The position numbers were made by a program, and so were the translations under genes. Shown here in pieces: positions 1 to 64,000 of a stretch of DNA of 64,000 nucleotides. The notes beneath the pieces were generated by a model. It did not search any database. It saw only the letters and a list, made by a program, of their open reading frames with translations, and was not told where the DNA came from. The DNA comes from Roseicyclus marinus. Its GTDB lineage: Bacteria; Pseudomonadota; Alphaproteobacteria; Rhodobacterales; Rhodobacteraceae. The stretch is taken from assembly GCF_036322625.1 (NCBI RefSeq), contig NZ_AP027266.1:3227001-3291000 (forward strand). Reading direction: 5' to 3'. Positions within the stretch are counted from its first letter, which is position 1. Each line of letters begins with the position of its first letter.

Positions 1-504
1 GAGATCGGGATGCCGATCATCATCTACAACATCCCGCCCCGGTCGGTCGTGGACATGCTGCCCGCGACGATGGGCGAATTGGCCAAGCTGCCCAATATCG
101 TGGGCGTGAAGGATGCGACCGGCGATCTGAGCCGCGTGCCCAAGCAGCGCATGACCTGTGGGACGGATTTCGTGCAGCTGTCGGGCGAGGATGCGACGGC
201 CGTGGGCTTCAACGCGCAGGGCGGCGTCGGCTGCATCAGCGTGACGGCGAATGTGGCGCCAAGGCTTTGCGCCGAGATGCAGGCGGCGACGCTGGCCGGC
301 GATTACGCGGCGGCCCTGGCCTATCAGGACAAGCTGATGCCGCTCCACGAGGCGATTTTCACCGAACCGGGCGTCTGCGGGGCGAAATACGGCCTGTCGC
401 TTTTGGGGCGCTGTTCGGAAGAGGTGCGGCTGCCGCTGACCGGCCTGTCGGAGGCGACCAAGGCGCAGATGGCGGCGGCGATGCGGCACGCGGGCATCTT
501 GTGA
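1..504 (+). CDS. dapA: 4-hydroxy-tetrahydrodipicolinate synthase, C-terminal part
   Basis: This is the last 167 codons of a DapA-type class I aldolase; the N-terminus lies before the window. The family condenses pyruvate with aspartate semialdehyde in the cytoplasm, the first committed step to lysine and meso-diaminopimelate. The fragment carries the Tyr-Asn-x-Pro-x-Arg segment (YNIPPR) and the Schiff-base lysine in GVKDATGD, codon at 109-111, followed by the GEDA loop. The stop TGA overlaps the GTG start of the next gene (GTGA), so the two are translationally coupled. The family also contains N-acetylneuraminate lyases, but the housekeeping neighbours and the motif set favour DapA. Confidence 0.9.
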
Positions 505-983
505 GGCGGGAGGGCGAGATCGCCCTGCCCTTCGACCCCGCCACGCGCGCCGAGGCGGGGATCACCTTTGTCGGGCGCATCCGGTCGCCCTGGGGCAAGG
601 GCACCGCGCCCAAGAACCTGCGGCTGGCGCGAGAGACGGGACAGGGCGCGCGGGTGGAGCTGGACCCCGTCTATGCGCCCGCGCTGACCGGGTTGCGGGT
701 GGGACAGGCGATCCAGCTCTTGTATTGGGTGGACCGGGGCGAGCGCGACCTGTTGATCCAGAACCCCCACCATGACCGGGGGATCAAGGGAACCTTTGCG
801 CTGCGCAGCCCCGTCAGGCCCAATCCCATTGCGTTGGGAACTGTCGTGATCACCTCGATCGACATGGAAGCGGGGGTTTTGGGCATCGATGCGACGGATG
901 CCTGGGACGGGACGCCGGTGCTGGACATCAAGCCGTGGTTCGACAGCGTGGATGTGCCGCCGGGCTGGCACCCGGAGCGCTGA
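501..983 (+). CDS. tRNA N6-threonylcarbamoyladenosine methyltransferase, TrmO/TsaA family
   Basis: 160-residue protein of the TsaA/TrmO (YaeB) beta-barrel family, which methylates t6A37 in some tRNAs using S-adenosylmethionine. Family hallmarks visible are GRIRSPW near residue 25, the [11 protein letters not shown] segment and [12 protein letters not shown] near residue 105, the most conserved block of the family. The GTG start at 501 is chosen because it overlaps the dapA stop by four bases and gives the usual domain length; a longer upstream frame would lie inside dapA. It lacks the C-terminal extension of the E. coli protein, as many alphaproteobacterial members do. The methyltransferase role is inferred from family membership. 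Confidence 0.82.
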
Positions 984-1000
984 CCGCCTATATCGGCGCA

Positions 1001-1474
1001 ATGGCCAAGGACAGCGACAACAAGAACTACAAGGTGATCGCCGAGAACCGGCGGGCGCGGTTCGATTACGCGATCGAGGAAGATCTGGAAGTCGGGATCG
1101 TGCTGACCGGGTCGGAGGTGAAGAGCCTGCGGGTGAACAGCGCCAATATCGCCGAAAGCTACGCGGCGGTGGAGGGCGGGGAATTGTGGCTGGTGAACGG
1201 CTATATCGCGCCCTATGCGCAGGCCAAGACCTGGGGCCACGAGGAACGGCGGCGGCGCAAGCTGTTGGCCAGCCGCCGCGAATTGGCGCGGATGTGGAGC
1301 GCGACCCAGCGCGAGGGCATGACGCTGGTGCCCATCGTCATGTATTTCAACCACAAGGGCCTGGTGAAGCTGAAGCTCGGCATCGCCAAGGGCAAGAAGC
1401 TGGCCGACAAGCGCGAGACGAGCGCCAAGCGCGACTGGCAGCGGCAGAAGGCGCGTCTGTTGAAGCAGAATTGA
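1001..1474 (+). CDS. smpB: SsrA-binding protein SmpB
   Basis: 157-residue SmpB, the tmRNA partner that brings SsrA into stalled ribosomes for trans-translation. The start ATG at 1001 opens [12 protein letters not shown]. The conserved core follows: [25 protein letters not shown], the [17 protein letters not shown] block, and a basic C-terminal tail ([10 protein letters not shown] to LLKQN) that in the family folds into the mRNA channel. A longer in-frame upstream ATG at 935 would overlap the preceding gene and is not supported. It follows the TrmO-like gene by 17 bases, so co-transcription from dapA is likely. A second, tmRNA-independent rescue factor (arfB) lies 3.8 kb downstream. Confidence 0.97.
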
Positions 1475-1531
1475 GGCGGGCGCCTCTTTGGGCCTTTGGC
1501 CCGCATCGGCGGGGTCATGAACGCCTCCGGC

Positions 1532-1560
1532 GAGAGTTTTTTGCCAAGATGAAGGGGAGG
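1532..1560 (+). repeat. Dispersed intergenic repeat, copy 1 (AGAGTTTT...CCAAGATGAA)
   Basis: A short segment between smpB and the sulfurtransferase reads AGAGTTTTTTGCCAAGATGA followed by a G-rich run. A near-identical segment occurs at 25085-25113. Both copies sit directly in front of a start region and follow GC-rich, hairpin-prone sequence. I infer a dispersed intergenic element of this genome. It contains an ATG in AAGATGA but no sensible reading frame. Confidence 0.55.
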
Positions 1561-1648
1561 GTCCGCGATGCCCCGGCGCTTGCGCGGCGGGCGCGGGGCA
1601 AGTAGGGCTAGGCGTCGGAACGATGCCTTTTGCGCGGAGGGCCCTGTC

Positions 1649-2500
1649 ATGGCCGCTGACGACCCAAAGACGCTTGTCTCGACCGAATGGCTGGAGGCGC
1701 ATCTGGAAGACCCGGATCTGCGGATCCTCGATGCCACCTATTTCCTGCCGGGCGTCGATCGTGACCCCAAGGCGGAATACGCCGCAGGCCATATTCCCGG
1801 CGCCCGCTATTTCGACATCAACGAGATCGCCGATGCGCGCAGCGCCCTGCCCCATATGGCGGCACCGGTCGAGAAATTCGTGAGCCGGATGCGCGCCATG
1901 GGCGTGGGCGATGGACACCAGGTGGTGGTCTATGACGCGATGGGCCTGTTTTCGGCGGCACGCGTGTGGTGGAATTTCCGCCTGATGGGCAAGACCGATA
2001 TCGCGGTTCTGGATGGCGGCCTGCCCAAGTGGAAGGCCGAGGGCCGCCCGCTGGAGGACATGCCCCCGATCCTGCGCGACCGCCACATCACGGTGCAGCG
2101 GCAGGCGCATCTGGTGAAGGATGTGACGCAGGTCGCCGCCGCCTCGAAGCTGGGGGATTGGCAGATCGTCGATGCGCGGTCCCCCGGACGGTTCCGGGGC
2201 GAAGAGCCGGAGCCGCGCCCGGGGATGCGGTCGGGCCATATCCCGCGGTCGAAGAACGTGCATTACGCGAGCCTGCTCAACGCCGATGGCACGATGAAGG
2301 GCAATGACGAGCTGCGCGCGATTTTCGAGGCCGCGGGTGTCGATGTGGGCAAGCGGACGATCACCACCTGCGGGTCGGGCGTGACGGCGGCCATCGTCAT
2401 GCTGGCGCTGCATCGGTTGGGGAATGCCGATGTCTCGCTCTATGACGGGTCGTGGTCGGAATGGGGCCAGTTCGAGCAGCTTCAGGTCGAGACCGGATGA
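1649..2500 (+). CDS. sseA: 3-mercaptopyruvate sulfurtransferase (SseA-type, two rhodanese domains)
   Basis: 283-residue protein with two rhodanese domains. The family transfers sulfur from 3-mercaptopyruvate to acceptors such as thioredoxin or cyanide. The N-terminal domain (about 10-130) has the RILDATYFLPG and GHIPGARYFDI segments but no catalytic cysteine. The C-terminal domain (about 160-283) holds the active loop CGSGVT with the cysteine near residue 241; this CGSGVT form is typical of mercaptopyruvate sulfurtransferases, whereas thiosulfate rhodaneses usually have CRKGVT. The start at 1649 removes an arginine-rich upstream extension that is poor protein sequence. The stop overlaps the next gene's start (ATGA). 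Confidence 0.92.
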   Translation: MAADDPKTLVSTEWLEAHLEDPDLRILDATYFLPGVDRDPKAEYAAGHIPGARYFDINEIADARSALPHMAAPVEKFVSRMRAMGVGDGHQVVVYDAMGLFSAARVWWNFRLMGKTDIAVLDGGLPKWKAEGRPLEDMPPILRDRHITVQRQAHLVKDVTQVAAASKLGDWQIVDARSPGRFRGEEPEPRPGMRSGHIPRSKNVHYASLLNADGTMKGNDELRAIFEAAGVDVGKRTITTCGSGVTAAIVMLALHRLGNADVSLYDGSWSEWGQFEQLQVETG

Positions 2501-3063
2501 GCCTGATCCCGGCGGGAACCGAGGTTTCCTACACGATCACCTATCTGCAGATGGATGCGCGGCCCGACTGGAGCGCGCCGCGTCTGCCCGAGCATATCCG
2601 GTTGGAACGCGCCATCGATCCGCCGGTCTGGTATTTCCTGACGCTCTATGACGCGGTGGGCCGCGATTACGAATGGCAGGATCGGTTCGACGAGGCCGAG
2701 ACGGACCCGGCGGCCCTGCAGGCCTTTGTCCGCGATCCGGAGGTCGTGATCTGGACCGCGATGGGCCATGGATGGCCGCAGGGGTTCTTCATGCTGGATT
2801 GGCGGCAGGAAGGCGTCTGCGATCTGGCCTATTTCGGGTTGGTGCCGCAGGCGGTCGGACAGGGCTGGGGCAAGGCACTGCTGCAAACCGCGATCACGAC
2901 GGGTTGGGCGCGGGAGGGTGTTGCGCGCATGACGGTGAACACCTGCACGCTGGACCATCCGCGCGCGCTGACCATGTACCAGAAGCTGGGCTTTCGACCC
3001 GTGGCGCGCGAGGAGCGGCGGCGCGTTCTGGTGCATGATCGCGATCCGTCGCTGTTTTCCTGA
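2497..3063 (+). CDS. GNAT-family N-acetyltransferase
   Basis: 188-residue GCN5-related acetyltransferase. The C-terminal half shows the acetyl-CoA binding signature: a beta strand CDLAYFGLVP, then the Q-x-x-G-x-G/A loop as QAVGQGWGKALL (near residue 127), the TVNTC strand and ALTMYQKLGFRPV, the classic terminal motif. The first 60 residues are a family-specific extension. The start ATG at 2497 overlaps the sseA stop by four bases. The substrate cannot be read from sequence; small-molecule or protein N-acetylation are both possible. The coupling to sseA suggests co-expression but not a defined joint pathway. Confidence 0.85.
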   Translation: MSLIPAGTEVSYTITYLQMDARPDWSAPRLPEHIRLERAIDPPVWYFLTLYDAVGRDYEWQDRFDEAETDPAALQAFVRDPEVVIWTAMGHGWPQGFFMLDWRQEGVCDLAYFGLVPQAVGQGWGKALLQTAITTGWAREGVARMTVNTCTLDHPRALTMYQKLGFRPVAREERRRVLVHDRDPSLFS

Positions 3064-3074
3064 AAGAGCCTTCC

Positions 3075-4250
3075 ATGTTCGAAACCGTGACGCCCCCCGA
3101 ACCCGACAAGATCATCCGGCTGATGGGGATGTTCGCCGCCGACCCGAGGGTCGACAAGGTGGATCTGGGTGTGGGCGTCTATCGCTCGCCCGAGGGGAAA
3201 ACGCCCGTGATGGCGGCGGTGAAGGCGGCCGAGCGCGCGATCTGGGAGCGGCAGGAGAGCAAGGGCTATGTCGGCCTGCGCGGCGATCCGGGCTTCATCG
3301 AGGCGATGCGGCGCCTGATCCTTGGCGATGCGGTGCCGGAGGCGCGGGTCGCGGGCGCGGGCACGCCGGGCGGCACGGCTGCGGTGCGGCAGGTGCTGGA
3401 GAGCGTGCACCGTTTGCAGCCCGGGGCGACGGTGTGGATCAGCGATCCGACATGGCCCAATCATCCCGCGATCATCGATCACCTGGGCCAGAAGCGGCGG
3501 AGCTATCGCTATTACGATGCGGCCAGCGGGTCGCTGGACCGGGAGGGGATGCTTGCCGATCTGGCGGAGGCGCGGCGCGGCGATCTGATCTTGCTGCATG
3601 GCTGTTGCCACAATCCGACGGGCGTCGATCCGGCTTTGGCGGATTGGCGCGCCTTGGCCGATCTTTGTGCGAGGACGGGGGCCATTCCCTTTGTCGATAT
3701 GGCGTACCAAGGGTTTGGCGACGGGTTGGAGGCGGATGCGGCGGGGGTTCGGCTATTGGCCGAAGCGCTGCCGGAGGTGTTTGTCGCGGCGAGTTGTTCC
3801 AAGAATTTCGGGCTGTACCGGGAACGTGTCGGCGTTGTCCTGATCGTGACGGAGGCCAAGGCGGCGGCGGAGGGGGTTCTGGCGGGGATGAACCGGCAGA
3901 ATTTTGCCTTTCCGCCGGATCATGGCGCGCGGGTGGTGCAAGATATCTTGTCGGATCAAACCCTTGGCGATGCGTGGCGGGCGGAGCTGGAGGGGATGCG
4001 CGAGGTCATGGCCGGCAACCGGCGGGCCTTGGCGCAGGCGCTGCGGGGGGCGACAGGATCGGACCGGTTCGGGTTCCTGGCGGCGCATCGGGGGATGTTT
4101 TCGCTGATCGGGGCGAGCCCGGAACAGGTTGATATCCTGAGGGAAAAGCACGGCATTTACCTGGTCGGGGACGGGCGGATGAATGTCGCGGGGCTGACGG
4201 CGGCGGCGATCCCGCGGGTTGCGGCGGCGCTGGCCGAGGTGCTTGCGTAA
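3075..4250 (+). CDS. Aromatic amino acid / aspartate aminotransferase (class I)
   Basis: 391-residue PLP enzyme of aminotransferase subgroup I-alpha, the AspC/TyrB branch that interconverts aspartate or aromatic amino acids with 2-oxoacids. Visible landmarks are LGVGVY near residue 33, GGTAAVRQVL, SDPTWPNH (substrate-side tryptophan), HGCCHNPTGVD, VDMAYQGFGDG (cofactor Asp and Tyr), and SCSKNFGLYRERVG with the Schiff-base lysine near residue 245. Length matches the family. It starts 11 bases after the GNAT stop and is probably in the same operon. The sequence alone does not separate aspartate from tyrosine/phenylalanine preference. Confidence 0.9.
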   Translation: MFETVTPPEPDKIIRLMGMFAADPRVDKVDLGVGVYRSPEGKTPVMAAVKAAERAIWERQESKGYVGLRGDPGFIEAMRRLILGDAVPEARVAGAGTPGGTAAVRQVLESVHRLQPGATVWISDPTWPNHPAIIDHLGQKRRSYRYYDAASGSLDREGMLADLAEARRGDLILLHGCCHNPTGVDPALADWRALADLCARTGAIPFVDMAYQGFGDGLEADAAGVRLLAEALPEVFVAASCSKNFGLYRERVGVVLIVTEAKAAAEGVLAGMNRQNFAFPPDHGARVVQDILSDQTLGDAWRAELEGMREVMAGNRRALAQALRGATGSDRFGFLAAHRGMFSLIGASPEQVDILREKHGIYLVGDGRMNVAGLTAAAIPRVAAALAEVLA

Positions 4251-4329
4251 ATCCGGTTTGGGGTGTAGGGGGCGGCTCTGCCCTTTTGGGGCCAAGTCTC
4301 CGACCACCTTGTAAAAACGGAAATACATC

Positions 4330-4953
4330 ATGAATACCAAGTACTTGCCGGGCATCCTGGCGATGGCTGCCGTTGTCCTGGCCTCGAATATCCTCGTTCA
4401 ATTCCTGTTCGGGAATTGGCTGACATGGGGCGCGTTCACCTATCCTTTGGCCTTTCTCGTCACCGATGTGATGAACCGGGTTTACGGCGTGCAGGCCGCG
4501 CGGCGCGTTGTTTTTGTTGGGTTTTTGGTCGGCGTCGGATGCTCGCTGATCGGCACGCAGATCATGGGCGAGTTCGGGCCGCTGGTCACGTTGCGCATCG
4601 CCGTGGGATCGGGGATCGCGTTTTTGACCGCGCAGCTCCTGGACGTGGCGATCTTCGACCGGCTCAGGAACGGGGCCTGGTGGCAAGCGCCTGTTTTTTC
4701 GAGCATAATCGGCTCGTCCATCGATACGGCGCTGTTTTTCTCCATCGCCTTTAGCGGAACGTTAACGTGGCTCGAGCCCGGTAACGATGTGTCCTGGGCG
4801 GGGGAGATGGTGCCGCTGTTGGGCTGGGGTCCTGTCGCGCCCTTGTGGGTGTCGCTGGCGGTGGCGGATTGGGGCGTCAAGCTGGCCATCGCCATGGTCG
4901 CGCTGATCCCGTTCCGGTTGCTCACGCGGAAATTCGTGGCACAGGTTGCGTGA
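4330..4953 (+). CDS. Queuosine precursor transporter family protein (VUT/YhhQ)
   Basis: 207-residue inner-membrane protein of the VUT family; E. coli YhhQ of this family imports queuosine precursors used in tRNA modification. About six hydrophobic segments are visible, beginning with YLPGILAMAAVVLASNILVQ at residues 5-24. Family-typical features include TYPLAFLVTDVMNRVYG near residue 39, with its charged Asp-Asn-Arg group inside the membrane region, and FSSIIGSSIDTALFFSIAF near 120. The 79 bases upstream contain no riboswitch I can support. No tgt, queA or other queuosine genes are in the window. Confidence 0.82.
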   Translation: MNTKYLPGILAMAAVVLASNILVQFLFGNWLTWGAFTYPLAFLVTDVMNRVYGVQAARRVVFVGFLVGVGCSLIGTQIMGEFGPLVTLRIAVGSGIAFLTAQLLDVAIFDRLRNGAWWQAPVFSSIIGSSIDTALFFSIAFSGTLTWLEPGNDVSWAGEMVPLLGWGPVAPLWVSLAVADWGVKLAIAMVALIPFRLLTRKFVAQVA

Positions 4954-4959
4954 ATTGTT

Positions 4960-4965
4960 TTGACA
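4960..4965 (+). promoter_or_regulatory. Candidate -35 element (TTGACA) for the small RNA at 4990-5180
   Basis: A perfect TTGACA lies 7 bases after the stop of the transporter gene. The corresponding -10 region (about 4982-4988) is weak, reading close to CAGGCT, which is not unusual for GC-rich alphaproteobacteria. It would start a transcript near 4993-4998, just ahead of the extended Shine-Dalgarno. This is inference from position and the -35 match only. Confidence 0.4.
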
Positions 4966-5023
4966 ACCGCAAAATCTGTGGCAGGCTGGACGTAACAGCA
5001 ACCAAGCGAAAGGAGGTGATCCA

Positions 5024-5080
5024 GTGTCTAGAAGGGTATTGGAGAACGGTGTCGGGACAGCTTGGGAGGTGCGCGCCTGA
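5024..5080 (+). CDS. Candidate 18-residue peptide or leader ORF
   Basis: Reading from GTG at 5024 gives MSRRVLENGVGTAWEVRA and a TGA at 5078-5080. It is preceded by an almost maximal Shine-Dalgarno whose GGAGG ends seven bases before the start codon. The peptide is too short for domain assignment and I recognise no family. It may be a translated leader that senses ribosome availability, a small protein, or only a by-product of an RNA that binds 16S rRNA. The overlapping frame without a start codon continues through from the transporter side to 5096. Conservation of the peptide at codon level would be the deciding evidence. Confidence 0.4.
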   Translation: MSRRVLENGVGTAWEVRA

Positions 5081-5150
5081 GGCAATCCTCGGGTGAATTC
5101 GCCCTTGCAAGGTTGGTTAAGTCCTAACCGGACCGCCTCCTGATCTTTCG

Positions 5151-5180
5151 AAAGGGCCGCCCCTTGGGGTGGCCCTTTTT
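5151..5180 (+). terminator. Strong intrinsic terminator
   Basis: AAGGGCCGCCCC pairs with GGGGTGGCCCTT across a TT loop, a 12-pair stem with one G-U pair, followed by a run of T. It ends the candidate small RNA and separates it from arfB. Confidence 0.85.
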
Positions 5181-5261
5181 CGTTGGCCGGAGCCCTGCAT
5201 AGGGTTTCCGTCGTGACACGGTAGTGATTGTGTAGGGCATCCGTAGCTACAGGCGCCCGAC

Positions 5262-5681
5262 ATGCCGCTGAGCATCACAGACACGATCACGCTGGCCGAT
5301 TGGGAGATGACGGAGAGCTTTACCCGCTCCTCCGGGCCCGGTGGGCAGAACGTGAACAAGGTGTCGACAGCGGTCGAATTGCGGTTCGAGGCGGAACGGT
5401 CCCCGCATCTGCCCGATCCGGTCAAACGGCGGCTCAGGCGGCTGGCCGGGCGGCGCTGGACCAAGGAGGGGGCGGTGGTGATCCAGGTGGAGGAGACCCG
5501 GTCCCAGGCCCGCAACCGGGAGATCGCGCGGGAGCGGTTGGCCGAGCTGGTGCGCGCGGCGCTGGTCGCGCCCAAGGTGCGGCGGGCGACGCGGCCGACC
5601 AAGGGGTCGGTGGAACGGCGGATCAAGGCGAAAAAGGTGCGCGGCGAGGTGAAGGCGGGGCGGGGGAAGGTGGAGGAGTAG
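5262..5681 (+). CDS. arfB: Alternative ribosome-rescue factor / peptidyl-tRNA hydrolase ArfB
   Basis: 139-residue ArfB (YaeJ/ICT1) protein. It has the release-factor GGQ motif at residues 27-29 in SSGPGGQNVNKV, the catalytic element that hydrolyses peptidyl-tRNA, and a long basic C-terminal tail (KVRRATRPTKGSVERRIKAKK...) that in the family inserts into the empty mRNA channel of stalled ribosomes. Length and layout match ArfB rather than a full release factor, which would have codon-recognition domains. It acts without tmRNA. Its TAG stop is the first triplet of a palindromic repeat that begins at 5679. Confidence 0.95.
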   Translation: MPLSITDTITLADWEMTESFTRSSGPGGQNVNKVSTAVELRFEAERSPHLPDPVKRRLRRLAGRRWTKEGAVVIQVEETRSQARNREIARERLAELVRAALVAPKVRRATRPTKGSVERRIKAKKVRGEVKAGRGKVEE

Positions 5682-6102
5682 GGTGGGCAATTTGCCCACC
5701 ACGCGCGCGGGTGGTGGACGGTTTTGTGGGCGACGGTTTGGTGGCGGCGGTTTGGTGGCGGGGGTTTGGTGGGCAGGATTGCCCACCCTACGCCGCGAGG
5801 TGGGCCGGGGTTGCGGCGGGCCTTGGCGGGGAGCCATGTGGTGGGCTCAAGCGAGGATGCGGCGGCGGTGACGGTGGTGGGGGGGGGGATGTATCGGGGC
5901 GTGGATGCGGCGGTGTAGGGTGGGCAATTTGCCCACCATGCGCGCGGGTGGTTGGCGGGAATGGTGGGTTGCACCCACCACGCAGCGCGGGTGGTGGGGC
6001 CGGTTTGGTGGGCAGGATTGCCCACCCTACGGTGCCGGGCTGAAGCCCGGCCTACGGGGTGTGGTGTAGAGGCTCACAATGGTGGGGTGGAACCCCACCC
6101 TA
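5679..6102. repeat. Cluster of palindromic intergenic repeats ending in CCTAC
   Basis: This 500-base gap between arfB and the gene at 6188 has no credible gene. It holds several imperfect palindromes of a common style. TAGGGTGGGCAATTTGCCCA begins copies at 5679 and 5916, each continued by a similar GCGCGCGGGTGG tract. GGTGGGCAGGATTGCCCACC occurs at 5768 and 6007, GCCGGGCTGAAGCCCGGC near 6035, and GGTGGGGTGGAACCCCACC near 6080. Most units start with GTAGGG or end with CCCTAC. More members lie at 35493-35587 and 38851-38874. They resemble the REP-like palindromes common in proteobacteria. Spacing is irregular, so this is not a CRISPR. Confidence 0.75.
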
Positions 6103-6187
6103 CGCTTGCTCCTTAAAGTTAGGTAAGTATTTGCTTGAACTTTCATTTATATACGTTTCATCATAATCAGGACGAACTTTCTCACTG

Positions 6188-7237
6188 GTGAGCAGTATGC
6201 GTTTAGTTGGCTTTGATCCCGCCGGAAGGCCAGTACTTTCCCTTCCAATATACTACGATGTACAAGAAAGTAGAGTTCGACTTGATACTTTCATCGGCGT
6301 CGCCAAACAATACGAGATTTTAATTCACATACTTGCTGAGGAGATATTCGGTCAGCAAATAGTTATTCAAGTATATGTCCTTCCACCGGAAGAAGGATCC
6401 TTGCGCCAGGTTCTCGGTGTTGTAGTTGTTGCCGGCATGGGTGGCATATTGGGCACTGGCGGATGGGAGATTGGAAGAGGCTTCATAAACGGACTAACAG
6501 GACAATCCCCTGAAGAATGGTCTCAGCAACTTGGGGAAGAGCTGCGAGAAATGCTTTCTTCCGAAGCGGATGAATCAGCACCCACCCTTCAGCAGGAAGG
6601 ACCAGATTTTGAGCTGCAACAAGTCGTTGAATTAACCTCTGCGGTCGTGGAGGTTGGTCAACATTTTGCCTCAAATACCACGCGCGATTTGGTATCTGCA
6701 GGGATTAACCCGGAGCAGTATGCGGATGCTTTCAATGCAAAAACCAAGTTGTTTCAGCATGTAGAGGTCGATATTCAAATTAATGGCATTGGATTTGGGC
6801 ACGAACGAGAGGCGCCAATAAGAAGGGAAGACTTCGGCAAATATCAAATCCATACCAAGCGCGAAGATGAGCCAGATGAATGGATTCTCGAAACTGTAAC
6901 CTACCGCGTAAGCTCTCCGAATTGGGACCGCTACGACAGCCGTAGAAAGTGGAAGGGCAGAGATCGAGAGGGTGGAGTAGTTTACTTTGTCATCATTGAC
7001 GACGCTTTTTGGGAGCTCGCAAACAGTGGGGGTCTTGATTCAAACGTCATTGATGAGCTCGTTGCGCAAGTTGCAATCAAGGTAACTGACGGAAGAAAGG
7101 GAGAAAGGTATGTTTTGAAGGTCATTCGATTCAACGACAAACCCATATCGAAAGAGCTAAGCCCGACAGAACTTGGTGAGTTTGTAGAAAATAGACGCTC
7201 TCAATCTGGCTTCCATGATCAAGGCAGCTTGCTCTAA
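6188..7237 (+). CDS. Uncharacterised 349-residue protein, AT-richer than its neighbours
   Basis: I do not recognise a named family. The N-terminal 75 residues alternate strands and a helix (RVRLDTFIGVAKQYEILIHI, then IVIQVYVLPPEEGSL), followed by a glycine-rich hydrophobic stretch VVVVAGMGGILGTGGWEIG near residues 80-100 that could be one membrane segment or a buried loop. The middle is acidic; the C-terminal half is mixed alpha/beta with many charged residues. Codon use is clearly less GC-biased than in flanking genes (many AAA, ATT, TTT codons), a sign of recent acquisition. GTG at 6188 or ATG at 6197 could start it. It abuts pncB tail to tail with no gap. Confidence 0.75.
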   Translation: MSSMRLVGFDPAGRPVLSLPIYYDVQESRVRLDTFIGVAKQYEILIHILAEEIFGQQIVIQVYVLPPEEGSLRQVLGVVVVAGMGGILGTGGWEIGRGFINGLTGQSPEEWSQQLGEELREMLSSEADESAPTLQQEGPDFELQQVVELTSAVVEVGQHFASNTTRDLVSAGINPEQYADAFNAKTKLFQHVEVDIQINGIGFGHEREAPIRREDFGKYQIHTKREDEPDEWILETVTYRVSSPNWDRYDSRRKWKGRDREGGVVYFVIIDDAFWELANSGGLDSNVIDELVAQVAIKVTDGRKGERYVLKVIRFNDKPISKELSPTELGEFVENRRSQSGFHDQGSLL

Positions 7238-8530
7238 CTAAACCACCACCTCAACCCGCTCCTGCTCGCCCACGCCGAACACCCGCTTGTACCGGGCGAT
7301 CTCCGCCTCCGGCCCCATCGCCTTTTCGGGGTTGTCCGACAGCTTGACCGTGGGACGGCCGTTCGCCGCGACAGCCTTGCAGACGAGGCTGAACGGGGCA
7401 AGCGCGTCGTCGGCGACGAGACCGCGGAAGTCGTTGGTGAGCAGCGTCCCCCAGCCGAAGGACACCCGGACGCGACCGGAGAATTGGGCGTGGAGCGCGG
7501 CCATCTTGTCCACGTCGAGACCGTCGGAGAAGATCACCAGTTTCTCGCGAGGATCCTCGCCGCGGGATTGCCACCAGCGGATGGCGACCTCTGCCCCGCG
7601 GGCGGGGTCGCCGCTGTCGATGCGGATGCCGGTCCATTGGGTCAGCCAATCGGGGGCGCGGGACAGGAAACCCTCGGTCCCGTAGGTGTCGGGCAGGATG
7701 ATGCGGAGGTTGCCGGAATGCTCCTCGTGCCAATCGGACAGCACGTCATAGGGGGCGCGGGAGAGGGCCTCGTCGGTTTCGGCCAAAGCGGCATAGACCA
7801 TGGGGAGTTCGTGGGCGTTGGTGCCGATCGCCTCGAGATCAAGGTTTTTCGCGATGAGGCAGTTGGAGGTGCCGGCGAAGGCATTGCCCAGACCCTCGTT
7901 CATCGCCTGCACGCACCAATCCTGCCAGAGGAAGGAATGGCGGCGGCGGGTGCCGAAATCGGCGATGCGCAGGCCGTCGATCCTTTGCAGGCGCTCGACC
8001 TTTTCCCAGAGCTTGGTCATGGCGCGGGCATAGAGCACCTGCAGCTCGAAGCGGCCCATATGCGCGAGGGTCGCGCGGGAGCGGAGCTCCATCAGGACGG
8101 CGAGGGCGGGAATTTCCCACAGCATGACCTCGGGCCATTTGCCTTCGAAGGTGAGCTCGTATTGATCGCCGACGCGTTCGAGGTGGTAGGGGGGGAGCTG
8201 GAGCGCCTCGAACCATTCCATGAAATCGGGGCGGAACATCTGGCGCTTGCCGTAGAAGGTGTTGCCGCGCAGCCAGGTGCTTTCGCCGCGCGTCAGGCGG
8301 AGGGTGCGGATATGGTCGAGCTGTTCGCGAAGTTCGCCTTCGTCGATCAGGTTGGCGAGCGGAATGCGCGTGGTGCGGTTGATGAGGGAAAAGGTGACGG
8401 TCGTGTCGGGTTTGTTGCGGAACACCGACTGGCACATCAGGAGCTTGTAGAAATCGGTGTCGATGAGGGAGCGGACGATCGGGTCGATCTTCCACTTGTG
8501 GTTGTAGACGCGGGTGGCGATGTCCACCAT
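7238..8530 (-). CDS. pncB: Nicotinate phosphoribosyltransferase
   Basis: 430-residue PncB, which joins nicotinate to PRPP (ATP-assisted) in the Preiss-Handler branch of NAD synthesis. Visible landmarks are the N-terminal SLIDTDFYKLLMCQ, RLQRIDGLRIADFGTRRRHS, FAGTSNCLIAKNL and GTNAHELPM, where the histidine corresponds to the one transiently phosphorylated in the family, then IRIDSGDPARG and VIFSDGLDVDKM. Length and motif order match the bacterial PncB type. It starts 113 bases from, and divergent to, the acyl-CoA dehydrogenase. Its stop codon directly abuts that of the AT-rich gene at 6188. Confidence 0.96.
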   Translation of the reverse strand: MVDIATRVYNHKWKIDPIVRSLIDTDFYKLLMCQSVFRNKPDTTVTFSLINRTTRIPLANLIDEGELREQLDHIRTLRLTRGESTWLRGNTFYGKRQMFRPDFMEWFEALQLPPYHLERVGDQYELTFEGKWPEVMLWEIPALAVLMELRSRATLAHMGRFELQVLYARAMTKLWEKVERLQRIDGLRIADFGTRRRHSFLWQDWCVQAMNEGLGNAFAGTSNCLIAKNLDLEAIGTNAHELPMVYAALAETDEALSRAPYDVLSDWHEEHSGNLRIILPDTYGTEGFLSRAPDWLTQWTGIRIDSGDPARGAEVAIRWWQSRGEDPREKLVIFSDGLDVDKMAALHAQFSGRVRVSFGWGTLLTNDFRGLVADDALAPFSLVCKAVAANGRPTVKLSDNPEKAMGPEAEIARYKRVFGVGEQERVEVVV

Positions 8531-8643
8531 GTCGGCCTCCGGTCGCTTGGTCGCGGCAGGTTAGAGCAAGGGGGGCGGGGCTTGTCCAGCGCGCGGGGGC
8601 GGTGGTAGCGGTTGAGAGCTGACGGGTCGGGGAGGGACGCGCC

Positions 8644-9852
8644 ATGGATTTCACCATTTCACCAAGGGTCGAGGAGTTCCGCGCGAGGATCGCGGAATTC
8701 GTCGAAGCGGAGATCCTGCCGGTCGAGGCGCGGGCCGAGGCCTGGGACGCGCATGGCAACATCGCCCATGACTGGCTGGAGCCGCTGCGCGCCAAGGCGA
8801 AGGCCGAGGGGTTGTGGTGCCTGCAGCTGCGCCCCGAGAGCGGTGGGCAGGGGCTGGGCCGGATGGGGATGGCGGTCTGCTACGAGGAGATGAACCGCTC
8901 GATCTTCGGGCCGGTGGTGTTCAATTCTGCGGCGCCCGACGATGGCAACATGATGGTGCTGGAACAGGCCGCGACCGAGGCGCAGAAGGCGCGGTGGCTC
9001 ACACCGATCGTCGAGGGGCGGGTGCGGTCGGCATTCGCCATGACCGAGCCGCATCCGGGGGGCGGGTCGGACCCCGGCATGATGCTGACGCGGGCGGAAA
9101 AGCGGGGCGGGGATTACGTCATCCGGGGGCACAAGTGGTTCATCACCGGCGCGGCGGAGGCGGAGCATTTCATCTTGATGGCGCGCACGTCGGATGATCC
9201 CCGGCGGGGGCTGACGGCGTTCCTGCATCATCGGGACGATCCGGGTTGGCGGATAGAACGGCGCATTCCGATCATGGGACCGGAGGAGCATGGCGGGCAT
9301 TGCGAGCTGGTCTACGAGGAGCTGGTGCTGCCCGAGGACCGCGTGCTGCTGGGCGAGGGTCTGGGGCTGAAGCTGACGCAGATGCGGCTGGGGCCTGCGC
9401 GGCTGACGCATTGCATGCGCTGGCTGGGGCTGGCGAAGCGCTGCGTCGAGATCGCGCGCGACTATGCCGAGACGCGGCAGGGGTTCGGCATCAGGCTGGC
9501 GGATCGGGAGAGCATCCAGATCAAGCTGGGCGATCTGGCCATGGGGATCGAGGTCGGGCGGCTTTTGGTGATGAAGGCGGCCTGGGAGCTGGATCGGGGC
9601 GGGTTCGCGAGGAAAGAGGTTTCGATGGCCAAGATCCATGTCGCGAACCTGCTGCACAAGGCGGCGGATGTGGCGATCCAGATCAACGGGGCGCGGGGCT
9701 ATTCGCAAGATACCGTGCTGGAATGGATCTATCGCTACGCAAGGCAGGCGCGGCTGGTCGATGGCGCGGACGAGGTCCACCAGATGGTGCTGAACCGGCA
9801 TCTGGGCGACGAGGGGCGCGGGTTCTGGTCATGGGATGTGACCGGGTCGTGA
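8644..9852 (+). CDS. Acyl-CoA dehydrogenase, ACAD10/11-like
   Basis: 402-residue FAD-dependent acyl-CoA dehydrogenase. The N-terminal helical domain is residues 1-120. The middle beta domain shows AFAMTEPHPGGGSDPGMM and the RGHKWFITGAAEA FAD-binding block, and the C-terminal helical domain contains the RQGFG and QINGARGYSQDTVLEWIYR segments. The fusion-like pairing with the next gene (aminoglycoside-phosphotransferase fold, overlapping GTGA) mirrors the two-domain ACAD10/ACAD11 proteins, which handle 4-hydroxy fatty acids. By that analogy I infer a role in hydroxyacyl-CoA breakdown, but substrate length is not visible. It is divergent from pncB. Confidence 0.9.
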   Translation: MDFTISPRVEEFRARIAEFVEAEILPVEARAEAWDAHGNIAHDWLEPLRAKAKAEGLWCLQLRPESGGQGLGRMGMAVCYEEMNRSIFGPVVFNSAAPDDGNMMVLEQAATEAQKARWLTPIVEGRVRSAFAMTEPHPGGGSDPGMMLTRAEKRGGDYVIRGHKWFITGAAEAEHFILMARTSDDPRRGLTAFLHHRDDPGWRIERRIPIMGPEEHGGHCELVYEELVLPEDRVLLGEGLGLKLTQMRLGPARLTHCMRWLGLAKRCVEIARDYAETRQGFGIRLADRESIQIKLGDLAMGIEVGRLLVMKAAWELDRGGFARKEVSMAKIHVANLLHKAADVAIQINGARGYSQDTVLEWIYRYARQARLVDGADEVHQMVLNRHLGDEGRGFWSWDVTGS

Positions 9853-10892
9853 GCGGGGCCACGGGGATCGACGCAGGGCTCGACACGGGCGCGCTGGCCG
9901 ATTGGCTGGGCAAGCGGCTGCCGGGTGCGGGATTGCCCGCGCTGCAGCGGATCGGCGGCGGGCAGTCGAACCCCACATTCTTTGTCGATTGGGGCGGGGC
10001 GCGGTTCGTGCTGCGCAAGAAGCCCGAGGGGCCGATCCTGCCCGGGGCCCATGCCATCGAGCGGGAATTTCGCGTGCTGCGCGCGCTGGAAGGGACGGAA
10101 GTGCCGGTGCCCCGCGCCCTGTGGCTGGAGGAGGATGCAAGCATCCTTGGCACGCCCTTCTACGTGATGGAGCGGCTGGAGGGGCGGGTGTTCGAGGATA
10201 CGAATCTGCCCGGCGTGAACCCTGCGGACAGGCGGGCGATGTACCTGGACATGGCGCACACGCTGGCGCGGTTGCATGCGGTCCGGCCCGAGGCGGTGGG
10301 ACTGGGTGATTACGGCAAGCCGGGGAATTATTTCGCCCGCCAGATCGCGCGGTGGAGCGGGCAATATGCCGCCTCCCCCGGGCCGAGGATCGCGGCGCTG
10401 GACCGGCTGGTCACATGGCTGCCCGAGAACATGCCCGAGGATGACGGGGCGGTTGCCATCGCGCATGGGGATTTCCGGGTCGGCAACCTGATGTGGCATC
10501 CGACAGAGCCGCGCGTGATCGCGGTTCTGGATTGGGAATTGTCGACGCTGGGCCATCCCTTGGCCGATCTGGGGTTTTGCGTGATCCCGTGGCACAGCGG
10601 ACCCGATGAATATCGCGGTCTGTTGGGCACGGGGTGGCGCGCGGGCGGCATCCCCGAGCGCGACGCATTCGTGGCGGAATACCAGGCCCATGCGCCGGGG
10701 ACCGGGCCGCTTTTGCCGTTTCACATCGCCTTTGCGCTGTTTCGCTTTGCCGTGATTTTCGTGGGCATCGCGGACAGGGCGCGGGCGGGATCGGCGGCGG
10801 GCGAGGATGCAGCCCGGCTTGGCCCCCTGGCCGAACGCTTTGCCATCCGGGCGCTGGAGGTGATCGAGCGCCCGGCGGGGAGCGCGGCTTAA
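9849..10892 (+). CDS. Phosphotransferase of the APH fold, ACAD10/11-type kinase partner
   Basis: 347-residue kinase of the aminoglycoside/choline phosphotransferase fold. An N-lobe with RIGGGQSNPTFFVDWGG and FVLRKKPEGP precedes the ERLEGRVFED hinge. The catalytic loop is HGDFRVGNLMWHP with the metal segment VLDWELSTLGHPLADLGF. This exact style is that of the N-terminal domain of ACAD10/11, which phosphorylates the 4-hydroxyl of acyl-CoA esters before elimination by the dehydrogenase. The GTG at 9849 overlaps the dehydrogenase stop and is preferred over ATG 9831, which would extend further into that gene. It ends tail to tail with matB, with overlapping stop codons. Confidence 0.87.
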   Translation: MSGATGIDAGLDTGALADWLGKRLPGAGLPALQRIGGGQSNPTFFVDWGGARFVLRKKPEGPILPGAHAIEREFRVLRALEGTEVPVPRALWLEEDASILGTPFYVMERLEGRVFEDTNLPGVNPADRRAMYLDMAHTLARLHAVRPEAVGLGDYGKPGNYFARQIARWSGQYAASPGPRIAALDRLVTWLPENMPEDDGAVAIAHGDFRVGNLMWHPTEPRVIAVLDWELSTLGHPLADLGFCVIPWHSGPDEYRGLLGTGWRAGGIPERDAFVAEYQAHAPGTGPLLPFHIAFALFRFAVIFVGIADRARAGSAAGEDAARLGPLAERFAIRALEVIERPAGSAA

Positions 10893-12424
10893 CCCTCGGC
10901 GCGTTTGGCGGTCAGGGCGAAGCGATCCGCGAAGCGCGCGCGCAATTCGGCCTTTTGCACCTTGCCCATCTTGTTGCGCGGCAGGCTGTCGAGAATTTCC
11001 AGCGCCTTGGGCTGTTTGAAGCGGGCAAGGCTCGCACGCAGCGCCGTGTCGATGGCGGCCAGATCGGGGATCGCATCCTTGGCCGGGACGAGAACGGCCA
11101 GAACCGCCTCCCCGAAATCGGGATGGGGGACGCCGATCACGGCGCTTTCCAGAACGCCGGGTTGATCATCGAGGATCAGCTCCACCTCCTTGGGGTAGAC
11201 ATTGTAGCCGCCGGTGATGATCAGGTCCTTTTGGCGGCCCACGATCGACAGGTAGCCGTCTTCATCGTAGCGGCCGAGATCGCCGGTGATGAAAAAGCCG
11301 TTCTCGCGCAATTCCTCGCGGGTTTTCTCGGGCATCTGCCAATAGCCCTTGAAGACATTGGGGCCGCGCACCTCGATCATGCCGATTTCGCCCTGGGGCA
11401 GGGGCGCGCCGGTGGCGGGGTCGGTCACGATGACCTCCACCCCCGGAAGGGGACGGCCCACGGTGCCGGGGCGGCGCGCGCCGTCATAGGGGTTGGAGGT
11501 GTTCATGTTGGTTTCGGTCATGCCGTAGCGTTCGAGGATCGCGTGCCCCGTGCGCGCGGCAAAGCCTGCGTGGGTTTCGGCCAGAAGCGGCGCGGAGCCC
11601 GACACGAAGAGGCGCATATGCGCCACCGCCTCGCGCGTGAGGCGGGGATCGTCGAGAAGGCGGGTGTAGAAGGTCGGCACCCCCATCAGCGTCGTCGCCT
11701 GCGGCAGGAGGCGGAACACCTCGTCCGCGTCGAAGCCGGGCAGGAAGATCATCGAGGCCCCGCTGGCAAGGCAGACATGGGTGGCCACGAAGAGCCCGTG
11801 GGTGTGGAAGATCGGCAGCGCATGGAGCAGCACGTCGCGGCCCGTGAACCGCCATTCGGCGGCCAGCGCGCTGGCGTTGGACAGGAGGTTGTCCTGCGTC
11901 AGCATCGCGCCCTTGGACCGGCCCGTGGTGCCGGAGGTGTAGAGGATCGCGGCCAGATCATCGGGCGCGCGGTCGGTGGGGACCAGATCAGCGGTCGCGG
12001 CGGCGGCGCGGTCGGTCAGGGTGCCCCGGCCATCGGCCCCGAGCGTCAGGAGCGCCGCGCCATGCCGGGCGGCGATGGGGGCAAGAGCGGCTTCGGCATT
12101 CGGATCGCAGACGAAGAGCGTGGGCCGGGCATCGGAGATGAAATAGTCGATCTCGGCCCCGGTGTAGGAGGTGTTGAGCGGCAAGAAGACCGCGCCCACG
12201 GCCACGGCCGCGCCATAGAGCGCGAGCGCCTCGGGCGTTTTGGGCACCTGGGCCGCGACGCGGTCGCCGGGGGCGACGCCCGTTTCCCGCAGGACATGGG
12301 CCAGCCGCGCGATGGTGGCGAGGAAATCGGGGCCGGTGATCGTGGACCCGTCGCCGGTCAGAAGGAATGCGCCCTCGCGCGTGGCAAGCGGTGCGAAAAG
12401 CGTGTCGAACAGCGGGTTTGGCAT
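10889..12424 (-). CDS. matB: Malonyl-CoA synthetase
   Basis: 511-residue acyl-CoA synthetase of the ANL (AMP-forming) superfamily. The P-loop ILYTSGTTGRSKGAMLTQ lies near residue 155, the ALPIFHTHGLF and GSAPLL segments follow, the ERYGMTETNM motif is near 300, the ITGDLGRYDEDGYL hinge region near 385, and the C-terminal PRNKMGKVQK lysine motif near 490. ERYGMTET is typical of MatB, which ligates malonate (or methylmalonate) to CoA. Its place after malonyl-CoA decarboxylase and TRAP genes supports malonate. It is the last gene of the leftward operon from matP. The ATG at 12424 follows the matA stop by 22 bases. Confidence 0.92.
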   Translation of the reverse strand: MPNPLFDTLFAPLATREGAFLLTGDGSTITGPDFLATIARLAHVLRETGVAPGDRVAAQVPKTPEALALYGAAVAVGAVFLPLNTSYTGAEIDYFISDARPTLFVCDPNAEAALAPIAARHGAALLTLGADGRGTLTDRAAAATADLVPTDRAPDDLAAILYTSGTTGRSKGAMLTQDNLLSNASALAAEWRFTGRDVLLHALPIFHTHGLFVATHVCLASGASMIFLPGFDADEVFRLLPQATTLMGVPTFYTRLLDDPRLTREAVAHMRLFVSGSAPLLAETHAGFAARTGHAILERYGMTETNMNTSNPYDGARRPGTVGRPLPGVEVIVTDPATGAPLPQGEIGMIEVRGPNVFKGYWQMPEKTREELRENGFFITGDLGRYDEDGYLSIVGRQKDLIITGGYNVYPKEVELILDDQPGVLESAVIGVPHPDFGEAVLAVLVPAKDAIPDLAAIDTALRASLARFKQPKALEILDSLPRNKMGKVQKAELRARFADRFALTAKRAEG

Positions 12425-12446
12425 GGGGTGCCCTGCGCCTCCGGTT

Positions 12447-13706
12447 TCAGTCGCGTGTGCCACGGGCGCGATCCGCACCGGGCGTGACCAGCGCCTTGAC
12501 CTCGCGCGTGGCGACGACGTGGTAGGCGGTGGCATAGGTTTCGTGATTGTCTTCGACCCGGGCGGGGTCGTAGCGGTAATTGACCATCGCGCCAAGGCTT
12601 TGGGATTGGCCGCGCGGCGAGAGGTCGGCATCGGCGTGGATGGCGTGAACCTCGGCCCCGTTGTCGAGGTGGAAGCGCGCGACGGGATCGCGGGGCTGGC
12701 CATCGCGGGCCTTGGCCTCGAGCAGGTAGCGGGCGGCAAGCGCGCGGACCTCTGCGGGACCCACGGGATGGGCGATGCCGGTGTCGTCGAGCCAGCGCAC
12801 GAGGCCCGGAATGGGCGAGAGCGTGGCAAAGGTCGACAGCTGGGGGAGTTCGGCGCCCAGAACCTCGACCACCTGCTTGATCAGCGAATTGCCGAAGGAG
12901 ATGCCGCGCAGGCCCGCCTGGCAATTGGAGATGGAATAGAAGATCGCGGTATCGGCCTCGGCTGGCGGGAGGGGTTCGCGGTCCTTGGACAGGATCGGCC
13001 CGATGGCGCCGGGGATGCCACGGGTGAGCGCCACCTGCACGAAGATCAGGGGATCATCGGGAAGGGCCGGGTGGAAAAAGGCGAAACAGCGCCGATCCTT
13101 GGGGGCGACGCGGCGGCGCAGGTCATCCCAGCTCTGGATTTCGTGGACGGCTTCATAGGCGATGAGGCGTTCCAGCAGGGCGGCGGGGCTGTCCCAGTCG
13201 ATCCGGCGCAGGACGAGAAAGCCACGGTTGAACCAGCTGGCGAAGAGATGCCGGAAATCGAGGTCGACGCGGCCAAGGCCGGGTTCCTCCTCGGCGGCCT
13301 TCATCAGGGCGACACGCATCGCCACCAGATCGGCGGTGCCGCCCGGCGCCTGGTTGAGGCGGCGGAGCAATTCCTGTCGCGGGGGTTCGGCGGCCGTCAG
13401 GAGTGCCGTGAGATGGGCGGTGTCGCGGCTGCCCTCATAGGCGCGGGCGGCCTCGCCCAGGGCGACTGGGTCAACGTCCATCTCGTCGGCGAGAAAGCGG
13501 AAGAAGGCCAGCCGTTCCGCCGCATCCGCCGCGCGCCAGCGGGAGAGGGCGGCGGCGGCAAGCTTCATCCCCGACACTTCGCCCCGCCCCGACATCAGGG
13601 CGCGGCACAGGTCCGGCAGGGGGGCATCGCCCGAGGCGGCCCCCGTGGGCGCGCGACGCTCGAACAGCGTCGAGAGCAGATCGCCGAGCGCCCAGCTGCG
13701 TCCCAT
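12447..13706 (-). CDS. matA: Malonyl-CoA decarboxylase
   Basis: 419-residue malonyl-CoA decarboxylase, which converts malonyl-CoA to acetyl-CoA and CO2 without cofactor. The N-terminal two-thirds is a helical domain (residues about 20-140), followed by the GNAT-like catalytic domain. Recognisable segments are SWDDLRRRVAPKDRRCFAFF, VALTRGIPGAIGPIL, FYSISNCQAGLRGISFGNSL and LSPIPGLVRWLDD; HPVGPAEVRALAARYLLEA follows and the catalytic-region VARFHLDNGAEV lies near the C-terminus. The start at 13706 shares one base with the stop of the upstream permease (TGATG), so translation is coupled. With matB it forms a malonate to malonyl-CoA to acetyl-CoA route. Confidence 0.93.
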   Translation of the reverse strand: MGRSWALGDLLSTLFERRAPTGAASGDAPLPDLCRALMSGRGEVSGMKLAAAALSRWRAADAAERLAFFRFLADEMDVDPVALGEAARAYEGSRDTAHLTALLTAAEPPRQELLRRLNQAPGGTADLVAMRVALMKAAEEEPGLGRVDLDFRHLFASWFNRGFLVLRRIDWDSPAALLERLIAYEAVHEIQSWDDLRRRVAPKDRRCFAFFHPALPDDPLIFVQVALTRGIPGAIGPILSKDREPLPPAEADTAIFYSISNCQAGLRGISFGNSLIKQVVEVLGAELPQLSTFATLSPIPGLVRWLDDTGIAHPVGPAEVRALAARYLLEAKARDGQPRDPVARFHLDNGAEVHAIHADADLSPRGQSQSLGAMVNYRYDPARVEDNHETYATAYHVVATREVKALVTPGADRARGTRD

Positions 13707-15019
13707 CAGATCGGCCCCATCACCAGATCGGGCAGCCAGGTCGCGATGCCGGGGAAGATGCACAGGATGACGATGGCCAGCACCATGCAGCCGACATAGG
13801 GCAGCGAGCCCACGAGGATCTTTTTCAGCGGGATATCGGGCGCGATGGAGTTGATCACGTAGAGGTTGAGACCCACGGGCGGCGAGATAAGGCCGATTTC
13901 CATGTTGATCGTCAGGATCACCGCGAACCAGTAGGGGTCGAAATCGGCGGCGAGGATGATCGGCATCAGGATCGGCGCGGCCATCAGGATCACGGCGACG
14001 GGCGGCAGGAAGAAGCCCGCGATCAGGAGGAACACGTTCACCACGCCCAGAAGAACCCAGCGGTTCACGTCGAGCGCCGAGATCCATTCCGCGATGGATT
14101 GGGTGATGTAGAGCGACGAGAGCATGTAGCTGAACACGCCCGCCGCCCCGATGATGAAGAGGATCATCACCGACTCCCGCGTGCTGTCGCGCAGGATGCC
14201 CCAAAGCTTGGCGGGCGACCAAAGCCGGTAGATGATCATCGCGATCAGAAGGCACAACAGCGCGCCCACCGCCGCCGTTTCGGAGGGCGTCGCGATGCCG
14301 CCATACATGGCGTAGAGCACGCCGACGATGATCACGATGAAGGGGATGACGCGGGGCAGGATCTCGAGCCGCTCACGCATGCTGTAGACGCGGGTCGCCA
14401 GCACCGAGGCATTGCCGTAGCGCCAGGTGTGGAACACGGACCAGGCCATGAAGAGGCCGACCAGCAAAAGCCCCGGCATGACGCCCGCGAGAAACAGCCG
14501 CCCGATCGAGGTTTCGGTCGCGATGCCATAGACGATCATCGTGACCGAGGGCGGAATGAGGATGCCGAGCGTGCCGCCCGCCGCGATGGAGCCTGCTGCC
14601 ACTTCGTCGGAATAGCCGCGCTTGCGCATCTCGGGGATGCCCATCTTGCCGATGGCGGCGCAGGTTGCGGGGCTGGAGCCCGACATGGCCGAAAAGAGCG
14701 CGCAAGCCCCGAGGTTCGACATGACAAGACCGCCCGGAACGCGGGTGAGCCAGCGTTCAAGCGCCTCGTAAAGGTCGGCGCCTGCCCGTGTCGAGGCGAT
14801 GGCCGCCCCCATGATGATGAACATCGGGATGGCGAGCAGGGCGAAGGAATTGAGCTTGCCGAAGAAGATCTCGGGCATGAGTTCGAGCGAGCGCATCCCG
14901 TCGAAGACGAGCAGGAACCCCCCCGCCACGATCAGGAGACCGGCGGCGACGGACACGCCCGAAAAGAGCACGAGGATGGTGACGGCCGCGACCAGCAGGC
15001 CAAGAGTGAGCGGATCCAT
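13706..15019 (-). CDS. matM: TRAP transporter large permease, malonate type
   Basis: 437-residue DctM-family permease, the main transport subunit of a tripartite ATP-independent periplasmic importer driven by the sodium or proton gradient. It is almost wholly hydrophobic with around a dozen membrane segments. Family marks include FALLAIPMFIIMGA near 60, MSGSSPATCAAIGKMGIPEM near 115, and AAGGTLGILIPPSVTMIVYG near 150, the typical re-entrant-loop motif. It ends one base into matA and overlaps matQ at its start, so matQ-matM-matA-matB translation is coupled. Malonate as substrate is inferred from the operon and from the known matPQMAB locus of Sinorhizobium meliloti. Confidence 0.92.
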   Translation of the reverse strand: MDPLTLGLLVAAVTILVLFSGVSVAAGLLIVAGGFLLVFDGMRSLELMPEIFFGKLNSFALLAIPMFIIMGAAIASTRAGADLYEALERWLTRVPGGLVMSNLGACALFSAMSGSSPATCAAIGKMGIPEMRKRGYSDEVAAGSIAAGGTLGILIPPSVTMIVYGIATETSIGRLFLAGVMPGLLLVGLFMAWSVFHTWRYGNASVLATRVYSMRERLEILPRVIPFIVIIVGVLYAMYGGIATPSETAAVGALLCLLIAMIIYRLWSPAKLWGILRDSTRESVMILFIIGAAGVFSYMLSSLYITQSIAEWISALDVNRWVLLGVVNVFLLIAGFFLPPVAVILMAAPILMPIILAADFDPYWFAVILTINMEIGLISPPVGLNLYVINSIAPDIPLKKILVGSLPYVGCMVLAIVILCIFPGIATWLPDLVMGPI

Positions 15020-15567
15020 CAGTTATCCTCCAGCCCGAAGGGTTTCTCGATCCCGAAGGCGAGCGCGTACATGTCTGCCCCCAGTTGCAGCAGGTAGAGG
15101 CCGAAGCCGACAGGCATGGCGAGATAGGGAATCCACAGACGGACGGCCCATACGGTTTCGGACCGCCAGCCGCGCGCCCAGGCGAAATGCCACATCTCGT
15201 AGGCGTAGAAGGCCATCACGCCGATGATCACGATGGAGGACCCCAGCACCAGGAAGGCCAGCGCCTTGCGCATCGGACCCTTGGTCCAGAGCGGCATCAG
15301 GTCGACGTTCACATGGCCGCGCATCAGCTGCACATAGGGCAGGCCGAGAAGCGTCGAGGCAAGCACGAGGTAGATCACCGCCTCGGTCTGCCAGATCGTC
15401 GACTGGCCGAGCACGAAGCGGATGAAGATCATCTGGCAGGTGATCAGGACCGCGCTGAGGATCATGGCGGCGGCGATCCAGCCGCAGAGCGTCGACAGGC
15501 CGGCCACGATGCGCAGGAACAGGTTGTTTCCGGTGCGCGCGGCCCCGGCTGAAGGAAGGGTCGCCAT
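15019..15567 (-). CDS. matQ: TRAP transporter small permease, malonate type
   Basis: 182-residue DctQ-family small subunit with four predicted membrane segments: about 24-48 (AGLSTLCGWIAAAMILSAVL), 55-75, 95-120 and 145-170. The family motif region QTEAVIYLVLASTLLGLPYVQ followed by RGHVNVDLMP is clear. The ATG at 15567 is preceded by GGAGG on the minus strand and avoids a proline/arginine-rich upstream extension of the same frame. It overlaps the matM start by one base. It helps the binding protein dock onto the large permease. Confidence 0.9.
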   Translation of the reverse strand: MATLPSAGAARTGNNLFLRIVAGLSTLCGWIAAAMILSAVLITCQMIFIRFVLGQSTIWQTEAVIYLVLASTLLGLPYVQLMRGHVNVDLMPLWTKGPMRKALAFLVLGSSIVIIGVMAFYAYEMWHFAWARGWRSETVWAVRLWIPYLAMPVGFGLYLLQLGADMYALAFGIEKPFGLEDN

Positions 15568-15668
15568 CGAGGACCTCCGGCGCGTGCTGGGTGGGATGTG
15601 CGGGCGGCGGTGACGCGGGCCCGCTGGACAAGGAATTGGGGCGGCGCCGATGCGCCGCCCCGATGCGA

Positions 15669-16655
15669 TCACTCGACCGACAGGGCGAGATCGAGCAGTT
15701 CCTGGCCGTTCGGGACCGTTGCCACGAAGGACGGGTAGGAGCTTTCCTGCGCCAGGGCGAGCCAGGCGTTGAAATCATCCTCGGTCATTTCGGCGATCTG
15801 GACGCCGGCTTCGCGGAAGACCGCGACAGAGGCCGCATCCTCGGCCTTGGCCTGTTCGAGATACCAGGCTTCGGCATTGGCGGCGGCAGCGGTCAGGGCG
15901 GCCTGCTGTTCCTCGGTCAGGCCCTCGAAGGTCGAGAGGTTCATCAGCACGGGCTGATACATGAACCACAGCGCGTAATCGCCTGCGGGCGTGTAGCAGG
16001 CGACCTGTTCCTGAAGGCGGAAGGACGCGAAGGACGAGGACGAGGTGTTGACCGCCTGAAGAACGCCGGTCTGCATCGCGTTGTAGATTTCGGACGAGGC
16101 CATCGAGCTGATCGAGGCACCTGCGGCGGCCAGCATTTCCTCGAAGGCGCGGCCTGCGGCGCGGGTGGTCAGGCCGCTCACATGCTCGGGCCGGGTGATG
16201 CAGTCGCCGGTCGAAGCGAAGCCGCCCGCAAGGTAGCCGTGCACGAGGACCATCACGTCATCCTCGGCCATCAGCGCCTCGATCCGCTCCATGAAGGGGC
16301 TTTCGTTGAGGCGTGCGGCGTGGTCGTGGTTGCGCACGAGGCCGGGCATCAGGGTCAGGTTGTATTCGGGACGCTGGCCGCCGGAATAGGAGAGCGGGTA
16401 GACGATCATGTCGACCTGTCCGCGCGACAGCGGATTGTACTGTTCGCGGGCGCGGAAGAGCGATTCCGACGGGTAGATCGTGATTTCGAGGCCGACATTG
16501 GCGGCGGCGACTTCGTCGGCGATCATCTGCGCGACCTGGTGACGGACATCGCCGGTCGACCACTGGTGCGACAGGCGCAGTTCGGTCTGTGCATTGGCAG
16601 CGGCTGCTGCAAACATCATTGCGGCCGCGAGTGCGGCGCTTGCCTTGAGCTTCAT
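15669..16655 (-). CDS. matP: TRAP transporter substrate-binding protein, malonate type
   Basis: 328-residue DctP-family periplasmic binding protein. A type I signal peptide is obvious (ALAAAMMFAAAAANA, cleavage near residue 23 before QTELRLSHQW). The mature protein shows the DctP pattern: YPSESLFRAREQYNPLSRGQ, the GRAFEEMLAAAGASISSMASSE block near 200 and the MNLSTFEGLTEEQQAAL segment. The substrate-contact arginine common to DctP proteins is plausible in that central region but not proven by eye. It is the first gene of the leftward operon, 101 bases before matQ, and diverges from matR over an intergenic operator. Confidence 0.92.
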   Translation of the reverse strand: MKLKASAALAAAMMFAAAAANAQTELRLSHQWSTGDVRHQVAQMIADEVAAANVGLEITIYPSESLFRAREQYNPLSRGQVDMIVYPLSYSGGQRPEYNLTLMPGLVRNHDHAARLNESPFMERIEALMAEDDVMVLVHGYLAGGFASTGDCITRPEHVSGLTTRAAGRAFEEMLAAAGASISSMASSEIYNAMQTGVLQAVNTSSSSFASFRLQEQVACYTPAGDYALWFMYQPVLMNLSTFEGLTEEQQAALTAAAANAEAWYLEQAKAEDAASVAVFREAGVQIAEMTEDDFNAWLALAQESSYPSFVATVPNGQELLDLALSVE

Positions 16656-16744
16656 GGAAAACCCCCCTTTGAACATGGCCGCGGCAACCTCCGTTTTGCC
16701 GAAACCTGCGACAGAGGTAGCATAGACGTGTGCGATGTCAAGGC

Positions 16745-16758
16745 TTTCGTATACGAAA
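16745..16758. promoter_or_regulatory. Predicted MatR operator, perfect palindrome TTTCGTATACGAAA
   Basis: A 14-base perfect inverted repeat lies in the 145-base divergent region between matP (start 16655) and matR (start 16801). Its centre CGTATACG fits the yGTM-KACr core bound by FadR/FCD-type GntR regulators, and the known Rhizobium MatR site likewise centres on GTATAC. It is placed to control both directions. Confidence 0.75.
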
Positions 16759-16800
16759 TGGGCATTGCTTGCATTCGACCTGTTGGATAAGGTCGGTGCC

Positions 16801-17466
16801 ATGTCCGAACGCATCGCAGACACGCTACGCGAACAGCTGGAACAGGCGATCCTGACCGGGGAATTTCGCGACGGCGAACGGCTGGACGAAGCGCGGCTTT
16901 GCGACCGTTTCGCGGTGTCGCGCACCCCGATCCGCGAAGCGTTCCAGCGGCTGGCGGCATCGGGGCTGGTCGAGCTGATCCCGCATCGCGGCGCCTTTGT
17001 GCGGCATCCGGCCTTTGACGAGATGGTCGAGATGTTCGAGGTGATGGCCGAGCTGGAGGCGCTGTGCGGGCGGCTGGCGGCGCGGCGGTTGAGCGACCGG
17101 ATGCTGGAGCGGATCGAACAGACGGTGACGGCCTGCGAGGCGTCGGTCGCCGCGGGCGATGCGGATGCCTATTACCGAGAGAACGAGCGGTTCCACCACC
17201 TGATCTACGAGGCCAGCGGCAACGGGTTCCTGGCCGCCGAGGCCGAGCGGCTGCACCGCCGCCTGCAACCCTTCCGGCGGATGCAGCTGCATTCGCGCGG
17301 GCGGCTGCGGCAATCGCTGGACGAGCACCGCCGCATCCTGGAGGCGCTGCGCACGGGCGACAGCCAGACGGCGGGCGAGACGCTGCGCGGCCATGTCGCC
17401 GTGCAGGGCGAGCGGTTCAACGACCTGATGGCCAGCTACCGCGATTCCGGGCTGCGCCGCGCCTGA
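16801..17466 (+). CDS. matR: GntR-family (FCD domain) regulator of malonate genes
   Basis: 221-residue GntR regulator. The winged helix-turn-helix (residues 5-70) shows IADTLREQLEQAILTGEFRDGERLDE and the GntR signature CDRFAVSRTPIREAFQRLAASGLV. The C-terminal FCD domain (about 85-210) is helical, with ELEALCGRLAARR and the metal- or ligand-binding histidines in ENERFHHLIY and GHVAVQGERF. ATG 16801 is chosen since an upstream in-frame ATG at 16735 would put the operator palindrome inside the coding sequence. It is divergent from matPQMAB and most likely represses it until malonate or malonyl-CoA is present, as for rhizobial MatR. Confidence 0.88.
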   Translation: MSERIADTLREQLEQAILTGEFRDGERLDEARLCDRFAVSRTPIREAFQRLAASGLVELIPHRGAFVRHPAFDEMVEMFEVMAELEALCGRLAARRLSDRMLERIEQTVTACEASVAAGDADAYYRENERFHHLIYEASGNGFLAAEAERLHRRLQPFRRMQLHSRGRLRQSLDEHRRILEALRTGDSQTAGETLRGHVAVQGERFNDLMASYRDSGLRRA

Positions 17467-17585
17467 GGGCGGGATTGCCCCCACTGCCCAATGCGCGCCA
17501 TTTCCGAACCGGAAAGTCTTGGTCAAGCGCGGGGCAAGCATGAGTTCCGAAACCGGGACATGGCCCGAGACTGGATCTTCCGATG

Positions 17586-18290
17586 TCAGGTGTCGGAGGC
17601 GATTGTTCTGATCCGGTTCTTTTCGAAAACCTCGATGCGTTTCAGGTTGGTGACCTTGGCATTCCTGGATTTCGAATATTGCTTTTTATGCTTGCGATAC
17701 AGGACATGAAGTCTTTGATCGGTCACGATATTGCAAGATGACCAGAGCACCCTGCTCCACAGCTCGAAATCCTCGATCCCGTCGAAATAGGGATCATAGC
17801 CACCGATGTCACCGATCGCTTTCTTCGTATAGGCGGAAGCAGGATGCATGAAGGGATTTTCGTAAAGGCACCGCAAGCGCGCCTCGGCCAGGTTCGCGGG
17901 AACGGTGAGGCGCTTGGGTTTGGGAAAACGAAGGGCGGACCCGAAGATGAAATCAAAGCCACGATCGAAGCCCTCCTTGCAATAATCAAGGCGCTTGGGC
18001 AGCATCAAATCGTCGATATCATGGCGGAGTATGAATTCGGAGCTTGCGGCGTCGATCCCCGAATTGATGGCCGCTGAAATGCCGGAACCGGTGTTTTCGA
18101 CAAGCTTGACGGGGGCGGCTGCCTTGCGGATCTGGCGCTGCAGGAGATCACGCTCATCATCACTCGGGCTGTCCAGACACAGGACGATTTCGGCATTTTT
18201 TCCGCGCATCGCGAGCCGGCAACTCAAGAGCGATGAGAAGGCGTATTTTGCCCCGAACTTGAAGGGGATCACGATCGAGACATCCACCAA
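17586..18290 (-). CDS. Family 2 glycosyltransferase
   Basis: 234-residue GT-A fold glycosyltransferase. The N-terminal strand VDVSIVIPFKFG opens the nucleotide-binding domain, ENTGSGISAAINSGIDAA follows near residue 70, the metal-binding Asp-x-Asp is RHDIDDLMLP (about 90-98), and an acceptor-side block GYDPYFDGIEDFELWSRVLW near 165 contains the catalytic ED motif. It is short but complete. GC content and codon use are lower than in flanking genes, suggesting acquisition. It stands alone between matR and tRNA-Met, with an AT-rich 459-base region upstream of its start. The sugar and acceptor are unknown; surface polysaccharide synthesis is the likely setting. Confidence 0.87.
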   Translation of the reverse strand: MVDVSIVIPFKFGAKYAFSSLLSCRLAMRGKNAEIVLCLDSPSDDERDLLQRQIRKAAAPVKLVENTGSGISAAINSGIDAASSEFILRHDIDDLMLPKRLDYCKEGFDRGFDFIFGSALRFPKPKRLTVPANLAEARLRCLYENPFMHPASAYTKKAIGDIGGYDPYFDGIEDFELWSRVLWSSCNIVTDQRLHVLYRKHKKQYSKSRNAKVTNLKRIEVFEKNRIRTIASDT

Positions 18291-18749
18291 GCCATTCTCC
18301 TCAATAGGTCATCCGACGACCAGGACCCAGAAATAATAGTCTTTTTGAAACCCCTCATGCATCAAGTGAGCCTTGTCGAGGCTTATTGAAAAAATTGGAC
18401 ACAACATCATTTTTAAAAATACCCTCCGAAAATTATTTCCAATTCAGTCATAGAGACTTTTACGAGTCGAAATAATAGTATGAAATCAAAGAGACATTAT
18501 TTGTCGTGCGGTCTAATTAGACGCGACTTGCATTGCAAGGTCAATTTCGAGAGATCAGGAACCAAGCGCACCCAGCGCCCGCAGGTGGGCGCGCCGTTTG
18601 GCGGCGGGGTCCGCGTGTGAAGTATGGCGTTTCGACCCGAAGCCGCGCCGATTGCGATACGGGCGGCGACCATGCCTGCCCGCATAGGGGCCGAGCGACC
18701 GTGCCGAGGCGCCACCTTTTGGATTTGCATGCTTATCTCGGGGTGATCT
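18291..18749. other. AT-rich gene-free stretch between glycosyltransferase and tRNA-Met
   Basis: No gene is supported here. Bases 18291-18560 are AT-rich, including runs such as CATTTTTAAAAATA, and probably hold the promoter of the leftward glycosyltransferase. From about 18565 the composition returns to the GC-rich norm up to the tRNA. I see no second copy of the tRNA 3' end that would prove an attachment site. Confidence 0.5.
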
Positions 18750-18826
18750 TGGTAGCGGAGGAGGGACTCGAACCCCCGACACGCGGATTATGATTCCGCT
18801 GCTCTAACCAACTGAGCTACTCCGCC
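18750..18826 (-). tRNA. tRNA-Met (CAT), elongator type
   Basis: On the minus strand a 77-base tRNA with encoded CCA folds cleanly. The acceptor arm pairs GGCGGAG with CTCCGCT, leaving G1-U72 and discriminator A. The D-arm contains AGTTGGTTAGA. The anticodon arm is GCGGA-ATCATAA-TCCGC with anticodon CAT, and the T-arm is GGGGG-TTCGAGT-CCCTC. The paired first position and absence of initiator-type GGG/CCC at the anticodon stem make it elongator rather than initiator tRNA-Met. A lysidine-modified tRNA-Ile with the same CAT cannot be wholly excluded, but the body matches alphaproteobacterial elongator tRNA-Met. Confidence 0.93.
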
Positions 18827-18883
18827 AAACCGTGGCGGGAGGTATGACAGGAGCCTGCCTCCGTCAACCTCAAAAAGCGGGGG

Positions 18884-19303
18884 TCATGCGGATGTGAGGC
18901 GCGCGGCCGTCACCTCGACCTCGACGAGGAATTCGGGGCGGGTGAAGCCCGAGACGATGACCAGTGTCGAGGCCGGCAGCCGCGGCAAGCCCGCGCACCA
19001 CGCATCGCGCGCCGCCATGTAGCCCGCCATATGCGCGCGGTCGGTGACGAAGGCGTTGATCCGCACGGTATCGGCGCGGGTGAACCCGGCTGCGGCAAGG
19101 ATCGCCTCGCAGGCGGCAAAGCACAATTCGGCCTGCGCCCGGACATCGGCGGGGATCGTATCATCGGGCGCGATGCCGAGCTGCCCCGAGGTCAGGACCC
19201 ATTCGGCCCCGGCAGGCACATGGGTGCCATGCGCATAGGCTGCGAAAGGGGGGCGGATGGAGCTGGGCAGAAGCGCGGAGGGCTGCGGGCGGTCTGTCAT
19301 CAC
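18884..19303 (-). CDS. RidA family protein (reactive imine deaminase fold)
   Basis: 139-residue member of the RidA/YjgF/YER057c family. It has the GTHVPAGAEWVLTSGQLG segment, AELCFAACEAILAAAGFTRADTV near residue 65, VTDRAHMAGYMAARD, and the terminal LVIVSGFTRPEFLVEVEVTAAR. Canonical RidA has an arginine near residue 105 that holds the imino acid carboxylate; here the corresponding segment reads RPEFLVEVE and the arginine before Pro-Glu is present, though the usual Arg-x5-Glu spacing should be checked. Members lacking strict conservation are often not imine deaminases. It is transcribed toward the tRNA and diverges from the ABC operon at 19550. Confidence 0.85.
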   Translation of the reverse strand: MMTDRPQPSALLPSSIRPPFAAYAHGTHVPAGAEWVLTSGQLGIAPDDTIPADVRAQAELCFAACEAILAAAGFTRADTVRINAFVTDRAHMAGYMAARDAWCAGLPRLPASTLVIVSGFTRPEFLVEVEVTAARLTSA

Positions 19304-19549
19304 GATATCCGGGGCGCGAGGGGAAGCTGACCCGAGTCACCCAACGCGCCGACAGGCCGGCTGTCCAGTGTCCACGAGGGGTGCCCGTATCGCGGCTGCG
19401 CAAGACTTGGGCAGGATCGACCGGAATGGCGGAAAAACAGGCGCAATCACGCGGCGGTGCAGCAAGAGCCTGCGCTTCTCCTTCACCGGGCAAGGGCGGC
19501 TTCTACGGTGAGGACAGTCAAAAGCCACCTCACCGGGGAGATAACAGGG

Positions 19550-20548
19550 ATGTTCCGCACTTCGACACTTGCGCTGATCGCGGGCCTTGCGGCCGCAGGG
19601 ACGGCCAGCGCGCAAGACCTTACGCCGGTCACCTTCGGCACCAACTGGCTGGCGCAGGCCGAGCATGGCGGGTTCTACCAATCGGTCGCGGATGGCACCT
19701 ATGCCGAATGCGGGCTGGACGTGACCATCGTGTCGGGCGGCCCGCAGGTGAACAACCGCGCGCTCTTGATGGCCGACCGGATCCAGTTCCACATGGGCGG
19801 CGACCTGCTGCAGGCGTTCAACGCGGTGGCAGAAGGCGTGCCGGTGGTGGCCGTCGCCGCCACGTTCCAGAAACACCCGCAAGTGATCCTGGCCCATCCC
19901 GGTGTCGCGGACAGCTGGGAAGAGCTGCGCGACCTCACGCTGCTGATCGGGGACAACGGGTTCACCTCGTATTACCAGTGGATGATCGCGGCCCATGGGT
20001 TCACCGTGGAGCAGCGCCAGCCCTACACGTTCAATCCCGCGCCCTTCCTTGCCGATACGCAGCTGGGGATGCAGGGCTTCTTGTCGTCCGAACCCTACCT
20101 GGTGGAACGCGAGGGCGGCTTTACCCCCAACGTGTTCCTGATCGCGGATGCGGGTTACGCGACCTATGCCACCACGATCGAGACCATGGCGAGCACGATC
20201 GAGAACAGCCACGAAGTGGTGGAATGCTTCGTCGAAGGCTCGATCCTGGGCTGGTACAATTACCTCTATGGCGACAATGCAGCCGCCAACGAGATGATCC
20301 TCGCCGCCAATCCCGACATGACGCAGGACAAGATCGACTACGCCATCGGCAAGATGCTGGAATACGGCATCGTGGATTCGGGCGATGCGCTGACGCTGGG
20401 CATCGGGGCGATGACGGACGAGACGATCGGCGGCTTCTACGAAGCGATGGTCGAGGCGGGCGTGGTCGAGGCGGGGCTGGATTGGCAATCGGCCTATACC
20501 ACGCAATTCGTGAACCAGGGTCTGGGGCTCGACCTGCGCCCGCAGTGA
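19550..20548 (+). CDS. ABC importer substrate-binding protein, SsuA/THI5-like
   Basis: 332-residue periplasmic binding protein with signal peptide (TLALIAGLAAAGTASA, cleavage before QDLTPV near residue 21). It belongs to the SsuA/THI5/NMT1 group, which binds small nitrogen or sulfur compounds such as formylaminopyrimidines, taurine or nitrate. Marks are TFGTNWLAQAEHGGFYQSVADGTYAECGLDV, the NMT1 opening, then IVSGGPQVNNRALLMADRIQF and the FVEGSILGWYNYLYG helix near 225. ATG 19550 follows a GGGGAGATAACAGGG leader; upstream frame extension lacks a signal sequence. First gene of an operon with ATPase, permease, a cytosine-deaminase-like hydrolase and a flavoprotein. A pyrimidine-like ligand is inferred. 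Confidence 0.88.
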   Translation: MFRTSTLALIAGLAAAGTASAQDLTPVTFGTNWLAQAEHGGFYQSVADGTYAECGLDVTIVSGGPQVNNRALLMADRIQFHMGGDLLQAFNAVAEGVPVVAVAATFQKHPQVILAHPGVADSWEELRDLTLLIGDNGFTSYYQWMIAAHGFTVEQRQPYTFNPAPFLADTQLGMQGFLSSEPYLVEREGGFTPNVFLIADAGYATYATTIETMASTIENSHEVVECFVEGSILGWYNYLYGDNAAANEMILAANPDMTQDKIDYAIGKMLEYGIVDSGDALTLGIGAMTDETIGGFYEAMVEAGVVEAGLDWQSAYTTQFVNQGLGLDLRPQ

Positions 20549-20618
20549 GCCGACAGGGACATCGGGCGGTCCGATCCACGGGCCGCCCCGTTTTCGACGA
20601 TTAGCCAGCCGAGGCATC

Positions 20619-21413
20619 ATGGCCGTCCGCCACCACGATATCCTGCCGCTCGGGCAGCGCCCGCCGCTGTTGCGGCTCAGCCATGTGGACAAGGTGTTCA
20701 ATGGCGACGTGATCGCGTTGCGCGACATGAACCTCGAGGTGAACCAGGGCGATTTCATCTCGCTGCTCGGGCCATCGGGCTGCGGCAAATCCACGGCGCT
20801 CAGGATCATTTCCGACCTGATGCACCCGACGCGCGGCAAGGTAGACTGGGAAGGCGGGCAGGGTCAGGGCGATCTGGGCGTCGTGTTCCAGGAACCGACC
20901 CTGATGCCCTGGGCCACGGTGGCGCAGAATGTCTGGCTGCCGTTCCGCTTGCAGGGCAAATCCTACGGCGAAGTCAAGGATGACGTGCTGGAGGTGCTGC
21001 GGCTGGTGGGCCTTGAGAAATTCCTGAACGCCTATCCGCGCGAATTGTCGGGCGGCATGAAGATGCGCGTGTCCATCGCGCGCGCCATCGTCACCAACCC
21101 GCGGCTGATCCTGATGGACGAACCCTTTGCCGCGCTGGACGAGATCACGCGCCACAAGCTGAACAACGATCTGCTCACATTGCGGTCCAAGATCGGGTGC
21201 ACGGTGATTTTCGTGACCCATTCGGTCTTTGAATCCGTGTTCCTGTCGGACAGGATCGTGGTGATGGCCGCACGGCCCGGCCGCGTCTTGAGCGAGGTGA
21301 CGGTCGATGCGCCCTATCCGCGCGACGAGGCGTTCCGCACCTCGGCCGAATATGCGGGCCATGCCCGCCGCGCCTCGGACGCGTTGCGCGAAGCGATGGG
21401 GGAACCCGTATGA
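20619..21413 (+). CDS. ABC importer ATP-binding protein, SsuB/TauB/ThiZ-like
   Basis: 264-residue ATPase. Walker A is GPSGCGKST near residue 52, the Q-loop is VVFQEPTLMPW, the signature is LSGGMKMRVSIARAI near 145, and Walker B is LILMDEPFAALDE followed by the H-loop FVTHSVFESVFLSDR. This signature variant (GGMKMR) is characteristic of the nitrate/taurine/pyrimidine importer class. It overlaps the permease by four bases (ATGA at 21410-21413). It energises uptake of the ligand bound by the protein encoded at 19550. Confidence 0.93.
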   Translation: MAVRHHDILPLGQRPPLLRLSHVDKVFNGDVIALRDMNLEVNQGDFISLLGPSGCGKSTALRIISDLMHPTRGKVDWEGGQGQGDLGVVFQEPTLMPWATVAQNVWLPFRLQGKSYGEVKDDVLEVLRLVGLEKFLNAYPRELSGGMKMRVSIARAIVTNPRLILMDEPFAALDEITRHKLNNDLLTLRSKIGCTVIFVTHSVFESVFLSDRIVVMAARPGRVLSEVTVDAPYPRDEAFRTSAEYAGHARRASDALREAMGEPV

Positions 21414-22273
21414 GCCTTGCCGATGACCGCAGTCTTGCCCTTGCCGGAACGCGGGACGAAGACGAAATCCGCCGCGCCCGCGCCGCCCGCATCGAGCGGC
21501 TGGCGAAATGGGCGCTGCCCGTGGTGATCATGTGCCTTGCCATCCTTGGATGGGGCTGGATCGTGACCGCGAACGAGATCCCGCATTACATCCTGCCGGG
21601 GCCGGATCGGGTTTGGGAAAGCCTTGTCACCGATTGGGGGATGCTGATCGAAGCGGCCTATCTGACCGGCTGGATCACGCTGGCGGCCCTTGTCATGGCC
21701 GTGGTGGGGGGTGCGGGGCTCGCCATCCTGTTCAACCAGTCCAAGATGCTGGAGCTGTCATTCTATCCCTATGCGGTGATCTTGCAGGTGACGCCCGTGG
21801 TGTCGATCGCGCCGCTGATCTTCATCTATGTCGACAGCAAGATCGCGGGGATGCTGCTGTGCGCGTGGCTGGTGGCGTTCTTTCCGGTGCTCAGTTCCAC
21901 GACGCTGGGGCTGAACAGCGTGGACCACAACCTGCGCGACCTGTTCCGCATCTATGGCGCGAACCGGTGGCAGAGGCTGCGCTACCTGCAATTGCCCTCG
22001 GCCCTGCCCTATTTTCTTGGCGGCCTGAAGATCGCGGGCGGCCTGTCGCTGATCGGGGCGGTGGTGGCCGAACTGGTCGCTGGCACGGGCGGGATCGGAT
22101 CGGGGCTAGCCTTTCGCATCCAGGAGGCGGGTTACCGCCTGAACATCGCGCGGATGTTCGCGGCGCTGGCCCTGGTCGCGGCGATGGGTGTCTTCATCTT
22201 TGCCGCACTCAGCGTCCTGTCCCACCTGTTGCTGCGCAAATGGCACGAAAGCGCCTTGCGCAAGGAGGGATGA
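21410..22273 (+). CDS. ABC importer permease, SsuC/TauC/ThiX-like
   Basis: 287-residue inner-membrane permease of the BPD_transp_1 family. Six or so membrane segments are visible: LAKWALPVVIMCLAILGWGW at residues 23-42, AAYLTGWITLAALVMAVVGG near 82, and others to AALALVAAMGVFIFAALSVL at the C-terminus. The coupling helix motif for the ATPase is IYGANRWQRLRYLQLPSALPYFLGGLK (EAA-loop position), near residues 183-208. A long charged N-terminus precedes the first segment. Its stop overlaps the start of the deaminase-like gene (ATGATG), so uptake and catabolic genes are directly coupled. Confidence 0.93.
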   Translation: MSLADDRSLALAGTRDEDEIRRARAARIERLAKWALPVVIMCLAILGWGWIVTANEIPHYILPGPDRVWESLVTDWGMLIEAAYLTGWITLAALVMAVVGGAGLAILFNQSKMLELSFYPYAVILQVTPVVSIAPLIFIYVDSKIAGMLLCAWLVAFFPVLSSTTLGLNSVDHNLRDLFRIYGANRWQRLRYLQLPSALPYFLGGLKIAGGLSLIGAVVAELVAGTGGIGSGLAFRIQEAGYRLNIARMFAALALVAAMGVFIFAALSVLSHLLLRKWHESALRKEG

Positions 22274-23550
22274 TGGATTTCACGCATCTGCCGCATGGCG
22301 ACGTGACGCTGGCCAATGTCACGGTCCCGGCCTGTCTGATCGGACAGACGGGCGATCTGGTGCGCACCGATATCTCGATTTCGGGCGGGCGGATCGGAGA
22401 GCCGCAGGCCATTGCCGTCGACATGCAGGGCGCGATGGTCTTTCCCGCCTTTGTCGACATGCACACGCATCTGGACAAGGGCCATATCTGGCCCCGCAGC
22501 CCCAACCCCGACGGCAGTTTCATGGGGGCGCTGACGACCGTGCGCGCCGACAGCGCCGCGCGCTGGACTGCCTCCGACCTGCGCGCGCGCATGGGATTTT
22601 CGCTGCGCTGTGCCTATGCCCATGGCACGGGCGCGATCCGCACCCATCTGGACAGCGCCGCGCCGCAAGACGACATCACTTGGCCCGTTTTCCGAGAGAT
22701 GCAGGCCGAATGGGCGGGGCGGATCGCGCTGCAGGCCGCCTGCCTGATCGGCTGCGACAAGTGGACGGATGACAGCGGCCCCTTTGGCCATACCGCCGAC
22801 CTGGTGGCGGCGACGCAGGGTGGCGTTCTGGGCATGGTCACCTATCCGGTGCCCGATCTGCGCGACCGCATCCGGGGATTTTTCACGCAGGCCGAGGCGC
22901 GCGGCCTGAACGCGGATTTCCATGTCGACGAAACGATGGACGCCGGTGTCGAGACGCTGCGCGATATCGCCGAGCTGAAGATCGAGACAGGATTTTCGGG
23001 GCGTGTCGTCGTCGGGCATTGCTGTTCGCTGTCGGTTCAGGACGAGGGCCGCGCGATGGACACGCTCGACCTGGTGGCGCGGGCCGGTATCGACGTGGTC
23101 AGCCTGCCGATGTGCAATCTCTACCTTCAGGACCGCACGCCGCAGGGGGCGATCCGCACGCCCCGTCGGCGGGGGATCACGCTGGTTCACGAGATGCGGG
23201 CGCGGGGCATCAGGGTCAGCTTTGCCTCGGACAACACGCGCGATCCGTTCTACGCCTATGGCGACATGGACATGCTGGAAGTGATGCGCGAGGCGACGCG
23301 GATCGGCCATCTGGATCATTCGCGCGACGATTGGACCACCAGTTTCGTGACCGATCCGGCCGCCACCTGCGGGTTCGAGGCGCCCTCCCTTGCGATCGGC
23401 GCGCCCGCCGACCTGGTGATCGTCAAGGCGCGCAGCTGGACCGAGCTGTTCGCGCGCCCGCAATCGGACCGGATCGTCCTGCGCGCCGGGCGCCAGATCG
23501 ACCGGACCCTGCCCGATTATTCCGAACTCGACGAATTGATGAGGACCTGA
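22270..23550 (+). CDS. Cytosine-deaminase-like amidohydrolase
   Basis: 426-residue metal-dependent amidohydrolase of the cytosine deaminase (CodA) branch. Metal ligands fit the HxH motif in PAFVDMHTHLDKGH (near 62-64), the histidine in ADFHVDETMDAG, VVVGHCCSLSVQ, and the aspartate in FASDNTRDPFYAYGDMDML. In E. coli CodA the last block carries Asp-Asp; here the second position is Asn, which changes the substrate pocket. It therefore probably acts on a related ring such as a substituted pyrimidine, isoguanine-like or creatinine-like compound. ATG at 22270 overlaps the permease stop; a second ATG directly follows at 22273. The next gene starts directly after its stop. Confidence 0.87.
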   Translation: MMDFTHLPHGDVTLANVTVPACLIGQTGDLVRTDISISGGRIGEPQAIAVDMQGAMVFPAFVDMHTHLDKGHIWPRSPNPDGSFMGALTTVRADSAARWTASDLRARMGFSLRCAYAHGTGAIRTHLDSAAPQDDITWPVFREMQAEWAGRIALQAACLIGCDKWTDDSGPFGHTADLVAATQGGVLGMVTYPVPDLRDRIRGFFTQAEARGLNADFHVDETMDAGVETLRDIAELKIETGFSGRVVVGHCCSLSVQDEGRAMDTLDLVARAGIDVVSLPMCNLYLQDRTPQGAIRTPRRRGITLVHEMRARGIRVSFASDNTRDPFYAYGDMDMLEVMREATRIGHLDHSRDDWTTSFVTDPAATCGFEAPSLAIGAPADLVIVKARSWTELFARPQSDRIVLRAGRQIDRTLPDYSELDELMRT

Positions 23551-24963
23551 ATGCACCCCAATGTCGCCGCCGCGAAGGCCGCCCTCGCCCATATCGAGCA
23601 GGATGAAAACCCGGCCACGATCCGCGCGAAAAGCCGCGATTTCTTTTGGTATTCGCCGGTCCTGAAAGAGGCGATGGATCATCTGGAAGCCGATTTCGTG
23701 GTGAACCCGAAATCCGAGGCCGAGGTGATCGAGGTGCTGCGCGTCTGCTACGCCCATGACGTGCCCGTCACCACGCGGGGTGCCGGCACGGGCAATTACG
23801 GACAGGCCATGCCGATGCGCGGCGGCTGCGTCATGCATCTGCGCCATCTGGACAAGGTCAAGGAGGTTCATCCGGGCCGCGTGATCTGCGAGCCGGGGAT
23901 CTTGCTGAAAGATCTGGATGCCCATTGCAAGGAGCATTCGGGGCAGGAGATCCGGATGTTCTCGTCCACATGGGCGACGGCGACGATCGGCGGCTTCATC
24001 GCGGGCGGGTCGGGCGGCGTGGGATCGGTCCATTGGGGGTCCTTGCGCGATCTGGGCAACATCATCCGCCTGCGCGTCGTGACGATGGAGGAAGAGCCCC
24101 GCATCCTCGAATTCCGGGGCGAGGAGCTGGCCCGCGTCAGCCATGCCTATGGCACGAACGGGATCATCACCGAGTTGGAGCTGCCGCTGGCCCCCGCCTA
24201 TGACTGGATCGATGTGTTCGTCGCGACCAAGGATTTCATGGAGGCCGCGCGGTTTACCGACAAGCTGGCCAACCAGGACGGGATCTTGCTGAAACTGGCC
24301 AGCGTCTACGAAGCCCCTGCACCCCATGATTATTTCAGCAGGGTCAAGCCGCATATCGAGGCGGATGACACGCTGATCGGCCTGATGGTCGCCCCCCAGT
24401 CGATGGACGGGTTCCTGACCTTTCTGGGACGGCACCCCGAGGCGCGGATGATCTACCGGTCGGATGCGCATGATTGGCCGAAAACGCCCGGCCCGGTTTT
24501 CGAATACGGCTGGAACCACACGACGCTGAGGGCGCTGAAGGTGGACCCGTCCATCACCTATCTGCAGGTGCGCTACGGGTTCCCCGAGCATCTGGGCCTG
24601 ATCGAGAAGATGCGCGATGCCTTGAGCCCCGAGGTGTTGCAGCACCTGGAAGCGATCCGGATGGAGGGCAAGATCGCCTTTGCGGGCCTGAGCCTTGTGA
24701 AATTCACCACGAAGGAGCGGCTGGACGAGATCGTCCGGATGCACGAGGAGGCGGGCGCGCTGATCTTCAACCCGCATCGCTACACGCTGGAGGAAGGCGG
24801 GCGGCAATCGGCCGATCAGCGCCAGCTCGATTTCAAGCGCGAGGCCGATCCCAAGGGGCTTTTGAACCCCGGCAAGATGGTCACCTGGGACAATCCCGAT
24901 TTCGACTATGCCGGGATGTATCATTATCCCGCGATGACGCCCAAGCCCGAGGCGGCGGAGTGA
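23551..24963 (+). CDS. FAD-binding oxidase/dehydrogenase (PCMH-type flavoprotein)
   Basis: 470-residue flavoprotein of the FAD-linked oxidase type (glycolate oxidase/D-lactate dehydrogenase/VAO fold). The N-terminal FAD domain contains PVTTRGAGTGNYGQAMPMRGG near 70-90, the GIL-x-DLD segment, and TIGGFIAGGSGGVGSVHWGSLRDLG near 145-170. The C-terminal half (about 230-430) is the substrate cap domain, ending FNPHRYTLEEGG and DPKGLLNPGKMV, the usual closing motif. It has no cysteine-rich iron-sulfur extension. It starts directly after the deaminase stop codon, so the two enzymes likely act on one pathway. The oxidised substrate cannot be identified from sequence. Confidence 0.87.
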   Translation: MHPNVAAAKAALAHIEQDENPATIRAKSRDFFWYSPVLKEAMDHLEADFVVNPKSEAEVIEVLRVCYAHDVPVTTRGAGTGNYGQAMPMRGGCVMHLRHLDKVKEVHPGRVICEPGILLKDLDAHCKEHSGQEIRMFSSTWATATIGGFIAGGSGGVGSVHWGSLRDLGNIIRLRVVTMEEEPRILEFRGEELARVSHAYGTNGIITELELPLAPAYDWIDVFVATKDFMEAARFTDKLANQDGILLKLASVYEAPAPHDYFSRVKPHIEADDTLIGLMVAPQSMDGFLTFLGRHPEARMIYRSDAHDWPKTPGPVFEYGWNHTTLRALKVDPSITYLQVRYGFPEHLGLIEKMRDALSPEVLQHLEAIRMEGKIAFAGLSLVKFTTKERLDEIVRMHEEAGALIFNPHRYTLEEGGRQSADQRQLDFKREADPKGLLNPGKMVTWDNPDFDYAGMYHYPAMTPKPEAAE

Positions 24964-25084
24964 GAAGCGGTTCGGCGCAGCTGACGGATGGTCCGGACCT
25001 GTCGAGCCGGGAACGGGCGGAACCCAAGGGGTTCGTCTCGCTGCGCGAGCCGACCCGCCGGGGGGCTTTGCCCCCCGGACCCCC

Positions 25085-25113
25085 CAGAGTTTTCCTGCCA
25101 AGATGAAAGGGGG
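25085..25113 (+). repeat. Dispersed intergenic repeat, copy 2
   Basis: Second copy of the element at 1532-1560, here AGAGTTTTCCTGCCAAGATG followed by AAAGGGGG. It lies in the 156-base gap between the flavoprotein and the reductase pair and is preceded by a GC hairpin, CCGGGGGGCTTTGCCCCCCGG (about 25057-25077). The hairpin may end the upstream operon. Confidence 0.55.
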
Positions 25114-25119
25114 CGACCC

Positions 25120-25701
25120 GTGGCCCGTGCATTGGTGTTGTTCGCGCATCCCTGCCCCGAGAGTTTTTCGGCGGCGCTGCATGACTGCGTGGTGGAGCGG
25201 CTGACGCGGGCGGGCTGGGACGTGGATGACTGCGATCTGAACCGGGAAGGGTTTTTCCCCGTCCTGACCGAAGCGGAGCGGCGCGGCTATCACGAGGTCG
25301 GCGCGAATATCGCGCCGGTGGCCGATTATGTCGAACGTCTGCGCGCAGCCGATGCCTTGGTCATGGTCTTTCCGGTGTGGAATTTCGGCTATCCTGCGAT
25401 CCTGAAGGGATTTCTGGACAGGGTGTTCCTGCCCGGTGTTTCCTTTCGGCTGGAGGGGGGCCGCGTGAAACCGAACCTGACGCATATCCGCAAGCTGGCC
25501 GCCGTCACCACCTATGGCGGCACGCGGATGCGGGCGATGCTGGTGGGCGATCCGCCGCGCAAATCGGTGACGCGGGCGGTCTGGCATGTCTGCCGCCCCG
25601 ACAAGCTGCGCTATCTGGCGCTGTATGACATGAACCGGGCGAGCGATGGCGCGCGGGCCGCGTTCCTGGCGCGCGTGGGCCGGGAGATGGAGACCTTCTG
25701 A
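25120..25701 (+). CDS. Flavodoxin-fold NAD(P)H dehydrogenase (quinone reductase-like), first of a pair
   Basis: 193-residue protein of the flavodoxin-like NQO/MdaB/KefF family, which uses FMN or FAD to reduce quinones or other acceptors by two electrons. Marks are LVLFAHPCPESFSAALHD at the N-terminus (phosphate loop), MVFPVWNFGYPAILKGFLDRVFLPG near 82, the flavin- and dimer-contact block, and TTYGGTRMRAM. The GTG at 25120 is chosen because it opens VARALVLFAHP and follows a G-rich ribosome site. The next gene is a paralogue overlapping by one base. The acceptor is unknown; a flavin- or quinone-type substrate is likely. Confidence 0.82.
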   Translation: MARALVLFAHPCPESFSAALHDCVVERLTRAGWDVDDCDLNREGFFPVLTEAERRGYHEVGANIAPVADYVERLRAADALVMVFPVWNFGYPAILKGFLDRVFLPGVSFRLEGGRVKPNLTHIRKLAAVTTYGGTRMRAMLVGDPPRKSVTRAVWHVCRPDKLRYLALYDMNRASDGARAAFLARVGREMETF

Positions 25702-26327
25702 TGCGGGCGCTGGTGATCTATTGCCACCCGAGACGGGCAAGCTTTACCGAAGCGGTCCGCGATGTCGTTCTGGCCCGGCTGGCTGCGGCAGGGGCGGAGA
25801 TCCGGCTGCGGGATCTTTATGCCGAAGGGTTCGACCCGGTTCTGTCGCCGGGCGAACACGCGGGCTATGAAGCCGAGCCCGAGAACCGGGCCCCCGTCGA
25901 GAGCCATGTCGCCGATCTGCAATGGTGCGACACGCTGATCTTTGTCTATCCGACCTGGTGGTATGGCCTGCCCGCGATGATCAAGGGTTGGCTGGACCGC
26001 GTGATGCTGCCCGGCGTTGCCTTTCTGATGCCCGATGCGGCCAATGCCAACATCCGCCCCGGCCTGACGCAGGTGACGCGGCTGGGCGTGTTCACGACCT
26101 GTGGCGCAAGCTGGTGGCTGACGCGGCTCATCGGCGCGCCGGGGCGGCGGACCCTGCTGCGCGGTGTGCGGCTTTTGTGCGCGAAAGGGTGCAAGACCGT
26201 TTTCGCCGCGCATTACCTGATGGACAGTTCGACCCCCGAGAGCCGGAAGCGGCATCTGGATCGGGTCGCGACAAAGATGGATCGGTTCCTTGGGGGAAGC
26301 GCCAGGATGACGGAGGCCGCAGCATGA
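25701..26327 (+). CDS. Flavodoxin-fold NAD(P)H dehydrogenase (quinone reductase-like), second of a pair
   Basis: 208-residue paralogue of the preceding protein. It shares the N-terminal ALVIYCHPRRASFTEAVRD loop and FVYPTWWYGLPAMIKGWLDRVMLPG, but differs in having the WW pair, a longer C-terminal region and TTCGASWWLTR in place of the glycine loop. A tandem pair of diverged copies could form a heterodimer, as the family works as dimers, or act on two substrates. The ATG shares one base with the upstream stop (TGATG) and the gene overlaps the next by four bases (ATGA), so three genes form a tight unit. Confidence 0.82.
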   Translation: MRALVIYCHPRRASFTEAVRDVVLARLAAAGAEIRLRDLYAEGFDPVLSPGEHAGYEAEPENRAPVESHVADLQWCDTLIFVYPTWWYGLPAMIKGWLDRVMLPGVAFLMPDAANANIRPGLTQVTRLGVFTTCGASWWLTRLIGAPGRRTLLRGVRLLCAKGCKTVFAAHYLMDSSTPESRKRHLDRVATKMDRFLGGSARMTEAAA

Positions 26328-27250
26328 TCCCCGTTCTGGATTTCAACCGCTTTTCGAGCGGGACGGACCGCGACGGGTTCGTTGCCGATCTGGGGGCGGC
26401 GGCGCGGGGGCCGGGGTTTTTCCTGCTCACGGGGCACGGGATCGATCCTGCCTTGCAGGCGGGCGTTCTGGCGCAGGCCGATGCCTTTTTCGGCCTGCCG
26501 CTGGCGGAGAAGGAGAAGGTCTCGATCCTGAAGACGCCGCATTATCGCGGTTGGGCGCATGACGGGCTGGAAAGCCTCGATGAGACGAGCGGCCAGAAGG
26601 ATCGCAAGGAAAGCTTCAATATCGGCTATGACATGGACCCGGTCGATCCGCGCGTTCTGGCGGGCGAGCCGTTTCGCGGCGTGAACCAATGGCCCGAGCT
26701 GCCGGGGTTCCGCGACACGATGCTCGCCTATTACGATGCGGCGCTGGCGCTTGGGGTGCGGTTGTGCCGGGCCATCGCGCTGGACCTGTCGCTGCCCGAG
26801 GATCATTTCGACACGATGTTCCACGAACCGCTGGCCGCGCTGCGGGTGCTGCATTACCCGCCCGCAACCGGGGCTGCGGGCGAAATCGGGGCGGGCGCGC
26901 ATTCGGATTACGGGGTGGTGACGCTGCTTTTGACCGACGGGGAACCGGGGCTGCAGGTGCAACCGCGCGGGGGGGACTGGATCGACGTGCCCCATGTGCA
27001 AGGCGCCTATGTGGTCAATATCGGCGATTGCCTTATGCGGTGGACCAACGACATCTATGTCTCGACACCGCATCGGGTGCTGCGGCCCAAGCGCCAACGC
27101 CGGTCGGTCGCGATGTTCGTCGAAGCGAACCCCGATGTGATCGTCGCGGCCCTGCCCGGAACGGGCGCGCCGAAATACGCGCCGATCCGCGCAGCCGATT
27201 ACCTGCAATCGCGGCTCGATGCGACCTATACCGAGACAGTGGGCGGCTAG
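26324..27250 (+). CDS. Isopenicillin-N-synthase-like 2-oxoglutarate/Fe(II) oxygenase
   Basis: 308-residue non-haem iron oxygenase of the DIOX_N/2OG-FeII type. The N-terminal domain has PGFFLLTGHGID and the KEKVS...YRGW segment. The jelly-roll core carries the iron triad His193-x-Asp195 (GAHSDYG) and His250 (STPHRV), with the 2-oxoglutarate arginine and serine at 259 and 261 (RRS). This places it with the IPNS/ACC-oxidase-like group that includes bacterial hydroxylases and thymine- or xanthine-type enzymes. It is coupled to the reductase pair by an ATGA overlap. Its stop overlaps the convergent beta-galactosidase stop. Confidence 0.88.
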   Translation: MIPVLDFNRFSSGTDRDGFVADLGAAARGPGFFLLTGHGIDPALQAGVLAQADAFFGLPLAEKEKVSILKTPHYRGWAHDGLESLDETSGQKDRKESFNIGYDMDPVDPRVLAGEPFRGVNQWPELPGFRDTMLAYYDAALALGVRLCRAIALDLSLPEDHFDTMFHEPLAALRVLHYPPATGAAGEIGAGAHSDYGVVTLLLTDGEPGLQVQPRGGDWIDVPHVQGAYVVNIGDCLMRWTNDIYVSTPHRVLRPKRQRRSVAMFVEANPDVIVAALPGTGAPKYAPIRAADYLQSRLDATYTETVGG

Positions 27251-29172
27251 GCTGGTCCTTGGCGCAGCACGCCTGCGGGCGGCAGGGTGACACCGTCGAA
27301 GGTCACGGGGCCGGGGCCGTGGTTGAAGACAAAGCGCGTTTTGCCGGCCTGCCGCACCCTTATGTCCGGCGGCAGGTCGAGCGTTGCGACCCCCGCCGCA
27401 TCGCAAGCCCGGATCACAAGGTGCCGCAGGAAGGCCGGATCGGGCCAACCGCCCAGATAGGTGAGGTTTCCGGCGCGCATGGTGACCGGGCGCCCGTCGG
27501 CGTCGCGGTCGAGCACCTCGGCCCCGCCCTCCAGCTCTTCGCGCCAGAGCGTGACGTGACCCGCGCCTGCCATCGGTAGGGGCATGTCGGGCCGCAACGT
27601 CTCGACCCGCGATACGGTGACATCGAGGCCGGGGAGAGCGGGCGGCAAGGGCAAGGGAATGGACAGCGCGGCGGTCTTGGCATTGCTGCGGGGCCCGATC
27701 AGGACCTGCGCCCCGGTCATGGCCAGGGCCCGTTTCAAGGGCTCGGACAGGGTCACGACGGCGGGCACCAGCACCAGCCTGTAGCCGTTGAGGCGGGCGG
27801 TATCGGGCGGCAGGATGTCGATCGAAAGGCCCAGTTTCCGCAGGCCGCGATAGATCTCGAATACCAGCCGGAAATAATCGCAGCCCTGCCCCTGCGGCTG
27901 CACCGCCCAGGCCCAGGCGGAGGCATAATCGAAGACCAGCGCGACGGGGGCCTGCGCCATCTCGACCATCGGGGCTGTGGCCAGTTCGCGCGCGACCTCG
28001 GCCGCCTCGTGGTAGCCGGGAGCGGGCACGCTGTCGGGGCGCAGGAGGCCTGCGTGATATTGTTCCTGACCGAACGGGGCCTGCCGCCAGCGGAAATAGC
28101 TGACGCATTCCGCGCCATGGGCAAAGGCCTCCCACGTCCAGAGCCGCACCATGCCGGGTGCGGGCGCGGGGTTGTGCGGGGCCCAGTTCACCGGGCCCGG
28201 CTGTTGTTCCATCACCCACCAGCGCGGCAGGTCGCCCGAGGGGAATTGCGCAGCGACGGCGCGGTAGAGGTCATGGTGAAAGGCCTGGAAATCCGGGTCG
28301 CCCTGACGGGCGTAGTGGCGCTTGACCTCGGGTGGTTCTTCGAGCCGGTCTTCGAGAAAGCCCAAGGGATAACTGTCCCACGTGGCGATTTCCATCTGGC
28401 GACCCAGCGTGAAATGGTCGAATTCGACGATGCGGCCCATGTAATTGTGGCTGATCGGTGCGGTGGAATGGGCGCGGATCGCGGCCACCTGACCGGCGTT
28501 GAACCGCGCCACCTGGTCCGAGGAAAAGCGCCGGAAATCGAGCGTATGGGCCGGGTTCGGTTCCGTCACGGTCAGGTTGGGCAGGTCGATCTGGTCGAAG
28601 CTGTCATAGTCCATCGACCAGAACACATTGCCCCATGCGCGGTTCAATGCCTCGGGCGATTGGTATTTCTGCGCGAGCCAGTCGCGGAAAGCGTGACGCG
28701 CGGCATCCGAATAGCTCAGGATCGTATCGTGGCAGCCGTATTCGTTGTCGGTCTGCCAGGCCTCGACCTTGGGCCCGAAGCGTTTGGCGAGGATCGCGGT
28801 GATCCGCAGCGCCTCGGCCCGGTAGCCGTCGTGGGAAAAGCAGTAATGCCGCCGGGACCCGAAGCCGCGCGGGCGGCCATCGGCGTCGACGGCCAGCATG
28901 TCGGGGTGGCGGTCCAGCATCCAGCGCGGCGGCGTGGCGGTGGGCGTGCCCAAGACCACCTTGAGCCCTGCGCGGTGCAGCGTGTCGATGGCGCGTTCCA
29001 GCCAGTCGAGCCGCAGATCGCCATGGGCGGGTTCGAGCCGCGACCAGGCGAATTCCCCGATCCGGACCCATGTCAGGCCCAGATCGGCCATGCGGGCGGC
29101 ATCTTCGGCCCAGATCTCCTCGGGCCAGTGTTCGGGATAGTAACAGGTTCCAAGGGTGCGTTTCAGGCTCAC
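27247..29172 (-). CDS. Beta-galactosidase, glycoside hydrolase family 42
   Basis: 641-residue GH42 enzyme that removes terminal beta-galactose residues. The N-terminal TIM barrel starts TLGTCYYPEHWPEE. The acid/base glutamate is Glu144 in QTDNEYGCHD and the nucleophile Glu322 in WWVMEQQPGPVNW. The middle trimerisation domain (about 390-590) and short C-terminal beta domain complete the usual architecture. There is no signal peptide, so it acts in the cytoplasm on imported galactosides. GTG at 29172 is preferred: it overlaps the stop of the upstream lactonase gene (GTGA) and gives the expected N-terminus. It is the last gene of the leftward operon from 36851. Confidence 0.95.
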   Translation of the reverse strand: MSLKRTLGTCYYPEHWPEEIWAEDAARMADLGLTWVRIGEFAWSRLEPAHGDLRLDWLERAIDTLHRAGLKVVLGTPTATPPRWMLDRHPDMLAVDADGRPRGFGSRRHYCFSHDGYRAEALRITAILAKRFGPKVEAWQTDNEYGCHDTILSYSDAARHAFRDWLAQKYQSPEALNRAWGNVFWSMDYDSFDQIDLPNLTVTEPNPAHTLDFRRFSSDQVARFNAGQVAAIRAHSTAPISHNYMGRIVEFDHFTLGRQMEIATWDSYPLGFLEDRLEEPPEVKRHYARQGDPDFQAFHHDLYRAVAAQFPSGDLPRWWVMEQQPGPVNWAPHNPAPAPGMVRLWTWEAFAHGAECVSYFRWRQAPFGQEQYHAGLLRPDSVPAPGYHEAAEVARELATAPMVEMAQAPVALVFDYASAWAWAVQPQGQGCDYFRLVFEIYRGLRKLGLSIDILPPDTARLNGYRLVLVPAVVTLSEPLKRALAMTGAQVLIGPRSNAKTAALSIPLPLPPALPGLDVTVSRVETLRPDMPLPMAGAGHVTLWREELEGGAEVLDRDADGRPVTMRAGNLTYLGGWPDPAFLRHLVIRACDAAGVATLDLPPDIRVRQAGKTRFVFNHGPGPVTFDGVTLPPAGVLRQGPA

Positions 29173-30029
29173 AGGATCACCCGGTGTTCCGCCTGTCCGC
29201 GCCAGCCCGTGGCGATGGCAAAGGTCTGCCCCGAAAGCGGCGCGGCATGGAGCGCTGCGGCAGAGAGCCCCTGGCGGGCGGTTGTGACGTAGAGCGTGGA
29301 AAGATCGCCGCCGCCCAAGGCCGGACAGGAGGGTTGCGGCACGGGCAGGGCAATTTCTTCTACAAGATTTCCATCCGGCGCATAGCGCGCGACGCGGGAT
29401 GCGCCCCATTCTGCGACGATCAGGTGCCCATCGGCATCCACCACCGCGCCATCGGGGTTGAGGCCGCTGTCCCGGTGATCGAGAAAGACCTGCCAATCCC
29501 CCATGGGCCAGCCCTCGGCATCCAGCGTGATGCGCCAGACGATATGGTCTGCCGTATCCGCGAAATAGGCGGTGCGGCCATCGGGGGCGAAACAGGTGGC
29601 ATTGGGGATGGTGATGCCCTTGCGCAGGCAGCGCAGCTCACCCCGACAATAGCGGTAGAGCGTCCCCGCGCCCGCCTCGGCCGCCTTGCCCATCGTGCCG
29701 ATCCAGAAGCCACCCATCGGATCGGCGCGTCCGTCATTCGACCGGGTGCGGGGATTGTCGGCCTCCAGCGCCACAAGGGGCGCGGCCTGACCGGTCGACA
29801 GGGAAAAGCGGCACAGGTCGGTTTCGGTCGCGATCAGGAGCGTGTCGTCATCGACCCATCCGGCGGCCGAAGCGTGGCGGTCGAACAGCCAATCGCGCGG
29901 ACCCGAGGCATCGCGGGTCATCAGGCATTTGCCCATGATGTCGAACCAGAACACTTGCCCGCGCCCGGGATGCCATAGCGGCCCTTCGCCAAGGATGCAG
30001 GGACGGTCGTCGAAGACGGCCAGGCTCAT
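29169..30029 (-). CDS. SMP-30/gluconolactonase-type lactonase
   Basis: 286-residue six-bladed propeller of the SMP-30/regucalcin family. Marks are CILGEGPLWHPGRGQVFWFDI near residue 12, the metal-binding glutamate in GEGP, DGRADPMGGFWIGTM near 105, PNATCFAPDGRTAYFADTADH near 140, and LNPDGAVVDADGHL. The family hydrolyses sugar lactones with a divalent metal. The position between beta-galactosidase and KDPGal aldolase supports galactono-1,4-lactone as substrate. It overlaps both neighbours by four bases. Confidence 0.9.
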   Translation of the reverse strand: MSLAVFDDRPCILGEGPLWHPGRGQVFWFDIMGKCLMTRDASGPRDWLFDRHASAAGWVDDDTLLIATETDLCRFSLSTGQAAPLVALEADNPRTRSNDGRADPMGGFWIGTMGKAAEAGAGTLYRYCRGELRCLRKGITIPNATCFAPDGRTAYFADTADHIVWRITLDAEGWPMGDWQVFLDHRDSGLNPDGAVVDADGHLIVAEWGASRVARYAPDGNLVEEIALPVPQPSCPALGGGDLSTLYVTTARQGLSAAALHAAPLSGQTFAIATGWRGQAEHRVIL

Positions 30030-30649
30030 ACCGCGACACCCCTGGTCGCATCGTCCCATGCGGCGACCATGCGGCGGGCGCGCGCGCCCACCTCTGACGC
30101 CGAAAGCCCCGGTTTGTAGAGCGACGATCCGAGGCCAAAGCCATTCGCCCCCGCGCCCAGCCAATCGGCAAACGCCTCGGGGCCGATGCCACCCACCATG
30201 TAGAGCTGCGCACCCTTGGGCAGAACAGCGCGGATCGCCACCAAGCCGTCGATCCCCATCTGGAAGGCGGGAAAGATCTTGAGCCCATCGGCACGCGCCT
30301 TGAGCGCCGCGAAACATTCGGACGGGGTCAGAACGCCGGGAAAGCTCAACAGGCCGAGACGCTTGGTTTCGGCCACCACGTCGGTGTCGAAATTCGGCGA
30401 CACGATCAGCCGGCCGCCTGCATCCGCGACCTCGCGCACCTCGTCGGGGGCCAGAACGGTGCCCGCCCCGATCAAGGCATGCTGGCCCAGATGATCGGCA
30501 AGGCGGCGGATGCTGTCGAGCGGGCGCGGCGAATTCAGCGGCACCTCGATCCGGGTGATGCCGGCGTCAAGCAAGGCCTCGCCGACGGGCAGGGCCTCCT
30601 CCGGGGTGAGGCCGCGCAGGATGGCGATCAGGTTGCGGTCGGGTGTCAT
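30026..30649 (-). CDS. dgoA: 2-dehydro-3-deoxy-6-phosphogalactonate aldolase
   Basis: 207-residue class I aldolase of the KDPG/KDPGal family. It cleaves 2-dehydro-3-deoxy-6-phosphogalactonate to pyruvate and glyceraldehyde 3-phosphate. Active-site residues visible are Arg12 in AILRGLTPE, Glu35 in ITRIEVPLNSP, and the Schiff-base Lys124 in DGLKIFPAFQ; GAGTVL and VGGIGPEAF complete the barrel. IEVPLNSP rather than the KDPG version IEVTLRTP favours galactonate. It is coupled to dgoK upstream and the lactonase downstream by ATGA overlaps. Confidence 0.93.
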   Translation of the reverse strand: MTPDRNLIAILRGLTPEEALPVGEALLDAGITRIEVPLNSPRPLDSIRRLADHLGQHALIGAGTVLAPDEVREVADAGGRLIVSPNFDTDVVAETKRLGLLSFPGVLTPSECFAALKARADGLKIFPAFQMGIDGLVAIRAVLPKGAQLYMVGGIGPEAFADWLGAGANGFGLGSSLYKPGLSASEVGARARRMVAAWDDATRGVAV

Positions 30650-31569
30650 GCGAGGCTTGCTTCCTTCTGGGTGGCGCGGATGCGGGCAAGCCCGGCCAAG
30701 GTCAGCGGCGCGGCATCGAGCGCGCGGGCCGACGCCCCCTGCGTGGCAAGCGCGCGGGCATAAAGATCGGCCAGTGCCGGTGCCCCCGCAACCACGACCT
30801 GCTGGCCCAGCCAATAGGGCCGGGTGGCCGCCAGTTCCGCACCGATCAAGGCGCCGGACAGGCGCGCGCGCGACACGGTGGCACCCGTGCCATTCAGCGT
30901 GGCATCGGCCCGGATCGTGAACAGCCGCTGCGCCAGCCGTTCGGGCCGCGACAGCGTGTCGGACACAGCCCCGGCAAAGGTTTCCGGGTCCAGCGCCTCC
31001 CCCGCCACGGAATGGCGCAGGACGCTTTGGCGGGCGAGCAGGTCGAACATCTCGCCTGTCATGCAGGTCTGGAAACTGACGACCTCGCCCGCGCTCAGAT
31101 GCACCCATTTGGTATGGGTTCCGGGCAGGCACAGGATGCCGTCGAACCCGGGCTCACGGGCAAGAAACCCGGCAATCTGCGTTTCCTCGCCGCGCATCAC
31201 GTCGGGCGGGTTTGCCTGTTTCAGACCGGGCACGATGGCAAGCGACAGCCTTGGGTCGCGGGGGGCGGTGGCGCGCATCGGCACCAGCTCGGCGGGTTTT
31301 GCCGGGATCGGGACATAGGGCGCCTCTTCCCAGCCCTGTTTCGCGCCGACCATGCCGCAGGCGAGAACCGGGGTTTTTCCACCTCCAAGCCAATCTTCTA
31401 CAAGATCAAGTAGCGCCGGCTCGAACCCGTCCCGCGCAAGCGCGCCCATCCCCTTGGACGACACCGCCTCGGCCCGGATGCTGCCATCGGCCCCGATGGC
31501 CCAGGCGCGCAGATGGGTGGTGCCCCAATCGACCGCGATCCAGTCGGCATATGTCGCGCTTCCGCTCAT
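30646..31569 (-). CDS. dgoK: 2-dehydro-3-deoxygalactonokinase
   Basis: 307-residue DgoK of the actin-like sugar kinase fold, phosphorylating 2-dehydro-3-deoxygalactonate at O6. It opens with IAVDWGTTHLRAW, the phosphate-1 loop of the family. The LACGMVGAKQGWEEAPYVP block (near 70-88), GEETQIAGFL, and CLPGTHTKWVHL near 155, the catalytic-region motif, follow. It is shorter than most sugar kinases, as DgoK proteins are. It overlaps dgoA and the dehydrogenase gene by four bases each. Confidence 0.93.
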   Translation of the reverse strand: MSGSATYADWIAVDWGTTHLRAWAIGADGSIRAEAVSSKGMGALARDGFEPALLDLVEDWLGGGKTPVLACGMVGAKQGWEEAPYVPIPAKPAELVPMRATAPRDPRLSLAIVPGLKQANPPDVMRGEETQIAGFLAREPGFDGILCLPGTHTKWVHLSAGEVVSFQTCMTGEMFDLLARQSVLRHSVAGEALDPETFAGAVSDTLSRPERLAQRLFTIRADATLNGTGATVSRARLSGALIGAELAATRPYWLGQQVVVAGAPALADLYARALATQGASARALDAAPLTLAGLARIRATQKEASLA

Positions 31570-32330
31570 CCTGTCGTCACCACGCCGCCGTCGATCACCA
31601 GCGCCTGTCCCGTCATCGCCCGCGAGGCATCGGAGGCAAGAAACAACATGCCCCCCACGATATCCTCGGGAACCAGATGTTCCTTGAGGCACATCCTTTC
31701 CATATGCGCGGCCAGATCCTCGGGCTTGGCCCATTTGTCGAGCTGCTTTTGCGTGAGCACCCAACCCGGCATCAGCGCATTCACCCGGATGCGATCGGGC
31801 CCGAATTCGCGGGCAAGGCTGCGGGTCATCGCCGTGATCCCGCCATTGGCCGTTGTATAGGCCGGATAGCCCGCATTCCCCATCATGTAGGAAATCGACG
31901 AGACGTTGATGATGGCCCCGCCGCCCGCAGCGCGCATGCCGTCGATGACGGCTTGGGCCGCGAAGAAATAGCATTTCAGGTTGATCGCCTGCGACCAGTC
32001 CCAGAAATCTTCGGTCACTTCGGCGGTGGTGTGGCGCTGGTCATTGGCGGCATTGTTCACCAGGACCGTGACCGGCCCGTTGACGGCAGAGGCCTCGGCG
32101 ATGGCGGCTTGCAGCGCGGGGATATCGGTGATGTCGCAGCGCATCGCATGCGGACGGCGGCCCGTCGCCGCCTCCATCGCATCGCAAAAGGGCGTGGCAT
32201 CCGAGCGCTGGACAAAGGCGACGCGACACCCCTGCCGCAAGAAACCTTCGGTCAGGGCGGCACCGATGCCCGAGCCGCCGCCGGTGATGAAGACGGATTG
32301 CCCGTCAAGATCGGGGTAGATCGCGGTCAT
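31566..32330 (-). CDS. SDR-family protein, predicted galactose 1-dehydrogenase, catalytic Lys replaced by Asn
   Basis: 254-residue short-chain dehydrogenase/reductase. The Rossmann motif is ITGGGSGIG (15-23), NNAA near 92-95, and the catalytic serine lies in INVSSISY. The Tyr-x3-Lys motif reads Y158-T-T-A-N162: the lysine is Asn, encoded AAT at 31845-31847 (minus strand). Surrounding residues (GNAGYPAYTT, ITAMTRSLAREFGPDRIRVNALMPGW) are well conserved. By position in the galactose operon it should oxidise galactose to galactonolactone. Whether this subfamily works without the lysine, or the copy is impaired, cannot be settled here. It is coupled to genes on both sides. Confidence 0.85.
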   Translation of the reverse strand: MTAIYPDLDGQSVFITGGGSGIGAALTEGFLRQGCRVAFVQRSDATPFCDAMEAATGRRPHAMRCDITDIPALQAAIAEASAVNGPVTVLVNNAANDQRHTTAEVTEDFWDWSQAINLKCYFFAAQAVIDGMRAAGGGAIINVSSISYMMGNAGYPAYTTANGGITAMTRSLAREFGPDRIRVNALMPGWVLTQKQLDKWAKPEDLAAHMERMCLKEHLVPEDIVGGMLFLASDASRAMTGQALVIDGGVVTTG

Positions 32331-33667
32331 GCCGCCCTCCGCGTCCGCGCGAATTCCGGCAGCATGTCGCCATGCGCCGCCAGAAGATCCGTGATCAGGC
32401 TGCGGATCTGGCGCAGGTCCAGTTCGGCCGCTGTATGCGGGTCCATGTAGGCGGCGTGGTAGACGTGTTCGATGTTCTCCTCCATCAGCGCGCGCACGAC
32501 CAGTTCCTGCACGTTGATCTGGCTGCGCATCAGCGCGACCAGTTGCGGCGGGATATCGGTGACGACCGAAGGCTGAACCCCGTTGCCATCGACCAGCGCG
32601 GGCGTTTCCACCGCCGCCCCCAACGGCAATTGCGGGATCTGGCCCCGATTTGGCAGGTTCGCATAGGCGACATAGGGCGTGTCGGTCACGATGGCATTCA
32701 TCATCTCGGCGGCGAATTCGTGGGATTTCCTGACCTCGATCCCGGCCGCGGCCTTGAGCGCCTTGGCCTGCGCGGCCCATTCCGCCATCTGGATTTCGCA
32801 ACGCGCGGGGTATTCATCCAGCGGGATGCCCATGTCGGCGATGATGTCCTCGCGCCCGTCCTTGATGAACCACGGCACGTATTCGGCCAGATGTTCCGAG
32901 CTTTCGGTGCAGAAATAGCCCAGATGCTCCATCACTTCGTAGCGCACCTTGTTGGTGCAATGCGGGCGCTGGATCGGCGTCTTGGGCAGGCGGCCAGTGC
33001 GGTATCCATCCCGCAGCGCGGGATAGAGATCGCGGCCCTGATGTTCCAGCCGCAGGAAAAAGGCGACATGGTTCACCCCCGCCACCCGGTAGCGGATGTC
33101 GTGGGCGGGCAGGTCCAGATCGTAAGCCAATTCCTCGACCGTGTTCTGCACCGAATGGCAAAGCCCCGCCTGTTTCAGCCGCGGAAAGCGTTCGGCCAGC
33201 GCCATGGTGTTGATTGCCATCGGGTTGACGTATTGCAACAGCGTCGCATCGGGGCAAAGCCGCGCCATATCCTCGGCCACGGCCCAAAGATGCGGCACGG
33301 TCCGAAGGCCCCGCATGATGCCGCCCACGCCCAGCGTATCGGCAATGGTCTGGCGCAACCCGTAAGCCTTGGGGATGTCGAAATCGATCACGGTGGAGGG
33401 GCGATAGCCCCCGATCTGGAAGGCCGTGACGACGAAATCGGCCCCATCCAGCGCGCGGGCACGATCCGTCGTCGCCTCGACCACGGCGCCCGTGCCCATG
33501 GTCGCGATCATCTTTTCCGCCACCATCCGGGATTCATCCAGCCGCTGCGGGTCGATGTCCATCAAGGCGATCCGCGCATCCCTGAGGGCCGGGACATGCA
33601 GCATGTCCCCCACGATATTCTTCATGAAGATCGTGGACCCCGCGCCTATGAAGGCGAGTTTCGTCAT
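32327..33667 (-). CDS. Alpha-galactosidase, glycoside hydrolase family 4
   Basis: 446-residue GH4 enzyme (MelA/AglA type), which cleaves alpha-galactosides through an NAD- and manganese-dependent oxidation-elimination route. The N-terminal nucleotide fold is KLAFIGAGSTIFMKNI. Metal and substrate residues are in QYVNPMAINTMA, GLCHSVQNT (Cys) and RVAGVNHVAFF (His). AGVNH plus CHS is the alpha-galactosidase/alpha-glucosidase set of the family. The operon (dgo genes, beta-galactosidase) supports galactosidase. It has no signal peptide. Overlaps upstream permease and downstream SDR genes by four bases. Confidence 0.93.
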   Translation of the reverse strand: MTKLAFIGAGSTIFMKNIVGDMLHVPALRDARIALMDIDPQRLDESRMVAEKMIATMGTGAVVEATTDRARALDGADFVVTAFQIGGYRPSTVIDFDIPKAYGLRQTIADTLGVGGIMRGLRTVPHLWAVAEDMARLCPDATLLQYVNPMAINTMALAERFPRLKQAGLCHSVQNTVEELAYDLDLPAHDIRYRVAGVNHVAFFLRLEHQGRDLYPALRDGYRTGRLPKTPIQRPHCTNKVRYEVMEHLGYFCTESSEHLAEYVPWFIKDGREDIIADMGIPLDEYPARCEIQMAEWAAQAKALKAAAGIEVRKSHEFAAEMMNAIVTDTPYVAYANLPNRGQIPQLPLGAAVETPALVDGNGVQPSVVTDIPPQLVALMRSQINVQELVVRALMEENIEHVYHAAYMDPHTAAELDLRQIRSLITDLLAAHGDMLPEFARTRRAA

Positions 33668-34512
33668 TTGACCGCTCCGAGTGTCAGGCCCGCGATGAAA
33701 TGCTTCTGCATCAGGAAAAAGATCGCCACAGGCGGGATCGCCGCCACGATGCTGCCCGCGCTCATCAGGTGGTATTGGGCCACGTATTGCGAATTGAAGG
33801 ATGTGATGCCCGCCGTCACGGGTTGCGCCCCCGGCCCCTGCGTCAGCACCAGCGCCCAGAAATAATCGTTCCAGATGAAGGTGAAGACCAGGACCGCCAG
33901 CGCCGCGATGGCGGGTCGCATCAAGGGCAGGACCACGAACCAGAAGATCCGCCATTCCGCCACGCCTTCGACCCGCGCGGCCTCGATCAGCTCATAGGGC
34001 AGCGCGCGGATGAAATTGCGCATGAAGAGCGTGCAGAACCCCGTCTGGAACGCGATGTGGAACAGGACAAGCCCCAGCTTGGTGTCATAAAGCCCCATGT
34101 TCACCGTCAGGTCACGCACCGGCACCATCAGGATCTGGAAGGGCACGAAATTGCCCGCGATGAACATGAAGAAGATCAACAGGTTGCCCCGGAACCGGTA
34201 AATGCCCAGCGCAAAGCCCGTCATGCAGGACAGCGCCACCGCCCCCACCACCGTCGGCACCGTGATCAGCACCGAATTCATCAGGTAGCGCGGCATGTCG
34301 CTTTCAAAGAACACCCGCCCGTAATTGGTGAAGAACTCGAAGCTCGACGGCATGCCCCAGTAATTGCCCGCGCCGAAATCCGAAAACGGGCGGATCGAGA
34401 ACAGCATCACGGCGATGAGCGGCAAGAGCCACAGGATCAGCGCCAGCGGCAACAGCGACTGGTAGGTGATCTGCGCCGCGCGCGAGCGTTTTTCGATCGG
34501 TGTGGGAAACAT
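33664..34512 (-). CDS. Carbohydrate ABC importer permease, MalG/CUT1 type
   Basis: 282-residue inner-membrane permease. Six membrane segments are evident, the first at SLLPLALILWLLPLIAVMLFSI (about 19-40). The EAA coupling loop is YELIEAARVEGVAEWRIFWFVVLPLMRPA near residues 185-212, with the conserved glycine. It pairs with the MalF-type permease encoded just upstream, 12 bases away. Sugar class follows from the regulon: alpha- and beta-galactosides. Confidence 0.93.
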   Translation of the reverse strand: MFPTPIEKRSRAAQITYQSLLPLALILWLLPLIAVMLFSIRPFSDFGAGNYWGMPSSFEFFTNYGRVFFESDMPRYLMNSVLITVPTVVGAVALSCMTGFALGIYRFRGNLLIFFMFIAGNFVPFQILMVPVRDLTVNMGLYDTKLGLVLFHIAFQTGFCTLFMRNFIRALPYELIEAARVEGVAEWRIFWFVVLPLMRPAIAALAVLVFTFIWNDYFWALVLTQGPGAQPVTAGITSFNSQYVAQYHLMSAGSIVAAIPPVAIFFLMQKHFIAGLTLGAVK

Positions 34513-34524
34513 CGCCCTGCCCCC

Positions 34525-35442
34525 TTACCCGTGCCGCGCGGCGCGTTCGTCGCGCCACATCTGCCACAGGAAATAGCCGATGAAGACGAGCATGATCAGG
34601 AACAAGACCACCGCGATGGCCGATCCATAGCCCATGCGGAACCCGTATTCGCCCAGCGCCTGTTCGAACATGTAGAAGGACAGGACGCGCGTGGACCCGA
34701 ACGGCCCGCCATTCGTCATGACCGAGATCAGGTCGAAACTGCGCAGCGCCCCGATGATCGTCACGACAAAGGCGATGAAGGTCGCAGGCTTGAGTTGGGG
34801 CAGGATGACATACCACAGCATCTTCCAGCCCTTGGCGCCATCCAGCCGCCCGGCCTCCACCTGTTCGGGGTCCACGGCGTTCAGGCCGGTGAGATACAGG
34901 ATCATGCAATAGGCCGTCTGCGGCCAAAGCCCCGCAGCGATGATGCCATAGGTGGCAAGATCCGGGTCGCCCAGGATGTTGACCGTGCCAAGCCCGAAGA
35001 ATTGCAGCGCCGCGTTCAAGAGCCCCTCGCGCGGCAGGTAGAACCAGCTGAACACGAGGCCCACGACGACCTGGCTGAGCACGAAGGGGAAAAAGAACAG
35101 CGATTTGTAAAGACGGATGCCCACGACCGTCTGGTTCAGGAACAGCGCGATGAACAGGCCCAAGGGGATGGCCAGCAGGTACAGCGCCAGCCATTTCACG
35201 TTGTTCCAGAGCGAAATCTCGAAATTCCGGTCGGTGCCAAGCTCGCGGTAATTCTCGAGGCCAACATAGGTGGCCGCGCCCAAACCGTCCCAATCGTAGA
35301 GCGAGATCTGAAAGCTCTGGAAGATCGGGATGATGACATAGACGGCAAAGAACAACAGCCCCGGCAACAGGAACAGGATCGGCGTCACCGTCATGCGGTT
35401 GCGCTGCATCCATGTCGCCGTGTCGCGGCTGGTGTCGGTCAT
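34525..35442 (-). CDS. Carbohydrate ABC importer permease, MalF/CUT1 type
   Basis: 305-residue permease. The N-terminal segment MTVTPILFLLPGLLFFAVYVIIP (about 17-39) and FQISLYDWDG mark a CUT1 MalF/UgpA-like protein; the EAA loop is PEQVEAGRLDGAKGWKMLWYVILPQLKPA near 195-222. ATG 35442 is chosen since the upstream frame runs into the palindromic repeats at 35493-35587 and would encode proline-histidine-rich nonsense. Those repeats separate it from the binding-protein gene and may stop or slow RNA polymerase, giving the binding protein more transcript. Confidence 0.92.
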   Translation of the reverse strand: MTDTSRDTATWMQRNRMTVTPILFLLPGLLFFAVYVIIPIFQSFQISLYDWDGLGAATYVGLENYRELGTDRNFEISLWNNVKWLALYLLAIPLGLFIALFLNQTVVGIRLYKSLFFFPFVLSQVVVGLVFSWFYLPREGLLNAALQFFGLGTVNILGDPDLATYGIIAAGLWPQTAYCMILYLTGLNAVDPEQVEAGRLDGAKGWKMLWYVILPQLKPATFIAFVVTIIGALRSFDLISVMTNGGPFGSTRVLSFYMFEQALGEYGFRMGYGSAIAVVLFLIMLVFIGYFLWQMWRDERAARHG

Positions 35443-35492
35443 GTCCGGCGCTCCGGTCGGATGGGGTTGGTGGGTTGGTGGTTTGGTTGATT

Positions 35493-35587
35493 GGTGGGTT
35501 GCACCCACCCTACGGAGAGGGTGCAACGTAGGGTGGGTGAAACCCACCATCAGGCAATCCGCAGCGTAGGGTGGGTGAAACCCACCC
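35493..35587. repeat. Three palindromic repeats of the GTAGGG/CCCTAC family
   Basis: In the 155-base gap between the sugar-binding protein and the MalF-type permease lie GGTGGGTTGCACCCACC plus CTAC at 35493-35513, GTAGGGTGGGTGAAACCCAC at 35528-35547, and a second copy of the latter at 35566. They belong to the same family as 5679-6102. Inside an operon, hairpins between the binding-protein gene and the permease gene commonly act as mRNA stabilisers. Confidence 0.75.
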
Positions 35588-35597
35588 ATCCCTCAGA

Positions 35598-36851
35598 TCA
35601 ATAAACCCGCTGGCGCGCCGCTTCGAGCCGGTCGAGGATATCGTCGAGGTTGTCGGGGAAGACCATGAATTCCTGCAGGCCTTCCATCCCGATCGACGCC
35701 ATTTCCGCCGGCCAGTCGCGGTCAAAGAACTGCGCGATCCCGCCTTGGGCGTTCTGGCTCAACATGGTGAAGCCCTGCTGGATGAATTCGTCATCCGCAA
35801 CGCTGGCATTGGCGTTGACCGGCAATTGGCCCAGCCCTTCGGGCCCGTTGATCCGCGTCTGCACCTCGGCCGAGGCTACATATTGCAAGAAGGCGCGGGC
35901 GGCCTCCACGTTTTGCGCACCGGCAGCGACGTGGAACGTATCGGTCGGCGCATCCTCACCCTGCGGCAGGCCCTCGGTGATGATCGGGAACTGGTAGAAG
36001 TCGAGCTGGTCATCGGTCAGCCCGCCGTTGCGCAGCTGGTCGACCGCGAAATTGCCCATCAGATAGGCCGTGGCCTCGCCGTTGATCATGAAGGGTAACG
36101 CCTCTTGCCAGCTGTAGTTCTGGTGGTCGGCGATGAAGCCGCCCATGTCGATCAGCTGCCGCCAGTTGGCGAAGGTCGCCCGCACGCGGTCATCGGTCCA
36201 CGGCACTTCACCGCGCGCCAGCGCCATGTGGAAATCGAACCCGTTGGTGCGCATGTTGAGGTAATCGAACCAACCGCCCGCCGTCCAAAGGAAGCGGGTG
36301 CCGATCGTGTAGCAGGCACGGCCCGAAGCGACGATCACCTGGCAATTGGCCAGTTCCTCTTCCCAGGTCGCGGGTTCGGACAGGCCCAGTTCGTTGAAGA
36401 TGTCTTCGCGATAGTAAACGCCCCACTGGTAATAGGTGTAGGGAATGCCCCAGACGCGCCCGTCCTGCGTCAGCGCGCCCCGTACCGATTCCAGCCCGGC
36501 GAAATCGCCCGCATCCCACCAATCGGTGATGTCCATGAACAGGCCCGCATCGACAAAGGGCCCCATCCGGTTCGCGGCATACCAGTTCACCACATCCGGC
36601 GGATCGGCCGACAGGGCGTTGCGGATCTGCGTCTTCCACGCCTCGCGGTCCACGATGGTCAGATCCACGGTCAGGTTGGGGTGCATCTCGTCGAATTCGG
36701 CGGCCAGCTGCTCCATCACGGCGCGCGGACCGGGGTTCGACATGTCCGAGGAAATGCGCAGAACGCCCGAAAGCTCCTGCGCGAAAGCCGTTCCGGCAAG
36801 CATGGTGGTGACCGCAAGCGCGGCCGCGCCGGTCTTGAAGATGGATCGCAT
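35598..36851 (-). CDS. Carbohydrate ABC importer substrate-binding protein
   Basis: 417-residue extracellular solute-binding protein (family 1, MalE-like). The signal peptide is KTGAAALAVTTMLAGTAFA with cleavage before QELSGV, near residue 25. The mature protein shows the family pattern ELAAEFDEMHPNLTVDLTIVDREAW, the IPYTYYQWGVYYREDIFNELG block near 135, and repeated aromatic residues suited to sugar stacking (FLWTAGGWFDYLNM). It is the first gene of the leftward galactoside operon, facing the IclR regulator across 147 bases. Galactosides are the predicted ligands by context. Confidence 0.92.
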   Translation of the reverse strand: MRSIFKTGAAALAVTTMLAGTAFAQELSGVLRISSDMSNPGPRAVMEQLAAEFDEMHPNLTVDLTIVDREAWKTQIRNALSADPPDVVNWYAANRMGPFVDAGLFMDITDWWDAGDFAGLESVRGALTQDGRVWGIPYTYYQWGVYYREDIFNELGLSEPATWEEELANCQVIVASGRACYTIGTRFLWTAGGWFDYLNMRTNGFDFHMALARGEVPWTDDRVRATFANWRQLIDMGGFIADHQNYSWQEALPFMINGEATAYLMGNFAVDQLRNGGLTDDQLDFYQFPIITEGLPQGEDAPTDTFHVAAGAQNVEAARAFLQYVASAEVQTRINGPEGLGQLPVNANASVADDEFIQQGFTMLSQNAQGGIAQFFDRDWPAEMASIGMEGLQEFMVFPDNLDDILDRLEAARQRVY

Positions 36852-36886
36852 GATATCCTCCCTGGTGATCCTTGACTGGTCAATTT

Positions 36887-36924
36887 GGTTTCATTATTTG
36901 AAACCTAGTTTCTTATGTTGAAAT
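36887..36924. promoter_or_regulatory. Predicted twin operator for the IclR-type regulator
   Basis: In the divergent region, GGTTTCATTATTTGAAACC (36887-36905) is a near-perfect inverted repeat. It is followed by GTTTCTTATGTTGAAAT (36908-36924), a weaker copy with the same TTTC and GAAA half-sites. IclR proteins bind such AT-centred TTTC-GAAA palindromes. A separate TTGAC-TG-GTCAA repeat sits at 36871-36882, closer to the binding-protein gene. Confidence 0.6.
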
Positions 36925-36998
36925 CCTACGCCAAGTCGGCCTAGGCTTGTCAACAGCAAACCCGCCGGACAGAGCGGGACCACCGGAGGGGAAAGATC

Positions 36999-37787
36999 AT
37001 GACGGAACGCGGCCAGGGGGATGGCACGGTCGCCAAGGCATTGGCCGTCATGGATGAAATCGCCGCTTTCGGTCGGCCCGTGCGCTTTGCCGAATTGCTC
37101 GACCGGTCCCCCTATCCAAAGGCGACGCTCTATCGTTTCGTGCAGGTGCTGACCAAGCAGGGCATGCTGCATTTCGACCCTGACCGCCAAACCTATGCGC
37201 CGGGTCTGCGGCTGGTGCGCTTGGCCCATGCGGCCTGGCAGACCTTTTCGCTCGCGCCGATCGCGCGGGTCCATGTCGATGCGCTGTCCGATGCGGTGGG
37301 CGAAACCGTCCATCTGGCGCAGCTTGACGGGGCGCAGGTGCTTTACGTCGACAAGCGCAACGCCCGCCAACCGATCGAGATGTATTCGGCCGCCGGCAAG
37401 GTCGGGCCAGCCTATTGCACCGGCGTCGGCAAGGCGATGATCGCCTTTCTGCCCGAGGATCAGCTGAAACAGGTGATCGCCCAGCAAAGCTTTCACCGCT
37501 TCACCGATCACACCTACACGACCGAGGCGGCGTTGCGCGCCGAATTGGCCGCGATCCGGGCGCGGGGCTATGCCTATGACCGCGAGGAACATGAACCGGG
37601 AATCATCTGCATCGCCCATCCGATCCTGACGCGTGGCGGCCGGGTTCTGGGGGCGATGTCGGTCACGTCCTCGACCGCGCGCACGACGCTGGATGCTTTG
37701 GAAACACATCTGCCCCGCATCCGCGCCGCGGCAGAGGCGATCGCGGCGGAAGCACAGGATTGGCGCTTTCCGGACGCGGCGGAATAA
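36999..37787 (+). CDS. IclR-family regulator of the galactoside genes
   Basis: 262-residue IclR regulator. The N-terminal winged helix (residues 10-70) reads TVAKALAVMDEIAAFGRPVRFAELLDRS and PKATLYRFVQVLTKQGML. The GAF-like effector domain (about 85-250) has VHLAQLDGAQVLYVDKRNA, AYCTGVGKAMIAFLP and GIICIAHPILTRGGRVLGAMSVTSSTAR, the classic closing block. The divergent placement and the palindromes between it and the binding-protein gene suggest it controls both directions. It is followed 17 bases later by the ABC ATPase, so regulator and ATPase share a transcript. The effector is probably galactose or a galactonate intermediate. Confidence 0.92.
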   Translation: MTERGQGDGTVAKALAVMDEIAAFGRPVRFAELLDRSPYPKATLYRFVQVLTKQGMLHFDPDRQTYAPGLRLVRLAHAAWQTFSLAPIARVHVDALSDAVGETVHLAQLDGAQVLYVDKRNARQPIEMYSAAGKVGPAYCTGVGKAMIAFLPEDQLKQVIAQQSFHRFTDHTYTTEAALRAELAAIRARGYAYDREEHEPGIICIAHPILTRGGRVLGAMSVTSSTARTTLDALETHLPRIRAAAEAIAAEAQDWRFPDAAE

Positions 37788-37804
37788 CAGGGGGGAACGG
37801 GGCC

Positions 37805-38854
37805 ATGTCAGGTCTGAAACTGGAACAGGTGGTGAAACGCTACGGCGCGACGCAGGTGATCCATGGCGTCGACCTGACGATCGAAGACGGCGAGTTCTGC
37901 GTCTTCGTCGGCCCCTCGGGATGCGGAAAATCCACGCTTTTGCGCATGGTTGCGGGGTTGGAGGACACAAGCGACGGCAAGATTTCCATCGGCGGGCGCG
38001 ATGTCACGCGGCTGGACCCCGCCGAGCGGGGCGTGGCCATGGTGTTCCAGACCTATGCGCTTTATCCCCACATGACCGTGGCCGAAAACATGGGCTTTGG
38101 CCTCAAGATGACGGGCCATCCCAAGGCGGAGGTCAAGGCCAAGGTCGACGAGGCCGCCCGCGTCCTGAAGCTGGGCGACTATCTCGACCGCAAGCCCAAG
38201 GCGCTGTCGGGCGGGCAACGTCAGCGCGTGGCCATCGGGCGGGCCATCGTGCGCGGACCCGAAGTGTTCCTGTTCGACGAGCCGCTGTCCAATCTCGACG
38301 CCGAATTGCGGGTGGAGATGCGGGTGGAGATCGCCCGCCTGCATCAGGAAATCGGCGCGACGATGATCTACGTGACACATGATCAGGTGGAGGCCATGAC
38401 ACTCGCCGACAAGATCGTGGTGTTGCGCGCGGGCCGGGTGGAACAGGTGGGCGCGCCGCTCGATCTCTACAACGATCCCGACAACCGGTTTGTCGCGGGG
38501 TTCATCGGCAGCCCGGCGATGAATTTCTTTGACGGAACGCTGCACAAGGGCGGGTTGCGGGTGCCGGGTCTTGGCGATGTGACGATGGCCGCGCCGCGCA
38601 ATGCGGCGGGTGCCGTGACCGTGGGGCTGCGGCCCAATCACCTGTTCCTGGCCGAGGGCGACAGCCATGTCGTGGAATTGAGCGAGCAGCTGGGCGGCGT
38701 GAGCTACCACTACCTCAAGGCATCCGACGGAACGAAGCTGATCGTGGAGGCGCATGACCAATCCGCGCCGAAACCGGGCAGCCGCACGGGCCTGCGCATT
38801 GATCCGGCAAAGGCGTTTTTCTTCAATGCTGAGAATGGCTTGCGTCTGCGGTAG
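37805..38854 (+). CDS. Carbohydrate ABC importer ATP-binding protein, MalK/UgpC-like
   Basis: 349-residue ATPase. Walker A is GPSGCGKST near residue 38, the Q-loop is VFQTYALYPHM, the signature is LSGGQRQRVAIGRAI near 135, Walker B is VFLFDEPLSNLDA, and the switch histidine is YVTHDQVEAM. The C-terminal regulatory OB domains (about 240-349) include FIGSPAMNFFDGTL and VTVGLRPNHLFL, usual for MalK-type proteins shared among sugar importers. It completes the importer whose other parts are on the opposite strand. The TAG stop falls within the GTAGGG of a palindromic repeat. Confidence 0.95.
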   Translation: MSGLKLEQVVKRYGATQVIHGVDLTIEDGEFCVFVGPSGCGKSTLLRMVAGLEDTSDGKISIGGRDVTRLDPAERGVAMVFQTYALYPHMTVAENMGFGLKMTGHPKAEVKAKVDEAARVLKLGDYLDRKPKALSGGQRQRVAIGRAIVRGPEVFLFDEPLSNLDAELRVEMRVEIARLHQEIGATMIYVTHDQVEAMTLADKIVVLRAGRVEQVGAPLDLYNDPDNRFVAGFIGSPAMNFFDGTLHKGGLRVPGLGDVTMAAPRNAAGAVTVGLRPNHLFLAEGDSHVVELSEQLGGVSYHYLKASDGTKLIVEAHDQSAPKPGSRTGLRIDPAKAFFFNAENGLRLR

Positions 38855-38874
38855 GGTGCGCCTTCAGACGCACC
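38851..38874. repeat. Palindromic repeat at the ABC ATPase stop codon, possible bidirectional terminator
   Basis: GTAGGGTGCG-CCTTCAGA-CGCACC forms a GC-rich hairpin between the convergent ATPase and Lrp-type genes. It starts with the same GTAGGG as the repeats at 5679-6102 and 35493-35587, and its TAG is the ATPase stop. Confidence 0.6.
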
Positions 38875-38875
38875 A

Positions 38876-39358
38876 TCACACGGGCAATGCCGTCGTCTTG
38901 AACACGGTTTTCAGCGCGAAGCTCGATTGCATCTGCGCCACACCGGGCAGGCGGGCGAGATGCTGGCGGTGGATGCGGGCGAAATCCTCGCTGTCTCGTG
39001 CGGCGACCTTGAGCAGGTAATCGGCCGAGCCGGCCATCAGGTGACATTCCAGCACATCGGGCACGCGCGCGACGGCCTTCTCAAAAGCGTCGAGGATCTC
39101 GTCCGATTGGCCTTGCAGCTTTATCTCAACGAAAACAGTGGTCACCCGCGCGACCGCGCGCGGATTGAGCAGCGCGACGTAATCCGCGATCACGCCCGCC
39201 TGTTCCAGCCGCTGCACCCGGCGGTGACAGGCCGACGGCGAAAGATGGACCCGTTCGGACAGGTCGGAATGGGTCATCCGCCCATGCCGTTGCAACACCC
39301 GCAGGATGGCGCGGTCCATGTCGTCAAGCTCTACAGCGGCGCGAAAGTCTTGCGTCAT
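38876..39358 (-). CDS. Lrp/AsnC-family regulator, probably of alanine dehydrogenase
   Basis: 160-residue Lrp/AsnC protein. The N-terminal helix-turn-helix is DDMDRAILRVLQRHGRMTHSDLSERVHLSPSACHRRVQRLEQAGVI (about 12-58 in part), followed by the RAM ligand-binding domain with VFVEIKLQ, VARVPDVLECHLMAGSADYLLKV and the terminal GVAQMQSSFALKTVFK, the feature shared by AldR/Lrp regulators. It is divergent from ald over 115 bases that are AT-rich compared with the rest. The arrangement is that of alanine-responsive activation of ald in alphaproteobacteria. Confidence 0.93.
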   Translation of the reverse strand: MTQDFRAAVELDDMDRAILRVLQRHGRMTHSDLSERVHLSPSACHRRVQRLEQAGVIADYVALLNPRAVARVTTVFVEIKLQGQSDEILDAFEKAVARVPDVLECHLMAGSADYLLKVAARDSEDFARIHRQHLARLPGVAQMQSSFALKTVFKTTALPV

Positions 39359-39473
39359 TCTTAATTTCCGGCGGAGTTTCTTGCGAAAAGGTTAAGGAAT
39401 TCGGGCAAAACTTCAAAGCAATTTCACCGGGCCGGGCGCATCATGGCGTCACAGGAGACCCGGAGGAAATCCC

Positions 39474-40592
39474 ATGCTGATCGGCTGCCCCAAGGAAATC
39501 AAACCGCAGGAATTTCGCGTCGGCCTGACGCCCGCCGCCGCGCGCGAGGCGACAGGTCATGGTCACGCGGTGATCGTGGAAACCGGCGCGGGGCTTGGCG
39601 CGGGGTTCGACGATGGCGCCTATCGCGCGGCGGGTGCCCAGATCGTGGCAAGCGCGTCCGAGGTCTTTGCCCGTGCCGATATGGTGGTGAAGGTCAAGGA
39701 ACCGCAGGCCGTCGAACGCGCGCAGCTGCGGCGGGGGCAGATCCTGTTCACCTACCTGCATCTTGCGCCCGACCCGGACCAGACGCGGGACCTGCTGGCC
39801 TCGGGCGTCACGGCCATCGCCTATGAAACGGTGACGGATGCGGCGGGAACCTTGCCGCTTCTGGCGCCGATGTCGGAGGTCGCGGGACGGCTTGCGCCGC
39901 AAGTGGGCGCCTGGGCGCTGCAAAAGGCCAATGGCGGGCGCGGCGTGCTGATGGGCGGTGTGCCCGGCGTCGGCCCGGCCGAGGTCGTGGTGATCGGCGG
40001 CGGCGTGGTCGGCACGCAGGCCGCGCGGGTCGCTGCGGGGATGGGCGCGGATGTGACCGTGCTGGACCGGTCCCTGCCCCGGATGCGCTACCTGGACGAT
40101 GTCTATCGCGGCACGTTCAAGACGCGCTATGCCAGCGCGGAGGCGACCGCCGAGCTGATCACGCGGGCCGATATGGTGATCGGCGCGGTGCTGATCCCCG
40201 GTGCGGCGGCGCCCAAGCTGGTGACGCGCGCGCAGCTTGCGACGATGAAACCGGGCGCGGTGATCGTGGATGTGGCCATCGACCAGGGCGGATGTTTCGA
40301 AACTTCGCGCGCAACGACCCATCAGGACCCGATCTACGAGGTGGATGGGATCGTGCATTACTGCGTGGCCAACATGCCGGGGGCCGTGGCGCGCAGTTCG
40401 ACCATCGCGCTGGGGAATGCGACCATGCCCTACATGATCGCGCTGGCCGACAAGGGCTGGAAACAGGCCTGCCGCGAGGATGCGGGGCTGTTGGCGGGGC
40501 TGAACACCCATGAGGGGCAGCTGACCAATGCCGCCGTGGGCCGCGCGCTGGAGATCGACGTGATCGCGCCCGCGCTGGTGGTGAAGGGCTGA
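39474..40592 (+). CDS. ald: Alanine dehydrogenase
   Basis: 372-residue NAD-dependent alanine dehydrogenase, interconverting L-alanine with pyruvate and ammonia. The N-terminal part has IGCPKEIKPQEFRVGLTP with the substrate arginine, and MVVKVKEPQ with the lysine near 73-75; FTYLHLAPD carries the catalytic histidine near 96. The Rossmann motif is VVIGGGVVGTQAARVAAGMGADVTVLDRS near 170-198. VDVAIDQGGCFETSRATTH and the terminal GLNTHEGQLTN match the family. Length is standard. A hairpin directly downstream at 40601-40629 probably terminates it. Confidence 0.97.
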   Translation: MLIGCPKEIKPQEFRVGLTPAAAREATGHGHAVIVETGAGLGAGFDDGAYRAAGAQIVASASEVFARADMVVKVKEPQAVERAQLRRGQILFTYLHLAPDPDQTRDLLASGVTAIAYETVTDAAGTLPLLAPMSEVAGRLAPQVGAWALQKANGGRGVLMGGVPGVGPAEVVVIGGGVVGTQAARVAAGMGADVTVLDRSLPRMRYLDDVYRGTFKTRYASAEATAELITRADMVIGAVLIPGAAAPKLVTRAQLATMKPGAVIVDVAIDQGGCFETSRATTHQDPIYEVDGIVHYCVANMPGAVARSSTIALGNATMPYMIALADKGWKQACREDAGLLAGLNTHEGQLTNAAVGRALEIDVIAPALVVKG

Positions 40593-40600
40593 ACCTTGCA

Positions 40601-40629
40601 AAAGGGCCTGCCACGGCGGCGGGCCCTTT
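40601..40629 (+). terminator. Hairpin terminator between ald and mscL
   Basis: AAAGGGCC at 40601 pairs with GGCCCTTT at 40622-40629 around a 13-base GC-rich loop. The T run is short. It sits between convergent genes and could serve both. Confidence 0.5.
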
Positions 40630-40652
40630 CCTGGTCCCGGCTGAGCCTTGGC

Positions 40653-41081
40653 TCAGGATTTCTTGAGCGCGTCGCGGATTTCGAGCAGCACCTCGAGCTC
40701 GGTCGGACCGGCGGGCGCGGCTTCGGCCTTGGCTTCTTCCTTCTTGATGGCGGCATCCTTGATGCGGTTGACCATCTTGACCAGCATGAAGACGACGAAG
40801 GCGATGATCAGGAAATTGATCACGGCCATGACGAATTTCCCGATGGCGAAGACCGGCGCGCCGGCTTCGGTCGCGGCGGTGAGCGAGGGATAGCTTTCGC
40901 CGTTCAGCGCGTAGAACCACCCGGAAAAGTCGATGCCGCCCGTCAGAAGCGCGATGATCGGATTGATCAGATCGCCCACCAACGACGACACGATCGCGGT
41001 GAAAGCCGCGCCGATGATGATACCCACGGCCATGTCGACGACATTGCCGCGCGCGATGAAATCCTTGAACTCGTTGATCAT
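40653..41081 (-). CDS. mscL: Large-conductance mechanosensitive channel MscL
   Basis: 142-residue MscL, the pentameric pore that opens under osmotic downshock. The amphipathic N-terminus [29 protein letters not shown] leads into the pore-lining first membrane helix (about 14-45). The periplasmic loop is [13 protein letters not shown], the second helix [23 protein letters not shown] lies near 75-97, and a charged cytoplasmic helix [11 protein letters not shown] to [13 protein letters not shown] ends the protein. ATG at 41081 gives the standard start MINEFKDF. Its tail faces ald. Confidence 0.96.
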
Positions 41082-41238
41082 TTGGTCGTCCCACCTGTTG
41101 CGTTCACACGGGCGCCGCCTGGATCGTGATGCCGCCTGCGCCCGGTGACAGGGAAAACCAAAGCCCTTGCAACCGCAAGAAACGATGCAGGGCGGCCCGA
41201 AGGAGACCGGGCAGGCGAGTCGCGCCGGCAACAGTGGG

Positions 41239-41685
41239 TCAGCCGGGCAATTTGCCCGTCATGACGTAGCGCAGGATCCGGGCGACCTGCACGGGCTGGT
41301 CGCAGACGGCGAGCGCTGCGGCATGGACTTCCTTCAGCGCGTGCTGCTGGTCGGGCAGGCTGACGACGATCAGGGGTTTGCCGAGCGCCGCGGCATAGCC
41401 CGCGTCGAAGGCGGCGTTCCACTGGCGGTATTTCTCGCCGAAGCGGACAACGACGACATCGGCGGTCTCGATCGCGTGGCGGGTGCGGATCGCGTTGAGT
41501 TTCGCGCCCTTGTGATCATGCCAGAACTTGTTCGGTTCCGCGCCGAGGATCGCCACGCCGCAATCATCGCTGGCCTCGTGATCGGTGACGGGGGCGGTGA
41601 AGGTGACATCGAGGCCATGGGCGGCCTCTGCGATCTCGTCGCGCCAGTCGGTGTGGATTTCCCCCGAGAGATAAACGGTCAGCAT
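41239..41685 (-). CDS. ytoQ: YtoQ family protein
   Basis: 148-residue protein of the YtoQ family, related to nucleoside 2-deoxyribosyltransferase-like folds. It begins [16 protein letters not shown], has [16 protein letters not shown], the [45 protein letters not shown] core and KPLIVVSLP. The SGEIHTDWR and FGEKYRQWN blocks are the family signature. No enzymatic role is established; a nucleotide- or nucleoside-related activity is inferred from the fold only. It lies downstream of pheT but twin 22-base palindromes at 41714-41764 separate them. Confidence 0.85.
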
Positions 41686-41713
41686 GATGTTTCCTTTCCA
41701 AGTCGCGTTGTGC

Positions 41714-41764
41714 CGAATTTTCGTACGAAAATTCGGGTCCTGCGATTATTCGTACGAATAATCG
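41714..41764. promoter_or_regulatory. Two perfect 22-base palindromes centred on TTCGTACGAA
   Basis: Bases 41714-41735 and 41743-41764 are each perfect palindromes with the same core, AATTTTCGTACGAAAATT and ATTATTCGTACGAATAAT respectively, extended by CG ends. Their centres are 29 bases apart. They lie between the pheT stop (41767) and the ytoQ start (41685). They could be twin operator sites for ytoQ, or hairpins after pheT; lacking a T run they are poor terminators. Confidence 0.65.
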
Positions 41765-41766
41765 CC

Positions 41767-44175
41767 TTATCCGCGCAGCGTGCCGCCCGAAGCCTTGGTG
41801 ACCTTGTCCACGATCCTGGCGGCGACCGCTTCGATCTCGTCCTCGGTCAGGGTCTTGTCACGCGGTTGCAGGCGCACGGTCAGGGCGATGGATTTCCGCC
41901 CCTCGCCCAAGCTGCCACCGATGAATTCGTCGAAGACGCGCACATCCTCGATCAGGGCCTTGTCGGCCCCGGCGGCTGCATTGACGAGCACGGACGCCTC
42001 GACCGCCCCATCGACGACGAAGGCGAAATCGCGTTCGACGGCCTGGAAGCCCGACATCTCGACCGCGCCACGGCTGGCGCTGGTGGTCTTGGGCAAGGGC
42101 ACCTCGGCAGGGAAGAGGGTGAAGGCCATGGCAGGCCCTTTCACATCCATCGCCTTGAGGATGCGGGGGTGCAATTCGCCAAAGATGCCCAGCACCTTTT
42201 TCGGGCCAAGGCAGATGACGCCATGGCGGCCGGGATGGAACCAATCGGGGCCGCCGCGCAGGATCTGGACCTTGGCGGGGGCGCCGATGGCGGCCAGCAC
42301 GGCCTCGGCATCGGCTTTCACGTCGAAGACATCGACGCCGCGCCGGGCCCCATGCGGGTCGCGCGGGCCGGTCTGACCCACCAGAAGGCCCGCGACCTGA
42401 AGGTGCTGTTCGCCCGGTTCGCCGCCGTGGAAGGCATGGCCGACCTCGAACAGCGCCAGGTCCTGCATCCCGCGCGCCTGGTTGCGGGCGGCGGCCTGCA
42501 ACAGACCCGGCAAGAGCTGCGGGCGCATGTGGCTGAGATCGGCGGAGATCGGGTTTTCCAGCATCACGTCATCGGTGCCGCCGCCGAACAGCGCGGCAGA
42601 GGCCTGATCGATGAAGGAATAGGTAACGCATTCGTTGTAGCCCAGCGCCGCCGCCGTGCGCCGGGCGGCGCGTTCGCGGAGCTGGCCGGGCGTCAGGACG
42701 GGTTTCGGCACGCCCGCGCGGGCGCGCGCCATGGGTTTGGGTTCGAGCTTGGTCAGGGAGGCGACGCGCGCGACTTCTTCTACAAGATCTGCCTCGCCCT
42801 GCACATCGCGGCGCCAGGACGGCACCCAGACCTCGAGCACATCGCCCGCGCCGGTGGCGGAGAAGCCGAGCGCGGTCAGGATGCGGACCTGTTCCGCCTT
42901 GGGGATGTCCATGCCGACGAGCGAGATGACGCGGGCGGTATCGAGCGGATAGCTGCGCGCGGTTTTCACGGGCGCGCCCGCTTCGACCACGTCCGACGCC
43001 TCGCCGCCGCACAGATCGAGGATCATCCGCGTCGCGGCCTCGAGCCCCGGCAGGGTGTAATCGGGATCGACGCCGCGTTCGAAGCGGTAGCGGGCGTCGG
43101 AATGGATTTTCAGGTCGCGGCCGGTCAGGGCGACATGGATCGGGTCCCACCAGGCGCTTTCGAGGAAGACGGTAACCGTTTCCTCGGTGCAGCCGGTTTC
43201 CTCGCCGCCCATGATGCCCGCAAGGCTTTCGGGGCCGCGAGCGTCGGAAATGAGCGTATGGCCCGCGCGCATCGTGTAGGTCTTGCCATCGAGCGCGAGG
43301 AGCGTTTCGCCGCCCGTGGCGCGATGCACGCGCAAGCCGCCCTGCATCTTGTCCACGTCGAAGACGTGCAGCGGGCGGTTCATGTCATAGGTGAAGAAAT
43401 TGGTCACATCGACCAGCGCGGAAATCGGGCGCAGGCCGATGGCGCGGAGCCGGTCCTGCAGCCATTTCGGGCTGGGGCCGTTTTTCACGCCCCGGATCAC
43501 GCGGCCCGCGAAATGGGGGGCGACATCGAGCGTGTCGGCATCGATTGTGACCGCGACCGGGCAGGGAAAGCTGCCGGGGACTGGCTGGGGATCATGCGGT
43601 TTGAGCCGGCCAAGGCCGCGCGCGGCGAGGTCGCGGGCGATGCCGTGGATGCCCAGCGCGTCCTGACGGTTGGGGGTGATGGCGATCTCGATCACGGGAT
43701 CGACCTTGGCCGGGTCGTTTGCGGCCAGCCAATCGGTGAATTTCTGGCCGACCTCACCGCTGGGCAATTCGATGATGCCGGAATGTTCGTCCGACAGTTC
43801 CAGTTCGCGTTCGGAGGCCATCATGCCATGGCTTTCGACGCCCCGGATCTTGCCCACACCCAGCGTGGTGTCGATGCCGGGGACGTAATCGCCGGGTTTG
43901 GCGAGGACGACCGTGATGCCCGCCCGCGCATTGGGCGCGCCGCAGACGATCTGCTTCACGCCCTCGTCGGTTTCGACCATGCAGACGCGCAGGCGGTCGG
44001 CATCGGGGTGCTGTTCGGCGCTGACCACCTTGGCGATGGTAAAGGGGGAAAGCCGGGCTGCGCGATCTTCGACGCCTTCGACTTCGAGGCCGAGATCGGT
44101 CAGGGCCTCGGCGATCTGGTCAACGGTCGCGTCCGTCTCGAGGTGGTCCTTGAGCCAGGAGAGGGTGAATTTCAT
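41767..44175 (-). CDS. pheT: Phenylalanine-tRNA ligase beta subunit
   Basis: 802-residue PheT, which with PheS charges tRNA-Phe. The N-terminal tRNA-binding (EMAP-like) domain covers about residues 40-150 (FTIAKVVSAEQHPDADRLRVCMVE, VCGAPNARAG). The B3/4 editing domain lies around 210-390, B5 around 400-475 with the PLDTARVISLVGMDI segment, the catalytic-like core around 490-690, and the C-terminal anticodon-binding (FDX-ACB) domain from about 708 (SGFQAVERDFAFVVD to LRPRD-like LQPRDKTLTEDEI). Full length. pheS is not adjacent: the upstream neighbour is smc, 72 bases away. Confidence 0.97.
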   Translation of the reverse strand: MKFTLSWLKDHLETDATVDQIAEALTDLGLEVEGVEDRAARLSPFTIAKVVSAEQHPDADRLRVCMVETDEGVKQIVCGAPNARAGITVVLAKPGDYVPGIDTTLGVGKIRGVESHGMMASERELELSDEHSGIIELPSGEVGQKFTDWLAANDPAKVDPVIEIAITPNRQDALGIHGIARDLAARGLGRLKPHDPQPVPGSFPCPVAVTIDADTLDVAPHFAGRVIRGVKNGPSPKWLQDRLRAIGLRPISALVDVTNFFTYDMNRPLHVFDVDKMQGGLRVHRATGGETLLALDGKTYTMRAGHTLISDARGPESLAGIMGGEETGCTEETVTVFLESAWWDPIHVALTGRDLKIHSDARYRFERGVDPDYTLPGLEAATRMILDLCGGEASDVVEAGAPVKTARSYPLDTARVISLVGMDIPKAEQVRILTALGFSATGAGDVLEVWVPSWRRDVQGEADLVEEVARVASLTKLEPKPMARARAGVPKPVLTPGQLRERAARRTAAALGYNECVTYSFIDQASAALFGGGTDDVMLENPISADLSHMRPQLLPGLLQAAARNQARGMQDLALFEVGHAFHGGEPGEQHLQVAGLLVGQTGPRDPHGARRGVDVFDVKADAEAVLAAIGAPAKVQILRGGPDWFHPGRHGVICLGPKKVLGIFGELHPRILKAMDVKGPAMAFTLFPAEVPLPKTTSASRGAVEMSGFQAVERDFAFVVDGAVEASVLVNAAAGADKALIEDVRVFDEFIGGSLGEGRKSIALTVRLQPRDKTLTEDEIEAVAARIVDKVTKASGGTLRG

Positions 44176-44247
44176 CGGCTTGGGCTCCGTCGCGGGGTTG
44201 AGCGCGTTCTAGCGTCTCTGCGCGCGGTGTCCACCGGGGAAAACCCG

Positions 44248-47200
44248 TCAGGCGACCAGCTGTTCGGCCTTTTTCAGGTCCACCGAGACCAGTTGCGACA
44301 CGCCCTGTTCGCCCATGGTGACGCCAAACAGGCGATCCATCCGCGCCATGGTCACCGCGTGGTGGGTGATGACGAGGAAGCGGGTCGCGGTCTGGCGGGT
44401 CATTTCGTCGAGCAGGTCGCAGAAGCGGGTCACGTTGGCGTCGTCGAGCGGTGCGTCGACCTCGTCCAGCACGCAGATGGGGGCGGGGTTGGCAAGGAAG
44501 ACGGCGAAGATGAGCGCGAGTGCGGTCAGGGTCTGTTCGCCGCCCGACAGGAGCGAGAGGGTCGAGAGCTTTTTGCCCGGCGGCTGGCAGAGGATTTCGA
44601 GACCGGCCTCGAGCGGATCGTCGCTTTCGACCAGAACCAGACGCGCCTCGCCGCCGCCGAAAAGATGGGTGAAGAGGCGGGCGAAACTGGTGTTCACCTC
44701 GTCGAAGGCTTTCAGGAGACGCTCGCGCCCCTCGCGGTTCAGGCTGGCGATGCCCGAGCGCAGCTTGGCGATGGCCTGTTCCAGGTCGGTCTTTTCGGTG
44801 GCGAGCGTGTCATGTTCGGCCTGAACCTCGGCGGCGTCTTCCTCGGCGCGGAGGTTGACGGCGCCCAGCGCGTCGCGACCCCGGCGCAGGCGCTGCACCT
44901 CGGTCTCGATCTGCTCGGAGGGGGGCATGGGTTCGGGCAGGTCGCCCAGGCTTTCGCGCAGGCCCGTGGGCGTGGTTTCAAGCTCTTCCCCGATGCGGTG
45001 GGCGGCGGCTTCGGCGGCTTCGCGCGCGGCATCGCGGCGGGCCTCGGCGGCGGCGCGGGCCTCGCGGGCCTCTGACGCCGTGCGCTCGGCATCGCGTTCG
45101 GCGGCGATGGCGTCGCGGACCACCCCTTCGGCCACGGAGAGCGCATCGGCGGAGGCGGCCTTGCGCGCTTCGGCCTGGGTGATCTTTTCGGCGAGCGTGT
45201 CACGGGTGGCGGCGAGCTGGCCGGGTTTGACGCGCGCCTCGACCAGAGCGGCCTCGGTTTCCGACCGGCGGCGGTTGAGATCGGCCAGACGGCCCGCGGC
45301 GCTGTCCAGACGCTTTTGCCAGCTCGCAACATCCTCGATGATGCGGACGATGCGGGCCTTGCGGCGTTCGCCCTCGCGCTTCAACTCGTCATGGGCGGTG
45401 CGGCGGGCGAGCATGGTCATCCGCGCGGCTTCGACGGTGGTGCGGATATCCTCGAGCCGGGCACGGGCCGCGCCCAGATCCTCCAGCTCGGCGCGGGCGC
45501 CTTCGGCGCGGGACAGCTCGGTTTCGGCGGCGCGCGCCTCGTCCGTGTGGCGGGCGGCGGCGGCTTGCAGGGTTTCGAGCTTGCCCTGAAGGACGCTGCG
45601 ATCCGCCTCGGCGCGGCTGAGCGCGCGGGAGGCATCGGCGAGCCGCGTATCGGCATCGCGGCGGGCGGCGCGGGCGGCGCGGTCGGCCTCGGTCAGGTCG
45701 GCGAGGCGTTTTGCCAGCAGGTCATGGGCGGCGCGGGTGCCTGCGGCGATATTGGCGGCCTCGACCGCTTCGGCGCGAAGCTCGGTCAGGCGGTTGACCT
45801 GTTCCAGACGCCGCGCGGCGGTGGAGACCGCATCGGCGGCGGCGACCGAATAGCCATCCCAGCGCCACAGATCCCCCTCGCGGCTGACGAGGCGTTGGCC
45901 GGGCTGCAGGAGCGGTTGCAGGCGCGCGCCCTCGGCCCGGTCGACAAGGCCGATCTGAGACAGGCGGCGGGCCAGAACGGCGGGGCCGTTCGCCACCTCG
46001 GTTATAGGCCGTGCGCCGGACGGGAGGGGGGCGGGCGCCTCATAGGCGGCAAGGCCGGTCCAGCCGGTCGCGCCGGGGGCGGTGGCCTCGCCAGCCTTCA
46101 GATCATCGGAGAGGGCGGCACCCAGCGCCGCTTCGAAACCTTTGGCGACGGTGATGCGGTCGAGGATCTGGTCGCCCTGCCCGCGTTCGCGGTCGAGAAG
46201 GCGGGTGAGCGCAGTCACTTCGCTGTCGAGCGTTCCGGCGCGGCCCTCGGCCTCGGCGCGGGCGGCGCGGGCTTCGGCCTCGGCGGTCTGGGCATCGCTG
46301 CGGGCGGCTTCGGTTTCGGTCAGGGTCTCTTCGGCGCGGGTGGCCAGATCGCGGGCGGCGGCCAGCGCATCTTGGGCCGCGGTCACATCGCGGGTGATGG
46401 CGGAGAGGCGGGTTTCGGCCTCGGCCGCGTTTTTCGTGGCGGTTTCCGCCTCGGCCGCGTGGCGCGCGCGGGCTTTCTCGGCCTCGGTCACGCGGCGTTC
46501 GGCGGATTGGTGGCGGGCGGAGAGGCGGGCCGCTTCCTCGGTCGCGTCGGCAAGGTCCTGCTCGCGGGCACGGAGCACGGTCGCGCCCTCGTCAGCGGCG
46601 GCAAGGGCGGTGGCAAGACGGTCGTCATGGCCATCTTGTTCGGCGAGGAGGGTTTGGCGTTCCTCCTCCAGCCGGGCGATGCTGTCGCCGGCATCGGCAT
46701 TGAGCGCCCCTTCGCGGTCGATGTCGCGGGTGATCTGGTCGAGGCGGGCGTCGAGGGTGCGGATCATCTCTTCGGCCCTTGCGATTTCGCCGTCGAGATT
46801 GTCCCGCTCAAGGAGCAGGCGTTGCAGGATCGCGCCCGCGATCGCCTCTTCCTCGCGCAGGGGGGGAAGCTTGGCCTCGGCTTTCTCGCGGGCGGCGGCG
46901 GCTTGGAGAGCTGCGGCCTCGGACCTTGCGGCATTGCCCAAAGCCTCGCGCAGGACGGCTTCGGCGCGTTCGACGCCATCCTGGGCATCGCGCCAGCGCA
47001 GCCAGAGAAGCAGCCCCTCGGCCTGACGCAGATCGGCCCCGATTTCGCGGTAGCGCTGCGCCTGTTTCGCCTGACGGGCGAGCGTGGCGAGTTGACCGGC
47101 GAGCTGTTCGAGCACGTCATCGACGCGGGCGAGGTTGGTTTCCGCGCCCTTGAGTTTCAATTCGGCCTCGTGGCGGCGCTGGTAGAGGCCGGAGATGCCC

Positions 47201-47703
47201 GCGGCCTCTTCGAGGATGCGGCGGCGGGCCTTGGGGCGGGCGTTGATCAATTCGGAGATCTGGCCCTGCCGCACGAGCGCGGGGGAATGCGCGCCGGTGG
47301 AGGCATCGGCAAAGAGCATCTGCACGTCGCGGGCGCGCACATCCTTGCCGTTCAGCTTGTAGGCCGAGCCCGCATCGCGGGTGATGCGGCGGGTGATGTC
47401 GAGCGTGTCGCTGTCGTTGAAACCCGCAGGCGCGAGGCGTTCGGTATTGTCGATCTGCAGGACGACTTCGGCGAAATTGCGGGCACCGCGCGTGGCGGCA
47501 CCGTTGAAGATCACATCCTCCATCCCGTCGCCGCGCATGGCAGAGGGGCGGTTTTCGCCCATGACCCAGCGCAACGCCTCGAGCAGGTTGGATTTGCCGC
47601 AGCCATTGGGACCGACGACGCCGGTCAGGCCGTCCCGGATCACGAGATCGGTGGGATCCACGAAGCTTTTGAAGCCGTTGAGCCGTAGCCGGGTGAAGCG
47701 CAT
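44248..47703 (-). CDS. smc: Chromosome segregation SMC ATPase
   Basis: 1151-residue SMC, the core of the condensin-like complex with ScpA and ScpB. The N-terminal head has RLRLNGFKSFVDPTDLVI and Walker A GPNGCGKSN near residue 32. Long coiled coils rich in Ala, Glu and Arg follow (about 170-500 and 660-1000), broken by a globular hinge near 510-640 (TGWTGLAAYEAPAPLPSG, GLVDRAEGARLQPLL). The C-terminal head carries the signature LSGGEQTLTALALIFAVF and Walker B CVLDEVDAPLDDANV. ATG 47703 begins MRFTRLRLNGF; the upstream in-frame extension is not SMC-like. scpA and scpB are not in the window. Confidence 0.97.
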   Translation of the reverse strand: MRFTRLRLNGFKSFVDPTDLVIRDGLTGVVGPNGCGKSNLLEALRWVMGENRPSAMRGDGMEDVIFNGAATRGARNFAEVVLQIDNTERLAPAGFNDSDTLDITRRITRDAGSAYKLNGKDVRARDVQMLFADASTGAHSPALVRQGQISELINARPKARRRILEEAAGISGLYQRRHEAELKLKGAETNLARVDDVLEQLAGQLATLARQAKQAQRYREIGADLRQAEGLLLWLRWRDAQDGVERAEAVLREALGNAARSEAAALQAAAAREKAEAKLPPLREEEAIAGAILQRLLLERDNLDGEIARAEEMIRTLDARLDQITRDIDREGALNADAGDSIARLEEERQTLLAEQDGHDDRLATALAAADEGATVLRAREQDLADATEEAARLSARHQSAERRVTEAEKARARHAAEAETATKNAAEAETRLSAITRDVTAAQDALAAARDLATRAEETLTETEAARSDAQTAEAEARAARAEAEGRAGTLDSEVTALTRLLDRERGQGDQILDRITVAKGFEAALGAALSDDLKAGEATAPGATGWTGLAAYEAPAPLPSGARPITEVANGPAVLARRLSQIGLVDRAEGARLQPLLQPGQRLVSREGDLWRWDGYSVAAADAVSTAARRLEQVNRLTELRAEAVEAANIAAGTRAAHDLLAKRLADLTEADRAARAARRDADTRLADASRALSRAEADRSVLQGKLETLQAAAARHTDEARAAETELSRAEGARAELEDLGAARARLEDIRTTVEAARMTMLARRTAHDELKREGERRKARIVRIIEDVASWQKRLDSAAGRLADLNRRRSETEAALVEARVKPGQLAATRDTLAEKITQAEARKAASADALSVAEGVVRDAIAAERDAERTASEAREARAAAEARRDAAREAAEAAAHRIGEELETTPTGLRESLGDLPEPMPPSEQIETEVQRLRRGRDALGAVNLRAEEDAAEVQAEHDTLATEKTDLEQAIAKLRSGIASLNREGRERLLKAFDEVNTSFARLFTHLFGGGEARLVLVESDDPLEAGLEILCQPPGKKLSTLSLLSGGEQTLTALALIFAVFLANPAPICVLDEVDAPLDDANVTRFCDLLDEMTRQTATRFLVITHHAVTMARMDRLFGVTMGEQGVSQLVSVDLKKAEQLVA

Positions 47704-48014
47704 GGGCAGAATCCTTGCCGTCGGGCGTCGCTTGGACCCGCATCCTAGCCTGCGGTCCGGGGCGTGAGTCAACGAAACAACACAGGATGTGGATGAAATG
47801 GGCGGATTATCCCCAAGATATATGCGTTCTGCCCAGTATTGAGCGGGATTTGGGCGGAGCCACGCATATCTCGTGTCTGGACGCGGCATCGGGATGGGTG
47901 CAAGGCAGCGCGGATGTCACGCCCGCCCATCTTGCGATGCGGCGGCGTTGAGAATTCATGCGGGCGATGCTATTTTTGCCCCATCCGGCGCCGGGATTTC
48001 ACAGGCGCAGCCAG
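47704..48014. other. Divergent intergenic region between smc and rsfS
   Basis: About 310 bases without a supported gene. It must contain the promoters for leftward smc and rightward rsfS. Two weak DnaA-box-like nonamers face each other at 47788-47796 and 47807-47815, each one mismatch from consensus; I do not take them as an origin. Confidence 0.4.
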
Positions 48015-48437
48015 ATGGAGGATACCGTCCTGACCGGACAAACCCATGCGGTTGCCCAGACCGCGCCCCGAGGGCCCGCACCCGAGGCCCGATCCGATGC
48101 GCCCACCAGCGAAGCGCTGCTGGCGCGAATCCTTGCTTCTCTTGACGACGACAAGGCCGAAGAGGTCGTGCAGATCAGCCTGCGCGGCAAATCCTCGATC
48201 GCCGATTTCATGGTGATCGCCTCGGGTCGGTCGTCGCGGCAGGTGGCGGCCATTTCCGAGAAGCTGGTCGAGCGGCTGAAGGAAGAGTTCGGCCTGCATT
48301 GCAAGATCGAGGGCAAGGACATCGGCGATTGGGTGCTGATCGACGCGGGCGACGTGATCGTCCATGTCTTCCGCCCCGAGGTGCGCGAGTTCTACCAGCT
48401 CGAGAAGATGTGGATGCCGACCGGCGCCGCGCAATAG
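48015..48437 (+). CDS. rsfS: Ribosomal silencing factor RsfS
   Basis: 140-residue RsfS (Iojap/YbeB), which binds L14 of the 50S subunit and blocks subunit joining when nutrients are low. The conserved domain runs from SEALLARILASLDDDKAEEVVQI through GKSSIADFMVIASGRSSRQVAAIS and IEGKDIGDWVLIDAGDVIVHVFRPEVREFYQLEKMW, the family's C-terminal signature. ATG 48015 is preferred; an upstream in-frame ATG at 47958 would add a non-conserved tail. rlmH follows by 13 bases, a pairing common in bacteria, but nadD, which often precedes rsfS, is not here. Confidence 0.95.
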   Translation: MEDTVLTGQTHAVAQTAPRGPAPEARSDAPTSEALLARILASLDDDKAEEVVQISLRGKSSIADFMVIASGRSSRQVAAISEKLVERLKEEFGLHCKIEGKDIGDWVLIDAGDVIVHVFRPEVREFYQLEKMWMPTGAAQ

Positions 48438-48450
48438 CGGCGGACGGGTC

Positions 48451-48921
48451 TTGCGCGTGCATCTTTGCGCCGTCGGACGCCTGCGCGGCGGGCCGGAACG
48501 CGCGTTGATCGACGATTACCTGACACGGTTCGACCGCACGGGCCGGGCGCTTGGCCTGAGCCTTGGGGGGGTGATCGAGGTTGAGTACCGCAAGGGCGGC
48601 GGCATGGCGGCGGAGGCCGAGCTGCTGCGCCGGGCGCTGCCCAAGGGCGCGGTCCTGTGGGTGATGGACGAGCGGGGGGAGCTGTTGAGCTCGCCCGGTT
48701 TCGCGGAAAGGATGGCGGGCCTGCGCGATGGCGGGCAGGGCGATCTGGCGATCTGCATCGGGGGCGCGGATGGATTGGCGCGCGACCTGGTGGCGGAGGC
48801 GGGGCTTTCGATCTCGCTGGGGCGGATGGTCTGGCCGCATATGCTGGTGCGGGTGATGCTGGCCGAACAGATGTACCGCGCCGCCTCGATCCTGTCGGGC
48901 GGGCCGTATCACAGGGCCTAG
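48451..48921 (+). CDS. rlmH: 23S rRNA pseudouridine-1915 N3-methyltransferase RlmH
   Basis: 156-residue RlmH, a SPOUT methyltransferase acting on 23S rRNA helix 69 with SAM. The trefoil knot is formed by the segments VLWVMDERGELLSSPGFAER, LAICIGGADGL and ISLGRMVWPHMLVRVMLAEQMYRAASILSGGPYHR, the last being the near-invariant C-terminus. The N-terminus RVHLCAVGRLRGGPERALIDDY matches relatives if translation starts at TTG 48451; the alternative GTG 48457 drops the conserved Met-Arg position. A TTG start with this length is the best fit. It runs on from rsfS and ends 10 bases from the convergent kpsM-like gene. Confidence 0.95.
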   Translation: MRVHLCAVGRLRGGPERALIDDYLTRFDRTGRALGLSLGGVIEVEYRKGGGMAAEAELLRRALPKGAVLWVMDERGELLSSPGFAERMAGLRDGGQGDLAICIGGADGLARDLVAEAGLSISLGRMVWPHMLVRVMLAEQMYRAASILSGGPYHRA

Positions 48922-48930
48922 CGAAAGGGC

Positions 48931-49719
48931 CTAGCGGTTCAGGATGTCCTGGTGGTAGCGGCGCAGGAGCAGAAGGCCCAGCGCGAGCGGGATCATGATC
49001 CAGGTCATCACCACGGGGATCGAGATGTAATCGGGCGCATAGGTGGGATAGACGCCGGTGCGAAACAGGCCCGTGACGTGGATCCACGGGAAATACCACA
49101 GCACCGATTGCACAGACTCGGGCATGTTTTCGTAGATGAAGATCACCCCCGCGACGAGGAAGAGCGGGCGGGTGATGATGCCCCAGATGCTGCCCCATGC
49201 CGAGAAGAGCCCCGTCAGAAGGCAGTTCAGCGACCCGATGCCAAGGCCCAGAAGCGCCGCCAGCAGCGTGGCGAGGATCATCGGGCCGAAGACGAGGTTG
49301 GCGGAGGCCGAGGTGAATTCCAGCACGCCGAAGAGCACGATCACCATGATGGTGACGCTGGTCAGCAGGTTGAGCGCGAAACGGGCGAGGATCGCGTCGA
49401 TCCATGACACGGCGGGATACATCAGGAGCGGGCGGGAAAAGTTGATCGAGACCTGCACGCTGGCGGCAATCGTCGCATAGACGGTGAAGGGCAGATAGCC
49501 CGAGGCATAGAAGAGCAGGAAGGAATTGCCCAAGGGCGGCGAGCGCAGCATCAGCGCGAAGACCACCGAGAGCACGATCAAGGCGCCCACGGGTTCGGCC
49601 ACGGCCCAGACATAGCCGCCCGGCGAGCGCCCGTAGCGCGTCGACATCTCGCGCAGCATGAGCGCGACCACGGCCCGACCACTTGCAAAGGAGCGGTTCG
49701 CCGAAGAGGCCACACCCAC
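48931..49719 (-). CDS. kpsM: Capsule-type polysaccharide ABC exporter permease (KpsM-like)
   Basis: 262-residue ABC-2 permease of the polysaccharide export class. Six membrane segments are visible, starting at PVGALIVLSVVFALMLRSPPLGNSF (about 43-65), with an amphipathic MLREMSTRYGRSPGGYVWAVAEP segment before them, typical of KpsM/Wzm proteins. The IHVTGLFRTGVYP stretch lies near the end. It exports lipid-linked polysaccharide with KpsT and KpsE. Its partners are on the other strand (49797-51778), separated by a 77-base divergent region. Confidence 0.9.
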   Translation of the reverse strand: MGVASSANRSFASGRAVVALMLREMSTRYGRSPGGYVWAVAEPVGALIVLSVVFALMLRSPPLGNSFLLFYASGYLPFTVYATIAASVQVSINFSRPLLMYPAVSWIDAILARFALNLLTSVTIMVIVLFGVLEFTSASANLVFGPMILATLLAALLGLGIGSLNCLLTGLFSAWGSIWGIITRPLFLVAGVIFIYENMPESVQSVLWYFPWIHVTGLFRTGVYPTYAPDYISIPVVMTWIMIPLALGLLLLRRYHQDILNR

Positions 49720-49796
49720 GGGAGCGCGGGGCGGGAGCGGGGTGGAGGAAGGCAGCGTGCGGTCCTATCTTCTGGTCTTGTCCTCTCGAAATATGT

Positions 49797-51113
49797 ATGA
49801 GCTTCAACTTAAGTTCAAACAGGATCAGTGGGGCCGGAGTATTGGCCGAAACAGCAGGACCGCCGCAAGCCGCGCAGGCTGGCCCCGTCGTCCGCCCGGG
49901 CCATGGCGGCGCGGGGGCGGCACGGCAGCAAAATCCCGATGCGGCACCGGCTGCCCTGCCCCGCAGGCCGATGTTTCGGCCCAATGCGGGGCCCGCGCGG
50001 CTGAGGCGGCGGCATTTCGGGTTGATGCTGTCCTTTCTGGTCGTGGTGACCGTCCCGCTTTTCGTGATCGCGGTCTATCTTTACACCTTTGCGCAGGATC
50101 AGTTCGCCTCGACCGCCGGGTTCACGGTGCGCGCCGAGGAGGCCGGGGCCGCGACCGATCTTCTGGGGGGGCTGGCCGGGTTCGGCGGCGCGGCGAGCGC
50201 CACGTCAGATGGCGATATCCTGTATGAATTCATCACCAGTCGGGAATTGGTGCAGCGGCTGAACGACCGCATGGACCTTGTCGGGCATTACGCCGCCCCA
50301 TACCGGCGCGACCCGGTTTTCGCGCTGGAGCCGGACGCCCCGATCGAGGCGCTGGTCAATCATTGGCAAAGGGTTGTCCGGGTATCCTATACCCGCAGCA
50401 GCGGCTTGATCGATGTCGAGGTCCTGGCCTTCGACCCGGTGACGGCCCATACCATCGCGCAGGCCATCGTCGAGGAAAGCCAACGCCTGATCAACGAGTT
50501 GAATGATCAGGCGCGGGCGGATGCGATGCGCTTTGCCGAAGCGGACCTGGAAGCTGCCATCGCGCGGCTGCGCATGGCGCGGGAGGCGCTGACGGCCTTC
50601 CGAACCCGGACCCAGATCGTCGATCCGCAAAGCGACATCCAGGGCCGGAGCGGGGTGCTGAACAACCTTCAGCAGCAATTGGCCGAGGCGCTGATCGATT
50701 TCGACCTGTTGTCGGAGAACACGACCAATCCCAGCGACCCGAGGTTGGTGCAGGCGATGCGCCGGATCGAGGTGATCGACGCGCGCATAAGGCAGGAGCG
50801 CGCGAATTTCGTCACCGACGAGGTGGGCATCGACGGCGAGGATTACCCGACGCTGATGGCGCAATTCGAGGGTCTGACGGTGGATCGCGAATTCGCGGAA
50901 CAGGCCTATCGCGCGGCCCTGACCGCGCTGGACGTGGCGCGCACCAACAGCGCGCGCCAGAGCCGATACCTGGCCGTCTATATCCGCCCGAGCCTGCCGG
51001 AAAGCGCGGGATTTCCGCGCCGCGAGGCGATCCTGGGCCTGTCGCTGATGTTCCTTGTGCTGGGATGGGCGATCATGGCGCTGGTCTATTACAGCATCCG
51101 CGACCGGCAATAG
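49797..51113 (+). CDS. kpsE: Capsule polysaccharide export inner-membrane protein (KpsE/BexC-like)
   Basis: 438-residue membrane-fusion-type protein of the KpsE/Wzz-like polysaccharide co-polymerase class. A proline- and alanine-rich cytoplasmic tail (1-70) leads to a membrane helix LMLSFLVVVTVPLFVIAVYL near 75-95. A large periplasmic region (about 100-405) with heptad-like coiled coil (RFAEADLEAAIARLRMAREALTAFR) follows, and a second helix near 410-432 (ILGLSLMFLVLGWAIMALVYY). The topology of two helices bounding a periplasmic coil is that of KpsE/BexC. ATG 49797 is chosen; the longer frame from 49683 reads into the divergent kpsM gene. Confidence 0.9.
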   Translation: MSFNLSSNRISGAGVLAETAGPPQAAQAGPVVRPGHGGAGAARQQNPDAAPAALPRRPMFRPNAGPARLRRRHFGLMLSFLVVVTVPLFVIAVYLYTFAQDQFASTAGFTVRAEEAGAATDLLGGLAGFGGAASATSDGDILYEFITSRELVQRLNDRMDLVGHYAAPYRRDPVFALEPDAPIEALVNHWQRVVRVSYTRSSGLIDVEVLAFDPVTAHTIAQAIVEESQRLINELNDQARADAMRFAEADLEAAIARLRMAREALTAFRTRTQIVDPQSDIQGRSGVLNNLQQQLAEALIDFDLLSENTTNPSDPRLVQAMRRIEVIDARIRQERANFVTDEVGIDGEDYPTLMAQFEGLTVDREFAEQAYRAALTALDVARTNSARQSRYLAVYIRPSLPESAGFPRREAILGLSLMFLVLGWAIMALVYYSIRDRQ

Positions 51114-51124
51114 GCTGCCCCGCG

Positions 51125-51778
51125 ATGATCCGCTTCGAGCACCTGACCAAGGGATTCGACGTGAACGGCCAGCGCAAGCTGGTGATCGACGACCTGAACC
51201 TGACGCTGGAGCGGGGGCGGTCGCTGGCGCTGTTGGGGCGCAACGGGGCAGGCAAGTCGACGCTGATGCAGATCATCGCGGGCAACATGCGGCCCGACCG
51301 GGGCCGGGTTGTCACCGATGGCACGATATCCTGGCCCGTGGGGCTGGCGGGCGCGGTGCATCCGAACCTGACCGGGGCGCAGAACGTGCGGTTCATCGCG
51401 CGGGTCTATGGTGTGGACACCGGGGAACTGGTCGATTTCGTGCAGGATTTCGCCCAGCTGGGCGCGCATTTCCACATGGAGGTGCGGACCTATTCGTCGG
51501 GGATGCGGTCGCGGCTGAATTTCGGGCTGTCGATGGGAATCAAGTTCGACACCTATCTGATCGACGAGGTGACGGGCGCGGGCGATGCCGCGTTCCGGTC
51601 GCGCAGCGCGGCCTTGTTTCAGGACCGGATGCAGAATTCGGACGCGATCATGGTGAACCACAACCTCGGCGAGCTGAAGGAATACTGCAACGCGGCCATC
51701 GTGCTGGAGCGGGGAAAATTGCAGGTTTTCGACGATCTCGACGAGGCAATCGCGCTGCACAAGCGCAACATGGACTGA
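51125..51778 (+). CDS. kpsT: Capsule-type polysaccharide ABC exporter ATP-binding protein (KpsT-like)
   Basis: 217-residue ATPase of the ABC-2 exporter family. Walker A is GRNGAGKST near residue 40; the Q-loop region GAVHPNLTGAQNVRFIARVYG, the signature variant YSSGMRSRLNFGLSMGI near 130, and Walker B YLIDEVTGAGDAAFR follow, with the H-loop MVNHNLGELKEYC. The SSGMRSRL signature is characteristic of KpsT/Wzt. It begins 12 bases after kpsE. It energises export through the KpsM protein encoded divergently. Confidence 0.93.
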   Translation: MIRFEHLTKGFDVNGQRKLVIDDLNLTLERGRSLALLGRNGAGKSTLMQIIAGNMRPDRGRVVTDGTISWPVGLAGAVHPNLTGAQNVRFIARVYGVDTGELVDFVQDFAQLGAHFHMEVRTYSSGMRSRLNFGLSMGIKFDTYLIDEVTGAGDAAFRSRSAALFQDRMQNSDAIMVNHNLGELKEYCNAAIVLERGKLQVFDDLDEAIALHKRNMD

Positions 51779-51922
51779 ACCCTGCCCCGTCCGGCCGCGC
51801 AGACAGGGTAAATGCCTTGCGAAGAATGCGCGGGGTTTTCCCCGATTGCACCATAATCCCACCGCGCCGCGATCCCGTCTGCGCGCGAGGCTCTGCCCGT
51901 CAGAACCGCGACGGAGCGCCGG

Positions 51923-54528
51923 ATGCCGATACTCGTTCCGGGGGGCAGCACCCTCACGAACCTGCCGAGGCTGGACCAGGGAATCAGCGATCTGTTGATC
52001 CGCGACACGGCCGGGGGGCAGGTGCTGTACGCCTTGTCGGGGCCGAGCGGAGGGTTGACCGCCTATCGGCTGGGTGACGGCGGGGCGCTGGAGCTATTGG
52101 ATTTCGCCTATTTCCCCACCGATCTTGCACCCGGTGTGCTGGGCGGCATGACGCTGCTGGAGACGCCGGGCGGGCCGCATGTGGTGGTGGCCGAGACTGC
52201 GCAATCCCGAAGCCTTGCGGCCTATGCGCTGGCGGGGGATGGCGGGATCGGCGGGCTGGTCAGCATCGGCGGGATCGGTGCGTCGAATGGTGCGCTGCTC
52301 AGCGTTGATCAATTGGGCGGGTCCATGCTGGTGCTGGCCAACCAGGGGCAGGAGGCGCTCAGGGGCTACAGCCTGTCGGGGGGGCTTGAGCTGAGCGCGC
52401 GATTCGCGGTCGGGGCCGCGCAGGCCGCCTATGCCAGTTCGGTCTTTGCCATGGAAACGGTCCGGGTGGCGGGACAGGATTTCCTGCTGGGTGCGAGCCT
52501 GACGGCGCGCGGCGTCAGCGCCTTCCGGATCGGGGCCGAGGGGCTGGTCGCGACAGGCAGTCTCGGGGTGGAGGAAGGCATCGGCATCATGACGCCGAGC
52601 GCTCTTGCCACGGCCGAGATCGGGGGGCGGCATTTCGTGCTGCTGGGGTCGGCCCCGTCGGACGGGATCGGGCAATCGGGCGCGATCACGGTGATGGAGT
52701 TGCGCGCCAATGGCAGCCTTGTCGCGGTCGATCACCTGCTGGACACGCAGGACACGCGCTTTGGCATGATCCAGAGCCTGGAGGTGCAGACCGCGCATGG
52801 TGTCACCTATGTGCTGGCGGCCGGTGGGGATGACGGGCTGTCGCTGTTCGTGATGCTGCCCAGTGGGCGGCTTGTGCTGGTCGACCAGGTCACGGCGGGG
52901 GCGGCAGCGGGGCTGGAGAATGTCGCGGCGATCCGCGCCACCACCGATCAGGCAGGGCTGCGGGTCTTCGTCGCCTCGGAGATGCGTGCCGGCGTGACCG
53001 AGGTCTCGGTCGATACGCGCGGCAACGGGATGGTGGCGGAGGCAGCCGCGCAGGGCGGCACGCTGGTGGGGACGACGCAGGACGACATCCTGATCGGGGA
53101 CGCGGGGGATGACAGTCTTGCGGGAGGCAATGGCGCCGACATCCTGGAGGATGGGGACGGACGCGACACGCTGTCGGGCGGCGGCGGGCGCGACATTTTC
53201 GTGCTCAGGGCGGATGGGCAGGTCGACACGATCGTGAGCTTCGAGCGGGGGACCGACCGGCTGGACCTGTCGGATTGGCCGTTCCTTTACGATCCGGCGG
53301 GGTTGAGCATCCAGTCCACGGCGCTGGGGGCCCTGGTGACATGGCGCAACGAGACGCTGGTGATCGAGACGATGAACCGGCGCAGCCTGTCGGACCATGA
53401 CGTGCGGGCGGCGGTCCTGGCCGGGCCGCAGCGGCGACCGGTCCTGACCGAGGCCGATCCGGACAGCGACCGGTATCTTGTCGGAACGGCTGTGGCGGAT
53501 GTGCTGGAGGGCGCGGGGGGCGGCGACACGCTGTTTGGCGAGGGGGAGAGGATGTGCTGCTGGGGGGCGCGGGCAATGACAGTCTGTACGGCGGGGTGGG
53601 CAATGACCGGCTGGAGGGGGGGGCGGGGTTTGATCGCCTTTATGGCGGGAGTGGCAATGACCTGCTGTTCGGGGATGCACTGGCCGATCAACTCTACGGC
53701 GATGTGGGCAACGACACGCTGGACGGCGGCATAGGGAATGACTGGCTTTTCGGGGGGACCGGACACGATTCTCTGATCGGGGGGGACGGCAACGACGCAT
53801 TGCGCGGTGACAGCGGGGCAGATGCCCTGCTGGGGGAAACAGGCGATGACCGGCTTTGGGGGGGCAGCGGAAGCGATCGCCTGTGGGGTGGCGCCGGTGA
53901 CGACATGCTGGATGGGCAGGGCGACCGGGACATACTTTTCGGCGACGACGGAGATGACACGCTGTTCGGCGGGACAGGGTTTGATCTTTTGCGAGGAGGC
54001 GGCGGAAACGATCTGCTTTACGGCGGGTCTTTGGCCGACCGGCTGTACGGCGATGCAGGCGATGACAGGCTTGTCGGCGGCGACGGCAGTGACCGGCTCT
54101 GGGGTGGCAGCGGAAACGACGTGGTGCAAGGGGATCAGGGCAATGACGTGCTCTGGGGTGGGTCTGGGAACGACACCTTGATCGGCGGGGACGGCGACCA
54201 GCGGCTGTTCGGAGGCAGTGGCTTTGACCGGATCGAGGGCCGGGCGGGCAACGATCGTCTGTGGGGCAATTTCAATGCCGACATCTTTGTCTTTGCCGAT
54301 GGGCACGGGCGCGACACGATCGAGGATTTCGATGCGATAGGCCGTGTCGAACGGATAGACCTGTCGGGCATCACGGCGCTGTCAGGCGCGAGCTACGGCG
54401 CGCTGCAGGCTGCGGGCGCGGTTACGGCCGCAGCGGGCGGCGTTCTGATAGATACGGGCGGGGGCAATTCCATCTGGCTGGCGCGGGTGGCACTTGCCGA
54501 TCTGGATGATGGGGATTTCATCTTTTGA
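51923..54528 (+). pseudogene. RTX-repeat (hemolysin-type calcium-binding) protein, reading frame broken near 53542-53546
   Basis: The gene reads in one frame from ATG 51923 to about 53541 and in the -1 frame on to 54528. About 375 N-terminal residues form repeated beta units (phytase/lactonase-like in style), followed by GTTQDDILIGDAGDDSL and then about twenty GGxGxDxLxG nonapeptides typical of RTX proteins, which bind calcium after type I secretion. A conserved C-terminal segment (FADGHGRDTIEDFD to DLDDGDFIF) is kept. The frame is lost in a run of five G at 53542-53546; adding one G restores GEGGEDVLLGGAGND. Unshifted, the protein would end at 53734 in nonsense. No secretion genes are nearby. 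Length if repaired is about 868 residues. Confidence 0.85.
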
Positions 54529-57500
54529 GGATGCGGCGGTAGATCCCGTCAAGCGCTTTTGCATGGTCCTCGGGGCTTGGTAGGGCGGGCCGGGTCGCTG
54601 GCGGCCTGCGGAAACGGTCGGGATCGGCATCGAGCAGGCCGAGACAGTCGGCCAGTGCCCGGTGATCGCCGACATCGATCACGAAGCCGTTTTCGCCGTG
54701 GTTGACATCCTGACCGATGGCCCCGCGATCCGAAGCGATGACCCAGAGACCAAGCGCCAGCGCCTCCCGCGTGACCAGCCCGTAGCTTTCGGACCAGATC
54801 GACTGGGCCAGAAGGACATCCAGCCGCCCGTATATCTCGCCCACGCGGTCAAGCGGCGTGCGCGGCAGAAAGGTGACGGGCGTGCCGTTCCAGATCCGCT
54901 GCCGCATCTGACCGACAGGCAGGGCATGATCGACCACGACGAGATCGAGGTTCGCGAAACGCCGCGCATGGATCGCGGCACGGAGAAGGGCATATCCCTT
55001 GTGCCGGGAGGCACCGCCGATCATCCCAAGGCGCAGACGCCCCGGTGGGCCGGGCTGTCGAATTGGTTCGGGAAGGGGAGAAACGGGATTTTCGAGAGTT
55101 TCCACCCGCTCCACTCCCGCTTTGCGGTGAAGCTCCGCGAAACTATCTGAGACAGCCAGAAGTCCCGATGCCCCACGCAAGCCCCGTCTTGTGATCCGCG
55201 CACGGTCGGGCAGGTCGCCGTCAGGCGCGGCGAGGTCGTAGAGCTCGGGCCGGCCATCATCGGACACAACGAATTGGTTGGGCGACAGCCACCACCCGTC
55301 ATGGAGCGTGATGACATAGGGCAGGTTTCGATGCCTGAGGCGATCTGCCACCGAGGCGGTCAGGCGCTGAATGCAATGCAGATGCACCAGATCAGGGCGG
55401 ATACGGTCGAGAAGCCGATCGAAGACATCGCCCATCTTGTGATCGGTCACATCCATCGTGCGGATGCCGGAGCGGGCCGTAACCGTCCAGATGCGCGCGC
55501 CATCGCGGGCGAAGCAGCGGATTTCATGGGGTGTTTCGCCACCTTCGAGCGTGGTGATCACGTCGATCTCATAGCGGGTCCCGTAAAGGTGCAACAAACC
55601 CGCGACACTGTTTTGCACAACCCGTGTTGCGCCCCCGATGTCCTGCGGCGGATAGAAGACATTGACGATAAGGAGCCGGATCTTTGGCGCAGGCAAGGGT
55701 GGGCGCACTGTCTCGAACATCGCGCCAAGGCGCGCACCCATCGCATCGAGCGCGTAGTCTCGCAGAACGTGATCGCGCGCGGTCTGGCCGATGCGGTGGC
55801 GCAGGTCGGCATCATCGACAAAGCGCAGGATCGCGGAGACAAATCCGGCCTTGTCGGCGGCAAAAAGGGCGGTTTGCCCCTCCTCGATCACAGCGCGATG
55901 CGTGGCGGTGGGGCTGACGACCGACGGAATGCCGAAAAGCGCGGCTTCCATCCATTTTATCTCGCTTTTCGCGTCGGTCAGGGGCGAAGGAAACAGCACG
56001 GACAGGTTGATGTCGGCTTGGGACAGCTCGGCGCAGAAAGCTTCGAAATCCCAGATTGGCGGGATCAGGCGGATATCGGGATGGCGGGGATCGAGATGTC
56101 GGAATTCCGGAAAATCACCGATGAGACGGCATTCCACCATGCCGGGACGCTGCGCCAGAACCTCGGCCAAGGCGGGTTCCAGAACCTCGGCGAACTCGGC
56201 CTTGTGCGCCTTGGTGCCCGATCCGTAGAAGATCACCAGCTTGTCGCGTCGACCGTGCGGCGTGGCGGCGGCCATGGCGGAGAGATGCGGCAGGCCGATG
56301 GCATTGGAGTGCAGGAAAACCTGCCCGCTCCGCACGATGGGGGACATGGCCTGTTGCAGGGTCGGGGTGGAGGCGATGCCATGATCGCACATCGCCATGG
56401 CGTGGCGGAACAGGGGCACGCCGCAAGCTATGGCCGCGTGATCATGGGCTGTGATCTGACCGGCATAGGTCGATAGCGGTGGCGGGAACTGACCCGCGTC
56501 AAAGATCAGGTCATCGCAATCATAGAAGGTGGCAAGCCCCTGCTGGGCGGCATCCGCGATCAGGTCGATGATCGGGGGAAAGGCCGGGCCGCGCATGAAG
56601 ATGACCGCGTCATACGCCTCGAGCCTTTGATGCAGGCGGTCGATGTCGAGGCTTTGCAGGTAGAGATCGGCGGTGAAACCCGCTGCGCGCAATTGGTCGA
56701 TTTTCTGGTCCGCGCGGTAGAGCTTGCATTGATAGAGATCGTCATTGGCAAGGAGGGCGACACGGCGGATCGGCGCGCTGCGCCGGGGTGACGTATAGGG
56801 CGGCGTGCGCAGGGTGAGCGCACGGGCGAGCAGATTCTGCACATCGGGCACGGATCGCCGTAGCAGCTGTCCGAAAAGGTCGGACCAGATCCGGTCGAAA
56901 ATCGCGGCCCCAAGCGCCCGGCGGCGGCGGCGCAGGGCCACGTCGGAAAAGAGCGTGTCGGGCAGGCGGTCGCAGAGATCGAGCGCTTCCTCGAGCCGGC
57001 CTTCGCCGGCGAGACGTTCGGCAAGCGTGACGGCATTCGAGCCGATGTCGAAATCGGACGGCACGGCGCGGCGTAGCTGGATTTCCGTCGGGATCCGGTT
57101 CTGCGCGTAGATCATGTCGGCCAGATCGAGACAGGCGCGCGGATCGCCGGGATTTGCGTTGATCACGCGGGCCAAAAGCCATTCGGCGGTGGCAGTATCG
57201 CCGGTGTGACGTTTGCGCCGGGCAAGGTCGATCAAGAAGCCACGCGTTTCGGGATCAGCCGCATCGAAAACAGCCGCACCGGGGATCGGGACCGTGTCGA
57301 GATGGGCAAGTGTTTCGGGCAAGCTGGCAACCGGGGACAGATCGGCGGATGCGGCGCGGAAATCGGCGATGCGGTCAAGGATCGCGGGCGGCAGGTCGAG
57401 ATCCGTGCGCATCCTGAACCATGCGCGGGCATTGGCATGGGCGCCTGCGCGCATCCCGATCCGGGCCCAGTGGCGGCGGAGGCTTGGCAGGTCCGTGGCC

Positions 57501-58165
57501 CCTGGCAGGTCGATATCGGCTAAGGCGAGGGCCGCACGGTAGAATTCGGCGTCCAGCACGTGGTCGGGATGGGGTGGGATACCCGCTGAAAGACCCGTGT
57601 TGCAGAAATGCGCGATGGCATCGAACCGGTCGGCGCTGGGCAGGGAATGCCCAGCAGCCTCGGCCAAGGCGCGATAGACTTCGTGCTCGAATATGCGTGA
57701 CAGCACGGGGCCATGCAGCCCCCGCGCCAGCCAGAGATGGGATTCGGACAGGTGAAGGGCGTCGGGCGGGACACCTTTTGCGGCCAGTCGGGCAACGACA
57801 TTGGCGACGGGAAGATCGGGGGGCAGGTCAAGACCATGCCAGCGACGGACAAAACCCGCATCCCATGTGTCGGGATCTGCCTTGCGGCCTTCGGCATGGC
57901 CGAATTCGAGGTAGTGGAACACTGCCTCTCCGGGGCTGGCGACGGCATCGGCCACATCGGGATTGCGGGCGAGATATGCCCCGACGCAGAAGCCGCGTGC
58001 CAGAAGGGCGGTGTTATCATGACGGGCAAACAGGTCAGCGGTGCTGCCCTTGCGCAGGGCGCGCCGATACCACGCCTGCCAATCGAAGGCGGCATCGCCC
58101 CCGGTCAGTCGGGCAACACGGCCACCAAGCCGGCGCAGAACCCTGGAGGTTTCGCGGGAGATCAT
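54518..58165 (-). CDS. Large protein with two GT-B glycosyltransferase domains
   Basis: 1215-residue protein without signal peptide. The N-terminal third (about 1-400) carries short helical repeats of the YLEFGHAEGRKADP kind, found beside glycosyltransferases of polysaccharide loci. A first GT-B domain (about 440-790) has FYDCDDLIFDAGQFPPPL and KSEIKWMEAALFGIPSVVS. A second (about 830-1200) starts LLIVNVFYPPQDIGGATRVVQN and has GGASRHKGYALLRAA and the donor-site Glu-x7-Glu in SESYGLVTREALALG. Two GT4-like domains in one chain suggest a bifunctional polymerase for a surface polysaccharide, which fits the nearby kps exporter. Its 3' end overlaps the RTX gene by 11 bases. Substrates unknown. Confidence 0.85.
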   Translation of the reverse strand: MISRETSRVLRRLGGRVARLTGGDAAFDWQAWYRRALRKGSTADLFARHDNTALLARGFCVGAYLARNPDVADAVASPGEAVFHYLEFGHAEGRKADPDTWDAGFVRRWHGLDLPPDLPVANVVARLAAKGVPPDALHLSESHLWLARGLHGPVLSRIFEHEVYRALAEAAGHSLPSADRFDAIAHFCNTGLSAGIPPHPDHVLDAEFYRAALALADIDLPGATDLPSLRRHWARIGMRAGAHANARAWFRMRTDLDLPPAILDRIADFRAASADLSPVASLPETLAHLDTVPIPGAAVFDAADPETRGFLIDLARRKRHTGDTATAEWLLARVINANPGDPRACLDLADMIYAQNRIPTEIQLRRAVPSDFDIGSNAVTLAERLAGEGRLEEALDLCDRLPDTLFSDVALRRRRRALGAAIFDRIWSDLFGQLLRRSVPDVQNLLARALTLRTPPYTSPRRSAPIRRVALLANDDLYQCKLYRADQKIDQLRAAGFTADLYLQSLDIDRLHQRLEAYDAVIFMRGPAFPPIIDLIADAAQQGLATFYDCDDLIFDAGQFPPPLSTYAGQITAHDHAAIACGVPLFRHAMAMCDHGIASTPTLQQAMSPIVRSGQVFLHSNAIGLPHLSAMAAATPHGRRDKLVIFYGSGTKAHKAEFAEVLEPALAEVLAQRPGMVECRLIGDFPEFRHLDPRHPDIRLIPPIWDFEAFCAELSQADINLSVLFPSPLTDAKSEIKWMEAALFGIPSVVSPTATHRAVIEEGQTALFAADKAGFVSAILRFVDDADLRHRIGQTARDHVLRDYALDAMGARLGAMFETVRPPLPAPKIRLLIVNVFYPPQDIGGATRVVQNSVAGLLHLYGTRYEIDVITTLEGGETPHEIRCFARDGARIWTVTARSGIRTMDVTDHKMGDVFDRLLDRIRPDLVHLHCIQRLTASVADRLRHRNLPYVITLHDGWWLSPNQFVVSDDGRPELYDLAAPDGDLPDRARITRRGLRGASGLLAVSDSFAELHRKAGVERVETLENPVSPLPEPIRQPGPPGRLRLGMIGGASRHKGYALLRAAIHARRFANLDLVVVDHALPVGQMRQRIWNGTPVTFLPRTPLDRVGEIYGRLDVLLAQSIWSESYGLVTREALALGLWVIASDRGAIGQDVNHGENGFVIDVGDHRALADCLGLLDADPDRFRRPPATRPALPSPEDHAKALDGIYRRILKR

Positions 58166-58296
58166 CGCATTCGGTACCGTGGAAATCGTTACGCGACCTG
58201 CATAGCCAAAGCCGCGCGGCCTGTCACGCACCCCGCCCCTGCCGCCTTGCAAGCGGGGGGGCGGGTGCCTACAACCCGCAAGCGAAGGAGCCCGCC

Positions 58297-59823
58297 ATGC
58301 CCGAGCAAACCGTGCCGAAACCCGTTGTCCTGTGCATTCTCGACGGATGGGGGATCGGTCCGACCGAGGCGGGCAATGCCCCCCGTCTGGCGGCCACGCC
58401 GCATATGGACCGGCTGATGGCGACCTGCCCCCATGCGACGCTGATCACCCATGGCCGGGCCGCGGGCCTGCCCGAGGGGCAGATGGGCAATTCCGAGGTC
58501 GGGCATACCAATATCGGCGCGGGCCGGGTCGTGGCGATGGATCTGGGGATGATCGATCTGGCGATCGAGGATGGCAGTTTCCGGGCCAAGCCCGCGCTGG
58601 CCGAGTTCATCGCGGCGCTGAAGGCGAGCGGGGGGCGGGCGCATCTGGCGGGCCTTGCCTCGCCCGGGGGGGTGCATTCGCACCAGAGCCATATCATCGC
58701 CGCCGCGCGCGCCCTGACCGAGGCGGGGCTGGAGGTCTTGGTCCATGCCATCACCGATGGCCGCGACGTGGCCCCCTCATCGGCCCCCGAGCAGATCGCG
58801 CGGCTGGAGGCGGAATTGCCCCAAGGCGCGCGGATCGTGACCGTGATCGGGCGCTATTTCGCCATGGACCGCGACAACCGTTGGGACAGGGTGGAACGCG
58901 CCTATCGCGCCATGGCCGAGGGCAAGGGCGTTGCGGCCAAGGAGGCACAGGGCGCGATCGGGGCCGCGCATGCGACGGGGCAGAGCGATGAATTCATCGA
59001 ACCCGCCGTGATCGGTGACTATGCCGGGATGGCCGAGGGGGATGGGCTGTTTTTCGTCAATTTCCGGGCCGACCGGGCGCGCGAGATCCTGGCCGCCATC
59101 GGGGACCCGGATTTCGACGGGTTCGAGCGCGGCCCGCGCCCGGCACTGGCCGCACGGCTGGGGATGGTCGATTATTCCAAGGCGCATGATGCCTACATGA
59201 TCACGATGTTTCCCAAGCAGGAGATCGTGAACACGCTGGCTGAATGGGTGGCCAAGCAGGGGCTACGGCAATTCCACATCGCCGAGACCGAGAAATACCC
59301 CCATGTCACCTTTTTCCTGAACGGGGGAAAGGAGCCCCCCGTTCCGGGCGAAGATCGCTACATGGCGGCCTCGCCCAAGGTGGCGACCTATGATCTGCAA
59401 CCCGAGATGTCGGCGGGCGAAGTGACCGATCACCTGGTGGAGGCCATCGGCGCGGGCTACGATCTGATCGTGGTGAATTACGCCAATCCCGACATGGTCG
59501 GCCATACCGGCGATCTGGGGGCCGCGATGCGCGCCTGCGAGGCGGTGGATACGGGGCTGGGCCGCGCGCTGGCGGCGCTGGAGGCGGCGGGAGGCGCGAT
59601 GATCCTGACCGCCGATCACGGCAATTGCGAAACGATGATCGACCCCGAGACGGGCGGGCCGCATACGGCGCATACGCTGAACCCGGTGCCCGTGATCCTT
59701 GTCGGTGGGCCTGCGGGCGCGGGCCTGCGCGACGGCATCTTGGCCGATCTGGCGCCGACGCTGTTGCACCTGATGGGCGTGCCGCAACCGTCGGAGATGA
59801 CGGGGCGGACGCTGATCGCATGA
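58297..59823 (+). CDS. gpmI: Phosphoglycerate mutase, 2,3-bisphosphoglycerate-independent
   Basis: 508-residue GpmI of the alkaline-phosphatase superfamily, interconverting 3- and 2-phosphoglycerate with manganese. Metal and catalytic residues: VLCILDGWGIG with Asp16, and the phosphorylated Ser66 in GQMGNSEVGHTNIG. Further marks are HAITDGRDVAPSS, FFVNFRADRARE, VNYANPDMVGHTG and the metal triad TADHGNCETM near 435. ATG 58297 follows an AAGGAG ribosome site. First gene of the gpmI-envC-ctpA-rppH operon typical of Rhodobacterales; the next start overlaps its stop. Confidence 0.97.
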   Translation: MPEQTVPKPVVLCILDGWGIGPTEAGNAPRLAATPHMDRLMATCPHATLITHGRAAGLPEGQMGNSEVGHTNIGAGRVVAMDLGMIDLAIEDGSFRAKPALAEFIAALKASGGRAHLAGLASPGGVHSHQSHIIAAARALTEAGLEVLVHAITDGRDVAPSSAPEQIARLEAELPQGARIVTVIGRYFAMDRDNRWDRVERAYRAMAEGKGVAAKEAQGAIGAAHATGQSDEFIEPAVIGDYAGMAEGDGLFFVNFRADRAREILAAIGDPDFDGFERGPRPALAARLGMVDYSKAHDAYMITMFPKQEIVNTLAEWVAKQGLRQFHIAETEKYPHVTFFLNGGKEPPVPGEDRYMAASPKVATYDLQPEMSAGEVTDHLVEAIGAGYDLIVVNYANPDMVGHTGDLGAAMRACEAVDTGLGRALAALEAAGGAMILTADHGNCETMIDPETGGPHTAHTLNPVPVILVGGPAGAGLRDGILADLAPTLLHLMGVPQPSEMTGRTLIA

Positions 59824-60953
59824 TGCTGCGCGCTGTCTGTGTCGCCCTTGTGCTGCTTGCCGCACCGGCGCGGGCCGAACCCGATGTCGTGGCCAGCGCC
59901 GAGCGCGCGGCCGAGATGCTGGAACAGGCGGCTTTCGCCCTGCTGGAGGCCGAAGGTGCCCGTGACCGGGTCGAGGCGCTGACCCAGACGGTGCGCGCCT
60001 ACGAGGAGGGGCTTTTGGCGCTGCGCGAGGGGATGCGGCAGGCTGCGCTGAGGGAACAGACGATCCTGACCGTCTTCGAGGCGGAGCGGGACCGACTGTC
60101 GCGGCTTCTGGGCGTGTTGCAGGGCATCGAGGGCGCGCCCGCGCCGCTGTTGCTGATGCATCCGGCCGGCGCGCTGGGCACGGCGCGGTCGGGGATGATC
60201 CTGTCGGAGGTCACGCCCGCCGTGGCCGAGGAAGCTCGCGCGCTGCGGATGCAGCTGGAAGACCTGGCCACGCTGCGGCGGTTGCAGGACGAGGCGGTGG
60301 ACCAGTTGACGCTGGCGCTGGACCGGATGCAGGCCGCGCGCACCCAGTTGAGCCAGGCCATCGCGGACCGTCGGATGCTGCCCGACAACATCATCCGCGA
60401 CGAAACCGCGATGACCGAATTGCTGGACAGTGTCGATTCGCTCGATGCCTTGGCCGCCGTCCTGTCGCGCGACGGGGCGGACGGGGGCATCGAGCTGCCC
60501 GATTTCGTGGCGGCGCGCGGCACGCTGGCCATGCCGGTCTTGGGCACGGTGCTGCGGAGCTACGGCGAGGCGGATGGCGCGGGCGTCACGCGGCCCGGTC
60601 TGGTTCAGGCCACGCGCCCACGGGCGCTGGTCACGGCACCTTGGGCGGCCTCGGTCCGCTATGCGGGACCGCTGCCCGATTACGGAAATGTCATTATCCT
60701 TGAACCACAGGCCGACTATCTGATCATCCTGGCGGGGATCGGGACCCTTTACGTTGTCCCCGGCGACATCGTAGCTTCGGGCGGTGCGCTGGGCCTGATG
60801 CCCGGCGATCCGGGGCCGGAGAGCGAAGAATTGATCCTGTCATCCGCGCAAGGTGGTGGCGCGGAGCTGACGGAAACGCTTTATATCGAGGTGCGGGAGG
60901 ACGGTGCGCCGATTGATCCGGCACCGTGGTTCGCGGCCACCGGGCGCGACTGA
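59820..60953 (+). CDS. EnvC-like murein hydrolase activator
   Basis: 377-residue secreted protein. A short signal peptide (MLRAVCVALVLLAAPARA) precedes a long coiled-coil region (about 22-215, ERAAEMLEQAAFALLEAEGARDR and similar heptads) and a C-terminal degenerate LytM/M23 domain (about 255-377). The LytM fold is seen in LPDYGNVIILEPQADYLIILAGIGTLYVVPGD, but the zinc histidines of true endopeptidases are missing, as in EnvC. It should activate amidases at the division site. ATG 59820 overlaps the gpmI stop; the next in-frame ATG is 59823. It is followed 17 bases later by ctpA. Confidence 0.88.
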   Translation: MMLRAVCVALVLLAAPARAEPDVVASAERAAEMLEQAAFALLEAEGARDRVEALTQTVRAYEEGLLALREGMRQAALREQTILTVFEAERDRLSRLLGVLQGIEGAPAPLLLMHPAGALGTARSGMILSEVTPAVAEEARALRMQLEDLATLRRLQDEAVDQLTLALDRMQAARTQLSQAIADRRMLPDNIIRDETAMTELLDSVDSLDALAAVLSRDGADGGIELPDFVAARGTLAMPVLGTVLRSYGEADGAGVTRPGLVQATRPRALVTAPWAASVRYAGPLPDYGNVIILEPQADYLIILAGIGTLYVVPGDIVASGGALGLMPGDPGPESEELILSSAQGGGAELTETLYIEVREDGAPIDPAPWFAATGRD

Positions 60954-60970
60954 AACGAAGGATGACGACC

Positions 60971-62305
60971 ATGAACAAGCTGATCATTGCGGCCATCGGG
61001 GGCATTGCGGGCGGCGTCTTGCTGAGCACGCAGGTGGCCGGGCCGCTGATCGCGCAGGAGGACCGGGCCAATGCCTCGGTCTATGAACAGCTCGACCTGT
61101 TCGGCGACATCTTCGAACGCATCCGCGCCAATTACGTCGAAGAGGTCGACGAGGCCGCCCTGATCGAAGCGGCGATCAACGGGATGCTCACCTCGCTCGA
61201 CCCGCATTCGAGCTATCTGCCGCCCAGCGATTTCGACGACATGCAGGTGCAGACGCGCGGCGAATTCGGCGGTCTGGGCATCGAGGTGACGCAAGAGGAC
61301 GGATTCGTGCGCGTCATCACGCCGATGGACGACACGCCCGCCATGGCCGCCGGTGTCGAGGCGGGCGATTTCATCACCCATGTCGATGGCGAGGCGCTCT
61401 TGGGTCTGACGCTGGAACAGGCGGTGGACATGATGCGCGGGCCGGTGGGGTCCGAGATCGTCATCACCATCGTGCGCGAAGGGGTCGACCAACCCTTTGA
61501 CATCACCATCGTGCGCGACCGGATCCGGCTCACCGCCGTGCGCTACCGGCTGGAAGGCAATACTGCCGTCCTGCGCATTTCCACCTTCAACGACCAGACC
61601 TTCCCCAACCTGCAGGAGGGGCTGGCCGAGATGATCGAAGAGGTCGGGGGGCTCGACAACCTGAACGGCGTGGTTCTGGACCTGCGCAACAATCCGGGTG
61701 GTTTGCTGAACCAGGCGATCCGGGTGTCGGATGCGTTCCTCGACCAGGGCGAGATCGTGTCGACGCGGGGCCGCGACCCGGCCGATGGCGATCGTTACAA
61801 TGCGACGCCCGGTGACCTGATCGAGGGGCTGCCGCTGGTCGTGCTGGTGAATGGCGGTTCGGCTTCGGCCTCGGAAATCGTGGCGGGCGCGTTGCAGGAT
61901 CACCGCCGGGCCGTGGTCGTGGGCACCAACACCTTCGGCAAGGGATCGGTGCAATCGATCATGCCGCTGGCGGGGGATGGCGCGATGCGGCTGACCACCT
62001 CGCTTTACTACACGCCGTCGGGGCGTTCGATCCAGGCCTTGGGCATCGCGCCCGACATCCTGGTCGAACAGCGCGATCCGGTCGAGGTAGACGAAGAGGC
62101 CGAAGCCGGCCCGGCGCGCCGCAACGAAGCCAGCCTGCGCGGGGCGATCCAGAATTCCACCCTGACCGAGGACGAGCGCCGCCAGCTGGAAGAGGAGCAG
62201 GCCATCGCCGAGGCCACGGCCACGCTGCGCAACGAGGATTACCAGCTGGCCTATGCCATCGACATCCTGACCGGCCTGAACGCTCTGGGCCCGCGCGGCA
62301 ACTGA
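60971..62305 (+). CDS. ctpA: Carboxy-terminal processing protease (S41)
   Basis: 444-residue S41 protease with an N-terminal signal or anchor (LIIAAIGGIAGGVLLSTQVA). The PDZ domain spans about 90-180 (GEFGGLGIEVTQEDGFVRV, MAAGVEAGDFITHVDG). The catalytic serine is in the SASASE motif at 297-302 and the lysine is Lys324 in TNTFGKGSVQ. The C-terminal extension after 360 is glutamate-rich. ATG 60971 is favoured over 60962 because the GAAGG ribosome site would be only one base from the latter. It acts on periplasmic proteins. rppH starts four bases after its stop. Confidence 0.95.
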   Translation: MNKLIIAAIGGIAGGVLLSTQVAGPLIAQEDRANASVYEQLDLFGDIFERIRANYVEEVDEAALIEAAINGMLTSLDPHSSYLPPSDFDDMQVQTRGEFGGLGIEVTQEDGFVRVITPMDDTPAMAAGVEAGDFITHVDGEALLGLTLEQAVDMMRGPVGSEIVITIVREGVDQPFDITIVRDRIRLTAVRYRLEGNTAVLRISTFNDQTFPNLQEGLAEMIEEVGGLDNLNGVVLDLRNNPGGLLNQAIRVSDAFLDQGEIVSTRGRDPADGDRYNATPGDLIEGLPLVVLVNGGSASASEIVAGALQDHRRAVVVGTNTFGKGSVQSIMPLAGDGAMRLTTSLYYTPSGRSIQALGIAPDILVEQRDPVEVDEEAEAGPARRNEASLRGAIQNSTLTEDERRQLEEEQAIAEATATLRNEDYQLAYAIDILTGLNALGPRGN

Positions 62306-62309
62306 TCCC

Positions 62310-62783
62310 GTGACGCCCGAGGAGATCGCCCGCTTGCCCTATCGCCCCTGCGTGGGGGTGGTGCTGATCCATGCCGATGGCAGGGTCTTTGCCGGGCAGC
62401 GGTCGGACATGGCCGAGCCCGCGTGGCAGATGCCGCAAGGCGGGATCGACAAGGGCGAGACGCCCATCGCCGCCGCCCTGCGCGAGTTGCGCGAGGAGAC
62501 GGGGGTGGGCGCCGAGCATGTCACCGTTCTGGCCGAGACGGCGGAGTGGCTTCCCTATGACCTGCCCGCCGAGGTTCTGCCCTATCGCGGCAAGTATCGC
62601 GGCCAGACCCAGAAATGGGTGCTGATGCGGCTGGAGGCGGGCGACGAGGTGATCGACCTGAGCCACGAGGATGTGGAATTTTCCGACTGGCGCTGGATGC
62701 GGGGGGCGGAGCTGTTGTCGCTGATCGTGCCGTTCAAGCGCCCGATCTACGAGGCGGTGCTGGCGGAGTTCGGGGTAAGCTAG
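62310..62783 (+). CDS. rppH: RNA pyrophosphohydrolase RppH (Nudix)
   Basis: 157-residue Nudix hydrolase. It removes pyrophosphate from the 5' triphosphate of mRNAs, opening them to RNase E. The Nudix box lies at about 44-67: [20 protein letters not shown] with the REL-x-EE core, and the RppH-typical [11 protein letters not shown] start and WLPYDLPAE plus [13 protein letters not shown] segments. GTG at 62310 is the start four bases after ctpA. It ends the operon. A smaller Ap4A hydrolase family is similar, but this motif set is RppH-like. Confidence 0.93.
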
Positions 62784-62832
62784 GGCGACCCCAGATTGCC
62801 CGAATGTAGCGGTGAGACGCGACTCCAAATTA

Positions 62833-62847
62833 GAACAAAACGTGAAT
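62833..62847 (+). promoter_or_regulatory. Predicted LexA (SOS) box in front of dnaE2
   Basis: GAAC-AAAACGT-GAAT matches the alphaproteobacterial LexA site GAAC-N7-GAAC with one mismatch. It ends 12 bases before the dnaE2 start, a position that would block transcription or early elongation. Confidence 0.7.
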
Positions 62848-62859
62848 ATACTGCGGGTC

Positions 62860-64000
62860 ATGGGATTCGCCGAACTGTCCATCACCTCGAACTTCACGTT
62901 CCTGACCGGGGGGTCGCATCCCGAGGAATATGCGCGCAGGGCAGCGCTTCTGGGGTTGGAGGCGATTGCCATCGCCGATGTGAATTCGGTGGCGGGCGTG
63001 GTGCGGGCCTGGTCGGAGCTGAAGAAGATCCGCGAGGAGATCGCGGAGGCCGAGGCGGCGCGCGCCGATCCCGTAGGCCCGCCCAAGCCCGCGCATCTGC
63101 CCGATCCCCCGCGCGCGCCCATCGACCATGTGCCGCGCCTGTTGCCCGCCGCCTGCCTGGTGCTGGAAGACGGGATGAGGTTGACCGCCCTGCCGCGCGA
63201 CCGGGCAGGTTGGGCGAGCCTGTGCCGCATCCTGTCGGCGGGGCGGTTGAGGGCGGACAAGGGCGATTGCCTGCTGGATCTGGACGATATCCTGAGATTT
63301 CCCGAGGGGCTTGAGCTGTTGCTGCATGCGCCCGACCGGCCCGGCGCCGACTGGCGGCAGGCGGCGGCGCGGTTGATCGACGGGATGGAGGGGCGGCTGC
63401 ACCTGCTGATCGCGCCCGCCTATGACGGGCAGGATGCGGCACGGCTGGATCGCGGCGCGCGGCTGGCCGAAGCCTTGGGTCTGCCCACGCTCGCCTCGGC
63501 CCGGCCGATCATGCACCACGGGGCGCGGCGGCGGCTGACCGATATCCTGACCTGTATCCGCGAGGGATTGCGGATCGAGGATCTGGGCACCGCCGCGCAG
63601 GCCAATGCCGAACAGCGCCTGCGGTCGGAGGCGGAGATGCGGCGCATCTTCAAGGGGCATGAGGGGGCGGTGGACCACGCCGCGACACTGGCCGAAAGGC
63701 TGCGGTTCGACATCGCCAGCCTGCGCTACGAATACCCGTCGGAAATCGCGGATGGGGAAACCGCCGCCGAACGGTTGCAGCGGCTGGCGCAGGCGGGGCT
63801 GAACTGGCGCTATCCGCAGGGCATCCCCGAGCGGGCGCAAAAGCAGCTGGAGCATGAGCTGCGCCTGATCGGGAAACTGGGCTACGAGCCCTATTTCCTG
63901 ACCGTCCATGATATCGTCGCCTTTGCCCGGTCGCGCGGCATCCTGTGCCAGGGGCGCGGATCGGCGGCCAATTCGATCACCTGCTATGCGCTGGGGGTGA
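62860..64000 (+). CDS. dnaE2: Error-prone DNA polymerase DnaE2 (ImuC), N-terminal part
   Basis: The window ends inside this gene; 380 codons are present from ATG 62860. The N-terminal PHP domain reads [80 protein letters not shown] follows, and the start of the polymerase core is [33 protein letters not shown] near 345-375. SNF-FL-GGSHPEE is the DnaE2 rather than DnaE1 form. DnaE2 carries out damage-induced mutagenic synthesis with ImuA and ImuB, which are not upstream here. The LexA-like box just ahead supports SOS control. The C-terminus and any downstream partner lie outside the window. Confidence 0.9.

Follow-up and report, generated by a model that had tools for sequence, protein, structure and literature searches.

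CC2171 (Rfam RF01867), of which Landt 2008 is reportedly the founding paper, is entered in Rfam as a small RNA (entry type: Gene; sRNA) of unknown function. The mentions located in the literature were in tables only, one of structure improvements (PMC11701678) and one giving RF01867 as the predicted sRNA MH_s33 of Mesorhizobium huakuii (PMC5596092), as far as the accessible portions of these texts extend. No description of a 16S rRNA complement or of an open reading frame (ORF) in CC2171 was found in the partly accessible literature searched, with subscription papers mostly outside it.

Three other kinds of systems bear comparison with the RNA described here, which lies in a window of 64 kb (the whole stretch of Roseicyclus marinus DNA that was analysed). 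Dual-function or coding sRNAs such as rnTrpL/peTrpL of S. meliloti, Spot 42 and Pos19 of R. sphaeroides likewise carry a short ORF on a small transcript, according to the excerpts available. Of 54 small ORFs newly found to be translated in S. meliloti, 33% were on annotated sRNAs, and rnTrpL carries an ORF of 14 codons (PMC10117765, partial text). However, rnTrpL is leaderless and tied to trpE, whereas the window's RNA has a near-maximal Shine-Dalgarno (SD) sequence and is not followed by a constant gene, and what seems to be kept in it is the length of the ORF, not the peptide. Pairing between SD-type and anti-SD-type sRNAs is described in Alphaproteobacteria for the CrfA sponge and SisA-D (alpha-R8/MmgR) (PMC12559287, partial text); unlike these, the window's RNA has a complement that extends over the 16S-specific GATCC half, and its match to suhB/MmgR was not significant (16.3 bits, cut-off 41). 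A sponge for MmgR/SisA-type sRNAs was set aside as a candidate, only the short GGAGG core being expected to pair. Extended SD motifs of Staphylococcus aureus also lengthen SD pairing towards the start codon and occur with uORFs; in the part of the text available (PMC13009471) they serve mRNAs in general, while here the motif belongs to a small RNA that stands by itself and matches once in almost all carrier genomes.

Relation to the CC2171 family

At Rfam gathering cut-offs, only a tRNA was reported in the window. Under permissive settings, positions 5000-5176 aligned with RF01867 over the complete model (1-159 of 159; 47.0 bits, E = 6.2e-9), and the whole genome held one match (E = 1.4e-8). 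An earlier note, made from the letters alone, had offered no named family for this RNA, which the full-length alignment contradicts. It had also named a match to a known family as something that would speak against its reading, and such a match exists in part: the alignment is significant, and its score falls below the RF01867 gathering cut-off of 75 bits.

The window's RNA is like RF01867 in its 5' block CAACAANCGAAAGGAGGUGAUCCAGUGUCU, its overall length, its intergenic position and its 3' terminator hairpin, and the 5' block of the model with GAAAGGAGGUGAUCC and GUGUCU is present in the alignment. The closing helix of the family, CAUUGUC/GACAAUG, is not kept, its letters being largely replaced and several pairs non-standard; in its place, the RNAs of the window's group pair GGAGGUG with CRCCUCC. 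A further difference is that an anti-SD locks the SD of the window's RNA, an arrangement that does not hold for the class in general.

The RF01867 model matched 41 of 61 genomes (the window's own and relatives) at E <= 0.01, one of them above the cut-off, and 74 of 372 genomes of the class (>=90% completeness requested) at E <= 1e-4, 13 of them above it. The cut-off was also passed by 5 of 17 hand-chosen loci of the wider class. Only Caulobacter vibrioides matched among 14 control genomes at E <= 1e-4; Deinobacterium chartae matched at E <= 0.01, which was taken as chance. Sequence matches in 40 of the 61 genomes include terminator-only matches and are not a count of the RNA. Judged by sequence, the window's RNA is real and conserved, a variant that has diverged within a known RNA family. 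A joint reading, in which it is separately transcribed with a predicted length of ~180-190 nt, represents the CC2171 small RNA in a Rhodobacteraceae-type form, and is gated as proposed below, is held tentatively, as somewhat more probably wrong than right.

Table 1. Features of the RNA and its neighbours (positions in the window)
Feature	Position	Strand	Remarks
Candidate -35 element TTGACA	4960-4965	+	Read in sequence; putative promoter
17-nt complement of 16S rRNA 3' tail	5008-5024	+	SD GGAGG inside
18-codon ORF	5024-5080	+	GTG 5024-5026, TGA 5078-5080
Hairpin around start codon	5020-5043	+	Arms 5020-5029 and 5034-5043
Short helix, 5' side	5053-5055	+	CGG with CCG of TAACCG at 5128-5130
Core helix, 5' side	5058-5066	+	Partner about 5107-5115; covarying
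Core helix, 3' side	5107-5115	+	Covariation
Built-in anti-SD	5130-5140	+	Core 5134-5140 with 5012-5018; to 5022 with one mismatch
Intrinsic terminator hairpin and T-run	~5150-5181	+	Sequence reading and fold
Queuosine-precursor transporter gene (yhhQ/VUT family)	4330-4953	+	TIGR00697; usual upstream neighbour in group
arfB, alternative ribosome-rescue hydrolase	5262-5681	+	NF006718; frequent downstream neighbour

The unit that the earlier note had outlined, with its own TTGACA, a strong terminator and two adjacent ribosome-rescue genes, was recovered in part (Table 1). The hexamer is in place and the TTGA core columns of this candidate -35 element are common to at least 25 of 28 aligned rows, but a promoter scan found no promoter-like consensus pair. 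The closing terminator stands as a hairpin with a T-run; it was missing from the list of a simple terminator scan, and a loose scan without control found terminator-like hairpins behind 66 of 69 class relatives. Of the two rescue genes, arfB is adjacent and smpB (935-1474) lies 3.5 kb from the RNA.

Complement of the 16S rRNA tail

Positions 5008-5024 read GAAAGGAGGTGATCCAG and are complementary to CUGGAUCACCUCCUUUC in the 16S 3' region of S. meliloti, which bears out the 17-base complement claimed earlier; this complement presumably spans nearly the whole tail past the last 16S helix. The S. meliloti region was taken from a 39-mer starting GGCUGGAUCACCUCCUUUCUAAGG in an oligonucleotide table (PMC6943124, partial text), and with this tail as reference we infer that the match holds for the rRNA of Roseicyclus marinus itself. 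The next longest match to the 16S tail elsewhere in the window was 11 nt. The 13-mer AAGGAGGTGATCC occurs three times in the 3.55-Mb genome, the other two sites being in stretches that read as coding, which we take to be glgC and rarA.

The motif AAAGGAGGTGATCCARTGTC, with one mismatch allowed, was found in 69 of 385 genomes of the class, and its reversed control in none. In a named collection, the exact 21-mer was present at at least 120 loci, of which 80 entered the main ORF analysis and the other 40 the analysis of neighbours and ORF length; 76 of the 80 are labelled as Alphaproteobacteria or subgroups and 4 as unplaced Proteobacteria/Pseudomonadota. Besides the stretch complementary to 16S rRNA, flanks are shared (CAAC before it and TGTCT after the start), so that common descent appears likelier than convergence on the 16S tail. 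Class-wide, a start codon comes at a constant distance after the block and nearly always opens an ORF of 14-36 codons.

Some carriers depart from the usual arrangement. Genome G048 has two different copies of the element (L087 and L088), with ORFs of 24 and 18 codons, and genomes G314, G619 and G626 have two family-model matches each. At six loci (L038, L100, L101, L142, L166, L175), the block is followed by an ORF of 55-59 aa that has a Cys-to-His motif and begins like a signal peptide. These loci represent either the usual unit in a longer form or a second gene family that uses this start. At one of the 40 further loci (L213), it precedes a 104-codon ORF with a hydrophobic stretch, by resemblance possibly a conjugation-type membrane protein, which indicates that ordinary genes, too, can make use of the block.

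An ORF of fixed length

The 18-residue ORF that had been read from within the 16S match is present in full, with 18 codons from its GTG start up to a TGA stop. Its start was compared across a set that BLAST or the covariance model had found: 78 loci, which came to 74 distinct elements once duplicates and one locus with no block located were taken out. Counting one base on from the 15-nt block, the codon was GTG in 48 and ATG in 23, and the start was shifted by one base in 3. A frame-0 ORF of 14-36 codons was found in 71 of the 74 (other frames: 20/74 and 29/73), in a set not wholly free of start-codon bias since the covariance model contains GUGUCU. In the pattern-found set, the corresponding counts were 139/145 in frame 0, and 51/145 and 39/144 in the other frames. 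The 69 class loci gave 65 ORFs of 14-36 codons, three of 55-56 and one that runs off its contig; the 40 further 21-mer loci gave 39 of 14-31 codons and one of 104.

The window's group comprises 58 loci, 57 of them distinct (L015 = L124): 37 were obtained by BLAST or genome family and 21 are named loci picked for an 18-codon VSR-type ORF, so that ORF counts over all 58 are biased (18 codons in 56/58; 52/52 distinct ORFs). Within the 37 loci not selected by ORF, 35 had exactly 18 codons and the others 26 and 31, with codon 19 being TGA in 19, TAA in 8, TAG in 8 and another codon in 2. A tree of 33 of these 37 required 8 changes among stop codons and none to TGG (Fisher p = 0.003, relatedness ignored); a tree of 53, including 20 distinct ORF-picked loci, required 16 changes among stops.

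Between start and stop, the three codon positions varied equally (entropies 0.88/0.92/0.90). Synonymous changes in frame 0 were slightly above chance (fraction 0.364, expected 0.285), as they were in frame 1 (0.339, expected 0.251), and frame 2 gave 0.214 (expected 0.248). Taken together, the even entropies and the synonymous fractions suggest that the peptide itself is hardly selected, and a selected peptide function was left unsupported by the codon analysis. We take this pattern to mean that initiation, a set running distance and termination are under selection, the intervening sequence apparently being constrained as RNA.

A 14-codon form was seen at nine loci, mostly labelled Bradyrhizobium (L076, L123, L129, L133, L134, L146, L155, L157, L170), where ten codons are identical, including GCTGGGATC, a segment resembling the 16S tail. 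This 10-codon stretch is identical in nucleotides, third positions included, while the stop varies, which points to constraint on the RNA.

A conserved ORF with start and stop, by which coding or dual-function sRNAs are recognised, is present in the window's RNA and its relatives, and it bears on two other accounts of the locus. The RNA could be a conventional non-coding sRNA, with an SD-like block that pairs anti-SD-type sRNAs or mRNAs and an ORF that is incidental. RF01867 is indeed filed as Gene; sRNA, and in Caulobacter CrfA acts as a sponge for SisA-D, which have in common a 10-mer bearing an anti-SD signature (PMC12559287, partial text). A ribosome-profiling study, whose accessible text leaves CC2171 unnamed, states that Caulobacter ncRNA regions are untranslated (PMC4117421), which also counts against the translation-gated reading set out below. 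Yet a sponge of the CCUCC type leaves the conserved GATCC half of the block unexplained, and a non-coding RNA accounts neither for the start codon at fixed spacing nor for the kept ORF length and stop; we consider this account unlikely.

Alternatively, the transcript might be an ordinary small mRNA that has an unusually strong SD and encodes a peptide with a function of its own. The ORF is kept, the window's group conserves its V-G-T core, and the few relatives with signal-peptide-like products of 55-59 aa or the 104-codon ORF use the same start block. On the other hand, no excess constraint by codon position was found, peptides differ between clades, and the Bradyrhizobium-type identity extends to third positions, as RNA constraint would have it. 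A functional peptide is likewise improbable.

Conserved structure and the SD lock

The predicted fold of the RNA is more stable than expected (z = -4.04; 0 of 200 shuffles as stable). In a tool alignment of 53 sequences of the group, paired cells amounted to 98.4% for the SD helix, 95.4% for the start-codon hairpin and 96.2% for the TAACCG helix. The three helices together reached 96.6%, against 95.5% with 3' letters shuffled among sequences and 45-53% with the partners slid. Both the structured RNA and the built-in anti-SD proposed earlier are upheld by these values, the latter also in the window, where 10 of the 11 positions of GGACCGCCTCC (5130-5140) form pairs with 5012-5022, including one G-U pair.

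All seven pairs of the SD-anti-SD core, GGAGGTG / C[AG]C[CT]TCC, were kept in 49 of 52 rows, and the partner was unlocated in 5 more; among the 37 loci not selected by ORF, they were kept in 30 of 32, with 5 unlocated. These analyses left out one locus without a located SD block (L263), the 5 rows without a located partner and the duplicate L124; L265 and L267-L269 were left out of the structure alignments, and L027 was placed with a 1-nt shift. Covariation was strong in the core helix, where 403 of 474 cells were paired and 79 were changed on both sides, compared with a maximum of 35 in 300 shuffles. The start-codon hairpin had three pairs with changes on both sides. In the SD helix, 400 of 424 cells were paired and shuffles also gave 400, which makes the shuffle control uninformative; the SD side is invariant over the seven core positions, with no two-sided changes, which leaves no room for the compensatory changes that the earlier note had named as a check, and the partner varies almost only in ways that keep the pairs.

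Median predicted unpaired probabilities in the window's group were 0.01 for the SD and 0.03 for the start codon (shuffled: 0.34 and 0.44; n=56), whereas in the rest of the class the SD was unpaired at 0.40 (shuffled: 0.32; n=136). The lock is therefore specific to the window's group. Self-locking of the SD throughout the class was rejected, the SD outside the group being more open than in shuffles. Some ORFs outside the group contain 16S-like partner segments, and the duplex test gave p <= 0.05 in 21 of 131. Within the group, single-sequence duplex energies were only moderately better than shuffles (p <= 0.05 in 19 of 56), and the case for the lock is built on its conserved position, the 7-pair core, helix conservation and predicted closure. 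Since the long 16S complement is found class-wide without the lock, its origin does not lie in opening that lock.

A possible gating by 30S subunits

The state of the RNA may be set by ribosome loading, through binding of the 30S subunit, the likeliest of the readings weighed here, though one that we regard as possible rather than probable. In such a scheme, a free 30S subunit would capture the SD during transcription, before the anti-SD at 5134-5140 is made. The energy of the long 16S duplex would open the start hairpin, and one or a few rounds of translation of the 18 codons would keep the RNA open; if no 30S arrived, the anti-SD would close the SD. Alternatively, the 30S might open the RNA later, after its synthesis. 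The open and closed forms would differ in stability or in the segments able to reach targets, such that the RNA would report or buffer free, initiation-ready ribosomes. The output might be a target in trans, titration of 30S subunits, or transcription that reads through into arfB. In line with the earlier note, the RNA may sense or titrate free 30S subunits.

In silico, the SD stayed about half open until transcript end 5136 and was closed by 5141, and the duplex with the 16S tail was calculated at -35.2 kcal/mol, compared with 9.5 to open the site. These values suggest that a 30S could catch the nascent RNA or open it later. The near-full complement of the tail, the ORF of fixed length, the stop kept while codons drift, the hidden SD and start codon, and the covariation all count for gating. 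Against it, the long complement also occurs in relatives that lack the lock, and the start-codon hairpin is predicted to form early (unpaired 0.03 by transcript end 5051) and might keep ribosomes from initiating while the anti-SD has yet to be made. The gating model would fit the anatomy of the RNA, and on folding calculations, whose thermodynamics ignore ribosomes and kinetics, we place it a little short of an even chance.

What appears new at this locus, from comparison of sequences, is an ORF of fixed length behind a near-complete complement of the 16S tail, together with a group-specific lock beside arfB. If members of CC2171 were small mRNAs in which translation, not the product, is kept, the family would have been read wrongly so far, and its function could then be approached in a straightforward way that lends itself to testing. 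If an RNA did sense free 30S subunits via the 16S tail, gene control would be coupled to ribosome supply in a new manner, and any link with ribosome rescue would first be sought in the locked form beside arfB. In its widest form, CC2171 would be a class-wide sensor of free mature 30S subunits via the 16S tail, its length-fixed ORF setting the conformation with a largely dispensable peptide, and Rhodobacteraceae would have added the lock, a mimic of the 16S tail, beside a rescue gene; this generalisation we find doubtful.

Neighbouring genes

Searches with the window's proteins (tblastn) placed the transporter gene just upstream of the RNA in 54 of the group's 57 distinct loci; in 43, arfB started no more than 700 nt downstream on the same strand. 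In 4 more group loci, arfB was at 743-1138 nt, and for L139, one of the 14 without arfB within 700 nt, 242 nt of downstream sequence were covered. Nine further loci of the window's kind, among the 40, had both the transporter and arfB (9/9). Outside the group (168 loci, 146 distinct), the transporter was nearby in none and arfB in three, divergently.

This distribution bears on the switchable leader that had been suggested earlier. The RNA could be a cis-acting leader of arfB, in which translation of the 18 codons would determine whether transcription ends at 5150-5181 or continues into the rescue gene, in a feedback that responds to stalled ribosomes. An intrinsic terminator does lie between the RNA and arfB, which follows within 700 nt in the 43 group loci and the nine further ones and is also a divergent neighbour at the three loci outside the group. 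The suggestion is nevertheless weakened, since arfB starts beyond 700 nt or is absent in 14 of 57 loci while the transporter stays in 54. The constant downstream gene expected of an attenuator was thus not found, and in the 69 class loci no downstream gene recurred beyond close relatives (top 25 clusters). In single-sequence folds, no antiterminator exclusive of the terminator was seen. We rate a leader of arfB as quite unlikely. A chance resemblance without function, for which nothing speaks beyond the general frequency of GC-rich hairpins, is refuted by conservation (28 conserved loci, family-model matches in 74 of 372 genomes of the class, covariation) and deserves almost no credence.

The three loci outside the group are L062, L127 and L168, and two of these carry the label Hyphomonadaceae. 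Their arfB genes are upstream of the RNA and point away from it, a hint that arfB and the RNA have been linked for longer. Downstream of arfB in the window, positions 5672-6115 hold imperfect repeats with GTAGGGTGGGCAATTTGCCCACC as their basis, present in either orientation, a cluster which we take to resemble REP-type intergenic repeats.
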